From positions 1 through 43,507 of the forward strand of contig JAPKXR010000209.1 of assembly GCA_026394715.1 (NCBI GenBank): 43,507 bases of DNA. Reading direction: 5' to 3'. A program made the position numbers and the translations under genes. Below the pieces are notes generated by a model. That model saw nothing but the letters and a program-made list of their open reading frames with translations. It was not told where the DNA came from and ran no database searches. Positions 1 through 43,507 of this stretch are shown one piece after another (position 1 is the first letter of the stretch; every line of letters starts with the position of its first letter). The stretch is from Methanomicrobiales archaeon. Lineage in GTDB: Archaea; Halobacteriota; Methanomicrobia; Methanomicrobiales; Methanospirillaceae.

Positions 1-50
1 GCGCCGTTCACGTTGCTATCTCTCGGCGCCCGAAGAATGCCCCGCGATTT

Positions 51-214
51 GGAATAACGATTGGCAGGATCCCCAACCGGGATAAGGTTCTTAGGGCTGC
101 AAGCCCTACGCCTTTGCTGAAATCAAAATGAGATTTGATCGGTTGGGAATAACCATTGGCAGGGATCCCCAACTGGAACAGGGTTCTTAGGGGCTGCAAG
201 CCCCTACGCCTTTG
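51..214. repeat. Two direct copies of a ~67-bp repeat with palindromic core
   Basis: Copy 1 (51-116) and copy 2 (146-214) both run from ggaataac through gattggcagg-atccccaac, a variable part, ggttcttagg, and end in ctacgcctttg. Each holds a short inverted repeat: in copy 2 aggggct-gca-agcccct is a 7-bp stem with a 3-nt loop, and in copy 1 the stem is shorter. The ~30-bp spacer between them is not repeated. No open frame fits. It could be part of a longer intergenic repeat family continuing left of the window, or a structured transcript; function unknown. Confidence 0.75.
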
Positions 215-466
215 GTAAGCGTGGTGAGGAGCATCAGCGACGAAAAGGCCCGCGTCCATCAGAGTGAGTGTGTGATAAAAAAATTAAAAACTTATGCTCT
301 TCGGCCGCGTGGCAACGTAAAAGAAACACACTTATTGTCCAAGTTCCACACCCCAGAAACACCCGGCGGCAAACGTTGCTTTTCTGTATCCAGCCCCTGT
401 CCCCTCACTAGTCATTTACGTATCAACACAATGAATTCCTTTCTTCTCATCATATATGGGGGTTGG
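215..466. other. Non-coding stretch before the ABC exporter
   Basis: With the repeats on either side this makes roughly 620 bases without a convincing gene. Open frames exist on both strands but have no ribosome binding site, no recognisable domain and unnatural composition. Nothing else was seen here. Confidence 0.5.
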
Positions 467-512
467 TATCAGGACAATACCCTTGAACGTATCAGGACAA
501 TACCCTTGAACG
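467..512 (+). repeat. Perfect 23-bp tandem duplication upstream of exporter promoter
   Basis: tatcaggacaatacccttgaacg occupies 467-489 and is repeated without change at 490-512. It ends about 15 bases before the TATA-like element of the ABC exporter, a position where archaeal regulators commonly bind. Two adjacent identical sites could be paired operators, but a recent slippage duplication explains the sequence equally well. Confidence 0.85.
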
Positions 513-525
513 TGCGGGAAATATT

Positions 526-538
526 TGATTTAAATAAG
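526..538 (+). promoter_or_regulatory. TATA-like box for the ABC exporter operon
   Basis: The AT-rich core tttaaataag lies in an otherwise mixed sequence. It predicts a transcription start near 555 and a leader of about 65 bases before the ATG at 624. Confidence 0.45.
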
Positions 539-623
539 CGGACATCACATAGGTGATGCAAAGAGGTTGCCCTTTCGCATTTCCCGGCTGATATTACCCG
601 GATACCGATGGGGTCGGTTCCTT

Positions 624-1604
624 ATGAGTGATAGCAATAGTATTGAAGTCCGTTCGGTAACGAAGAATTTCCAGGGCTCACGGGTACTGGATGGTATCAG
701 TTTTTCAGTCGGAAAGGGTGAGGTCTTCGGATTTCTCGGTCCGAACGGTGCAGGAAAAACAACCACCCTGCGGATTCTGCTCGGTCTACTCAGACCTGAC
801 TCAGGTGAGGCACTAGTCCTTGGGGACTCCCTTGACACTGCTGACGCGGTACGAAAACGGGTGGGGGTACTTTTTGAGAATAACGGCCTCATTGACCGGT
901 TCACGGCCCGTGAAAATCTCCTGTATTATGGCGAACTCTACGAAGTACCGGACCTGGGAAAAAGGGCCAGTGAACTGCTGGAATATGTCGGTCTTTCAGA
1001 CCGGGGGGACGACCTCGTCGGGATATTCTCAACCGGGATGAAACGGAAGCTTGGTCTTGCCCGGGCGATCCTCCACAAGCCAGAAATACTATTTCTTGAT
1101 GAGCCTTCATCCGGGCTTGACCCCGAAGGGCAGAAGATGGTCCATGACCTGATCGTCGGTCTCTCCGGGCAATCGATGACAATATTTTTAAATTCCCATA
1201 ACCTCGATGAGGTGAGCAGGGTCTGTTCGAAGGTTGCAATCCTCCACCGTGGGACTATCAGGGCATACGATTCAATTGAACGGCTCAGGGCCGGCTCATC
1301 AGGTACTGACCTTGAGATCACGCTCTCTGACCCGGCTCTTGGGGACAGAGCTGTTGCCATCATCACCGGAACGCCTGGCGTGACTACAACCTCGCAGGAA
1401 CATGGGCATATTAAGGTAACACTTTCCGGGACAAGCGGGTCACCGGTACTTGAAGCATTGATCAAAGAAGGCTTCGGGGTGGAGGAGGCAGTGCGGCGAA
1501 AGCGGACACTCGAGGAGATATACCTTGGTGTGGTGCGCGAGGTCGGGGGTATGCAGGATGATTCGGCACCGGTTGCTGACCCGGGGAAAGGACGTGCAGC
1601 ATGA
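624..1604 (+). CDS. ABC transporter ATP-binding protein (ABC-2 exporter type)
   Basis: Predicted 326-residue ATPase subunit that powers an ABC-2 type exporter at the cytoplasmic face of the membrane; the substrate is not evident. The nucleotide-binding domain fills the first ~220 residues: Walker A GPNGAGKTT near residue 39, signature FSTGMKRKLGLARA near 135, Walker B ILFLDEPSSGLDP near 155 and an H-loop NSHNLDE. A C-terminal ~100-residue extension of the kind seen in NatA/CcmA-like subunits follows. I chose the ATG at 624 because it directly precedes the conserved start (IEVRSVTKNF); an upstream in-frame TTG at 567 lacks family similarity. The stop overlaps the permease start by 4 bases (ATGA), so the two are translationally coupled. 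Family assignment is firm, the transported compound is unknown. Confidence 0.93.
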   Translation: MSDSNSIEVRSVTKNFQGSRVLDGISFSVGKGEVFGFLGPNGAGKTTTLRILLGLLRPDSGEALVLGDSLDTADAVRKRVGVLFENNGLIDRFTARENLLYYGELYEVPDLGKRASELLEYVGLSDRGDDLVGIFSTGMKRKLGLARAILHKPEILFLDEPSSGLDPEGQKMVHDLIVGLSGQSMTIFLNSHNLDEVSRVCSKVAILHRGTIRAYDSIERLRAGSSGTDLEITLSDPALGDRAVAIITGTPGVTTTSQEHGHIKVTLSGTSGSPVLEALIKEGFGVEEAVRRKRTLEEIYLGVVREVGGMQDDSAPVADPGKGRAA

Positions 1605-2308
1605 TGAACGGGATCTTCGTTATTGCGAAAAAGGAAATCCGGCAGCTGACACATAACACGCAACTGATGGTATCAGCACTTGCTATGGCCCTTATTTTCG
1701 GTGCAATATCAGGCCCGGCGCTGACGGCCACCGGGGGAACGGGCACGAGTATCGGGATTGATACGCTACTGTTTACATTTGGGCTGATGATCGGGCTTCT
1801 GATCGGGTATATTCTATCAGGGCAGACATTTCTTCGTGAAAAACAGGACGGGACAATTGAGACCCTCCTCGCCGGACCACTTCCCGTGAAGGAGATCTGG
1901 CTTGGAAAAGTCATCGGCGTGCTCATTCCTGCCTACGTGCTGACTCTGGTCTCCACGGTACTGATGATTATTGTTTCCGGTTTCCTCCAGGGGGAAGTTC
2001 TCATCCCTTCAGGACCGATAATCCTGCACCTTGTTACCGTGGTACCCGCATTTATCGCGTGCGGGGTAGGAGTGCTTGGATTTATTCAGCTGCTGCTTGG
2101 GATGCGGGAAAACCAGATCATCAACATAGCCGTGATATTTGGCCTCATATTCCTGATCAGTTTTTCGCGTGAACTCCTCGGGCCAGGGTTTACCATGTCA
2201 TGGGCAGGAGAAGGTGTCATTCTCGCCCTCACCGTTGCCCTGCTCCTGGTAGTCAATGTAATGACGCGGTTCCTCGACAAGGAAAGAATAGTGAGGACTA
2301 TCCCCTGA
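1601..2308 (+). CDS. ABC-2 type transporter permease
   Basis: A 235-residue integral membrane partner of the preceding ATPase. It begins with a short cytoplasmic segment containing KKEIRQL, typical of ABC-2 permeases, followed by about six hydrophobic helices. The EKQDGTIETLLAGPLPVKEIWLGKV stretch (only described here in part: EKQDGTIETLL) is the characteristic amphipathic coupling region that contacts the ATPase. One permease of this length would be expected to work as a homodimer with two ATPase subunits. Closest general resemblance is to NosY/NatB-like or CcmB-like permeases; the substrate is not predictable. Overlap with the upstream stop codon indicates a two-gene operon. Confidence 0.88.
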   Translation: MMNGIFVIAKKEIRQLTHNTQLMVSALAMALIFGAISGPALTATGGTGTSIGIDTLLFTFGLMIGLLIGYILSGQTFLREKQDGTIETLLAGPLPVKEIWLGKVIGVLIPAYVLTLVSTVLMIIVSGFLQGEVLIPSGPIILHLVTVVPAFIACGVGVLGFIQLLLGMRENQIINIAVIFGLIFLISFSRELLGPGFTMSWAGEGVILALTVALLLVVNVMTRFLDKERIVRTIP

Positions 2309-3116
2309 TATCTAACGAATACCCTCCTGGAGAAGCGAACTTTGTTATCAGGCAGCCAGGGAGTTCCAGGATTAATTCCGGGATATGAAACGCACATGAA
2401 TGCTACTGCGCTCACACCAGAAAATAAGAAAATACCCAAGTCTGATTTCGTTCAGCCTCTATAAAAAAATCTAACCCCATTCCTGCCTATTTATTCAAAA
2501 AATAAGCAGGGTATAATCATTACATCACCCCTTTTACCAACCCCCTCCCTGCAAGTGCCTGGATTTAGGTTTGGTACTCCTTCGAAATCCGTTGGTTTAT
2601 GAACTAAGCCGAAAATCAGGCAGATTTTTAAATGACCCTGTTAATTTTGAGTTGGAAAATCCGTTTGATTGAAACACGTTCTGAACTGATTCTTTAGAAA
2701 TACGCAGATTAATCGAGTTCTATGTGTACCGTGAGGTATAGATCTTTTTCGCGTTTTTTTGTAATATTCGATTAAGATTCAAAAATAATTGAGTCAACTC
2801 GATCATTTTTCAGATAATTCCATGTTGCTGATTCAAGAATTGTAAACTTTGGAGTAGAAGTAGTTTGATTTCTACTGAAACTTTGAGGGTGGAGTTTTGA
2901 TTTTACCAAAACAAGTTAATCCGTCTTTTCATCTGGATCCGGGCCCGTAATGGAATTTATTTACTACATCATCTACCGTTACCATGCATGTGGCAGGACC
3001 AAAAACAGGAGCGTCGCCGGCCTTCAATTTCGACCCTGCGTCATTCTACAGGATGTTAAAAATATAATCAGGACTTCAACAAATGCTTCATTATTGTAAT
3101 GAGAATTCCGGGATCC
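2309..3116. other. AT-rich intergenic region, no convincing gene
   Basis: About 800 bases with many A/T runs and stops in all frames. The base composition is clearly richer in A+T than in flanking genes. It contains the first copy of a dispersed degenerate repeat (from 2479, and 2935-2953) whose partner lies near 23813-24022. A short minus-strand frame ending in HYGPGSR at the conserved 19-mer reads protein-like but lacks a start; I do not call it a gene. Confidence 0.5.
2479..2953. repeat. Dispersed degenerate repeat, copy A
   Basis: Shares attcctgcctatt (2479-2491), a ccaaccccctccctgcaagtgcc-type block (about 2538-2561) and the exact 19-mer ggatccgggcccgtaatgg (2935-2953) with the region 23813-24022, in the same order and orientation. 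Copy A is longer, because about 270 extra AT-rich bases lie between the second block and the 19-mer. Confidence 0.6.
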
Positions 3117-3127
3117 GATATAAAATC
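3117..3127 (+). promoter_or_regulatory. TATA box for META-domain lipoprotein
   Basis: gatataaaatc is a good archaeal TATA box, about 85 bases before the ATG at 3203. The predicted start near 3146 gives a leader of about 57 bases. Confidence 0.5.
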
Positions 3128-3202
3128 ACCTTTTTCCAATGTCCGGGAAGATGAGTCCCCTTTGAGAGAAAGCTTGAAAAAGGTTGGAGTAACAGGGAAG
3201 GT

Positions 3203-3712
3203 ATGAAAGTAATTACTGCATGCAGCATCGCCTGCGTGGTACTTGTGGTCATGCTCGCAGGATGTACAAGTATGCCATCCATTCAACCTGCAACACCTGC
3301 ACCGACAAGTTCTGTTATTGTGTCTACACCGGTACCAACATCCGTCACGGTTACTGACCCGACCCTTCTCGGGACATGGAACTTAAAGTCTATGGTGCTC
3401 CAGGGGGGTACGGCATTTACATTCCCCACCAATGCACAGATCACCGCAACATTCGATAACCTGGGTAATGTGGTGGGGTTCGCTGGGTGCAACAACTACA
3501 ATTCCCGGTACACCCTTTCAGGTCAGCAGTTGTACACCGGTATGGGTATGACGATCGGACCAATCACATCTACTCAAAAATTCTGTACGGACCTGAGCAA
3601 CACGGAAACCACGTATCTTCAGGTCTTACAAAACGCAAAAACATACACCGTTAACGGTGATGGCCTGACCATTACAGACAACTTAAACAGTATGCTGGTC
3701 TACAAGAGATAA
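3203..3712 (+). CDS. META-domain (HslJ-like) lipoprotein
   Basis: A 169-residue exported lipoprotein. Residues 1-21 form a lipoprotein signal peptide ending in the lipobox LAGC, so the mature protein starts at Cys21 and is membrane anchored. A Pro/Thr/Ser-rich linker (about 25-50) precedes a META domain (about 52-169): LLGTWNLKSM starts the first strand, the central GFAGCNNYN motif is diagnostic, and the domain closes with a TVNGDGLTI strand pair. META domains occur in HslJ and in surface proteins; their biochemical role is not settled. A decayed second META gene lies 65 bases downstream, suggesting a local duplication. Confidence 0.85.
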   Translation: MKVITACSIACVVLVVMLAGCTSMPSIQPATPAPTSSVIVSTPVPTSVTVTDPTLLGTWNLKSMVLQGGTAFTFPTNAQITATFDNLGNVVGFAGCNNYNSRYTLSGQQLYTGMGMTIGPITSTQKFCTDLSNTETTYLQVLQNAKTYTVNGDGLTITDNLNSMLVYKR

Positions 3713-3777
3713 TCACCACAACTATTTTTCCTGTGGTATTCCAGGAACTATTGCTTCATTCAGAAAAGGATGGATAA

Positions 3778-4376
3778 ATGAGATATGCAGGTGTTACTGT
3801 AATCACATTAATCTGATTTCTTATTTTCACCTCAGGGTGTGTCGATTAAGCACCGACCCTTGCCCCGGGATACCGTTAACCAAAGGGAGAACAACACGGG
3901 ATATCCCGGCAACTGCTGAGTACGTCTCATCGGCGTTTATCGGGATATGGTAGGTAACGTCGATGCTGATCAGCCATATTCCCATAGCACCCCTGCCACT
4001 CACCGGTATTACTATTGAATCCGATACCAATGGCTGCTTCGGCGGGTATGGCAGCTGCAACAGGTATACCGGGACCTGGCAGGTTGATGGCCGTTGTGTC
4101 AGTATCAGCGAGGTGAAAAGTGAGGGGCTTTCCGGGCCTGACCATCCCCGTGTGATGAAACAGAAAGAACAGAACTTCGCTATACTACAGAATTCAACCG
4201 GTTATGGTACGAATAGGGAAGATATGGCGCTTTCCTATGGGTCGGGGAAAGACCGCCTGACTTTCAAACAGGTACTGATTGATTCCCTGGATATCGTACA
4301 ATTGTCCGCTCAACCAAAGGACTGCATAAGTCGGAGTAGCACGGGCAGTACCTTTGGACCTGAAAAACGAGCGTGA
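3778..4376 (+). pseudogene. Broken second META-domain lipoprotein gene
   Basis: The ATG at 3778 opens a lipoprotein signal sequence, but it is interrupted by TGA at 3814; reading on through the stop gives FLIFTSGCVD, a normal lipobox. A further TAA follows at 3847. The META domain itself is in another frame: around 3903-3950 it reads ...AFIGIW, then a TAG at 3951 where the intact neighbour has a codon in its GTWNL strand, and then continues through GCFGGYGSCNRYTG (equivalent to the GFAGCNNYN motif) to DRLTFKQ. So the gene has at least two stops and a frame change. The 137-residue open frame from 3963 is only the domain core without signal peptide. It is read here as a decayed duplicate of the upstream gene; this identity rests on motif order. 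Confidence 0.75.
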
Positions 4377-4465
4377 GGGAAGATAGCAGTACCTTTCAGC
4401 GCCTGGTACAATGGGGTGAGTACCGGCACCCCGGATTATTGCCTCTTCCACAGGTTACCCATGGG

Positions 4466-4807
4466 TTATCTCAATAATCCCCCTACAACCCCCCCGATTA
4501 AACCAAGTACCGCGTGGTAGAGTGCAAGGATGATCAGGGCTGTCGCAATGCCAAGTCCGGCAACCAGTCCAAAAACCCCGAGCAGGAATGTGCTCCCTAT
4601 AATTGCCAAGGCAGAGAGAATGACTGCCCCTAACAACCCGCTCAAAAACCCGGCTTTTCCACCGTTCCATACTCCCCCACCAGCAATCAATCCTGCAATA
4701 AGCCCAGCAACTAACGGACCAATTACGGGTGCAAATCCCAGCACGACCATCAGGACAAACCCGACAGCAACTGCAAGCCAGAACGAACCCTCCTTTTTAG
4801 AACTCAT
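4466..4807 (-). CDS. Small glycine-rich membrane protein (DUF5518-like)
   Basis: A 113-residue protein with three to four hydrophobic helices rich in Gly, Ala, Val and Leu and a short charged N-terminus (SSKKEGS). The alternation of helices with GG and GL pairs (IAGLIAGGGVW, LGLIGGVVGG) is like the small DUF5518-type membrane proteins common in methanogens and haloarchaea, whose function is unknown. The family assignment is by overall pattern only. A strong TATA box lies 30-45 bases upstream on the same strand, giving a leader of roughly 12 bases. It stands alone between pseudogenes. Confidence 0.7.
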   Translation of the reverse strand: MSSKKEGSFWLAVAVGFVLMVVLGFAPVIGPLVAGLIAGLIAGGGVWNGGKAGFLSGLLGAVILSALAIIGSTFLLGVFGLVAGLGIATALIILALYHAVLGLIGGVVGGLLR

Positions 4808-4837
4808 CCATTAGGTAATTGCAGGGAGAAACTGATT

Positions 4838-4851
4838 AATTTTTATATACG
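4838..4851 (-). promoter_or_regulatory. TATA box for the small membrane protein gene
   Basis: Read on the minus strand, cgtatataaaaatt is a near-ideal archaeal TATA box. Its centre is about 38 bases before the ATG at 4807. Confidence 0.6.
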
Positions 4852-4899
4852 GGATCCGAAAATTGACTGCCCACTCATCCTTTCGGAACGGGTTCTACC

Positions 4900-5096
4900 T
4901 TACGTATAGGCACCTTCGGAGAGCATCCTCCCCGACTTTCCAATATTATCCCGGTCAAGCTCATTGATCATTATCGTGACCATATCAGGCCCTACTCCGA
5001 GGGTATCGGTAAATCGTCTTTGTAAACTCTCTGACGAGGACATTTTTTCTGCTCTGCAGTCCTTCCTTTTGCCATTTTAATAATAACGACCGGCAT
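4900..5096 (-). pseudogene. 4-oxalocrotonate tautomerase-family gene with one-base frameshift
   Basis: The minus-strand frame from ATG 5096 reads MPVVIIKMAKGRTAEQKK, the classical tautomerase start with the catalytic Pro directly after Met and the GRT.EQK signature. After a run of six A's (5042-5047) this frame is lost, and the rest of the domain continues one frame over: SSSESLQRRFTDTLGV, VTIMINELDRDNIG, ending RMLSEGAYT and TAA at 4900-4902. Adding one A restores a single ~66-codon gene, the usual size of small tautomerases. These enzymes use Pro-1 as general base in keto-enol chemistry. A real pseudogene, a sequencing error in the homopolymer and programmed slippage are all possible. Confidence 0.75.
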
Positions 5097-5271
5097 GTTG
5101 TTCAACAATAGTCTGGTCCCCTGACCCGATTAAGCCATACGAACCGGGCCCCCGGTACCAGAAATGAATTGTTGCAATCGCCACTTGCCAATCTATTTTT
5201 TTTAATATTGGGCTGCTGGCATCCTGAAATTTTAAGAGAATGGAGGGCAAAAAGAATTAAAAATACTAATC

Positions 5272-6528
5272 TTATTCAGATGTCCGGCGGGCACACCCGC
5301 CAGCAATCGCCGCCTCTTTTACGGCTTTCGCAATCGCCGCCGTCACCCGGCGGTCAAGAATGCTGGGGAGGATTCGATCCTTTGAAGGTTTTTTGATATA
5401 GTCTGCCAGTGCGTGGGCTGCTGCCACTTTCATTCCATTGGTGATTTTCGTGGCACGGGCATCGAGAGCACCACGGAACATCCCCGGGAATACCAGTGCA
5501 TTGTTGATCTGGTTCGGAAAATCGCTTCTCCCTGTCCCTGCGATGGCTGCACCGGCAGAAAGTGCAATATCAGGCATAATCTCAGGTACAGGGTTTGCCA
5601 TTGCAAAGACGATCGGGTCATCATTCATTGAATGGACCATCTTTTTTGTAATAATCCCGGGTGCAGAGACCCCGATGCATACATCCGCACCTTCCATCGC
5701 CGTTGCAATGTCCCCGGTCCTGCCCTGGCGGTTCGTCTCATCAGCGAGGATAAACTTGTATTTATTGGCGTAAAGCCCCTCCCGCTGCCGGTGAATGATA
5801 CCTTTGGTATCACAGACAACGATATCGTGGACCGAACGGCAGTAATCCGGGTTGTACCCGATACATTTCAGGAGCCTGGCAGTTGCATACCCTGCAGCCC
5901 CTGCGCCGCAGATGGTAATATTGAGGTCTTCAAATTCCTTTCCTGTCACCTTGCAGGCATTCAGGAGCGCCGCCAGTATGACGATTGCCGTGCCGTGCTG
6001 GTCATCGTGCATGACCGGTATACCAATATCCTGCAACGCCTCCTCGACTTCAAAACATTTCGGCGCGGCGATATCCTCGAGGTTGATCCCGCCAAACACC
6101 GGGGCGATATTCTTTACGTCATCGGCAAAACCTGCATGGTAGTGCTCAAAACATATGGGGAAGGCATCGATATCGGCAAATTTCTTGAACAGAATTGCCT
6201 TTCCTTCCATGACGGGGATCGCTGCATACCCGCCGATATTTCCAAGCCCCAGGACTGCTGAACCATCCGTAACGATGGCGATGGTGTTTGCTTTCAGGGT
6301 ATACCGGTACGCAAGGTCCTTGTCCTTTTCAATTGCCCTGCACACCGCGGCCACCCCGGGTGTGTACGCCCGTGCAAGGTCTTTCCTGGTCCTGAGCGGG
6401 ACTTTGGAACGGATTTCCAGTTTTCCCTGTTTCCGCTCGTGGAGTTCGAGGGCCTCCCGGTACACATCAGCCTTTATCTGGTTACTGGTATCTTTTTTCG
6501 TCATCCGCAAGAGCTCCCTGCCCTGCAT
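5272..6528 (-). CDS. NAD(P)-dependent malic enzyme
   Basis: A 418-residue malic enzyme, converting malate to pyruvate and CO2 with reduction of NAD(P)+, in the cytoplasm. The N-terminal malic domain shows [17 protein letters not shown] near residue 45, [13 protein letters not shown] near 88 and [11 protein letters not shown] near 175, where the acidic residues ligate divalent metal. The Rossmann NAD-binding part has [10 protein letters not shown] near 208 and AMANPVPEI near 309. The length agrees with the short bacterial/archaeal ME type without a phosphotransacetylase domain. Two starts are possible: ATG 6528 with upstream gggaggagg about 10 bases away, and ATG 6504 with gggag 9 bases away; the family start favours neither clearly. 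It appears monocistronic. In a methanogen it would link pyruvate and C4-dicarboxylate pools. Confidence 0.92.
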
Positions 6529-6708
6529 TGAATGAGCGCCTCCTCCCTACAAGAATGTTGTGGTACGGCAATCCAGGAGATGGTAACCCCTTGTTTCCGG
6601 TCACCCGGGTTTGACTATTTCCCGTATCACATTTACTGACGCAGTCTTTTGGTTATAATCCCCGTAACCGGAAACGATAGTTCAGCCGCATTACTGTTTG
6701 ATGGATAC

Positions 6709-8697
6709 TCACATGGGACCTGTTCCACCCCTGGCGGCCATATCGAGTGAAAACTCGATCTCACGCCATGCCCGGTCGAGCAGTCCCTGGTAATAGGCCA
6801 GATCGAACCCGTCAGCCTCCCATGAAAGGTCTACGGCCCATTTTCTGGCGTCACGGACGACATACCCGATCTCCATCCCCGGAGAGACCTGAATACCGGC
6901 AGCCTTGCATGCCCTGACTGCCGATGCCTCTAGGCAGTTCCGGGAATAATCCAGCTGGCTTACCTGGCGGTGTATTGCCATCTCCTGCGGGCTGGCGGTA
7001 CGGAGCCCGTCACTGGCATCCCTGTACCGTTCTCTCACCGCACTGGAAACCTCGTTGATCTCACACCGTGAGGACGCCGTACCCAGGAGGTCGAGCATTT
7101 CCGTCTGTACCCGCTGGATATATTCCGGGGTATCACCCCGCCGGCTGGCAATACCGCGGATTTTGACAGACCTGTCGTTAAGCCTGCCATAATACCGGTT
7201 ATACGCTCCGAAGCCGTCCGGCATCGGGAGAAAGACCAGCCAGTCGTAGGACTCGAGTTCAGTGAGCAGCCGGGTCTCCTCCTCGATCCGGGCTTTCAGG
7301 TGTTCACGCCCGGGTCCCCGGAGCCACAGGCAGTCAACAATTCCGTGGAGGACTGAGGCTCCCTCCTCCTCGGCGATCTCTTTCGACCTGATAAGGATGT
7401 CCCGGGAACAGGAGGTGATCCGTTCGTGGACCTCGATCCGTCCGAACTTGGCATTTTTATATCCCGTATAGCCGAAACAGGTGACCAGCATCCACTTGAG
7501 GATGGAATCGGCCCCGCGGTAGTGCGGGATGGTCTTCTTCAGCTGTTTTGTCCTGCACCTGAGCTCAAGGAGCGGTGCAAGCACCGCCGGGAGAAAACCT
7601 GGTTTTTCAGGGTTGGTAACCGTTTCTGGCGAGAGGTTGTACAGCACGATGACTGACGGATACAGGGAGGTGAAGTCGATCTGAAAGACGTCCTCGTAGA
7701 GCCCGGGCACCGGCTGGAACATCATCCCTCCCCGATCGCAGGCACGGAGGCCATTTACGTTCCGGAGGTCTTCTGCATCGGTCTTCCGGTACGGTACTGC
7801 TATCCCCCGCAAGAGTGCTTCATATACTTCATATCCCGAGATCAAGGTCCCAGCCGTAAACCGTGCCGCGAGGTTTGGGCAGAGCCCGGTGAGCCGCGAT
7901 GCGAGGAGAACCCCAAAAAGTCCGCCTTCACGATAGTTAAAGCTGGTACGCGTGTCGATCAGTAACCTGCCATCCGGCATGAGCGAACCTTCACGGTACT
8001 CGGTCCTGCCATAGCTCACGTATGACGTTGCATCAATCCTCCGGAACATCCCACTCCGGCTGAACGGTGGGTCGAGACCATAATGCCGGGCCTTTGCTAC
8101 GACCCGCGGGACCCAGATGTCAGCACCAGGAAAAAGAATGACCTCCGGGTCACAGGAACTGACAATTCCGGATAAATCGGTGATCACCGTTTTTTCATCC
8201 CCAAAAAGAAGATCTACTATGCCGGACTCCCGGTTGGTTACACGGACTGACCTGCACTCCGGAGTGGCATACGGGTTTTCCAGGACTTCGATCTCCAGGA
8301 CCCTGTCCGGTAGAGAAAAATCAGGGGAAAACCTGGACTCTCCCGGTTCTCCGCACGGGAACAGGTTATGTTCGGCCATGTAGCGGTGTTCAGGCCTGGA
8401 ATCTACATTGTACAGCCTGGCGACATTGCAGGTCTGTTCCAGGATTGCATCAGCTACCTGCCGTCCTGCACTGGCACGGTAGCCGTGGCAGGTACCATAC
8501 ACGGTCCCGAACTGGCATTCCAGAATGCTGTACTGCTCAGAAAGCGCCTCGATCATCTGCCAGTGGGCGTCCGCGTCAGGGAGCTGGAAATAAAAATCAG
8601 GTGTCCAGGGTATCCGGTGGAGTGTTGTCCTGCCCTGTTTGCCACGCTCCCAGAGTTCAACATGCCCGTTCCGGTAATATGAGTCGATGATCCACAT
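6709..8697 (-). CDS. Family-B DNA polymerase, PolB2-like, with degenerate motif C and exonuclease motifs
   Basis: A 662-residue family-B polymerase, shorter than replicative archaeal PolB (~770-1000). Motif A DFTSLYPSVI near residue 338 is intact. Motif B is KWMLVTCFGYTGYKNAKFG near 402. Motif C reads HGIVDCLWL near 452 instead of the usual YGDTDS, so the first of the two catalytic aspartates is replaced by Ile and only one remains. The exonuclease motifs are also eroded: VLEIEV in place of an Exo I DIE, and PGADIWV in place of the Exo II NGD.FD. This pattern fits the archaeal PolB2-like group, described as having altered catalytic residues and proposed to act in repair or lesion bypass. Start ATG 8697 follows a gggtg site and lies 6 bases after the preceding stop. 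It is the last gene of a three-gene unit. Confidence 0.88.
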   Translation of the reverse strand: MWIIDSYYRNGHVELWERGKQGRTTLHRIPWTPDFYFQLPDADAHWQMIEALSEQYSILECQFGTVYGTCHGYRASAGRQVADAILEQTCNVARLYNVDSRPEHRYMAEHNLFPCGEPGESRFSPDFSLPDRVLEIEVLENPYATPECRSVRVTNRESGIVDLLFGDEKTVITDLSGIVSSCDPEVILFPGADIWVPRVVAKARHYGLDPPFSRSGMFRRIDATSYVSYGRTEYREGSLMPDGRLLIDTRTSFNYREGGLFGVLLASRLTGLCPNLAARFTAGTLISGYEVYEALLRGIAVPYRKTDAEDLRNVNGLRACDRGGMMFQPVPGLYEDVFQIDFTSLYPSVIVLYNLSPETVTNPEKPGFLPAVLAPLLELRCRTKQLKKTIPHYRGADSILKWMLVTCFGYTGYKNAKFGRIEVHERITSCSRDILIRSKEIAEEEGASVLHGIVDCLWLRGPGREHLKARIEEETRLLTELESYDWLVFLPMPDGFGAYNRYYGRLNDRSVKIRGIASRRGDTPEYIQRVQTEMLDLLGTASSRCEINEVSSAVRERYRDASDGLRTASPQEMAIHRQVSQLDYSRNCLEASAVRACKAAGIQVSPGMEIGYVVRDARKWAVDLSWEADGFDLAYYQGLLDRAWREIEFSLDMAARGGTGPM

Positions 8698-8703
8698 GGT
8701 CGT

Positions 8704-9036
8704 TCACACCCGCCAGTTTTCAGGTCTGCGAGGGAAATTTTCGGTTGAATGGTATGATGGTACCCCGGGAAAAGAGGTGACGGCGTCGGGAACAACATGC
8801 CCGTCATCCGTCCTGTCTGTCTTCTGTTCCCTGCACATGCAGAGGAGTACCGAAAAAATGGCAGCTTCAAGCGGGTCATCGAACGCATAAAACGCTTCAC
8901 TCGCGTATGTTTTTGCCATTGCCACCACTTTGTCCGCGTAGATGGCATCATCGCACCTCATGGCCCGGGCCGCACGTCCCCATCGTCCGGCGATGTCGTT
9001 TACCCCCATGCGGACACTCTGGAAACTTCGTCCCAT
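8704..9036 (-). CDS. Small helical protein between RecA-like gene and PolB2
   Basis: A 110-residue protein that I do not recognise. Residues ~10-70 look like several helices (AGRWGRAARAM, YADKVVAMAKTYASEAFYAF, LEAAIFSVLLCMCREQ); the last ~35 residues are polar with scattered Pro and probably disordered. There is no zinc site, signal peptide or membrane segment. Its ATG overlaps the upstream TAA (TAATG), and its stop is 6 bases before the polymerase start, so it is tightly coupled to both neighbours. This suggests an accessory subunit or adaptor of the polymerase, by context only. An internal ATG at 9009 is a possible alternative start. Confidence 0.75.
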   Translation of the reverse strand: MGRSFQSVRMGVNDIAGRWGRAARAMRCDDAIYADKVVAMAKTYASEAFYAFDDPLEAAIFSVLLCMCREQKTDRTDDGHVVPDAVTSFPGVPSYHSTENFPRRPENWRV

Positions 9037-9569
9037 TATGACACCTCTGTGAAGAACCCTTCAAGGGTGATCTGTCCCTTCCCTGTTCCTGGTAGTTTTC
9101 GTGAGGGGTGCATCTGGCGTGATGTATCCTGCGGGAGCACGGGCTGCTCCCGAAAGAAGTACACCTGGTCTGCGTGGGATTGGATCAAATCAAACCAGGG
9201 ATCCGCTCCCGGAGCATACAGCACCACGACTGTACTTTCTGATGCTCCTTTCAGAGCATCTGCGATTGATGCGGCATCTTCCTCACCGGCGTACAGTGAC
9301 GGGTCATGCTCGACGAAGAGAATGGAATGCCGTACCGCCCGGATCTCTGCGGCGAGCTGGCCTGGTGAAACACTCCTTCTGACCTCCATATTGCCAGGGA
9401 GTTTCCGGAGTGCAGGAAGTATCCCCGATGTAGTCCCTGCGAGATAAAGGGACAGGTAACGCCCGTTTTCGGGGTTGTTGAGGGCCGGGATCACGAGATC
9501 TTCGGGTGCGATTATGGCACAGAACGTGCCCGTTAACACTGATACCATGGGTGCGATCTCAAACTCCAT
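9036..9569 (-). CDS. P-loop-less RecA/ImuA-like protein
   Basis: A 177-residue protein with the strand-helix pattern of a RecA-superfamily core but no GK[ST] P-loop: the region where Walker A would sit reads GTFCAIIAPEDLVIPAL. A Walker-B-like strand HSILFVEHDP near residue 90 and a later strand STVVVLYAPGADPWFDLI near 122 keep the fold pattern. I read it as a nucleotide-binding-defective RecA relative, comparable in concept to ImuA/SulA-like partners of bacterial mutagenic polymerases. The fold assignment is by eye and moderately secure. It is the first gene of the unit with the small helical protein and PolB2. Start ATG 9569 (or Met8 at 9548). Confidence 0.65.
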   Translation of the reverse strand: MEFEIAPMVSVLTGTFCAIIAPEDLVIPALNNPENGRYLSLYLAGTTSGILPALRKLPGNMEVRRSVSPGQLAAEIRAVRHSILFVEHDPSLYAGEEDAASIADALKGASESTVVVLYAPGADPWFDLIQSHADQVYFFREQPVLPQDTSRQMHPSRKLPGTGKGQITLEGFFTEVS

Positions 9570-9843
9570 AGTACGTCAGTGACCCCGGGGGTCAATAAGG
9601 GTGGAGCGGGCGTGGGGTGAAAGTGATGGGATTGGTTGTGTCCTGGAATGGCGGGGTGGGTAGACAGGTTGTGCATGAATACGAGACTGGAAACAGGTTG
9701 ACCCGAATGTCCTTTTCTGTTCTGGCACAGGGAAACAGTCGGGTGAAAGTATTTAGCCTCAAAAAGATAGTCTGGATTAACCAGATACCTCACTGGTTTA
9801 TGAGTCCAGAGGTCAAGCCCCGGAACGGGATGGATGGCCCTCC

Positions 9844-12657
9844 ATGAGTAACGTACCAGAAAGGGATCGTGTGGACCCGGAACCAAAACCTGTCCATGCA
9901 CTCACGGTTTCGGAAGTCTACCAGCGTTATACCACTGATCCCGGTGGACTGGCCCGGGCAGTAGCCGGAGAGCGACTCCTGCGTACAGGCAAAAATGTCA
10001 TCCTGGAGATGAAGGGGAAACCCCTCATTTTCAAATTCTTTTCCAATTTCACTCACCTGATGGCGATCATGTTGTGGATTGGTGGTGCTGTCGGTTTCAT
10101 TGCCCAGATGCCACAACTGGGTATTGCCATCTGGATGGTCAACATCATCAATGGCCTTTTTTCATTCTGGCAGGAATTCAGGGCAGAAAAGGCAACAGAA
10201 GCCTTAAAAAAACTTATTCCCTCGTACACCCGCGTGCTCCGCGATGGTGAAGAGCAGCGTATCCTGTCGGAAGACCTGGTACCAGGGGACCTGATGCTGT
10301 TAGCCGAAGGAGACCGAATCTCGGCTGATGGCCGCCTTGTGGCGGCAGCTGACCTTCGGGTCGACCAATCGATCCTTACCGGCGAATCGAGGGCACTTAA
10401 AAAGATCAGTGAGCCGGTCCTGCAGACCGACCTGCCCTATGCCGAACTCCCCAACATGGTGTATGCCGGAACAAATGTCGTTACCGGCACCGGCAAGGCC
10501 ACGGTCGTTGCCACCGCGATGGCAACCGAGTTCGGAAAGATTGCCCACCTGACCCAGTCGGTCAAGGACGAACTCAGCCCCCTCCAGAAAGAGATGGCGT
10601 TTGCGACAAAGATCGTGACCATTATTGCCTGCACGGTCGGCGTGATCTTTTTCCTCCTCTCTGCCGTGCTGGTCGGGGTGAACCTTGCCGAGAGTTTCAT
10701 CTTTGCCCTCGGGATGGTCGTGGCATTTGTTCCTGAGGGCATGCTCCCCCTCGTGACCCTCTCCCTTGCCATGGGGACTCAGCGGATGGCCAGCCGTAAT
10801 GCCCTGATCAAGCGGCTTTCCGCGGTCGAAACCCTGGGGTGCACGACGGTGATCTGTACAGACAAGACCGGCACTGTCACCCAGAACGAGATGACGGTAC
10901 GGGACATCTGGCTTTCCGGTCGTAGCCTGGCGGTCACCGGGACAGGGTATACCCCTGAAGGCCAGGTCCTCGAAAACGGGCAACCGGTTCCCCCGGATAG
11001 CGATCTTCGTCAGCTGCTGGTCGCCGGAAGTCTCTGCAACAATTCCAGGGTGGTCCGGCCAGTTCCTGATTCTTCCCACTGGACAATCCTTGGAGACCCG
11101 ACCGAAGCGGCGATGAAAGTGGTGGCACAGAAGACTGGTGTAGACCCGGTTACTGAAGCCCGGCAAACACCGCGTCTCCGTGAGGTCCCCTTTGATTCAG
11201 TCCGCAAACGGATGAGTACCATCCACCAGATGCCATCGTCCCAGGTCGCGTACGTGAAGGGAGCGCCGAAAGAGATCCTTGGCCTTTGTTCACGCATCCG
11301 GAACAACGACGTATGCCGTCCGATGGACGAGGAGGCCCGGTCCCGGATCATGACTACGAACGATGATTACGCCCGGAACGGGCTACGTGTCCTTGCCGTT
11401 GCTCTGCGTGACCTGCCTGACAGCACGGTTGATTACCGGCCGGAGTCCATCGAACAGGACCTCTGCTTCCTGGGCCTGGTCGCCATGATGGACCCTCCCC
11501 GGAATGAAGTAGCCCTAGCTGTTGAGAAATGTCACCGTGCCGGCATCCGTATCGTGATGATTACCGGGGATTATGGGCTGACCGCAGAGAGTATCGCAAG
11601 GCGTATCGGTATTATCACGCAGCAAAGACCCCGTATTGTCAGCGGGAGTGATCTCGATGCCCTGGATGACGACGGGCTCAAAGCGGTGCTCAGCGATGAA
11701 GTAATCTTTGCACGATCTGCCCCTGAACACAAACTCAGGGTGGTCATGGCCCTGCAGGAGATGGGGCATATCGTAGCGGTCACCGGGGACGGGGTGAATG
11801 ATGCCCCGGCGCTCAAAAAAGCCGATATCGGCATCGCCATGGGCATTGCCGGCACGGATGTGGCAAAGGAAGCCGCCGTCATGATTCTCGCTGATGACAA
11901 TTTTGCATCTATTGTCAATGCGATCGAGGAGGGGCGGGGGGTGTATGCCAACATCAGGAAATTTATCAGTTACATCTTCACCAGTAACACGCCTGAAGCC
12001 GTGCCGTTTATCCTCTGGGCCCTCAGCCGCGGGCAAATTCCGCTCGCCCTCAATGTAATGCAGATACTTTCCATCGATCTTGGCACGGACATGGTACCGG
12101 CACTGGCCCTTGGCAATGAGCCGCCCGAACAGGGACTGATGGATATGCCCCCCCGGAACATGAAGGAGCATGTGATCAACCGGTCCCTGATCATCCGGGC
12201 CTACCTTTTTCTCGGGTTGCTCCAGAGTATTGCAGCAATGGCGGCGTTCTATTTCATGTACTGGACCAGCGGCTACTGGGGCCAGTGGCTCGGTCTCCCC
12301 TCATCCGGGACCCTGTACCAGGCTGCGACGGCAATGGCGCTTGGTGTTGTGGTCACGACCCAGATCGGAAACCTGTTCGCCCAGCGTACCGAGCGTACCC
12401 CGACGTTCCGTTTGAGCTGGTTTGGGAACCGGATGATCTGGATCGGGATTATTTCAGAGCTTCTGATTGTGTCGCTGATTATCTATCTCCCATTCTTCCA
12501 GCAATTCTTCGGGACAGCTTCGTTCCCGCTGGTCTATTGGGTCTTCCTGTTTGCATGGGCCCCGTTACTGCTGCTGGCCGACGAATCCAGGAAGGCGCTC
12601 CTGCGACGGAGGGAGAAGGAGAGAAAAATCTTGTCTTTAGGAGGAAGTACTGTATGA
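9844..12657 (+). CDS. P-type cation ATPase, Na+/K+-ATPase-like (P2 type)
   Basis: A 937-residue membrane pump coupling ATP hydrolysis to cation transport. In order: an N-terminal cation-ATPase domain, actuator loop TGES near residue 180, TM4 motif VPEGMLPLVT near 296, phosphorylation site DKTGT near 340, KGAP nucleotide motif near 471, hinge GDGVNDAP near 648, and C-terminal helices. TM5 SNTPEAVP and TM6 DLGTDMVPA match the Na+,K+-ATPase ion site (SN.PE and DLGTDMVPA with both aspartates), whereas SERCA-type pumps differ there. This favours an Na+/K+-type P2C-like pump over a Ca2+ pump, as inference from these residues. The 3' end overlaps the first TrkA gene by 4 bases, tying the pump to K+-related regulators. 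No beta subunit is seen. Confidence 0.93.
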   Translation: MSNVPERDRVDPEPKPVHALTVSEVYQRYTTDPGGLARAVAGERLLRTGKNVILEMKGKPLIFKFFSNFTHLMAIMLWIGGAVGFIAQMPQLGIAIWMVNIINGLFSFWQEFRAEKATEALKKLIPSYTRVLRDGEEQRILSEDLVPGDLMLLAEGDRISADGRLVAAADLRVDQSILTGESRALKKISEPVLQTDLPYAELPNMVYAGTNVVTGTGKATVVATAMATEFGKIAHLTQSVKDELSPLQKEMAFATKIVTIIACTVGVIFFLLSAVLVGVNLAESFIFALGMVVAFVPEGMLPLVTLSLAMGTQRMASRNALIKRLSAVETLGCTTVICTDKTGTVTQNEMTVRDIWLSGRSLAVTGTGYTPEGQVLENGQPVPPDSDLRQLLVAGSLCNNSRVVRPVPDSSHWTILGDPTEAAMKVVAQKTGVDPVTEARQTPRLREVPFDSVRKRMSTIHQMPSSQVAYVKGAPKEILGLCSRIRNNDVCRPMDEEARSRIMTTNDDYARNGLRVLAVALRDLPDSTVDYRPESIEQDLCFLGLVAMMDPPRNEVALAVEKCHRAGIRIVMITGDYGLTAESIARRIGIITQQRPRIVSGSDLDALDDDGLKAVLSDEVIFARSAPEHKLRVVMALQEMGHIVAVTGDGVNDAPALKKADIGIAMGIAGTDVAKEAAVMILADDNFASIVNAIEEGRGVYANIRKFISYIFTSNTPEAVPFILWALSRGQIPLALNVMQILSIDLGTDMVPALALGNEPPEQGLMDMPPRNMKEHVINRSLIIRAYLFLGLLQSIAAMAAFYFMYWTSGYWGQWLGLPSSGTLYQAATAMALGVVVTTQIGNLFAQRTERTPTFRLSWFGNRMIWIGIISELLIVSLIIYLPFFQQFFGTASFPLVYWVFLFAWAPLLLLADESRKALLRRREKERKILSLGGSTV

Positions 12658-13304
12658 AAATCATGATTATCGGGTGTGGAAGGCAGGGGGCCGAACTGGC
12701 AAAAATCCTCATCCTGAATGGATCGGAGGTGACCGTTGTGGATAAAGACCCAGCCGCGTTTGAGCGGGTGGGGCCTTCATTCAAAGGACGGGTTATTCCT
12801 GGGAGTGGGATTGACCGCGATGTCCTGGTAGAGGGGGGCATCGAACATGCGGATGGAATGGCAGCGGTAACTGCCAGCGATGATATCAACATCGTCGCTG
12901 CGCGACTTGCCCGCCAGGTCTTTATGGTACCCCGGGTTGTTGCCCGCGTGCATGACCCGCTCAAGGCCGAGATATACCAGAGACTTGGCCTGATGACTGT
13001 CACCCCGGTAATGCTGGGGACCGAGCGGTTCCGGGAACTACTCAGTTTTTCCCCGCTTTATCCCATTAAAAGGCTTGGGAATGGCGAGGTGAGTATTATT
13101 GAGATCGAAGTACCTCACGGCCTCATCGGTCGGACTGCGCATGAGCTGACGGTTCCCGGGGAGGTCCAGGTGGTGGCGATTACCCGGGGCAATAAGACCA
13201 ATATCCCGATGTCCGGTGCGGCATTCCTGGAGAAAGATATCATCCATCTGGCAGTTGAATCGGGTTCCACCGGCCGACTGAACGCGTTGCTCGGGATGAC
13301 ATGA
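12654..13304 (+). CDS. TrkA-type K+ channel/transport regulatory protein (first copy)
   Basis: A 216-residue cytoplasmic protein with an RCK/TrkA_N Rossmann domain (MKIMIIGCGRQGAELAK at the N-terminus, GxGxxG dinucleotide site, acidic VVDKD end of strand 2) and a C-terminal TrkA_C domain (about residues 135-216, IIEIEVP, GRTAHEL, DIIHLAVE). Such proteins bind NAD(H) or ATP/ADP and gate Trk/Ktr transporters or channels. I start at ATG 12654, preceded by aggagg, because the long upstream open frame is an antisense-like read of the ATPase gene in another frame. The start overlaps the pump stop (ATGA). No TrkH/KtrB membrane subunit is present in the window. Confidence 0.9.
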   Translation: MKIMIIGCGRQGAELAKILILNGSEVTVVDKDPAAFERVGPSFKGRVIPGSGIDRDVLVEGGIEHADGMAAVTASDDINIVAARLARQVFMVPRVVARVHDPLKAEIYQRLGLMTVTPVMLGTERFRELLSFSPLYPIKRLGNGEVSIIEIEVPHGLIGRTAHELTVPGEVQVVAITRGNKTNIPMSGAAFLEKDIIHLAVESGSTGRLNALLGMT

Positions 13305-13314
13305 GGGGAATGAA

Positions 13315-13986
13315 ATGAAATACGTTCTTGTAGTGGGTGGCGGTAAGGTTGGGACATATCTGGCGTCTATCCTCATTGCCGACGGTAACACGGTGAAGGT
13401 GATTGAAGGAAATCGTGAGGAGTTTAACCGTATGAGCAGGGATCTGCCCCCAGAGGTGCTCATCATGGGTGAGGGGACAGACCCGTCCGTGCTGGAAGCT
13501 GCCGGAGTGCGGAAAGCTGATGTCGTTGCAGCGGTGAGCCGGGCAGACGAGACGAACCTGGTGATCACCAGTCTTGCCCGTTTTGAGTTTCACGTCCCAA
13601 GGACTATTGCCCGGGTCAATATCCCGAATAATGCCTGGATGTTTACCCCTGAAATGGGCGTCGATGTGGCATTGAACCAGGCTGACCTGATGGCCCACCT
13701 GATTGCGGAAGAGATGTCGCTTGGGGATATGATGACCCTGCTCAAGTTACGGAGGGGGCAATATTCCATCGTCGAGCACCAGGTAACTCCCGGGGCCCTT
13801 GCGGCCGGGAAACATGTCAGTGACCTGGCTTTACCCCACGATTCTGTGCTGATCGCCATCATCCGCGGGGGGAATTTGATCGTTCCCCGCGGGGAGACGG
13901 TACTTCTACCGGACGATACGGTGCTGGCTCTCGTGCACAGCTCACAGCTCGACCCGTTGGCCTCCGTGCTGATGGGGCCTGGATGA
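13315..13986 (+). CDS. TrkA-type K+ regulatory protein (second copy)
   Basis: A 223-residue paralogue of the preceding gene, 10 bases downstream. The N-terminal Rossmann site is MKYVLVVGGGKVGTYLA with VIEG at the end of strand 2; the TrkA_C half runs from about residue 140 (YSIVEHQVTPGALAAGK) to LVHSSQL. The difference in the strand-2 acidic region (VIEGN here, VVDKD in the first copy) may mean different nucleotide preference. Two tandem single-RCK proteins could form a heteromeric regulatory ring, the role filled by the two halves of bacterial TrkA. Part of the operon with the P-type pump. Confidence 0.9.
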   Translation: MKYVLVVGGGKVGTYLASILIADGNTVKVIEGNREEFNRMSRDLPPEVLIMGEGTDPSVLEAAGVRKADVVAAVSRADETNLVITSLARFEFHVPRTIARVNIPNNAWMFTPEMGVDVALNQADLMAHLIAEEMSLGDMMTLLKLRRGQYSIVEHQVTPGALAAGKHVSDLALPHDSVLIAIIRGGNLIVPRGETVLLPDDTVLALVHSSQLDPLASVLMGPG

Positions 13987-14456
13987 AATGGCAATGTTGA
14001 GGTGGCTTCTTAGCCCAGGTGCCGGGAATAACCGTGGGCCCCATTACGGTGCCCTTCTTACCTATCTGATATTTTTTGAAGGTATCCGGAATGGGGATTT
14101 CATACATCCCTTCATCATAAACCAAAGGTGGGTTGTAGACTGCAAAAAAATTGGGCAGATTCCAACAAATCGGAGAGTCTGTTGATCGTAACTGAGGGAT
14201 TGAATCTGTATAGGTACCGATTATGGCTTCAAAAATACTGGTGATGCCAGAATGTATGATTTCGCGGTGAATAATCCGATTTACCAGGCCCATCCCGGCC
14301 AGGAATCATAACCTGGTCTGGCCTGAGGCCGTCGATTTTTATTTCAATCGTCCAATGGCTGGTAGAAATACCTGTCATCGTCCTATGCGCGCTAACCCTG
14401 ATAAAAGGTACCTCATGCGAATAATTTATCCCGTTTACGGCAAGGATGTACATAAG
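13987..14456. other. Intergenic region between TrkA pair and ATP synthase operon
   Basis: About 470 bases. Minus-strand frames starting at 14453 and 14293 read partly protein-like (for example HWTIEIKIDGLRPDQVMIPG, then in another frame YNPPLVYDEGMYEIPIPD), which may be an old frameshifted gene, but I cannot assign a family and no suitable promoter was seen. No RNA gene recognised. Confidence 0.4.
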
Positions 14457-14473
14457 TAATATATATTATAAAA
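14457..14473 (+). promoter_or_regulatory. Promoter (TATA) of the ATP synthase operon
   Basis: gtaatatatattataaa is a long AT block with an archaeal TATA core. It predicts transcription from about 14490, just before the small ORF at 14512 and ~210 bases before atpH. Confidence 0.6.
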
Positions 14474-14511
14474 TGTATTAGTTGGCGATAAGCTATTGTG
14501 GTGATGCTGGT

Positions 14512-14685
14512 ATGAGTAACCTGCAGATGGAGCAGATCGAGAAACTGAAGGCAATGGCACTAAGGAGATGCTCAGAGCGGGTAGCAGAGGCCGAGCGGAA
14601 GCGGGGTGCAGCAGGGGAGATGATATTTAACCCTGCATCGCATTGCGGGATCACATCATTCCTGAAACGGAATCACGGGCTGTGA
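14512..14685 (+). CDS. Small basic ORF leading the ATP synthase operon
   Basis: A 57-residue open frame with start ATG 14512 preceded by ggtgatg, which matches the archaeal Shine-Dalgarno core. The product is strongly charged and helical (EQIEKLKAMALRRCSERVAEAERKRG), then SHCGITSFLKRNHG; no family recognised. It ends 13 bases before atpH, whose aggaggg site lies between. It sits between the operon promoter and the first subunit gene, so it may be a real assembly or regulatory peptide, or a leader whose translation affects the operon. Coding status is supported by ribosome binding site and position only. Confidence 0.5.
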   Translation: MSNLQMEQIEKLKAMALRRCSERVAEAERKRGAAGEMIFNPASHCGITSFLKRNHGL

Positions 14686-14698
14686 AAAGGAGGGCCGT

Positions 14699-15088
14699 AT
14701 GGATAAAAAAACGATCTTAGGGACCGGTAAAATCAGTGAAAGTAAGGAATCTGCCGCAACGGGTAACGTAACGTCAGAGGAGTCACTTCTCGAGCAGATC
14801 CGTGCCAAGGAGGAGGAGCAGAACGGGAGGATTGAAGCTGCCAGGCTACAGTACATCAAGGATGTTGAAAATGCCCGGACGGAAAAAGAATCCAGGCTTT
14901 CCCGGGAACGGACTCTCGTGCAGACTGAGGCAGATTCTGTCTGGCGGGAGGCAATGGACCGCATCAATTCTGATGTCGAACGGGTCCTCGGCGAAGGAGA
15001 GCAGCTGGTACGCCTCGAACGGGAACGGAAGGAACGGAGGTTTTCCGGGGTCGCCGACAGTGTGGTTCGGGAGATCAGTAAAAGGTAA
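14699..15088 (+). CDS. atpH: A-type ATP synthase subunit H
   Basis: A 129-residue peripheral-stalk subunit (AhaH). It is almost entirely a long charged coiled coil (about residues 28-120, EQIRAKEEEQNGRIEAARLQ, then heptads with R/E pairs), preceded by an unstructured ~27-residue N-terminus. With subunit E it forms the right-handed coiled-coil stator that links the A1 head to subunit I and resists rotation torque. Start ATG 14699 follows aggaggg 6 bases upstream. The gene is followed after 6 bases by atpI, the usual archaeal order. Confidence 0.85.
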   Translation: MDKKTILGTGKISESKESAATGNVTSEESLLEQIRAKEEEQNGRIEAARLQYIKDVENARTEKESRLSRERTLVQTEADSVWREAMDRINSDVERVLGEGEQLVRLERERKERRFSGVADSVVREISKR

Positions 15089-15094
15089 CCGGGT

Positions 15095-17035
15095 ATGATA
15101 CAGAAGATGAAAAGTGTCCTGGTGGTGGGTCCTAAATCGGACTTCAGTCAGATCGTCGATGTACTGTACCATATGGGCACAATCCACCTTGAAGAGGTGA
15201 GCGAATATCTTCAACCGGGAAGCGGGAATGTGCGGAAGATACTGACCTGCAGCATGACGGATATCCCGGTACTTCTGGCTACAATAGAAGGGATCTCACT
15301 CCTCCTCCCTGCAGTAAAGGACCGTTCCAATCTCACGGCACAACGGTATGAAGAGATCAGTCACCTGTCAACGCCAGAAGTCATTGCCAGGGTTAGTCAC
15401 GTAGTCGGGATTGTCGGGGAGACGGTGAGAGACCTGTCAACAAAAAAGAGTGACCTTGAGATCGCCATCACCGGACTGGACCGGTACGAGAAAATTATCG
15501 ATAAAATCCAGCCACTCGAACAGCAACTGCCGGTACTTCATGGCTATGAAGTTACGGTTCTTGTAATCCAAAAAGAATATGAGGACGTCCTTGAGATCAT
15601 TCGTCCGGCGTTATCAGATCTTACGAATGGCCAGTTTGAACTGATATCTGCTGACCTGGACGAACAGACAATTGCCGTAATCACCGTGTTCAATAAACAT
15701 TATTCTGAAAATGTCCACCGCTTCCTGTTCTCCAAAAACATTAATGAAGTCCGTATACCCGCAGATTATTCGAACATGCCGCTTGATAAGGCGCTGCTCC
15801 TGATCGATAAAAACCGCCGGGATGCCGGGTCCGAGAAAGATACTATTGATAACGATCTTACCCGTGTCTCACAGGAATGGGGCCACGAGCTGGCGGCATT
15901 GCAAAAGGTCCTGACGGAACGGGGCGAAGAGCTCAGTGCCTACAACAATTTCGGTGAAACTGATTATACCGTGATGGTCCTGGGCTGGGTCCCGAAAAAA
16001 CTTATCCCTAAGACAAGGAGTGCATTGAATGAGGCATTCCAGGGCCGGGTGGTGATGACAGAAACAGACGCTACAACAGAGACGATGGACCGTGCCCCTA
16101 TATCCTATGATAACCCCCGGTGGGTGCGCCCGTTTGAATTTCTTATGAAACTTGCAAGCCCTCCACAATATAACGAAATTGACCCAACCCCACTCATGGC
16201 GATATTTTTCCCGATATTTTTCGGAATTATTGTAGGTGATATCGGGTATGGTATCCTGATCCTGGTCGTCGGGTTGTTTATACGGTTCCGTTTCGGGGCG
16301 ATAACATGGCTCCGGCAGATATCGGGTATCCTGATCATTTCATCCTTTCCGGCAATCTTCTTCGGTTACCTGTTTGGGGAATTCTTCGGGAATTTTGGCC
16401 AGATGATGGGGTGGCTTGAGCCGGTTACCCTTTTCGGGATCACATGGGACCGCATAGAGGCCATGATCCCGCTTCTTGTCCTGACGATTGCAATCGGGGT
16501 ATTCCACGTGGTCCTCGGGCTTGCGATCGGGGTTGTTAATTCGATTACCCGGAAGAACCGGAAACACACCTGTGAAAAATGTGGGATGATTGGTGTTATT
16601 GCCGGTCTGATCCTCGTCCTTTGCCTGGTAGCAGGATTGCTTCCCGAAGCCCTGTATATCCCTGCTTTCATTCTCCTTGGGATCGCCGTGGCGTTTGTGA
16701 TTTATGGTGGTGGTACCGGTGGCGCCATTGAGATAATGGGGACGGTGGGTAATATTCTCTCATACGTCCGCCTGATGGCGATTGGGATGGCATCCGTCAT
16801 CCTCGCCATGGTTGCCAATGAACTCGGTGGTTCGATGGATGTGCTGGCGTTGGGTGTCTTTATTGCAGTAATGCTGCACACATTGAACCTGATGCTTGCG
16901 ATGTTCAGCCCTTCAATTCACAGTGTGCGGCTGCATGTTGTGGAATTCTATTCAAAATTTTACCACGGGGGTGGACTACCTTACCGCCCGTTCAGTTCAG
17001 GAGACAAACCCGGGATGATCGATGGTAAGAAGTAG
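15095..17035 (+). CDS. atpI: A-type ATP synthase subunit I (stator a-subunit homologue)
   Basis: A 646-residue membrane subunit homologous to V-ATPase subunit a. The N-terminal ~350 residues are soluble (VLVVGPKSDFSQIVDVLYHMGTIHLEEV at the start, described here only in part) with coiled-coil arms that bind the E/H stalks; the C-terminal half holds about seven membrane helices from residue ~365 (MAIFFPIFFGIIVGDIGYG). The conserved SYVRLMAIGMA helix near residue 555-565 carries the arginine that faces the rotor-ring carboxylate during ion translocation. It forms the two ion half-channels of AO. A loop CEKCGM after residue ~490 has a Cys pair; its role is unknown. A ~100-base gap separates it from atpK. 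Confidence 0.96.
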   Translation: MIQKMKSVLVVGPKSDFSQIVDVLYHMGTIHLEEVSEYLQPGSGNVRKILTCSMTDIPVLLATIEGISLLLPAVKDRSNLTAQRYEEISHLSTPEVIARVSHVVGIVGETVRDLSTKKSDLEIAITGLDRYEKIIDKIQPLEQQLPVLHGYEVTVLVIQKEYEDVLEIIRPALSDLTNGQFELISADLDEQTIAVITVFNKHYSENVHRFLFSKNINEVRIPADYSNMPLDKALLLIDKNRRDAGSEKDTIDNDLTRVSQEWGHELAALQKVLTERGEELSAYNNFGETDYTVMVLGWVPKKLIPKTRSALNEAFQGRVVMTETDATTETMDRAPISYDNPRWVRPFEFLMKLASPPQYNEIDPTPLMAIFFPIFFGIIVGDIGYGILILVVGLFIRFRFGAITWLRQISGILIISSFPAIFFGYLFGEFFGNFGQMMGWLEPVTLFGITWDRIEAMIPLLVLTIAIGVFHVVLGLAIGVVNSITRKNRKHTCEKCGMIGVIAGLILVLCLVAGLLPEALYIPAFILLGIAVAFVIYGGGTGGAIEIMGTVGNILSYVRLMAIGMASVILAMVANELGGSMDVLALGVFIAVMLHTLNLMLAMFSPSIHSVRLHVVEFYSKFYHGGGLPYRPFSSGDKPGMIDGKK

Positions 17036-17091
17036 GCTTCCATCGCTTATTTTCAATAAATAATGAAAATTTAAAGTTTTTCAGGCATCAA

Positions 17092-17107
17092 TCTTTAAAT
17101 AATATAA
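17092..17107 (+). promoter_or_regulatory. Possible internal promoter for atpK
   Basis: The 103-base gap between atpI and atpK is unusually AT-rich for this operon. tctttaaataatataa resembles a TATA box and would start transcription about 12-15 bases before atpK. An own promoter would help supply the ring subunit, needed in many copies. Not proven. Confidence 0.4.
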
Positions 17108-17138
17108 GAACACTGTTACGGATCGGAGATGTTGTAAA

Positions 17139-17354
17139 ATGGCGTGGGAAGTTGCAATTGGGGCGGCAATCGCATTTGCCGGTGGCGCGATCGCGACAGG
17201 CTGGGCACAATCAAGGATTGGTGCTGCGGGAGCTGCGACTATAGCAGAAAGGCCTGAAGCGGCAGGGAGTGTTATTGTGCTTGAGGCAATCCCTGAGACG
17301 ATGGTAATTCTCGGCTTTGTGGTCGCAGCCATGATCGTAATCATGGTCAGGTAA
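17139..17354 (+). CDS. atpK: A-type ATP synthase subunit K (rotor ring c-subunit)
   Basis: A 71-residue proteolipid with two membrane helices: AIGAAIAFAGGAIATGW (about 6-22) and VILGFVVAAMIVIMV (about 56-70), joined by a short polar loop. The IPET motif contains Glu53, the ion-binding carboxylate of the second helix. One helical hairpin per subunit means the ring has one carboxylate per hairpin, unlike methanogens with fused multi-hairpin c-subunits. Whether H+ or Na+ is carried cannot be settled from the visible motif. It has spaced flanks on both sides (103 and 124 bases), unlike the rest of the operon. Confidence 0.93.
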   Translation: MAWEVAIGAAIAFAGGAIATGWAQSRIGAAGAATIAERPEAAGSVIVLEAIPETMVILGFVVAAMIVIMVR

Positions 17355-17377
17355 GGTAGTCGTTATCCTGTATCGAA

Positions 17378-17457
17378 CAGGGATTCCCGGATATGAATCC
17401 TGCCGGGATCCCCGGGACACTAAGTTCCCTGCTATTATAAGGGTATGACAGCAGGCG
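17378..17457 (+). other. Stem-loop-rich spacer between atpK and atpE
   Basis: cagggattc (17378-17386) can pair with gaatcctg (17395-17402) with one bulged G, a second imperfect ccggg...cccgg pairing follows, and cctgct (17428-17433) pairs with agcagg (17449-17454). Such structures after the ring-subunit gene could protect its 3' end or reduce read-through into atpE. There is no oligo-T tract, so a terminator is unlikely. Confidence 0.4.
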
Positions 17458-17478
17458 GGGAGGAATTGGTCAAGCCCT

Positions 17479-18075
17479 ATGAAATATGACCACCTGATCC
17501 AGGCAATTGAAGATGGTGCAGAGGAAAAACTCCGGGACATCCGGGACAGCAGAGACCGTGAAATCCGGGACATCAGGGAACGTGAAGAGCGAGAGTCCGG
17601 ACAGTTACGTAAGGACCTGCTTGCTGAAACAAAACGACTGATAGACCTCGAAAATAACAAGCGGATGTATTCGGCTCGTGAGCAGATAAAAGAGAAGCTG
17701 GCACGGGCACGCCAGGAGGCCTGTCTTTCGGTTTTCCAGGAGGCTGCGGAACGGCTCTCATCAATACGTGCAAGCCCTTCATATGAGGCGTTTTTTGAGG
17801 CGGTGCTGTCTGAGATAACTGAATCGCTGAACAGCGAAAAAATCCGCCTCCATATCGATAAAAAAGATGAGGCTTTGTGCCGGCAGCTGGTTAAAAACAC
17901 CGGGAAGGAAGTTGAGGTTGTCATTGATCTTTCTACCGTGGGCGGGCTCTCAGGCTCAACTCCGGATGGAAAGGTTGTGGTCCGGAATACGATTGAAGAC
18001 CGCCTTGTCAGGGCAAGAGAACGTATGAACGTAGTCGTATTTTCGGGACTCTACGGTGACCGGGATGTACGTTGA
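17479..18075 (+). CDS. atpE: A-type ATP synthase subunit E
   Basis: A 198-residue peripheral-stalk subunit. Residues 1-100 are a highly charged helix rich in RD/RE repeats (LRDIRDSRDREIRDIRERE), the coiled-coil partner of subunit H; residues ~105-198 form the globular C-terminal domain that binds the A/B head (VEVVIDLSTVGGLSGSTPDG, VVVRNTIEDRLVRARE near the end). The start ATG 17479 is preceded by ggggaggaatt. The 3' end overlaps atpC by 11 bases, so translation of C is probably coupled. Confidence 0.93.
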   Translation: MKYDHLIQAIEDGAEEKLRDIRDSRDREIRDIREREERESGQLRKDLLAETKRLIDLENNKRMYSAREQIKEKLARARQEACLSVFQEAAERLSSIRASPSYEAFFEAVLSEITESLNSEKIRLHIDKKDEALCRQLVKNTGKEVEVVIDLSTVGGLSGSTPDGKVVVRNTIEDRLVRARERMNVVVFSGLYGDRDVR

Positions 18076-19114
18076 GTACGTAAACGCACGTGTCCATGGC
18101 ATGTCAAGCCGCCTGATCACCATCCACGGGTTTGAGCGGCTGATTGCCCAGCCTTCTCTTGACGGTATCATAACGGAACTTGAAAAGACGCCCTACCGTG
18201 AAGAAATTGTTGAGGCACGTATACTGCATACAGGAATCGGCTGCATCGAATATGCCCTCCGGAAAAATCTACTGAAGACCTACCGGAAAGTCTTCGCTCT
18301 CGTAGAAGGGGAAAAGTCTGCACGTTATATTACAATATTCTTAAAAAAATGGGATGTCCAGAATATAAAGACGATAATCCGGGGGAAAAATATCCAGGCG
18401 CCGAACGAAGTAATCTCCGGCTGCCTTATCCCTGCCGGTACAATGGATGAAACGACGCTGATTGAACTGGTGAAACAGCCCGATGTCCGTGCCGTTGTAG
18501 ACCTGATGGCAACCTGGGATATCGAGTACGCCGTTCCCCTGACGCGATATATCGGAGAATTTTTTGAACAGAACAAAATAGGCACACTGGAGTATGCACT
18601 GGACGAGTACTATTTCGAGTCATCTCTAAAGGAATTAAGTGGAAAGCGCCAGGACGACAGGGTCGTTTGTGACCTCATCGGGACTGAAATTGATACCAGG
18701 AATCTCAAGACGGCATTGATGATGATCCGGGATTCCGTCCCCGCAGATGATGCCGCCCTGTTTCTCCTCAAGGGCGGAAAGGAGATCAATACCGGGATGA
18801 TTCTTGATATGGTCCGGACAAAAAAAATACCGGATGCAGTCCGACTCCTTGAGTCGACGTCCTACCGTTTTCTCCAGTCTGTTCCTGACATAGAAGTCTC
18901 TGGTGGAAAGATCTCCGTATTAGAAAAAGAGCTTGACCGCTACCTGATCAGGAAAGGGATTGCGATGTTCCGCGGTGACCCGCTCTCGTTCACCATCGTG
19001 ATCGGGTACCTATGGGCAAAATTAAATGAAATCACGAATATCCGGGTTATTTCCCGTTGCAGAGAGGCTGGAATGCCTGACGAACTGATGGAGTCTGAGA
19101 TTTTCTATGTATAA
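18065..19114 (+). CDS. atpC: A-type ATP synthase subunit C
   Basis: A 349-residue funnel-shaped central subunit (V-ATPase d homologue) that sits on the K ring and connects the central stalk D/F to the rotor. Sequence features are the N-terminal YVNARVHGMSSRL start and three repeated helical lobes (AEY/EYALRKNLL near 60, EYAVPLTRYI near 155, and a final lobe ending in FTIVIGYLWAKLNEITNIRVI near 300-320). A GTG at 18056 is in frame, but ATG 18065 has the better spacing to the ggtga site and gives the typical N-terminus. The gene overlaps atpE upstream, and its stop overlaps the start of atpF. Confidence 0.95.
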   Translation: MYVEYVNARVHGMSSRLITIHGFERLIAQPSLDGIITELEKTPYREEIVEARILHTGIGCIEYALRKNLLKTYRKVFALVEGEKSARYITIFLKKWDVQNIKTIIRGKNIQAPNEVISGCLIPAGTMDETTLIELVKQPDVRAVVDLMATWDIEYAVPLTRYIGEFFEQNKIGTLEYALDEYYFESSLKELSGKRQDDRVVCDLIGTEIDTRNLKTALMMIRDSVPADDAALFLLKGGKEINTGMILDMVRTKKIPDAVRLLESTSYRFLQSVPDIEVSGGKISVLEKELDRYLIRKGIAMFRGDPLSFTIVIGYLWAKLNEITNIRVISRCREAGMPDELMESEIFYV

Positions 19115-19427
19115 ATATGTGGTTGTCACGGATCCGGAGACTGCAGCAGGTTTTCGTCTTGCCGGTGTGGAGGTAATTGAGGTATCCACCCCGGATGAGG
19201 CGAAAAAAGTTATTCCTCCCCTCCTGAATGCGGATGATACCGGTATTATCGGGGTAAGTGAGGAGTTCATGTCAGTACTCGATCCCGAACTGTTGGCAAC
19301 GATTGAGAAGACGTACCGGCCGATTATCATCCCAATCCCCGGTCGTATGAAAAAGGTGGCATCAGAAACATATATCGAACGGCTCCTGCGACGGGCAATC
19401 GGGTACAACATTGTGGTGAGGCGATAA
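19107..19427 (+). CDS. atpF: A-type ATP synthase subunit F
   Basis: A 106-residue small central-stalk subunit that binds subunit D and regulates the catalytic head. It has the Rossmann-like start [20 protein letters not shown], a middle strand [12 protein letters not shown] near 48-58, and the conserved basic C-terminal tail [18 protein letters not shown], which can extend along the head. Length and both motifs agree with the family. It overlaps atpC by 8 bases and is followed by atpA after 2 bases. Confidence 0.95.
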
Positions 19428-19429
19428 AT

Positions 19430-21169
19430 ATGATACAAGGTGTCATTTCAAGGATCTCCGGTCCGGTTATCCTCGCTGAACAGATGCGTGGGTCGAGGAT
19501 GTATGATGTGGTCAGGGTCGGGGAAAAATCCCTGGCCGGAGAGGTCATCAGGCTGGACGGTGAAAACGCAGTTATCCAGGTCTACGAGGATACGTCGGGG
19601 TTAAAGGCAGGTGAGCCGGTAAAAAATACCGGGATCCCCCTTTCAGTGGAACTCGGTCCGGGCCTGATCTCATCGATTTACGATGGTGTCCAGCGTCCGC
19701 TCTCGGTGCTTGCAGAACTTTCAGGGAGTTTTATTTCCCGTGGGATCTCGATCCCCGGTCTTGACAGGGCAAAAAAATGGGAGTTTGTCCCCCTGGTAAA
19801 GGTGGGAGACCAGGTCGTCGGTGGTGATATAATCGGGAAGGTTCAGGAATTCCATATCGAACACCGAATCATGGTCCCCCCCCGTGATTCCGGTACAGTC
19901 CGTGAGATCCATGGTGGTAATTTCACCGTCGAGGAGACCGTCTGCACCCTCGATAATGGAACGGAACTGCGGATGATGCAGACCTGGCCGGTGAGGAAAG
20001 AACGTCCATCTAAAAAGAAACTTGATCCAAAAGTCCCGCTCCTGACGGGCCAGCGGGTATTTGACAGTCTCTTCCCCCTGACGAAGGGTGGCACTGCCAT
20101 GATCCCGGGTGGGTTCGGGACCGGCAAGACGGTTTCAGAACAGACCCTCGCGAAATGGGCAGATGCCAGCGTCATCGTCTACATCGGTTGCGGGGAACGT
20201 GGGAATGAAATGACCGATGTGCTTACCGAATTCCCGGAACTGGTCGACCCGAGGACGGGTCTCCCCCTCATCCAGAGGACAATAATGGTCGCAAATACTT
20301 CCAATATGCCGGTTGCAGCCCGTGAAGCTTCGATTTATACCGGTATCACTATGGGCGAGTATTACCGTGACATGGGGTACGATGTTGCCCTGATGGCGGA
20401 CTCCACTTCCCGCTGGGGTGAAGCACTCCGCGAGGTATCAGGCCGGCTGGAAGAGATGCCCGGTGAGGAGGGGTACCCGGCATACCTTGCCACAAGACTC
20501 GCCGCATTTTATGAACGTGCAGGCCGGGTGATCTGTCTTGGGAACCGGGAAGATACCGGGTCAGTCACGATTGTCGGGGCGGTCTCACCTCCCGGTGGGG
20601 ACTTTTCAGAACCGATTACCCAGAATACGCTTCGGATAGCAGGGACGTTCTGGGCCCTCGACACAAGCCTCGCCAACAGGCGGCACTTCCCGTCAGTCAA
20701 CTGGATTAAAAGTTACTCGCTGTACCTCGAGAGCCTGGAGGACTGGTATACGAAAAACATCGCACCTGACTGGATGGAGATAAGAAACCAGACGATGTAC
20801 CTCCTCCAGAAAGAGATCGAGCTGCTGGAGATTGTCCAGCTGGTAGGTCCCGATGCACTTCCCGAGAGTGAGAAGCTGATCCTCGAGATAACAAGGATGA
20901 TCAGGGAAGATTTCCTCCAGCAGAGTGCGTACAGCGATGTTGACTCCTATTGTCCGCTCGACAAACAGTACTGGATGCTCCGGGTAATCCACACGTTCCA
21001 CAAAGAAGCATCGGTGAAGATGGGGCAGGGGGTTACCCTGAAACAGGTGATGGGGATCCCTGAACGGAGCGAGATCGCAAGAATGAAAGAGGCACCCGAT
21101 TCTGTGCGGCTGCAGGGACTAACCGTTGCCATCACAGACCGGATGAAATTGCTGGAGGTGGAGAAGTAA
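19430..21169 (+). CDS. atpA: A-type ATP synthase catalytic subunit A
   Basis: A 579-residue catalytic subunit that synthesises ATP in the A3B3 head. An N-terminal beta-barrel (residues ~1-70) is followed by the ~90-residue insertion typical of A-type/V-type catalytic subunits (about 110-200), then the P-loop GGFGTGKT near residue 226, the catalytic [11 protein letters not shown] region near 253, Walker [11 protein letters not shown] near 322 and the helical C-terminal domain. The standard A-subunit P-loop is GPFGSGKT, so Gly and Thr replace Pro and Ser here; these are conservative positions. The stop overlaps atpB (TAATG). Confidence 0.97.
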
Positions 21170-22566
21170 TGACCGGATTTGACCTCTCAACAAGGGAATA
21201 CCGTTCAGTTTCCTATGTCTCCGGGCCTTTGATTTTTGTCGAAAACCCCCGGAATGTTGCATTCGGTGAGACTGCAGTTATTACTCTCCCCTCGGGTGAG
21301 GAAAGGTCCGGCCAGGTACTGGAAGTCTCACGTGAGCTTGCGGTAGTCCAGGTCTTTGAAGGGACCAGCGGGGTTGATAATTTAAGGACTGCAGTCCGCT
21401 TTACCGGGGAACTTCCCCAGATCAACGTGTCCCTTGATATGCTGGGCCGGGTCTTTTCCGGGGTAGGAAAACCAAGAGACGGGAAACCGGACATCATGGC
21501 AGACGAGACCGTGGATATCTCCGGTATGCCCATCAACCCCTATTCACGGGATAAACCGTCGGATTTCATCCAGACGGGAATGTCGACGATAGACGGCCTT
21601 AACACGCTCGTCCGGGGCCAGAAATTACCGATCTTTTCCGGATCAGGTCTTCCGGCAAACAAGCTGGCTGCGCAAATTGCCCGGCAGGCAAAAGTTCTTG
21701 GGAGCCAGGGGCAGTTTGCCGTGATATTTACTGCGATGGGAATTACCCATAAAGAGGCATCGTTCTTCATGAAGGACTTTGAGAGAACCGGTGCACTCGA
21801 ACGGGTGGTGTTCTTCCTCAACCTTGCAGATGACCCGACCATCGAGCGGATTGCCACGCCGAGGGTCGCCCTGTCAGTTGCCGAATACCTCGCGTACCGT
21901 CATAACCTCCATGTGCTGGTCATCCTCACCGACATGACTAATTATTGTGAGGCGCTTCGGGAGATTTCCACTGCCCGCGAGGAAGTGCCTGGCCGGCGTG
22001 GCTATCCCGGCTACATGTATACCGACCTGGCATCCATCTACGAGCGGGCTGGAAGGATCAAGGGGAAATCCGGGTCGATTACCCAGTTACCCATCCTCAC
22101 GATGCCGGACGATGATATTACCCACCCGGTTCCTGACCTTACCGGTTACATCACGGAAGGGCAGATTGTCCTTTCACGTGACCTGTTCAGGCGGGGTATC
22201 GATCCCCCGGTGGATGTCCTCCCCTGCCTCTCCCGCCTGATGAACCTCGGGATTGGCGTGGATAAAACAAGGGATGACCACCGGAATGTGGCCGACCAGC
22301 TCTACGCATCATATGCATACGGCCGTGACCTGAGAAGACTCGTTGCGATTGTTGGTGAAGAGGCGCTGACGGACCTTGACCGTAAGTACCTGAAATTTGC
22401 CGACGATTTCGAACGAAAATTCATCTCGCAGGGGTCAGAAGAGCGGAGTATCCACCAGACGCTTGAAATTGGGTGGGAATTGTTTGCAAGTCTCCCGGAA
22501 GAGGAATTAAAACGCGTGAAACTTGACCATATCAGGAAATATCACCCGGCGCACCGGGCGGGATGA
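21169..22566 (+). CDS. atpB: A-type ATP synthase regulatory subunit B
   Basis: A 465-residue non-catalytic subunit alternating with A in the hexameric head. It has an N-terminal barrel ([14 protein letters not shown]), a nucleotide-binding-like core in which the P-loop is replaced by GSGLPANK near residue 162, [16 protein letters not shown] near 258 and the [15 protein letters not shown] motif near 280. Lack of a functional P-loop is normal for this subunit. Start ATG 21169 overlaps the atpA stop by one base, and atpD follows after 4 bases. Confidence 0.97.
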
Positions 22567-22570
22567 TTCA

Positions 22571-23218
22571 ATGGAGCAGGTGAATCCGACACGGATGGAA
22601 CTCCTGAAGAAGAAGACCCAGATACGCTTAGCCGAGCAGGGGAAGGACCTGTTGCGGCAGAAGATGGATGCCCTGATCAACGAGTTCTTCAGGATTATGG
22701 GGACGGTATCACGTTCCCGTGACGAACTTGAGGCGATTGCAGAAACTGCCATGCGTTCGCTTGTAGTTGCACAGGCCGTGGATGATAGTATCGCGCTACG
22801 GTCCGCATCGTTTGCCACCAAGCGCCATATCACCCTGGATATTCATGGCCGGAATATCATGGGCGTACCGGTACCGGTCATTGAAAAGAAAAGCCAGGTA
22901 TTAAGTGTCCTTGAACGGGGTTACAGTATCACCGGGGTATCCGGGCGGATTAATGAAGTTGCCGAGAAGTATGAACATGAACTGGACCTGATCACCGGCC
23001 TCGCAGAAACGGAGACGGCGCTCCGCCGTCTTGGGGAAGAGATCCAGATGAACCGGAGGCGGGTTAACGCGCTTGAACAGGTGCTTATCCCTGAATTGCA
23101 GAGACAGGCGAAATATATCCGGATCACAATCGATGAGCGTGAACGGGAGGACTTGTTTCGTCTTAAAAAAGTAAAAAAGATACTGGAAAGGAAGAAGAAA
23201 AGCCGGAAAAAAATGTGA
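22571..23218 (+). CDS. atpD: A-type ATP synthase subunit D
   Basis: A 215-residue central-stalk rotor subunit. It consists mainly of two long helices forming a coiled coil: the N-terminal one (PTRMELLKKKTQIRLAEQG, then LLRQKMDALINEFF) and the C-terminal one from about residue 125 to 195 (NRRRVNALEQVLIPEL, IRITIDEREREDLFRLKKVK), with a short globular middle. The extremely basic tail (KKVKKILERKKKSRKKM) is typical. I start at ATG 22571, which gives the conserved N-terminus; an upstream in-frame codon at 22523 would overlap atpB. It is the last gene of the operon: no G-like gene follows. Confidence 0.95.
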   Translation: MEQVNPTRMELLKKKTQIRLAEQGKDLLRQKMDALINEFFRIMGTVSRSRDELEAIAETAMRSLVVAQAVDDSIALRSASFATKRHITLDIHGRNIMGVPVPVIEKKSQVLSVLERGYSITGVSGRINEVAEKYEHELDLITGLAETETALRRLGEEIQMNRRRVNALEQVLIPELQRQAKYIRITIDEREREDLFRLKKVKKILERKKKSRKKM

Positions 23219-23262
23219 CCGGGGGTCCAGGGGACCGCCCCGGATTATTACTATACTGCAGT

Positions 23263-23592
23263 TTAGCCTTTCCTTGTCAGGATTGCAGTTACATCGGTGA
23301 CGGCCTTCGTATCAGTTGAGTCCTTACCCTTACTTACGTCCCCAATCTGAATAATGTGCAGGACATCGGTATACTTCAGCTGGGAAAACGCAATACTCTC
23401 CCATACCACGCTGTCAATGTACACCCAGCACTCCCCGAGCATCCGTTCGAGCACCTTAATATCACTTTCCGTAAACAACTTCCAGTCGTCTCCGATGCCA
23501 TGGCGTATCTTTTTTATTGCAGTCTCAACGCCTTTCTCCCTGTGGACCTGGAACAACATCCTGCCCACTTCAGTTTTAGTAATTTCCGGCAT
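23263..23592 (-). CDS. Hypothetical protein, convergent to atpD
   Basis: A 109-residue soluble protein of unknown family. It starts with a helical region (TKTEVGRMLFQVHREKGVETAIKKIRHGIGDD is the whole first part; key pieces VGRMLFQVHREKGVE and KKIRHGIGDD), continues with DIKVLERMLGECWVYIDSVVWES, and ends in alternating hydrophobic strands DVLHIIQIGDV and AVTDVTAILTRKG. No signal peptide or metal site is visible. The even codon use and acidic-basic pattern make it look real. It ends 45 bases from the end of atpD on the opposite strand, so it is not part of that operon. Confidence 0.65.
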   Translation of the reverse strand: MPEITKTEVGRMLFQVHREKGVETAIKKIRHGIGDDWKLFTESDIKVLERMLGECWVYIDSVVWESIAFSQLKYTDVLHIIQIGDVSKGKDSTDTKAVTDVTAILTRKG

Positions 23593-24284
23593 GTCAGTCA
23601 GCAGCCTCCATAAAAAACCAGGTATCAGGCGTGACTAAGTGAGATGTAGATTAATACTTTTGTATCCCTCCGGTCACCGGAACCAAAAAAAAACAACCGT
23701 TCTAATCAGTTCATTTACGTTAAGACTGATATATATCAGGCATTCTCTATCAAATTCTTTTGAAAACCCATAAACGGTGTACCTCCAATTTCAGTTTTGG
23801 ACTATGAAAAAAATTCCTGCCTATTCCAGCCCCTTTATTGCAAAAATACCAGGGGGTTCATCACTGTACCACCATAATGCCAACCTCCTTTCTGCCAGTG
23901 CCCTGATTTTGAGTCCTTGAGGCTAATATTTTCCCGCGTTTCGGGTAATGGGTAATTATCTGCCCTATTTTAAAATAAACCCTATAGCACCTTCTTTTAG
24001 CAGGATCCGGGCCCGTAATGGGTCGGGTTAACTGCATCCTTCTGCCAACTGTTAAAGAAGATTTCAGATTCCGGGAAATGCTTATATCATCTTAACATGA
24101 TTTTCGGGTATCGGACCGTAAAGTACACTTGTTTTAGTTAAGGGTACCGGTGTTATCAGTTCTATGAAAATTTCGCGGAACTATTTTACTTTTGGCAGCA
24201 ACAGAAAAGCCGGTAATAAGAAAAGTGGAAAGGTTAGATCCCATTGGAATTCCCTTTCCTGCTTAGTTTCTCTAACGTTTCTTG
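23593..24284. other. AT-rich intergenic region with dispersed repeat copy B
   Basis: About 690 bases without a convincing gene, AT-rich and full of stops like 2309-3116. It carries the second copy of the repeat described there (23813-24022). A minus-strand frame through the shared 19-mer reads ...VNPTHYGPGSC, comparable to VNKFHYGPGSR in copy A, but both are short and without start codons. Confidence 0.5.
23813..24022. repeat. Dispersed degenerate repeat, copy B
   Basis: Begins with attcctgcctatt (23813-23825), includes ccaacctcctttctgccagtgccctgatttt-type sequence near 23880-23911, and ends in the 19-mer ggatccgggcccgtaatgg (24003-24021), the same order as copy A at 2479-2953 but with a much shorter middle. 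Confidence 0.6.
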
Positions 24285-24794
24285 TTACTTATTGATGGCT
24301 GTCTTGACATCTGCAGTCACGTTTGCAACCGTGTTGTTGATGACGGTTTTTGCAGTTGCGGTCAGATTGGCCACGGGGGTCTTGTTGGTGACGTTTGCAA
24401 CCGTGTTGTTGATGACGGTCTTTGCAGTTGCGGTCAGATTGGTCACGGTAGAAACGGGCGCGGTTGGCTTACACTCGCCACGGAAGAGAGCCCATTCATC
24501 ACATGAGGATCCGTTCGGGAAGGTGCACATGCCATATTCATTTCCTGCTGCGTCCTTCTTAATCTCGGTCTTTCCGCCGACCTGGCCACAGTACACTGAG
24601 GCGGGGTTGGCAAGTCCGGTGCTGTTCACGACAGGTGTTACGACAACTTTGACCGTCGTTACCGGGGTCATTACTTTTGTCGTTACAGTGGTTGCAGGGG
24701 TTGTTGCAGGCTGGTTCTGTGTACATCCGGCGGTCATCAGGACCACCGCAATAACGAGAACCAGTAAAAGGGAAGATGTTTTCATCCAGCTCAT
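24285..24794 (-). CDS. DUF333-type lipoprotein with C-terminal duplicated segment
   Basis: A 169-residue exported lipoprotein. The signal peptide ends at lipobox MTAGC (Cys24). A Thr/Val/Pro-rich spacer leads to a DUF333-like domain (about 62-108: NPASVYCGQVGGK, GNEYGMCTFPNGSSCDEW, ending in GEC), a family of small secreted proteins with conserved Cys residues. The C-terminal ~55 residues contain two copies of NLTATAKTVINNTVANVT spaced 24 residues apart, with many N-x-T glycosylation sequons. The repeats are nearly identical at DNA level, so duplication was recent. Start ATG 24794 follows ggag at 8 bases. Role unknown. Confidence 0.8.
   Translation of the reverse strand: MSWMKTSSLLLVLVIAVVLMTAGCTQNQPATTPATTVTTKVMTPVTTVKVVVTPVVNSTGLANPASVYCGQVGGKTEIKKDAAGNEYGMCTFPNGSSCDEWALFRGECKPTAPVSTVTNLTATAKTVINNTVANVTNKTPVANLTATAKTVINNTVANVTADVKTAINK
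24321..24446 (-). repeat. 72-bp-period duplication inside lipoprotein gene
   Basis: 24321-24374 and 24393-24446 match over 54 bases with two differences, and encode the two NLTATAKTVINNTVANVT copies. The 72-base period keeps the reading frame. Confidence 0.85.
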
Positions 24795-24827
24795 TTAAAT
24801 TTCTCCGGCTCATACTTGAGCGGGAAA

Positions 24828-24840
24828 GTTATTTATACGC
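24828..24840 (-). promoter_or_regulatory. TATA box for the DUF333 lipoprotein gene
   Basis: On the minus strand gcgtataaataac is an excellent archaeal TATA box. Its centre lies ~40 bases before ATG 24794, giving a leader of about 15 bases with a ggag site. Confidence 0.65.
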
Positions 24841-25428
24841 TACGGTTTAATCCGGGAGAAACATACGTTTGTTCGTCAATCCAAGGAATGCATAATTCAT
24901 TTCCTTTGAAAGAAAGTTGGTGCCTTTTAATGAACAAAGCATTTTTTTCCTCATTAAAAAACCTGGCAGGGATCCGTGACGGAACAATATGAAGGTCTAT
25001 GGACTTCTGATCGTCACCATAAATATGGTCCGGTTGCCCTGGCCTATAGTGCAACATTGGTTACCGCCGTAACCATTGAACTTGACGGGAGGATCCGATA
25101 TCAAGGTTGCAGGCGGGAACCTCCTGTCTTACCGGCCATACACAATGCAGGTCCAGTCTTTTCACTGGAGGTCGGGGGGACCATTCGCCTGTATTTACGA
25201 ATCTATTAACCCAAACCCACGTACCTGAATGGGAAGTTTAGAAACCTGGATCGCCATATGAGTTCCTATATCCAGAGCCTTCATGAAATTACAAGCCTAT
25301 TCCGAACAACGGAAACCAACAATACTGAAAAGGGGACTCGTGGTGTACAGCTACGTCCTTCATGCATTTTTGTGGGTGCAGTTAAATCATTTAGCAAAGC
25401 CCCCACCTCGTGCTGGCCCGGGTACCAA
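24841..25428. other. Intergenic region with weak coding-like fragments
   Basis: About 590 bases. Plus-strand frames at 24976-25207 (VTAVTIELDGRIRYQG) and, in another frame, a stretch reading IKVAGGNLLSYRPYTMQVQ up to ~25220 look slightly protein-like and may be a broken gene. No family recognised and no consistent start. No RNA gene or repeat found. Confidence 0.35.
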
Positions 25429-25440
25429 ATGTTTTTATCC
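25429..25440 (+). promoter_or_regulatory. TATA-like box for bactofilin-like gene
   Basis: atgtttttatcc is centred about 31 bases before ATG 25466. The predicted transcript has almost no leader, which supports this start over the further upstream in-frame ATG at 25283. Confidence 0.45.
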
Positions 25441-25465
25441 CTGTATTTCATTCAACCTTACGTAT

Positions 25466-26479
25466 ATGAAATATTTCCATGTCCAGGGAGCCATATCCCT
25501 CGGTATTCTTGTATTGTTTCTTCTGTCCCTCCCGTCAGGAGTAGCGGCGCTTGCATCGTATTCAGGTGACCAGGTCTCGATTGATACACCGGTAGCTGAC
25601 GATGTATTTGCAGCCGGAGGTGCAATCGCCGTAAATGCTCCGATAGACAGCCTTGTGGCAGCCGGCGGTACCATAACGCTCAATGCCCCGGTAAAGGGTG
25701 ATGTAATTGTTGCAGGTGGGCGGGTTATTTCGAACAATAATATCGGCGGTAAACTGGTCGCTGCAGGAGGTACCGTTGAGGTAAACGGGGATGTAGGGAC
25801 AAATGCCCTGATCACCGGCGGCACGGTGACGATACATCCGCGCTCCACGATAGGAAGGGATGCGGAGATATCCGCCGGCACTGTCGATAATTCCGGTCAT
25901 GTAATGGGAAATCTTTCGGTTCAGTCTCAGAGTTTTACCGGTACCGGTACTGTTGGGGGGAAAAGCACCTACGTTCAGACCGAACCCCACGGTTTTTCAA
26001 GGATTTTTACTGTTCTTGGAATCCTGTTTTCAGTTGGTTGGCTGATACTCGGGCTGGTACTCCAGAAGATTGCACCAGTACGGTACCGTGTGGTGGAAGA
26101 TGAGGCCACGAAATCACCAGTAGTGAAACTGGTTGTCGGGTTTTTCGGGTTGGTTGTTGCCTGCATCGCGCTGGTTATCCTTGCGATTACGGTGATCGGG
26201 CTTCCGATAGCGCTTGTCACCGGGCCACTTGTATTTATAGGGGTCATATTTTCAGTTCTTTTTGTTTCGTCTGCCGTTGGCCGGGCGCTCTTCGGCTGGT
26301 TAAAGATAGAAATAAAGGACTGGCATGCATTTGTCGCAGGATTTGTAATATTGAGTGTACTTTTCCGGGTCCCGGTTGCAGGGACTATCATTCTCATTAT
26401 TACGATCAGCCTCGGGTTTGGTGCGTTACTCTATGCGGTACATAACAACTGGAAGTTAATCACCGGGACAGTCAGCTGA
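25466..26479 (+). CDS. Bactofilin-like/polymer-forming domain membrane protein
   Basis: A 337-residue envelope protein. The signal peptide (GAISLGILVLFLLSLPSGVAA) is followed by ~150 residues of short beta repeats with the rhythm AAGG-I-VNAPI-D-LVAAGG-I-LNAPVKGDVIVAGG, typical of right-handed beta-helical polymer-forming (bactofilin-like) domains. About residues 205-337 contain four to five membrane helices. This architecture, external beta-helix plus C-terminal membrane bundle, recurs in archaeal proteins of unknown function. It may scaffold or sense at the cell surface. I start at ATG 25466 because the ~60 preceding residues of the open frame are not protein-like and the signal peptide begins here. 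Confidence 0.82.
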   Translation: MKYFHVQGAISLGILVLFLLSLPSGVAALASYSGDQVSIDTPVADDVFAAGGAIAVNAPIDSLVAAGGTITLNAPVKGDVIVAGGRVISNNNIGGKLVAAGGTVEVNGDVGTNALITGGTVTIHPRSTIGRDAEISAGTVDNSGHVMGNLSVQSQSFTGTGTVGGKSTYVQTEPHGFSRIFTVLGILFSVGWLILGLVLQKIAPVRYRVVEDEATKSPVVKLVVGFFGLVVACIALVILAITVIGLPIALVTGPLVFIGVIFSVLFVSSAVGRALFGWLKIEIKDWHAFVAGFVILSVLFRVPVAGTIILIITISLGFGALLYAVHNNWKLITGTVS

Positions 26480-26658
26480 TTTTGGCCCGGATCTCATCCC
26501 ACATTTTGCGTGGATCACGTCGGTTGCATCGGTTCACATGGAGTCTTATATTTTTAGCTAATCATTACGGTCATAATCAATAAATTGGTCTTCCTCGGGC
26601 TATCAGACCTCTAAACGCACCGGGGGTCAGAAAATTCTGAACCTCTGCGGTCCAGATT

Positions 26659-26693
26659 ATCCCTCACAAAGTGGGGGATTTACATTATTTTTT
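26659..26693 (+). terminator. Hairpin followed by T-tract
   Basis: atccctcac-aaa-gtgggggat forms a 9-bp stem (one G-T pair) with a 3-base loop at 26659-26679, followed by tacattatttttt. This looks like an intrinsic terminator, ~180 bases after the bactofilin-like gene. In archaea the T-tract alone often suffices, so the stem is notable. Confidence 0.5.
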
Positions 26694-26694
26694 G

Positions 26695-26738
26695 CCCTGG
26701 ACGAATAAGGCTGCGCACCAGTTGCGCAACATCCAGGG
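26695..26738. repeat. Nested inverted repeat
   Basis: Outer arms ccctgga (26695-26701) and tccaggg (26732-26738) enclose tgcgca (26712-26717) and tgcgca (26723-26728), which pair with each other around a 5-base loop. It could be a structured RNA end or a protein-binding site. Confidence 0.55.
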
Positions 26739-26830
26739 ATGAAGCCGGGACCTGGATAATAGGTGAGGGTCCCAGGGTATCCCGGGAAGCCTCTTTTTAG
26801 GACCCGAAAAATTCTCTAAATTTTTAGTGT

Positions 26831-27097
26831 TCACGCTTCTGATTCAGGCGTTGGGGGAGTTTTGTACACCAGCCACAACACTCCAGCAGTGCAGGCAATG
26901 ATGATTACCGCGAGAAGGACTGCACTCCAGATATCTTCATTGAACCGGGTACTCATTGAAAGGCTGGTACCGAGAAGGTTGTTGACCATTCCGATGAGAA
27001 GCGAAACGGTAAAGAATATAATAAATCCAGCAAATATGCCGAGGATTACACCTGCAACGATCCTGAGTGGAGCCGGTTTTGGAACATCATCAGTCAT
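26831..27097 (-). CDS. Small two-helix membrane protein
   Basis: An 88-residue protein with two membrane helices (about 12-36, IVAGVILGIFAGFIIFFTVS, and about 58-78, AVLLAVIIIACTAGVLWLVY) separated by a polar ~20-residue loop, and with short charged termini. No family recognised. The TATA box is centred 25 bases before ATG 27097, so the mRNA is probably leaderless and this start is well supported. It stands alone. Confidence 0.7.
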   Translation of the reverse strand: MTDDVPKPAPLRIVAGVILGIFAGFIIFFTVSLLIGMVNNLLGTSLSMSTRFNEDIWSAVLLAVIIIACTAGVLWLVYKTPPTPESEA

Positions 27098-27115
27098 GGA
27101 TCCCTTATTAAGCTC

Positions 27116-27129
27116 ATTAATATATAGGG
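27116..27129 (-). promoter_or_regulatory. TATA box of a probably leaderless gene
   Basis: On the minus strand ccctatatattaat is centred ~25 bases upstream of ATG 27097, the spacing expected when transcription begins at the start codon. Confidence 0.6.
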
Positions 27130-27447
27130 ATTCGCATTACGCGTGAGATTTCGAAATTACAATCCAACCATTGGAATACCTGCCAATGGTACGATTGAAG
27201 ATAACATTCATCCGTTACTATCCCAAAAAAGTACTAGTGTTACAATCAATGTATCCAATCAATGTATCCAATCGATAGGTTCCTGGTCTATACATTTCAT
27301 AAAAGGTCCTGTGAATACATGGCCGGGTCTGACCGGTACAAAAAAAAGGGAAATGGAAATCTATGAAATTTAGGGAGTTTATATCGTGTACACGAAAAAA
27401 ATCGATGCAGGAAAGACAATCGGGGATCATCCTCATCAGGGATATGA
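27130..27447. other. Intergenic region with a short 13-bp tandem repeat
   Basis: About 320 bases without a gene. aatcaatgtatcc is repeated in tandem at 27244-27256 and 27257-27269, followed by a partial third aatc. Nothing else recognised. Confidence 0.5.
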
Positions 27448-27708
27448 GTGAACGCAATAAAAGTATTCTGCCTCGACTCCTGTGAACACTCCAATCACCT
27501 GAAGCAGGCACTCTGGGATAACAATATCGAATTTGAAGAGATATATCTCGGGAGCACCAGGGCGATCCATGACCTCCGCAACGGCGGGTTCCGTCGTGCG
27601 ACGGCCCCGGTCTTACAGGTAAAAGAAAGATTTTACATGGGGAATGACCTTTTCCCCGGGGGTATCATGGATGGTCCCTTTATCGAGCAGTGTCTCGGGG
27701 ACCATTGA
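27448..27708 (+). CDS. Glutaredoxin-like protein with monothiol-type CEHS site
   Basis: An 86-residue protein with the thioredoxin-fold plan of small glutaredoxins: first strand IKVFCLDSC, helix, second strand FEEIYLG, the conserved TAP cis-proline motif near residue 52 (TAPVLQV) and a C-terminal GGIMDG-FIEQCL helix. The usual CPYC site is replaced by CEHS at residues 12-15, a CxxS monothiol pattern; another Cys lies at 8. A role in redox or metal-cluster handling is possible but not shown. The GTG at 27448 is used as start; an overlapping ATG at 27444 is in another frame and soon stops. Confidence 0.72.
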   Translation: MNAIKVFCLDSCEHSNHLKQALWDNNIEFEEIYLGSTRAIHDLRNGGFRRATAPVLQVKERFYMGNDLFPGGIMDGPFIEQCLGDH

Positions 27709-27984
27709 CCAAATTGTCAGGACAAAAAAAAGTAACCGGGGAGTACCAGTGGGAGTAACCCGGACGAAGGGGACTGCTTAAGGGGTTGGAAACCGGTATT
27801 TGCAGTTGAATGAATTGAAGATTTTTAACGATGTCCCGGACCCCTCTTTCATCTCTACACCCTGTAAGGGCAGCCCTCGATTATTATTCCGCAATATGCA
27901 GGTGGTGTCGCCCCCGGTTACGGCCGCCTCGCTGATTTCTGTCTCCAATGATCAAACTGGAGTAACACCAGGGTGTGATGTTAC

Positions 27985-28638
27985 TTATAGTTCCCTGACC
28001 ATGAGTGTGATCTCCCCGGGGAGATCCTGGAAATAACAGGTACCATCCACCGAAAAATTCCGGAACGTAATTTCGTATGCCGCGAAAAATCCACAGGAAG
28101 AAAATAACCCCTGCGAGGCAGGCGACGTGCACTCGGCAAGGACGTATGAAAATCCCCCTGTACGGGCATTTTCAACTGCGGTCCGGATCAGGGCTTTCGC
28201 GATTCCCAGTCCCTGGAACTGGGGTGATACACCCACCTGAAATATATGAAGGGATTTCCCTGGCCCTGATGGGTATTGTTCCCGGTAATAGTGTTCCAAC
28301 CTGCCAAGGATACAGGTAATATTAGGGAAAAGGGAAAACAGATCTGCCATACGGGGGTCACGGGAAGGCCAGTCCGTGGAAAGGTCACTGCAAAATACGA
28401 AACCGGCAAGCTCCCCGGATATGGTCCCCCTTGCGATGAAACTCTTAAAATCCCTGGCGCACAAGGAAACATACACGTGTGCAGGAGGAAAAAATAAATC
28501 ATGACAAATCCTGCAACAACGGGTCATCGGTTCGTGGTTGAGAAAGATATCAGCATAGCACCGGGTTCCTTCCCCGACATCACTACTGGCAAGGGGTTTA
28601 ATGACATAAGGGAGATCCGGGCTGATTGAATGACTCAT
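27985..28638 (-). CDS. GNAT-family N-acetyltransferase
   Basis: A 217-residue cytoplasmic acetyltransferase. The GNAT acetyl-CoA signature lies near residues 130-150: VGVSPQFQGLGIAKALI, where Q-F-Q-G-L-G is the pyrophosphate-binding loop. It is followed by ECTSPASQGLFSSCGF, typical of motif B. The N-terminal half is divergent and Cys-rich (CYADIFLNHEPMTRCCRICHDLFF contains C23, C40, C41, C44 type residues; key pattern CCRIC), which is unusual and may define its substrate. Acceptor unknown: small molecule or protein. Divergent from the UspA gene across a 150-base shared upstream region. Confidence 0.82.
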   Translation of the reverse strand: MSHSISPDLPYVIKPLASSDVGEGTRCYADIFLNHEPMTRCCRICHDLFFPPAHVYVSLCARDFKSFIARGTISGELAGFVFCSDLSTDWPSRDPRMADLFSLFPNITCILGRLEHYYREQYPSGPGKSLHIFQVGVSPQFQGLGIAKALIRTAVENARTGGFSYVLAECTSPASQGLFSSCGFFAAYEITFRNFSVDGTCYFQDLPGEITLMVREL

Positions 28639-28754
28639 CGCTAGATTACACGCGTGGTTACAATATTTACCTTTCCATCACTGCCGAATTTCCAGGAGGG
28701 CAGGGTTCCGGGTCGGACTCCCGTGTGCCGGGGTCCCTGATAATTGAATCATAC

Positions 28755-28765
28755 TCTATAAGTAC
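28755..28765 (+). promoter_or_regulatory. TATA box for uspA-like gene
   Basis: tctataagtac is centred ~90 bases before ATG 28849 and implies a leader of about 65 bases. Confidence 0.45.
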
Positions 28766-28848
28766 CTCGCCGTGCAACAGGATGGATCATGGGCAAGATC
28801 TGCACACCAGTGAGTATGCCAGGTCAGCAAAAAATTTCGGGTGGACGA

Positions 28849-29283
28849 ATGACAGAGATTTACCAGAAAATTGTAATTGCAACCGACGGGTCAGAAAAAA
28901 ATCTGAGTGCGGTAATTGAAGGGATGATGATCGCCCGTGTCTCCCGGGCAAAACTCCAGATTGTCTATGTAATTGATACAAAACCCCTGTACACGGGAGT
29001 CATCGAGGAGTCCTATGCCGGCATGTATGACAGCCTCCGCGAGGAAGGGGTGCTGGCACTTGAACAGGCAAAAGAGTTGGCAGGTGAGATTGATGTTGAG
29101 ACCTCTCTCCTTACCGGGAAACCCGCGACTGAGATAACCCGGTTTGTGAAGGAACACGGAGCAGACCTCCTGGTAATTGGGACCCAGGGCAAATCAGGCC
29201 TTGGCAAACTCATCCTCGGGAGCGTCGCCGAGAGTATTATCCGGACTGCGCCCTGTTCCGTGCTGGTGGTAAGGAAATCCTAA
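28849..29283 (+). CDS. Universal stress protein (UspA family)
   Basis: A 144-residue ATP-binding type Usp protein. It begins with the standard strand YQKIVIATDGSEKN and ends with the nucleotide loop GTQGKSGLGKLILGSVAE, matching the G-2x-G-9x-G-S ATP-binding signature, then CSVLVVRKS. Usp proteins are cytoplasmic dimers induced in stress or involved in signalling. I prefer ATG 28849 over the in-frame ATG 28789 because the length then equals the family norm and a gggtgg site lies just upstream. No partner gene in operon. Confidence 0.9.
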   Translation: MTEIYQKIVIATDGSEKNLSAVIEGMMIARVSRAKLQIVYVIDTKPLYTGVIEESYAGMYDSLREEGVLALEQAKELAGEIDVETSLLTGKPATEITRFVKEHGADLLVIGTQGKSGLGKLILGSVAESIIRTAPCSVLVVRKS

Positions 29284-29376
29284 AAATCCCGTTTTTTCAA
29301 GGCATGGGGTCATGCAAAGATATGGTAAATACGATATAACCACTACCCAACAATGTTCAAAGGATGATAAAACTGC

Positions 29377-30417
29377 ATGATATACCACACTGATGCATTT
29401 AAGTGGGAACGATCGGGTACAGGGCCAAGCGCCACGGTCCAGGTGCATGATCAGGCTACTATCGGAATTGGTGCAATTGCTGCAATTTTCATCATTTCCT
29501 GCCTCCTTCTCGGGAACAGTGCCTTTGCGGCTGAGACAAAAACGACTTACCTTGGTGACATGGTCACGCTATCCGGATATTCATCAGGGAGCGATATCGT
29601 TTACCTCTTCATGACAGGGCCGAACCTTCCCTCGAACGGAGTGGCACTAAATAATATCAACCGCAGGGCTGACATGGGCGCCTTCACAACAGCTGATGTC
29701 GACCCGGACGGCCGCTGGGTCTACAAGTGGTATACGAACCAGCTTGGCGGAAAAATCGATACCGGCGCCTATACAATATGGGTGACCGACAGGCCGGTTG
29801 ACAGGTCGCACTTGAGCGGGAGCAATTACCGTTCCATTCCTGTCTCCCTGCAACAGCCGGGGATAGCCGCCGGTTCATCGACGACGACCGGGGCACTCCT
29901 GGTCAGGACTACACCCGCGGGTGCGGTCCTTTTTCTGGACGGGGAAAAACGGGGAGATACCCCGATCACTATCCCTGACATTCCCGTGGGAGGTCATACG
30001 CTGCGGCTGTTAAGTCCGGGCTACGAGGATCTGACAACCCAGGCAGTCGTAACGGAGGGAATAATTACCGTGGTCAGTATACCATTACCTCCGGTAAATG
30101 GCTCCCTCTCAATCAATACGACTCCACCCGGTGCTGAAATTTACATTGATGGTAAACGGGCAGGAGTAAGCCCGGTCTTACTTTCAGACATGGCGCACGG
30201 GGATCATCGCCTTGAGGTCATAAAGGCGGGGTTTAACGTTACCGGTCAGGAAGTACGGGTTATCGGGGGTCAGATGCTGGTGGTACAAGTATCACTCGGG
30301 GCAGAGACACCTTCACCGGGTACATCTCCGTCTGTCACCCCTGCTCCCGGTATAATGCCGGCAACCCTCGTCATTTCCCTGATCGCATGCATGCTGCTCA
30401 TCCGGAGGACGGGGTAA
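29377..30417 (+). CDS. PEGA-domain surface protein with C-terminal membrane anchor
   Basis: A 346-residue cell-surface protein. After a cytoplasmic ~28 residues a signal/anchor helix (IGIGAIAAIFIISCLLLGNSAFA) leads to an external N-terminal domain (YLGDMVTLSGYSSG, WVYKWYTNQLGGKIDTGAYTIWV) of the type common in methanogen surface proteins. Two PEGA domains follow (about 172-240 and 243-305), each with TTPxGAxxxxDGxxxGxxP. A Ser/Pro/Thr linker and a C-terminal PAPGIMPATLVISLIACMLL-type helix ending RRTG close the protein. That tail, PG followed by a hydrophobic stretch and basic end, is like archaeosortase sorting signals. Start ATG 29377 has a weak ggatg site. Confidence 0.82.
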   Translation: MIYHTDAFKWERSGTGPSATVQVHDQATIGIGAIAAIFIISCLLLGNSAFAAETKTTYLGDMVTLSGYSSGSDIVYLFMTGPNLPSNGVALNNINRRADMGAFTTADVDPDGRWVYKWYTNQLGGKIDTGAYTIWVTDRPVDRSHLSGSNYRSIPVSLQQPGIAAGSSTTTGALLVRTTPAGAVLFLDGEKRGDTPITIPDIPVGGHTLRLLSPGYEDLTTQAVVTEGIITVVSIPLPPVNGSLSINTTPPGAEIYIDGKRAGVSPVLLSDMAHGDHRLEVIKAGFNVTGQEVRVIGGQMLVVQVSLGAETPSPGTSPSVTPAPGIMPATLVISLIACMLLIRRTG

Positions 30418-30665
30418 AAAGAATCCCTTCCCTTTCTTGTTGTAGGAAAATATCGTATTCTTATGCTATATTTCGGATTTTCCCCTAATATTTCACGGTT
30501 TTTAGATTTTTTCATTTTTTTAGTTTGCGGGGAACGTCTCTATTGCATTTCAAACAGGCCCGCTGAATTGTAAAATTGTTAAAAAAAACCCGTTTCACCC
30601 AATCATGAATGCATGGATCGCAGGGGTTGTTTTGGGAATAAAGTATTGGTGAAAAAAAATCAAGG

Positions 30666-31004
30666 TTAGATGTACCGGTTGCGCCGCAGCCAGTCCACCT
30701 GTGGGGGCATGTACCGATATATAATATCGCATTTCTCGTCCTGAAAACTCCAGGGAGTCACGATCAATGTATCCCCTTCACGGATCCAGACCCGTTTCTT
30801 AATTTTTCCCTTGATCCGGCCCATGCGGGTGATCCCGTCATAACAGCGGACACGAATATGGTTTGCTCCCATCATCAGCTCGGCCTGAGCGAACTGCTCC
30901 TTTGCCCATTTTTTCGGTAAACGAACCCGGGCTGTCGGGGTTCCATCCGGGTTTACTGCGTTCAAATCTACTTCTTCGCCTTTTTTATTCTGGTTATTCC
31001 TAAT
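30666..31004 (-). CDS. Translation initiation factor aIF1A, apparent ATT start
   Basis: Archaeal IF1A promotes mRNA and initiator-tRNA binding on the 30S subunit. The OB-fold core is plain: TARVRLPKKWAKEQFAQAELM, then MGANHIRVRCYDGITRMGRI, KKRVWIREGDTLIVTPW and DIIYRY near the end. The frame continues upstream of the first usable TTG (30965) with NQNKKGEEVDLNAVNPDG, a family-like basic/acidic N-terminus, but contains no ATG, GTG or TTG there. The best start is ATT at 31002-31004, 8 bases after aggag (31013-31017), giving 112 residues. A TATA box at 31027-31033 would place the mRNA start near that codon, so the start remains uncertain. Identity of the protein is secure. Confidence 0.9.
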   Translation of the reverse strand: MRNNQNKKGEEVDLNAVNPDGTPTARVRLPKKWAKEQFAQAELMMGANHIRVRCYDGITRMGRIKGKIKKRVWIREGDTLIVTPWSFQDEKCDIIYRYMPPQVDWLRRNRYI

Positions 31005-31024
31005 TGACCCAACTCCTGATTTCG

Positions 31025-31036
31025 TGTATATATGAC
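31025..31036 (-). promoter_or_regulatory. TATA box for aIF1A
   Basis: On the minus strand gtcatatatacac precedes the gene, centred ~26 bases before the ATT codon at 31004. Confidence 0.5.
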
Positions 31037-31180
31037 GTCTGATGCAATTAATCTATCCCAATAGTTATACCGGTTTAAAACGGCTGAAACCAGGGCCATA
31101 TGCGGGCCCATCGATTATACACAAGTGACCGGGGTCCCCTGGACCTGTTATTACCAAGGGCATGAGCAAATGGTACCTGG

Positions 31181-31573
31181 TTAAACTTCAACATCTACCG
31201 TTCTCACTTCATGAAACGGGAAATATTTCTGCAGCCTTTGGTACAAGGCCAGCGGGACCAGTTCTGTTTCAAGGTACACTGTCTCCGAAAGGTTCCCGGT
31301 ATCGTTCGCTACATCACGGAAACTGGTCATTCGTCGGATGTCTGGAAACAGTGACTCTTCCCCTGCCCGTTCATAACTCCGTATCACGAAGAAGACCGGG
31401 TCCCTGCGGTGGGAGATGATGAGCATCCCGTCCTGCATCGTGCCCGTGAAATAATACTGGTTAAGCTTTCCGAGGATGATGATGGTGTCCCAGTCCGGGT
31501 TGGCGGAGTCCATCAAAGCACGAAAACGCCTCATACGTTCTTCGAGTTCACAGAACGGGACGATCTTCGCCTT
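31181..31573 (-). pseudogene. N-terminal remnant of an M24 (Xaa-Pro) peptidase
   Basis: The minus-strand frame contains the creatinase_N-type domain of methanogen M24 peptidases: ELEERMRRFRALMD, NPDWDTIIILGKLNQYYFTG, TMQDGMLIISHRRDPVFFVIRSYERA in outline, LFPDIRRMTSFRD, and LVPLALYQRLQKYFPF. It stops at VDVEV, just where family members continue into the metal-binding catalytic domain; nothing resembling the catalytic half follows. Open reading continues upstream of the ATG at 31534 (KIVPFCELEE) without a start codon, an ATC standing where a start might be. So the gene is 3'-truncated and perhaps start-less. As a stand-alone domain it could in theory be expressed. Confidence 0.65.
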
Positions 31574-31719
31574 ATACGGTAAGTGTCTGGTGATAGTGAT
31601 GGATAATAGTTCCCAACTGGCCTCCCCCCGTAGGCCGGACCCGGGAAGTACTGCAAAGGTCGCAGCGCATCCCGTGAAAACGAATAAATCATTATTCCGG
31701 ACAACTAACGGACTATATT

Positions 31720-32061
31720 ATGGCCGGGGGCCTTTTCGACCAGGTCTGGTTGAAAAACCGTGATTTGGATAACCGTTTCCTTTCTTGCCGTTTCTGCAAT
31801 CTGGGGCGTCACGGATGCAGCCGGCGTCACCACCATGCATGAGATTGACTGTCTGGCCGTATATGCAAAGCACGGCGTGGGCGTTGTTATCAACCGGGCA
31901 ATTTCAGTATCCTGGCATGTGCATGGTCCTATGCAGGGGCATAGCCTCTTAAAAATGACCGGCATATCGTGGGTTTTTCAAAACTGGTCCGGGTAGTCTA
32001 TGATCAGGGTGGGAAAAATAATGCCGAACTCTGTAAATCTGTGATCCGGGCTGTGGGTTAA
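31720..32061 (+). pseudogene. N-terminal remnant of Old Yellow Enzyme-type flavin oxidoreductase
   Basis: Reading begins at ATG 31720 with GLFDQVWLKNRDLDNRFL, the start of NADH:flavin oxidoreductases. Near 31785 the frame shifts by one and continues AVSAIWGVTDAAGVTTMHEIDCLAVYAKHGVGVVINRAISV and HGPMQGHSLLK (pieces given separately: WGVTDAAGV, YAKHGVGVVINRAISV). At a run of five A's near 31953 the frame shifts back and gives NDRHIVGFSKLVRVVYDQGGKN, ending in TAA at 32059. These are consecutive parts of the first ~115 residues of a ~350-residue FMN barrel enzyme. The rest is absent. It is divergent from the M24 peptidase remnant, with tatatta near 31714 as a possible old promoter. Confidence 0.65.
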
Positions 32062-32279
32062 ACCGGGGAACTAAAAAAAGGAGGCATTCGCCCCGTCGTT
32101 GGTCCCGGGAAATGCGTTCATTCTCTGTTATTGGAATTTCATTCATATTTGTCTGTTTTTATGGCAGGGCCATAACCTTTTTTCACCACAATCAAATTTC
32201 GCATTAACGGTAACTTTTGCCGGAGTTGTTAAATCTTCAGCCGCGAAGTATGCATAAAAACAGATATCAGGGGGCCCGT

Positions 32280-33614
32280 ATGACATCGGACTGGTTCGAA
32301 CCAATTGCTGCTATCCGCGACATCAAAATGATTGTTATTGTAGTTTCACTCTCTTTTGCATTCAGCGTCATCCTGCTGGGTCTGCTTAGGGATATCATTA
32401 TCATCACCCCGTTGCTCTTTTATATCCCCATCATCGTCACTGCGTACTGGTTTCCGAAAAGGGCAATACTTTTTGCCGTCAGTATCAGTGCGGTAAATAT
32501 CATCATTGTATATTTCTACAGTTACCCTGGTATCCGTGACCTGTCCATTACAACAGCAACCGCCAGTTTCTATGTCCTTGTATCCATGACCCTCATTATA
32601 TCTTCCCTGACCCGTAACCTGAAGATCCAGGAAGTGAGATATCACGGTGTTTTCGACTATTCCGAGATCGGAATTCTCCTTGCAAAAGCAAAAAAAGATG
32701 ACCACGCGGTCATTGAAGTGAATGGAAAGTTGCTCTCAATTCTGGGGTTTGATTCGGATACGATAACCGGGAAACCCCTTTCCATGGTAGTGCCGGAGCC
32801 CATCTCCCGTCACCTGTTGATGGACCAGATCCAGATGGAAGGGCGTCCGATGATCGCAGAATTTATTCTCACCAGGCAGGATGGTACAACAATTCCCGTC
32901 CTGATATCAGGTTCACGGATGCCCGATGATATCTTTATCCTGAACATTATGGACATCAGCGATCGAAAGAAGTCTGAGGAACAACTGCAGCGATCCCTTG
33001 AGGAAAAGGAGATCCTGCTGCGGGAAGTGCATCACCGGGTGAAAAATAATATGCAGGTGATCTCGGGCCTGATTGAACTCCAGTCTGCGCAAATAACCGA
33101 TACTGAGACACAACGCCTATTGCAGGAGAGTTATGAACGGATCAAAGCCATGGCACTTATTCATGAGAGCCTGTACCATTCGGAAGACCTTGCGCGGATT
33201 GATTTTTCCATCTATCTCAACAAGTTGATATCTTATCTGCTCTCGTCGTACGGGCGGACACGAGATGAGATTTCCGTTGATATCCAGCTCCAGGTTATCC
33301 ATATGAACATGGATATCGCCGTTCCCTGCGGCCTGATTGCAAATGAACTCATCTCAAATTCATTAAAGCATGGATTTTCCGGGGGAAGGCGTGGGACAAT
33401 CTCTGTCAGGCTGGTAAATGCGGGTGAAAAAGAGTGTGAGTTCATGGTGAGTGATGATGGGGTCGGGTTCCCCGAAGGCCTTGATTTCCGGAACACGACC
33501 TCTTTTGGTCTCCAGATCATAAACGGTCTTGCTACACACCAGATGCGGGGGGCTGTTGAACTCCAGAGGGAAAATGGGACCAAATTTGTTATCAGGTTTC
33601 CCTGTCCGTCATGA
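32280..33614 (+). CDS. Sensor histidine kinase, HisKA_2 type with PAS domain
   Basis: A 444-residue membrane kinase. The N-terminus has about four membrane helices (about 15-120) without a large external loop. A PAS-like domain (about 125-230: HGVFDYSEIGILLAKAKK, VNGKLLSILGF, ending in NIMDISDRKKSEEQL) precedes the HisKA_2 dimerisation/phospho-acceptor segment EKEILLREVHHRVKNNMQV near residue 248, with His in VHHR. HATPase boxes are NELISNSLKHGF near 354, VSDDGVGFP near 390 and SFGLQIINGL. HisKA_2 kinases are the common methanogen type. The start ATG 32280 is preceded by aggggg. A receiver protein lies convergently downstream and may be its partner. Confidence 0.92.
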   Translation: MTSDWFEPIAAIRDIKMIVIVVSLSFAFSVILLGLLRDIIIITPLLFYIPIIVTAYWFPKRAILFAVSISAVNIIIVYFYSYPGIRDLSITTATASFYVLVSMTLIISSLTRNLKIQEVRYHGVFDYSEIGILLAKAKKDDHAVIEVNGKLLSILGFDSDTITGKPLSMVVPEPISRHLLMDQIQMEGRPMIAEFILTRQDGTTIPVLISGSRMPDDIFILNIMDISDRKKSEEQLQRSLEEKEILLREVHHRVKNNMQVISGLIELQSAQITDTETQRLLQESYERIKAMALIHESLYHSEDLARIDFSIYLNKLISYLLSSYGRTRDEISVDIQLQVIHMNMDIAVPCGLIANELISNSLKHGFSGGRRGTISVRLVNAGEKECEFMVSDDGVGFPEGLDFRNTTSFGLQIINGLATHQMRGAVELQRENGTKFVIRFPCPS

Positions 33615-33659
33615 TTCCCGAAGTTGTATCCGGTTGGCCGATCCATTACCTGTCCGGGT

Positions 33660-33675
33660 AAAAAAAACGTTTTTT
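33660..33675. terminator. A7CGT7 perfect palindrome between convergent genes
   Basis: aaaaaaacgttttttt is a 16-base perfect palindrome in the 170-base gap between the convergent kinase and response-regulator genes. It provides an oligo-T tract for both strands, so a bidirectional archaeal terminator is likely. Confidence 0.55.
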
Positions 33676-33785
33676 TGCACAGGGTCGCGGGTGACCGACA
33701 AACTGCGGCCCAGTTGGTGGGGATGCCTGATATGTACCGGCATTCATGACCGAATGAGGGGCCGCGGCGGCGGTCACAAGACCTT

Positions 33786-34961
33786 TCACACCGTGTAGTG
33801 GCGTTCCAGTTCAAAACACCGTTCAGCTTCACTGGGTTTACCCATTTTTGTCAGTAATGTCCCTTTCGTATGAAGGATCCGCGAATTTTTGGGTTGAATT
33901 GAGAGGGCCTCGTCAAAGGCACGCAATGCCTCCTGAACATTTCCAAGTTTCGCGAGTGCGATACCTTTTCCATACCAGGGTTGATAATTCAGCGGTTTCA
34001 TCGAGATCGCGTTCTCGTATGCATTGATGGCATCCTTGTACCGCCGAAGGAAAATTAGGTAGTTACCGCGGTCGTACCACCCGGCTGCATCGAATGGCAG
34101 GGAAGGTTCCATGACTCTTCCTTTCTGATTTTGAAACGCAATGCTGATCTCCCTTGCCGGGGAATCCGGCAGGTTGGTGTCCTGCACCTGCCCTCCCGTA
34201 ACGGATGCTGCGCTCTTTGGATAGAGGGCAATGACGGCCCCACTAATCTCTCCCCTGTTGTCCCTGATGGGCGAGGCAAAGCTGTCTTCGATCAGAATAT
34301 GGGTCATGTTTTTTGAAATGATAAACGAATCGGCGGGGATTGTACCGATGATGCCCTCCCTGATTATGGGCGTCAGGTAGTAGTGAAATGACTGCCCGCT
34401 GATGGGATCAATAAATGAAAGTACCGTATCCAGTGGCTGATCAAATGCCTCACTGTTCGTCCACCCGGTTATCTGCTCTGCAGCTGGGTTGACCAGGACG
34501 ATCTTTCCTGCTGCGTTGATGGTGACGATCCCCTGCGGCAATGAACTCATGGTGCTGTCGAGCCAGTCATGCCGGTCGGTAATTTTCTGGTCTGCCTGTT
34601 TCTTGTTCAGGGCTACTCTGATCGTGGCTGACAGGGTATTTTGAGAAAATGGTTTGATAATATAGCCGTAGGGGGCGGTTACAAGAGCCCGGTCAAACGT
34701 CTGCTTATCAGAGAGAGCCGTGAGAAATATTACGGGGATGTTGAATGCGGCATGGATCTTTTCAGACGCCGTAATGCCATCCATATCCCCCAGCAGCTGG
34801 ATGTCCATCAGCACAAGGTCTGGTTTCTCACTTCCTGCCTTTGCTATGGCTTCATCGCCTGTTGCGACCATTCCTACAATGGTATAGCCGAGGTCGATCA
34901 GATTTTTCTCAATAACTTTTGCAACGATGAAGTCATCCTCTACAACCAGTATTGATTCCAT
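33786..34961 (-). CDS. Response regulator with PAS and TPR domains
   Basis: A 391-residue signalling protein with an unusual output. Receiver domain residues 1-120: acidic pair DD at 9-10, phospho-acceptor Asp53 in LVLMDIQ, IFLTALSD and KPFSQ Lys near 103. A PAS domain follows (about 135-255: LDSTMSSLPQGIVTINAAGKI, NPAAEQITGW). The C-terminal ~110 residues contain three TPR units (WYDRGNYLIFLRRYKDAINAYE, WYGKGIALAKLGNVQEALRAF, LHTKGTLLTKMGKPSEAERCF given in part). There is no DNA-binding domain, so it probably acts by protein contacts. I start at ATG 34961, as the TATA box at 35001-35012 is too close to the in-frame ATG 35000. Confidence 0.88.
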   Translation of the reverse strand: MESILVVEDDFIVAKVIEKNLIDLGYTIVGMVATGDEAIAKAGSEKPDLVLMDIQLLGDMDGITASEKIHAAFNIPVIFLTALSDKQTFDRALVTAPYGYIIKPFSQNTLSATIRVALNKKQADQKITDRHDWLDSTMSSLPQGIVTINAAGKIVLVNPAAEQITGWTNSEAFDQPLDTVLSFIDPISGQSFHYYLTPIIREGIIGTIPADSFIISKNMTHILIEDSFASPIRDNRGEISGAVIALYPKSAASVTGGQVQDTNLPDSPAREISIAFQNQKGRVMEPSLPFDAAGWYDRGNYLIFLRRYKDAINAYENAISMKPLNYQPWYGKGIALAKLGNVQEALRAFDEALSIQPKNSRILHTKGTLLTKMGKPSEAERCFELERHYTV

Positions 34962-35000
34962 TTTCACTGCGTATACCTTTGAGTAAATGCTATTCTTCAT

Positions 35001-35012
35001 ACAGATAAAAGT
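35001..35012 (-). promoter_or_regulatory. TATA-like box for receiver-PAS-TPR gene
   Basis: On the minus strand tacttttatctg predicts initiation near 34981, after ATG 35000 but before ATG 34961; it therefore decides the start. Confidence 0.45.
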
Positions 35013-35888
35013 AATTGTCCTCCATGGCCCCCTGTTCCCGGGGCCTGGATGACCTCCACTGAAAGGTTCCGTATCACATTGGTCAAATGCGCGATCATTT
35101 CAACGGTACATCAAATCCAATTCAGCTTCACCATCCCGGAACGTGCCTTTTTAACTGGCTCGCTAATCTTGCGGATGGAGATACCGGGAATCACAAAAAA
35201 TGGTACCAAAATAAAATGACAATAGCTGAAAAATTCGTTCTACGTGTTTGCTGTTCTTACGCATCCCAATGCACATACTACGAGGGATACAACGATACAA
35301 AGACCTAATTTGTGTTTTCCGGACCAGGGCTGAGACGGGACAATTCCCTGTGTTAACCAGGCCTTCATAATGCCTATATGATCCGGGGGGACCTGCCAAA
35401 CTGGTAGACTCGGGTATGACACTTGAAGGATAACATTTCAATGGTAATAGCAGGGCCGCATGTGGCCGCTCCCGCAACAATCTCCGATGGGAGACCTGAA
35501 GTGAGGTTCATCTTCCTTGAAAGCCAGCCGGAAAGGTCAGCAGATCAGAAAAAACCTGGTTGTTGGGATATTGATCTAGTCTGGAGTGGGGTTTTCAGAC
35601 CCCTCCATCGTGTTCCGCGGTGAGGTAGAAATAATCCTGGAAAAGGCTGTGATTTTACCCGATACTTCTGAAGGTACCCCGGAACGTGTCAATTAGGAAT
35701 GTCTTTTTTTTGATAGTATAAATTCAAAGCGTTCCAATACCGTCCAATTACATTACGAGCCCTCTGATGACCGGGTCATTTATCCAGGACGCATAACCAT
35801 ACCTGTTGATAAAAGGGCAAAAAAGGGGAAACCCTTGGATTTTACAGGGGACCGGTAAAAAAACGGCTCCTGGAGGATATAATAAGAC
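35013..35888. other. Long intergenic region with coding-like remnants
   Basis: Apart from the fragment at 35441-35696 (listed separately), a 56-codon frame from ATG 35049 reads plausibly (VHQIQFSFTIPERAFLTGSL) but no family is recognised. No RNA gene or repeat found. A ggaggat site at 35872-35878 belongs to the glycosylase gene. Confidence 0.4.
35441..35696 (+). pseudogene. Frameshifted small gene of unknown family
   Basis: The frame from ATG 35441 reads MVIAGPHVAAPATISDGRPE, then VRFIFLESQPERSADQK and WDIDLVWSG. At ggggtttt (about 35587-35594) the sense continues one base later: FSDPSIVFRGEVEIILEKAV, ILPDTSEGTPERVN, stop at 35694. Removing one base in the homopolymer gives one ~84-codon gene. 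I do not recognise the family. Either a decayed gene or a base-call error. Confidence 0.45.
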
Positions 35889-36830
35889 GTGAAAATAAAC
35901 CAGTTTGTCATACCTATGTCAAAGATTCACCTGTTCCCTGTCCCACCGTACGATTTTAACCTGAGTGCAAGGATTTTCTCCAGGGGTGATCCTGCCATCA
36001 GGATATTTGATCGCGGGGTGTACCGGCAGGCACTCGATATCCTGGGCAACCCAACTCTTATTGAAGTCCGGTCCATTGGAACACCGGACCTCCCCCGGTT
36101 GGAAGTCAACGCTACCCCGGGTACGGAGGGTGTTCCGGTGGAAGATTCGGTTATCCGGGACATTGTTTCATCAATGTTTAATATCTTCGATGATTTGGTC
36201 CCTTTTTACCATGCGGTCAGGGAGGATCCGGTGATGGCGGACCTCACCCGACAGTTCCATGGGCTGAAGTCCCCGACCACGCCGACATTGTTTGAAGCAC
36301 TGGTGGACTCGATCATCGAACAGCAGATATCGTTGGACGTGGCACACCGCCTCCAGGTCAGGCTGACTAAAAAGACAGGGAAACAGCTTGAAACGGGGAC
36401 AACCGTATATTATTGTTATCCGTCTCCAGAGGCCCTTGCAGGAGCCCCGGTGACATTGTTCCGCGAATGTGGAATGACGATTCGGAAAGGAGAGTATATA
36501 CGGGGATTATCAGGGTCTATCGTCTCGGGTGATCTCGACCTCGATAAATTCAGGGGGTATGAGGATACCGGTAGAATTATCCGTGAAATGATGGAAATCC
36601 GTGGTGTCGGTAAGTGGACCGCGGAACTTACCATCATCAGGGGGATCCACAAGCTTGATGCATTTCCTGCAGATGATGTGGGGTTACAGCGGATCCTCTC
36701 CCGGTTTTACCGGAATGGAAAAAAAATCAGCAGCCATGAGGCCCGGCTGATTGCAGGCGGGTGGGGTACCTGGCAAGGCCTTGCTGCGTTTTATCTCGAC
36801 CTGGCTGAGTACCTCGGGGTAGTTCCCTGA
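35889..36830 (+). CDS. DNA-3-methyladenine glycosylase (AlkA/HhH-GPD type)
   Basis: A 313-residue base-excision repair enzyme that removes alkylated bases. The N-terminal ~100 residues form the AlkA-like beta domain (FNLSARIFSRGDP, VYRQALDILG). The HhH-GPD domain begins near 135 (LFEALVDSIIEQQISLDVAHRL in outline: EALVDSIIEQQIS). The helix-hairpin-helix is IRGVGKWTAELTIIRG near 240, followed by DAFPADDVGLQR with the catalytic Asp about residue 262. The GTG at 35889 is taken as start because ggaggat lies 10 bases upstream; ATG 35916 has no such site. It stands alone. Confidence 0.92.
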   Translation: MKINQFVIPMSKIHLFPVPPYDFNLSARIFSRGDPAIRIFDRGVYRQALDILGNPTLIEVRSIGTPDLPRLEVNATPGTEGVPVEDSVIRDIVSSMFNIFDDLVPFYHAVREDPVMADLTRQFHGLKSPTTPTLFEALVDSIIEQQISLDVAHRLQVRLTKKTGKQLETGTTVYYCYPSPEALAGAPVTLFRECGMTIRKGEYIRGLSGSIVSGDLDLDKFRGYEDTGRIIREMMEIRGVGKWTAELTIIRGIHKLDAFPADDVGLQRILSRFYRNGKKISSHEARLIAGGWGTWQGLAAFYLDLAEYLGVVP

Positions 36831-37048
36831 CCTGGGTACTGGTACGTAGCGGCTACCTGTAACCCTCCTCCCGGACAGTTTTCCGCACCACATCCCAAAA
36901 AGGGTGATGCCGGGAAAAAATATGTACCCGGTGGCAGGAAACCCACGTTCACGGCATGAAGCCCCACCTGGATTATGCCCGCCCTGCATTGTCTTTTGCG
37001 ATATCCGGCGTTGTTGGATTGAGTCCTCATTATTGGGTTAAAGGATAA

Positions 37049-37061
37049 ACATATTAAAAGA
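37049..37061 (+). promoter_or_regulatory. TATA box for surface protein gene
   Basis: acatattaaaaga is centred ~32 bases before the GTG at 37087, implying a leader of only a few bases. Confidence 0.5.
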
Positions 37062-37086
37062 TCATGTCGAATATAATCGACAAATA

Positions 37087-38247
37087 GTGAGGTTGAGGTT
37101 GCTAATAACTATACCCAGGTATGTCGTCATCATGTTATTTCTGGCGCTCATGGTAGCCGGTGCCTCAGCATACGAAATTGTGATTGATGCCCCGACCTCC
37201 ATCCAGGTCGGAGCCCCACTGGTCGTGAATGGGACTACAAACCTGGCAGACGGTGTGAGTCTTGGTATTGTACTGTCAAATGCGGACTATACGACCATTG
37301 AAATTGAGAAGAAAAATGTCCTAGTGCAGCGGAGTGATGAAAACAAGTCATTTTCGGTGGTATTTAATACGACCGGCCTGAAAAAGGGGCAATATAAAGT
37401 TGAAGTATCACCGGTACCTGGCTTTTCGTTCCTTGGCAACTCTGTCACCATCCGCCCGGTGACCCTTATTGATCGTACGGACGAACTGGTCATCACTCCG
37501 CCACTTCAGAAAGAATACGATGGATTACTAACTATTGCAGGAAACGGTGCCGGGCTGATTAATTCTGGTGTCAAAGTCGTGGTCACCAGTTCCAACGGGA
37601 CATTGCTGGTTGGCCCGGAATTTATCGGCTCCGATTATATGGGATACTTTTCAAAGACGTTCCCTATCCCCGGACCTGGAAATTACCTCGTGAATTTCTC
37701 TGATGCCCATGGGTTTATCGGAACTTTTACCTACAATATAATAAAACCCGGGGACCAAACGCTGCCCCTTCTCCTCCCGGAAACAACCGGTACTCCTGCT
37801 CCTCAAAAAATCCCGCCCATATCTGCCAAATCTTTAGCGAACCGGGATGAACCTGCGTTCTTTGCCGTTATTGCAAATCCGGGGGCGGTCCGGATCTATA
37901 CTTCAACAGGGACTGACTGGGTTCTTGAGTACCTCGACCCGACAGGCAAAACTCACAAGGTCCACGAGGCGGGTTCTCAGTATCCCGAATCGGTGACGTT
38001 CCAGAGCGATGGGAACACGACCTGGGTAAAGGTTTACCCCTTCAAGTACGAGGATAATAGTACGGTTTCGCTCTATGCAGAGAATGCGCTGGATGTCCAG
38101 GTTTCAAAGAAAGGTGCGGATTTCTTCCCTACCTCGTATGCAACGACAACTGTCCCAGTGGGTATCCAGACATCACCGTTACCCTGGTTGTTGTTCATCG
38201 GGGCAACAGGGATCGGAATCCTGATTATGATACGAAAGAGGGAATAA
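37087..38247 (+). CDS. Secreted/surface protein with C-terminal membrane anchor
   Basis: A 386-residue exported protein. Residues ~10-28 are a signal peptide (YVVIMLFLALMVAGASA). The external part contains at least two Ig-like beta modules: YEIVIDAPTSIQVGAPLVVNG at the start (VNGTTNLADG, VFNTTGLKKGQYKVEV) and a second from about 135 (LQKEYDGLLTIAGNGAG). A Pro/Thr linker near 230 is followed by a third beta-rich domain (VRIYTSTGTDWVLEYLDP). The end is PLPWLLFIGATGIGILIMI plus RKRE, a membrane anchor. Many N-x-T/S sequons indicate glycosylation. Similar layouts occur in methanogen S-layer-associated proteins; exact family not recognised. Start GTG fits the promoter spacing. Confidence 0.78.
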   Translation: MRLRLLITIPRYVVIMLFLALMVAGASAYEIVIDAPTSIQVGAPLVVNGTTNLADGVSLGIVLSNADYTTIEIEKKNVLVQRSDENKSFSVVFNTTGLKKGQYKVEVSPVPGFSFLGNSVTIRPVTLIDRTDELVITPPLQKEYDGLLTIAGNGAGLINSGVKVVVTSSNGTLLVGPEFIGSDYMGYFSKTFPIPGPGNYLVNFSDAHGFIGTFTYNIIKPGDQTLPLLLPETTGTPAPQKIPPISAKSLANRDEPAFFAVIANPGAVRIYTSTGTDWVLEYLDPTGKTHKVHEAGSQYPESVTFQSDGNTTWVKVYPFKYEDNSTVSLYAENALDVQVSKKGADFFPTSYATTTVPVGIQTSPLPWLLFIGATGIGILIMIRKRE

Positions 38248-38654
38248 CCGGCGATGATTCGATATCCGCGTGAGGATTTCGAATTTTTCTAGTTTGTTTT
38301 TTACCGGTTTTGAAATTTTTTTGAGACTCCGGGACGATTTCAAATCCAATTCCGTATACTCTTTTTCCCGACTTTGAACTGGTTACCAATGTCCCGGACC
38401 TACAGAACCTGTGCGTTCATTGGGGTCAAATGGGGAAAACCGGGTTACCCTGTTTCCCTATTTAACTACAAGGAAGTTACCCATTCCGATTCTACCACGT
38501 TTGGGGATCAGGGATAGTGACTATGCGATTAATTCCTCCGGGCATATTCCCAATACATCCCGTTAACAACAGTTCAACGTGCAATATCTGGTACCAGTGG
38601 TTTTAACGGTACACCATGAAAAACCTCATTACCTATCAGGTAATTTGTGTAGTT
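38248..38654. other. Intergenic region, T-rich at its start
   Basis: About 400 bases. The first 80 carry several T-runs (tttttctagtttgttttttacc, ttttttt near 38318) suitable as archaeal terminators for the upstream surface protein. A ttttaac element near 38601 may be the promoter of the phosphatase gene. No gene seen. Confidence 0.45.
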
Positions 38655-39149
38655 GTGGAATTATTTATCATGAGGCACGGGAAAGCAGAAGCACGTGCAA
38701 TGGGTGGTAATGATGCTGACCGTGTTCTCACCGGGCAGGGACGGGAGGAAGTCAAAAAAATCGGCCAATGGACGGTAGCGATGGGTTATACATTTGACCT
38801 GATCGCGACCAGTCCCCTGAAAAGGGCTCGGGAAACAGCTGAAATAATAGGCACGACCACAAAACAGGAGCATACGGTCCAGGACTGGGACCTGCTTTCA
38901 CCCGGGGGTGATCCGGATGCTCTGTCACGGCATATTGCTGGGCTTTGGGGAGACCGTTCAGTTCTCCTCATCGGCCATGAACCCATGCTCTCGATTCTTA
39001 TCAGCCGAATCATTTCACGGGACACAACCGTATCAATTGTCCTCGCCAAGGGAGCTTTCGCCAGGATAAAAAATGTCACCTGCAACGGTGACCTTTCCGG
39101 GGAACTCCATAGCCTCCTCACGCCAAAACAATTATCGTTTGGAAATTAA
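38655..39149 (+). CDS. SixA-like phosphohistidine phosphatase (histidine phosphatase superfamily)
   Basis: A 164-residue phosphatase of the SixA type. The catalytic RHG motif is in MELFIMRHGKAEARAM with His8, followed by RVLTGQGREEVKKIGQW and the conserved SPLKRARETAEI; the second catalytic His is in LLIGHEPM near residue 106. SixA enzymes dephosphorylate phosphohistidine, for instance on histidine-containing phosphotransfer proteins. I favour GTG 38655, which gives the family N-terminus; the ATG 38616 lies before the expected transcription start and adds 13 atypical residues. No signal peptide. Confidence 0.86.
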   Translation: MELFIMRHGKAEARAMGGNDADRVLTGQGREEVKKIGQWTVAMGYTFDLIATSPLKRARETAEIIGTTTKQEHTVQDWDLLSPGGDPDALSRHIAGLWGDRSVLLIGHEPMLSILISRIISRDTTVSIVLAKGAFARIKNVTCNGDLSGELHSLLTPKQLSFGN

Positions 39150-39291
39150 ACCCATTTTATGGTCACGATTTCTCCTTGAAATGTAAACCTTCACATTCCC
39201 TGGTTTATTGGATCCTCCTTTCAACAGTCTGGACTGGCAAAAACACTGTACCCTGTCCTATGGTGCATACTGTTTGCAATGATGAGTCTTC

Positions 39292-39400
39292 TCATCCGGA
39301 TAATCAAAATAGTATCCGGCTCCAATGACCAGGGCATGATCATCGGATAGTATGCCTGCACTATTGCCGCGTTAATTGCACTCATCATCCGGATTATCAA
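39292..39400. repeat. Two 16-bp direct repeats, ~93 bp apart
   Basis: tcatccggataatcaa (39292-39307) and tcatccggattatcaa (39385-39400) differ at one base. They lie in the 265-base gap between the phosphatase and the phosphoesterase, which otherwise holds no convincing gene. They may be binding sites or a duplication scar. Confidence 0.5.
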
Positions 39401-39414
39401 TGTTGCAAAGGTAA

Positions 39415-40509
39415 TTACTGAAGAGCAGTGACCGCCCCGGAGCTGGAAAGCGTAAACCGGTCGCCGGTCCGCCACACCCTCGTGTCAGTATCGTATACGT
39501 TCTGTACGGCACTCATGGTCCCTGCAGTTTCATTCACGGTTACCACTAAATAACCAACCGTGTTTCCTGCATTGTCTGCTGCGTTGACCGGGTACTCAAT
39601 CGTAAGTAAGGGGTCAACATCGGACTGGTTTAAGGCATGACCCATCGCTCCGCCATTACCGGTAACCACCTGCTGGATTCCGTCTTTTACTCCCCTGGCA
39701 TACAGGTGGGTATGGCCACTGAAATATGCCGTCACGTGATTTTTCACGAGACTGTTCCAGAAGATATCCCGCAGTACCGGGTGAACCGCAAGGTCATACC
39801 CCCTATCCTCCAGATCATCCTCCAGAAGATATGCAGGGGTATGGCCGAATACGAAGATAAACGGTCGTATATTGGAAGTAAGTTCACGGTCTACCCAGCT
39901 CTGGTTCACCGTTTCCTTCAGGCCATCGTGAGGGTAATACTCATCTATTGCGATAAATTTCGCCCCCTTCCAGGTGAATGAATAGGTAAGCCGCTCTTCA
40001 CCCTGCGGGCCATTGAGCGGCATATCGGTAGCGGCCGAATTACGATAGGCATCAAGGAGTGACATCACCGTCTGGTCGGGACCGTCCTCGTGGTTCCCCC
40101 TGATCACGTAGAGTGGTGTCCCGCTTTTCGAAGTATAGTTATGGATTGGTGCGACTGCATCCATCCAGTTTTTGAACTGGGCCTGGTAATCTGTTGCAAC
40201 GGGAGATGAATTTGAGATGATCCATCCACTCACGAGGTCGCCGTTATACATGACCAGGTCAGGTTTCTCAGCCGCGATCGCCACTGCAACCGGGTCCAGG
40301 TAGGGACTGACCCCGGTCAACGTGTCCCTGGTATTGTCACGGGAATCACCGAAGACCACAAATATCCATGTTCCGGAGGGGGCTGGAGATACCGGAGAAA
40401 CACCCGGGGCGGGCGTACGGTTGGGCTGGGAGGGTGATGGTTGCACACACCCGGTAGTGATAATGATTATCATGAATAGCAAAAGAATTACAATGTGACT
40501 CAATCTCAT
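39415..40509 (-). CDS. Exported metallophosphoesterase lipoprotein
   Basis: A 364-residue calcineurin-like phosphoesterase tethered outside the membrane. The signal peptide ends in lipobox TTGC (Cys21), then a Pro/Ser-rich linker and the catalytic domain: VVFGDSRDN, YNGDLVSG, IRGNHEDG, FVFGHTPA and YFSGHTHLYARG, a complete set of dimetal ligands. The substrate may be a phosphate ester or nucleotide in the envelope. I start at ATG 40509 because a TATA box is centred 26 bases upstream, so the mRNA is leaderless; the longer frame uses a TTG at 40530. Confidence 0.9.
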   Translation of the reverse strand: MRLSHIVILLLFMIIIITTGCVQPSPSQPNRTPAPGVSPVSPAPSGTWIFVVFGDSRDNTRDTLTGVSPYLDPVAVAIAAEKPDLVMYNGDLVSGWIISNSSPVATDYQAQFKNWMDAVAPIHNYTSKSGTPLYVIRGNHEDGPDQTVMSLLDAYRNSAATDMPLNGPQGEERLTYSFTWKGAKFIAIDEYYPHDGLKETVNQSWVDRELTSNIRPFIFVFGHTPAYLLEDDLEDRGYDLAVHPVLRDIFWNSLVKNHVTAYFSGHTHLYARGVKDGIQQVVTGNGGAMGHALNQSDVDPLLTIEYPVNAADNAGNTVGYLVVTVNETAGTMSAVQNVYDTDTRVWRTGDRFTLSSSGAVTALQ

Positions 40510-40528
40510 ATGTTCATCTGTCTTTCTC

Positions 40529-40541
40529 AAATTAAAAAGTT
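40529..40541 (-). promoter_or_regulatory. TATA box of leaderless phosphoesterase gene
   Basis: On the minus strand actttttaattt is centred ~26 bases before ATG 40509. Confidence 0.5.
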
Positions 40542-40548
40542 GATCGGT

Positions 40549-40785
40549 TCATCTCTCTGCAGGGGGTATCATGCTGGCACCTTCCCTGCCTTGGGCAATG
40601 GGTGCCGGATAACGGGTCATGGGTGCTGACAAGGTCACGCAGTGTAACGGCGTTCCGGATCCGTTAACGGCGTCAGCGACATCACTTGGAACGATGTAAA
40701 TTTTGATGCAGCTTGACTTACCTGAGGTGCCCAGCTCGAGTGAGTCAGGACGGACGTCCAGGTTGAAACCTAACCTAGGTTTTAT
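40549..40785 (-). pseudogene. C-terminal remnant of a surface beta-domain protein
   Basis: Without any start codon the minus strand stays open for ~78 codons and reads FNLDVRPDSLELGTSGKS, CIKIYIVPSDVADAVNGSGT and TLSAPMTRYPAPIAQGRE, ending in TGA at 40549-40551. The pattern I-x-PD-x-LxL-xSxGK...I-x-YI-xP is that of beta modules found in secreted proteins (typically xIxPDTLNLKSKGK...YIELP). It is therefore read as the 3' remainder of a deleted gene. The opposite strand overlaps the promoter of the 40811 lipoprotein at its upstream end. Identification is by pattern only. Confidence 0.5.
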
Positions 40786-40791
40786 ATTTTC
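40779..40791 (+). promoter_or_regulatory. TATA box of leaderless lipoprotein gene
   Basis: gttttatattttc is centred 26 bases before ATG 40811, so translation probably begins at the mRNA 5' end. Confidence 0.6.
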
Positions 40792-40810
40792 TCTCGATTA
40801 TGTCTAGATT

Positions 40811-41287
40811 ATGAAGATTGCCACAACTTTCTTTATTATAATCATCCTTGCCCTGCTTTCATCCGGGTGTACAACTAAGGTCCCTGCAACAACCCAGACT
40901 ACAGCCTTACCAACCCTATTTGAGAATACTGCCATCCCTAATCTTACCGGTACCTGGATTGTTAAGGCCGAAGGAGGAAGCCTGCTTAAATCTGACACAC
41001 CGGGTCAATATTCTCACTACGTGACCAGTTATAACAATCTTACGGCCACATGGATTATTACCAACCAAACCGGAAGGGTATTGCAGGGTAATTTTATTTC
41101 TGCAACCGGAAATAACGAAAGGTGTGTGGGGGTTATCAGCATGGACAATAAAAATCTGTACATCGCTGATATGGATGGGTTCCTTGATCTCCAGATAATC
41201 AATGATGATCTGATGACGTTAGTCTATCGTCACGTTACGCCAAATGATTCTGTCGCATCGGTTGGAACCTGGACTCGGGTGAAGTGA
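40811..41287 (+). CDS. Small lipoprotein, lipocalin-like beta pattern
   Basis: A 158-residue exported lipoprotein. The signal peptide MKIATTFFIIIILALLSSGC ends at Cys20. After a Thr-rich linker a beta-rich domain begins with LTGTWIVKAEGG and shows alternating strands (LTATWIITNQTGRVLQGNF, CVGVISMDNKNLYIADMDG, MTLVYRHV) and ends with VGTWTRVK. GTW at both ends is a pattern seen in lipocalin-like and META-like small barrels; no specific family assigned. Function unknown. Start is supported by the TATA spacing. Confidence 0.75.
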   Translation: MKIATTFFIIIILALLSSGCTTKVPATTQTTALPTLFENTAIPNLTGTWIVKAEGGSLLKSDTPGQYSHYVTSYNNLTATWIITNQTGRVLQGNFISATGNNERCVGVISMDNKNLYIADMDGFLDLQIINDDLMTLVYRHVTPNDSVASVGTWTRVK

Positions 41288-41682
41288 GCCCCAGCGGTAT
41301 AACCTAAACAGAAGGCACAATAATTTGGGACCAAAAATCAGGGTTACCGGCAGTTTTCACATTCTGTCCCGGTGACCGGGGTCCCCATTATTGCACACAA
41401 CTTTTCTCCACACGCACGCATGGAGGTGCTTTCGATTATAGGTGCGTTCTATCGGCCCGGGAATCGGACCGTTATATGATATTTCTTTCCCGGCACGAGT
41501 TTATCGACCCAATCTTTTCCATCTACCCTGTAATTAAGTCGGGATCCGAAGGACCACCGATCTTGCATTTATCTGAAGTTTTTCGGTATACAGTTTCATA
41601 TCGTTTATAAAAACCGATCATTACTTATATTCGTGACTGGATACAAGAGATTATTCTCCGCTATTACGGAGGAGCATCTTGT
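41288..41682. other. Intergenic region with possible decayed small gene
   Basis: About 395 bases. The minus strand from ATG 41599 reads MKLYTEKLQINA, and one frame over continues DRWSFGSRLNYRVDGKDWV and DKLVPGKKYHITVRFPGR to TAG at 41449. A TATA-like cttatattc at 41624-41632 is 29 bases upstream of that ATG. This may be a ~49-codon gene with one frameshift; no family recognised. The plus-strand promoter for the next gene is also here. Confidence 0.4.
41602..41614 (+). promoter_or_regulatory. TATA box for small secreted protein gene
   Basis: cgtttataaaaac predicts a start near 41635 and a leader of ~48 bases containing ggagga before ATG 41683. Confidence 0.5.
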
Positions 41683-41925
41683 ATGAGGTTCAAATTCATG
41701 ACTCTGGTGGTAGTGATACTCCTTATCGCCGCAATGGTATCGACTGCATCTGCTGCAAATATCAGGACTCCCAAGGCTTCATCAATTTCCTCCGGGATCG
41801 CTGCATTCATGAACACGCTGCAGAATCCGGAGAAAATAGTTCTCACCTTTATTATAATGAACTTCTCTGACAACCGCAATTATTCAAACGCAACTGCTGT
41901 TTTCAATTTCAATTTTATCAAATAA
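41683..41925 (+). CDS. Very small secreted protein
   Basis: An 80-residue protein with a clear Sec signal peptide (FMTLVVVILLIAAMVSTASAA, cleavage after ASA-A about residue 24-25). The mature part is only ~56 residues: IRTPKASSISSGIAAFMNTLQNPEKIVLTF in pieces, and ends NATAVFNFNFIK. Asn is frequent and there are N-x-S/T sequons. No Cys, so not a lipoprotein. The ggagga site 10 bases before ATG 41683 and the TATA box support that it is expressed. No family recognised; it could be an envelope peptide or a signal-like molecule. Confidence 0.62.
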   Translation: MRFKFMTLVVVILLIAAMVSTASAANIRTPKASSISSGIAAFMNTLQNPEKIVLTFIIMNFSDNRNYSNATAVFNFNFIK

Positions 41926-42058
41926 ATCCCTCCATTTTTTGTATTTTCTTCTAAAATACTCTGTTTCATCCCCGATCCCAGAATCAGGTCATAATCCGTG
42001 ACATTAAAAGGCCAATGGCGCATAATAGATCAGGCTGCCGTATGTTTATACTTGTCAA

Positions 42059-42616
42059 TTAAAAATAGATCGGGGATGTGTTAATATCCCTCATACATTT
42101 GATATTTTGAAAATCTAACTCGAATAACTGCTCTATGTTAAGCGGTGAATACCCGATTAATTCAACAGAGACATTGATCGTTTTAAAATCGCCATTTATG
42201 AATGGGTAATATTCCAGATCATTGTTATGTACATGCCCATGAATAACCCAACCGTGCCAATCATCCGGGATATCGGCGGGGTTATGTACCAACAGGAAGG
42301 GGGTATCCCGGTACTGCAGGGTATAGGTATGGTGCTCGGCCAGTCCGTCCACCTCTTGATCGTCATGGCTACCGGCGATGAAAATAATATTTCCGTTTAA
42401 TTGTTCAAGCCAATACTTCATTGAGCGGGAACCGCGACCCCATCGCAGATCACCCAGGAAATAAATTGTGTCTGAATCTCTCACGGTATTATTCCACGAA
42501 TCCAAAAGAAAGATATTCATTTCATCTTTATTCTTAAAATCCCGGTTACAATACCTGATAATATTTTGGTGGTCGAAGTGGGTATCAGCAATAAGAAAAA
42601 TATTTTCATCGTTCAT
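42059..42616 (-). CDS. Cytoplasmic metallophosphoesterase
   Basis: A 185-residue calcineurin-like phosphoesterase of the small YfcE-like/phage-type group. Motifs in order: LIADTHFDHQNII near the N-terminus, IYFLGDLRWG near 52, IAGSHDDQ near 80 (the family usually has GNHD, so Ser replaces Asn), and VIHGHVHNND near 122, then INVSVELIGYSPLNIEQL. The Asn-to-Ser change affects a residue that usually bridges a metal and the phosphate, so activity may be altered. No signal peptide. I use ATG 42616 (agga 6 bases upstream); a longer frame starts at a TTG. A TATA-like box lies at 42676-42686. Confidence 0.85.
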   Translation of the reverse strand: MNDENIFLIADTHFDHQNIIRYCNRDFKNKDEMNIFLLDSWNNTVRDSDTIYFLGDLRWGRGSRSMKYWLEQLNGNIIFIAGSHDDQEVDGLAEHHTYTLQYRDTPFLLVHNPADIPDDWHGWVIHGHVHNNDLEYYPFINGDFKTINVSVELIGYSPLNIEQLFELDFQNIKCMRDINTSPIYF

Positions 42617-42674
42617 GGTTCGTCCTGGTCCGGCCGTACCATCCCACAAGCCACACAGTACCAGTGATTAGGGA

Positions 42675-42687
42675 GGTATATTTTTCC
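42675..42687 (-). promoter_or_regulatory. TATA-like box for cytoplasmic phosphoesterase
   Basis: On the minus strand gaaaaatatacc is centred about 65 bases before ATG 42616, leaving a leader of roughly 40 bases. Confidence 0.4.
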
Positions 42688-42854
42688 TTGCCGTGTGTAT
42701 CCCTGGTGCATCCTTTCATTACATTTTGGGTGGGGGTATCGTGGCGCGATCAATCTTGCCATACAATAATGAGTGCATCAGCAGGATAAAAGGACTTTGT
42801 ATAGGGCTTATTTTAAGGTAAAAAAGATATTATCCCATATAATACGATTAGAGG

Positions 42855-43166
42855 TTAGTCATACTGACGCCACGTATGGTTGCACTTGCAGCAACGGAAG
42901 AACCGTACTTCACTCTCATCTGCAGCCCTTAACTGTCTCAGCCACCAGAATGCAAGGTTATTTGAGCACTTCGGGCACTTTATCTGGATGGTGGGCAGTG
43001 TCGGGTATGAACCGTCATCTTCGACAATGACGATCTCCTTCTCGCTCCTCATCGTTTTCTTCTGTAGCTGATCTGTATCAGATATTTTCCGGATATACCC
43101 GCATTTCCGGCATTTCAGCTGGCCTGCAGAAGCCATAAGAATACTCTTGCACTCAGGACAGAACAT
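42855..43166 (-). CDS. Transcript cleavage factor TFS (TFIIS-like)
   Basis: A 103-residue archaeal TFS that rescues backtracked RNA polymerase by stimulating transcript cleavage. The N-terminal zinc ribbon is MFCPECKSILM with Cys3, 6, 19 and 22 (CRKCGY). The C-terminal TFIIS zinc ribbon uses Cys64, 67, ~92 and 95 (IKCPKC, CCKCNHTW), and the invariant acidic pair Asp83-Glu84 (RAADESEVRFF) that reaches the polymerase active site is intact, so the protein should be active. ATG 43166 gives the standard family start and length; the frame extends to a TTG at 43187. Confidence 0.95.
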   Translation of the reverse strand: MFCPECKSILMASAGQLKCRKCGYIRKISDTDQLQKKTMRSEKEIVIVEDDGSYPTLPTIQIKCPKCSNNLAFWWLRQLRAADESEVRFFRCCKCNHTWRQYD

Positions 43167-43266
43167 CGTATAATTGTGCGCATGCAAACCAGATTAATCC
43201 TTGTATCACTCAATAAATGCTGAAAATATCTGCATCTATCCGGCACCTGCCTGTCACATCAGCATC

Positions 43267-43278
43267 CTTTTTTTATCC
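43267..43278 (+). promoter_or_regulatory. TATA-like box for the terminal membrane protein gene
   Basis: ctttttttatcc is centred ~26 bases before ATG 43300, the spacing of a leaderless gene. Confidence 0.45.
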
Positions 43279-43299
43279 AAAAAAATCAAGAGTACAGGA

Positions 43300-43507
43300 A
43301 TGATTGAGTACCTTGTCCTCGTATCCTGCGTTTTTTTCCTGATCTTTCTCATTCCCACCCGGTACCGGCAGTACGCGGCTATTGTGGGATGGGTGGGAAT
43401 GGTACTGTTCCTCTTCGCCGAGATCCCCTATTACCTGTCCATCAATAATTTCCTGTACCCTTTACTTGCAGTACTTTCGGTACCGTTCCTGGTTATTACC
43501 GGACAGT
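43300..43507 (+). CDS. Archaeosortase-like membrane protein, 5' part only
   Basis: The window ends inside this gene; 69 codons are visible. They encode three hydrophobic helices: EYLVLVSCVFFLIFLIP, then after TRYRQYAA the helix IVGWVGMVLFLFAEIP, and FLYPLLAVLSVPFLVITG. The motif order, an arginine-rich short loop, a GWV helix, a Y/N-rich turn, then a P-containing third helix, resembles the N-terminus of archaeosortase A-type transpeptidases, which process the C-terminal tails of surface proteins. The catalytic Cys/Arg motifs would lie beyond the edge, so this remains tentative; it could be another polytopic membrane protein. Confidence 0.55.
   Translation, partial: MIEYLVLVSCVFFLIFLIPTRYRQYAAIVGWVGMVLFLFAEIPYYLSINNFLYPLLAVLSVPFLVITGQ

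Follow-up and report, generated by a model that had tools for sequence, protein, structure and literature searches.

The window, a stretch of 43,507 nucleotides from a contig of a Methanomicrobiales archaeon, carries an operon of three intact, closely packed open reading frames on the forward strand. The first (9844..12657, +) encodes a 937-residue P2-type, Na+,K+-ATPase-like cation pump, assigned by Pfam and NCBIfam matches, a solved relative and an AlphaFold model. It is followed by genes for two stand-alone TrkA-type proteins, RCK1 (12654..13304, +; 216 residues, TM1088A/CeoC-like) and RCK2 (13315..13986, +; 223 residues, TM1088B/CeoB-like). As the original prediction had it, the pump stop overlaps the first TrkA start and the second TrkA follows after 10 bases; the ORF coordinates confirmed both, with a 4-base overlap (ATGA) at the RCK1 start codon at 12654 and a 10-base gap between the end of RCK1 at 13304 and the start of RCK2 at 13315. 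Two adjacent single-RCK genes are also the arrangement of the genes for the TM1088A/B ring. An A-type ATP synthase-like gene cluster lies after the operon (window positions 14699-23218); it was not found downstream at loci L009 or L011.

The pump matched the Pfam families E1-E2_ATPase (E = 5.5e-47) and Cation_ATPase_C (E = 6.9e-43). Its closest solved relative was Na,K-ATPase alpha1 (E = 5e-157), with LMCA1 and SERCA at 1e-150 to 1e-132. Against TIGR01106, the Na+,K+-ATPase alpha model, it scored 610 bits, below the cut-off of 946, and it fell under every NCBIfam subtype cut-off, the one model that it passed being the general one for the P-type ATPase superfamily. The top fold matches of the AlphaFold model (pLDDT 79) were Na,K-ATPases when ranked by E-value, and some SERCA entries superposed on it with higher TM-scores than the Na,K-ATPases did. 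Within the window operon there was no beta subunit, and the pump operon held no KdpA/C/F-like subunits.

Na+,K+-ATPase-like ion sites had been predicted for this pump, and alignment with Na,K-ATPase upheld them for TM5, with the motif TSNTPE (11980..11997, +; equivalents of T774, S775, N776 and E779), and for TM6, with the motif DLGTDMVPA (12076..12102, +; equivalents of D804, T807 and D808). All the K+/Na+ site residues of TM4-TM6 (E327, S775, N776, E779, D804 and D808) are found in the window pump, and in most of its clade too. At the third Na+ site, equivalents of Q923 (Q840 in TM8; 12361..12363, +) and E954 (E872 in TM9; 12457..12459, +) are present, but residue 843, which aligns with D926, is N.

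RCK1 and RCK2, which we take to resemble Mycobacterium tuberculosis CeoC and CeoB, each consist of TrkA_N and TrkA_C domains by Pfam (RCK1: TrkA_N at 1.1e-24, TrkA_C under the Pfam cut-off; RCK2: TrkA_N at 3.5e-23, TrkA_C at 4.7e-13). RCK1 matched TM1088A at 2.9e-22 and RCK2 matched TM1088B at 1.4e-27; the best fold match of the predicted RCK2 model was also TM1088B, chain C of the two-subunit ring in 3L4B. Both proteins show the features expected of RCK/KTN regulators, a TrkA_N domain of the Rossmann type that carries GxGxxG plus an acidic residue. In RCK1 the nucleotide motif, supported by residue counts in the RCK1 family, is GCGRQG (12672..12689, +; G7, G9, R10 and G12), together with D30 and R98, and all these residues correspond to AMP contacts in TM1088A (PMC4380455).

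To gather relatives, the window pump was used as query in a scan of named genomes and in five further genome searches, the latter drawing ~1,490 genomes. These five had their centres in Halobacteriota, Chloroflexota, Bacillota, Desulfobacterota and actinobacterial loci, and phylum assignments are those of each named centre; L034, a MAG with the name Fusobacteria, came from the phylum of the Clostridium centre, so that its name may be wrong. In a FastTree phylogeny of the 127 distinct long pump sequences collected, 96 fell into one clade (support 96), the deeper order being uncertain because of several long branches. The order pump-RCK1-RCK2 was found for 74 of the 96 clade pumps, 72 with both RCK genes downstream and 2 cut by contig ends, and RCK genes accompanied none of the 31 related pumps outside the clade. 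The 74 come from genomes of the Halobacteriota, Chloroflexota, Bacillota, Desulfobacterota and Actinobacteria draws. The median spacing was 39.5 nt from pump to RCK1, with a 4-nt overlap in 17 cases, and 11.5 nt from RCK1 to RCK2. Pump and RCK distances showed no more than a moderate correlation (Spearman 0.51 and 0.44). It is exceedingly improbable that this order reflects chance or sampling. The window pump did serve as query for the whole collection, but the 31 outgroup pumps were gathered likewise and have none, and the order is kept at 47-65% identity in several phyla while the flanks change; the contrast of 74/96 with 0/31 refutes chance adjacency. In genomes that hold only 2-9 TrkA_N matches each, a linkage of 74/96 versus 0/31 is far beyond chance. 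The pump-TrkA-TrkA order, whose conservation the original prediction had left to be checked, is thus strongly conserved in the clade. The pump, RCK1 and RCK2 almost certainly work together. Pump-RCK fusions, considered as Rosetta-stone proof, were absent among the pumps collected; the long pump ORFs proved to be EIIA fusions and this line was dropped.

Among the 74 RCK-linked pumps, the equivalents of E327, D804 and Q923 were kept in 74 each, E779 in 73 and E954 in 68, with more variation at S775 (59, with H in 14), N776 (64, with L in 10) and D808 (65, with E in 9); the D926 position was mostly N. The changes S775H, N776L and D808E occur together in pumps L081, L082, L085, L094-L096, L129, L133 and L144, and the ions transported by this type may differ. 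Because outgroup pumps carry most of the same ion-site residues, the ion motifs are no marker of the RCK clade. Within the set of pumps compared, the P-domain motif TGDYG (11563..11577, + in the window), conserved in the pump clade, does mark it, unlike the ion motifs: it was present in 65/74 RCK-linked, 5/8 EIIA-fused, 0/8 Lactobacillus and 0/31 outgroup pumps. A search for a pump surface unique to RCK-linked members yielded only H71 under a strict filter, the other signature residues being common to EIIA-fused pumps.

The residues that bind adenine nucleotides are retained in both RCK families. In RCK1 (n=72), GxGxxG was kept in 72/72, R10 in 62/72, D30 in 69/72 and R98 in 71/72; of the RCK2 proteins (n=72), 70/72 have GxGxxG, 70/72 an acidic residue and 69/72 the arginine. 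At the position of E125, the divalent-cation glutamate in the PE motif at the KtrA dimer interface (PMC6957272), neither RCK1 nor RCK2 has a glutamate, which rules out a divalent site of the KtrA type. The published c-di-AMP signature of RCK_C domains, (I/L)(I/L)X2DX1RX5N(I/L)(I/L) (PMC10117811), was found in 0/72 RCK1 and 0/72 RCK2 proteins, some of the RCK2s being truncated, and c-di-AMP sensing through this signature was ruled out. RCK2 is shortened to ~133-140 residues, without RCK_C, at L072, L075-L079, L083, L084, L134, L136 and L137; the loci whose RCK2 is missing its C-terminal domain include several from Chloroflexota and actinobacteria.

Not every clade pump has an RCK pair. Eight carry an N-terminal EIIA domain and 14 have neither RCKs nor EIIA, namely 8 from Lactobacillus, 2 from Flexilinea, 1 in a tandem (L214) and 3 others without RCKs. 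The Lactobacillus pumps (L027, L028, L030, L032 and L035-L038) lie within the clade on a long branch and have lost TGDYG along with having no RCK genes; the two Flexilinea pumps are directly upstream of an RCK-linked pump; and in the tandem, pump-RCK1-RCK2-pump (L214:7923-15061), one RCK pair lies between two pumps. Because the pump persists in Lactobacillus and a few other cases with no accompanying pair, pumping does not require the RCKs.

In the eight EIIA-fused pumps (L105-L109 and L111-L113), the N-terminal domain, at about residues 1-150, is of PTS EIIA type 2 (EIIA-Ntr-like; Pfam PTS_EIIA_2, E = 1e-28 to 3e-7), with the phosphorylatable active-site His in 8/8. They group as a single clade (support 99), and no RCK genes lie next to them. 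The presence of a pump-fused EIIA in an RCK-less subclade indicates that the regulator seems replaceable. In other bacteria, Trk and Kdp systems are targets of EIIA-Ntr proteins, and an exchange of RCK for EIIA therefore fits a swap of regulator for regulator.

RCK proteins are known to gate K+ channels and transporters of the secondary type, classically as partners of TrkH and Ktr. The pair could accordingly regulate another K+ transporter or channel with its gene elsewhere (TrkH, KimA, Kup or a 2TM channel) and adjoin the pump only through co-expression for K+ homeostasis. Such transporters do occur close by: TrkH lies directly upstream of the pump in two Methanoregula relatives (L013, and L031 by likeness of the ORF), TrkH with double TrkAs lies near the pump operons at L208, L209 and L212, KimA-like transporters lie near the operon at L020, L189 and L196, and Kup adjoins L012. 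KdpD/KdpE-like pairs, under the NCBIfam equivalog cut-offs, lie upstream of the operon in [Clostridium] aerotolerans, C. minihomine and G1338. These K+ gene neighbours point to K+ homeostasis. The window genome (G000) itself has one Kup, as well as other proteins that bear RCK domains, among them a 2TM channel that has two.

We nevertheless regard this explanation as unlikely, given the genomes in which the operon occurs without the expected partner. The window genome, a draft of 402 contigs (98.2% complete, 0.9% contaminated) in which absence is not proof, gave no match to TrkH (PF02386) and no KimA-like transporter; on these grounds a distant KimA partner and the notion that the RCKs are orphans of a distant TrkH were both rejected for this genome. 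The result agrees with the original prediction, which had called for a check for TrkH elsewhere in the genome. A second methanogen genome (G295) also has neither TrkH nor KimA. TrkH was not found in the genomes of two Clostridium isolates and Flexilinea flocculi; the operon stands without TrkH in G304, G305 and G306. In [Clostridium] aerotolerans, whose genome has no TrkH and has KimA elsewhere, the only two TrkA_N matches genome-wide are those in the operon. The TrkHs of G309 and G318 have RCK genes of their own.

The RCK trees also tell against a partner other than the pump. RCK1 and RCK2 form two orthologous families, near-clades apart from TrkH-linked RCKs, and on the tree the RCK1 label takes 2 changes and the RCK2 label 4, compared with ~56 in shuffles. 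Orthologous RCK1-RCK2 pairs also lie beside a KimA-like transporter in actinobacteria without the pump (loci L249-L266, and also L190:7269-10603); the only solved relative of the L190 transporter is KimA (E = 1.7e-141). When KimA- and TrkH-linked pairs were added to the tree, the partner label changed 3 times for RCK1 and 5 times for RCK2, compared with 20 and 28 in shuffles. Label changes so far below those of shuffles indicate that RCK lineage follows the kind of neighbour. A tryptophan of RCK2, W108 (13636..13638, +), located by RCK2 sequence comparison in the motif VN.P.N.W(L/M)F, was present in 69/76 pump-linked, 18/18 KimA-linked and 0/12 TrkH-linked proteins sampled, and was rejected as a pump-specific mark because KimA-linked RCK2s have it too. 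The KimA loci suggest a membrane partner for CeoBC-type proteins. The idea of a TrkA use beyond TrkH/KtrB thus survives in the conserved pump linkage, but the use is broader than the pump, since such pairs also adjoin KimA.

A further possibility is a ring shared between the pump and a K+ channel or transporter, which would couple passive flux with active pumping. Sharing is possible in the two Methanoregula, with TrkH upstream of the pump (TrkH-pump-RCK1-RCK2), and the orders KimA-pump-RCK1-RCK2 in G567 and pump-RCK1-RCK2-pump in L214 are in keeping with it. Most pump-RCK loci, however, have no second transporter adjacent, and TrkHs often have their own RCKs, and we consider a shared ring quite improbable in general.

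Direct action of the ring on the pump is the most economical explanation, the main reason being that certain genomes have no other known partner for RCK proteins. Counting against it are the TrkH upstream of the pump in the two Methanoregula, the KimA of [Clostridium] aerotolerans, the Kup of the window genome, the pumps kept without RCKs, the absence of pump-RCK fusions and the modest correlation of distances. Judged by sequence comparison, a two-subunit RCK ring probably controls the Na+,K+-ATPase-like K+/Na+ pump by acting on it directly. The three genes would then be one K+/Na+ homeostasis unit, in which the pump most likely imports K+, exports Na+ or does both. By homology to 3L4B, RCK1 and RCK2 would form a two-subunit ring, probably an A4B4 octamer as in Thermotoga TM1088A/B. 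This ring would bind adenine nucleotides, may dock on the cytosolic side of the pump, and once docked could switch it according to nucleotide state. Co-inheritance across several phyla, in bacteria and archaea, points to an ATP-burning pump being switched by a nucleotide sensor of the sort known until now from K+ channels and transporters. On a wider proposal we are evenly divided: that a portable RCK module of two subunits became wired to a TrkH channel, a KimA transporter and a P-type pump, three unrelated folds; that on the pump it would be a nucleotide-sensing on/off ring, making this the first RCK-controlled primary ion pump; and that it was swapped for a fused PTS EIIA in a sister lineage.

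If a P-type pump has a conserved RCK pair as its regulator, primary active transport would join the processes under nucleotide control. In the open-licence literature we found no paper linking RCK/TrkA proteins to a P-type pump, and TrkA goes unmentioned in a 2023 review on the Na+,K+-ATPase-like pumps of archaea. Archaeal P2C pumps were discussed by Palmgren as uncharacterised, with the question of what they do in archaea (PMC10654040), and the pump-RCK linkage would give a handle on that role. For RCK pairs like CeoB/CeoC, which have been studied with no TrkH named, it would also point to different membrane partners, for example KimA.

Among known systems, the alpha subunit of Na+,K+-ATPase (P2C) resembles the window pump by closest solved sequence and by fold, and its E327, S775, N776, E779, D804, D808, Q923 and E954 have equivalents there; the window pump differs in scoring under the TIGR01106 cut-off, in having N for D926 and in having an RCK pair instead. 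KdpFABC-KdpDE likewise includes a P-type K+ pump, and KdpDE-like genes lie upstream of some pump-RCK operons, but the Kdp pump is of P1A type with KdpA/C/F, whereas the window pump is P2-type with no such subunits in its operon. TrkHA and KtrAB have RCK ring regulators, as RCK1 and RCK2 would be by homology; the window genome differs in having no TrkH/KtrB, and RCK1 and RCK2 in having no PE (E125) divalent site. M. tuberculosis CeoB and CeoC, which are called Trk, are a pair of stand-alone TrkA proteins that take part in K+ uptake according to excerpts of two papers, which name no TrkH (PMC6375644, PMC13163235); KimA-linked loci of this type, unlike the window, have no adjacent P-type pump. 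The ring of Thermotoga maritima TM1088A/TM1088B (PDB 3L4B, PMC4380455) is likewise encoded by two RCK genes with overlapping or adjacent ends, and its subunits are homologous to RCK1 and RCK2. In contrast to TM1088A/B, the nucleotide motif is intact in both window RCKs and a C-terminal domain is present in RCK1, and the neighbour of the window pair is a P-type pump, where that of TM1088A/B is a Trk channel.
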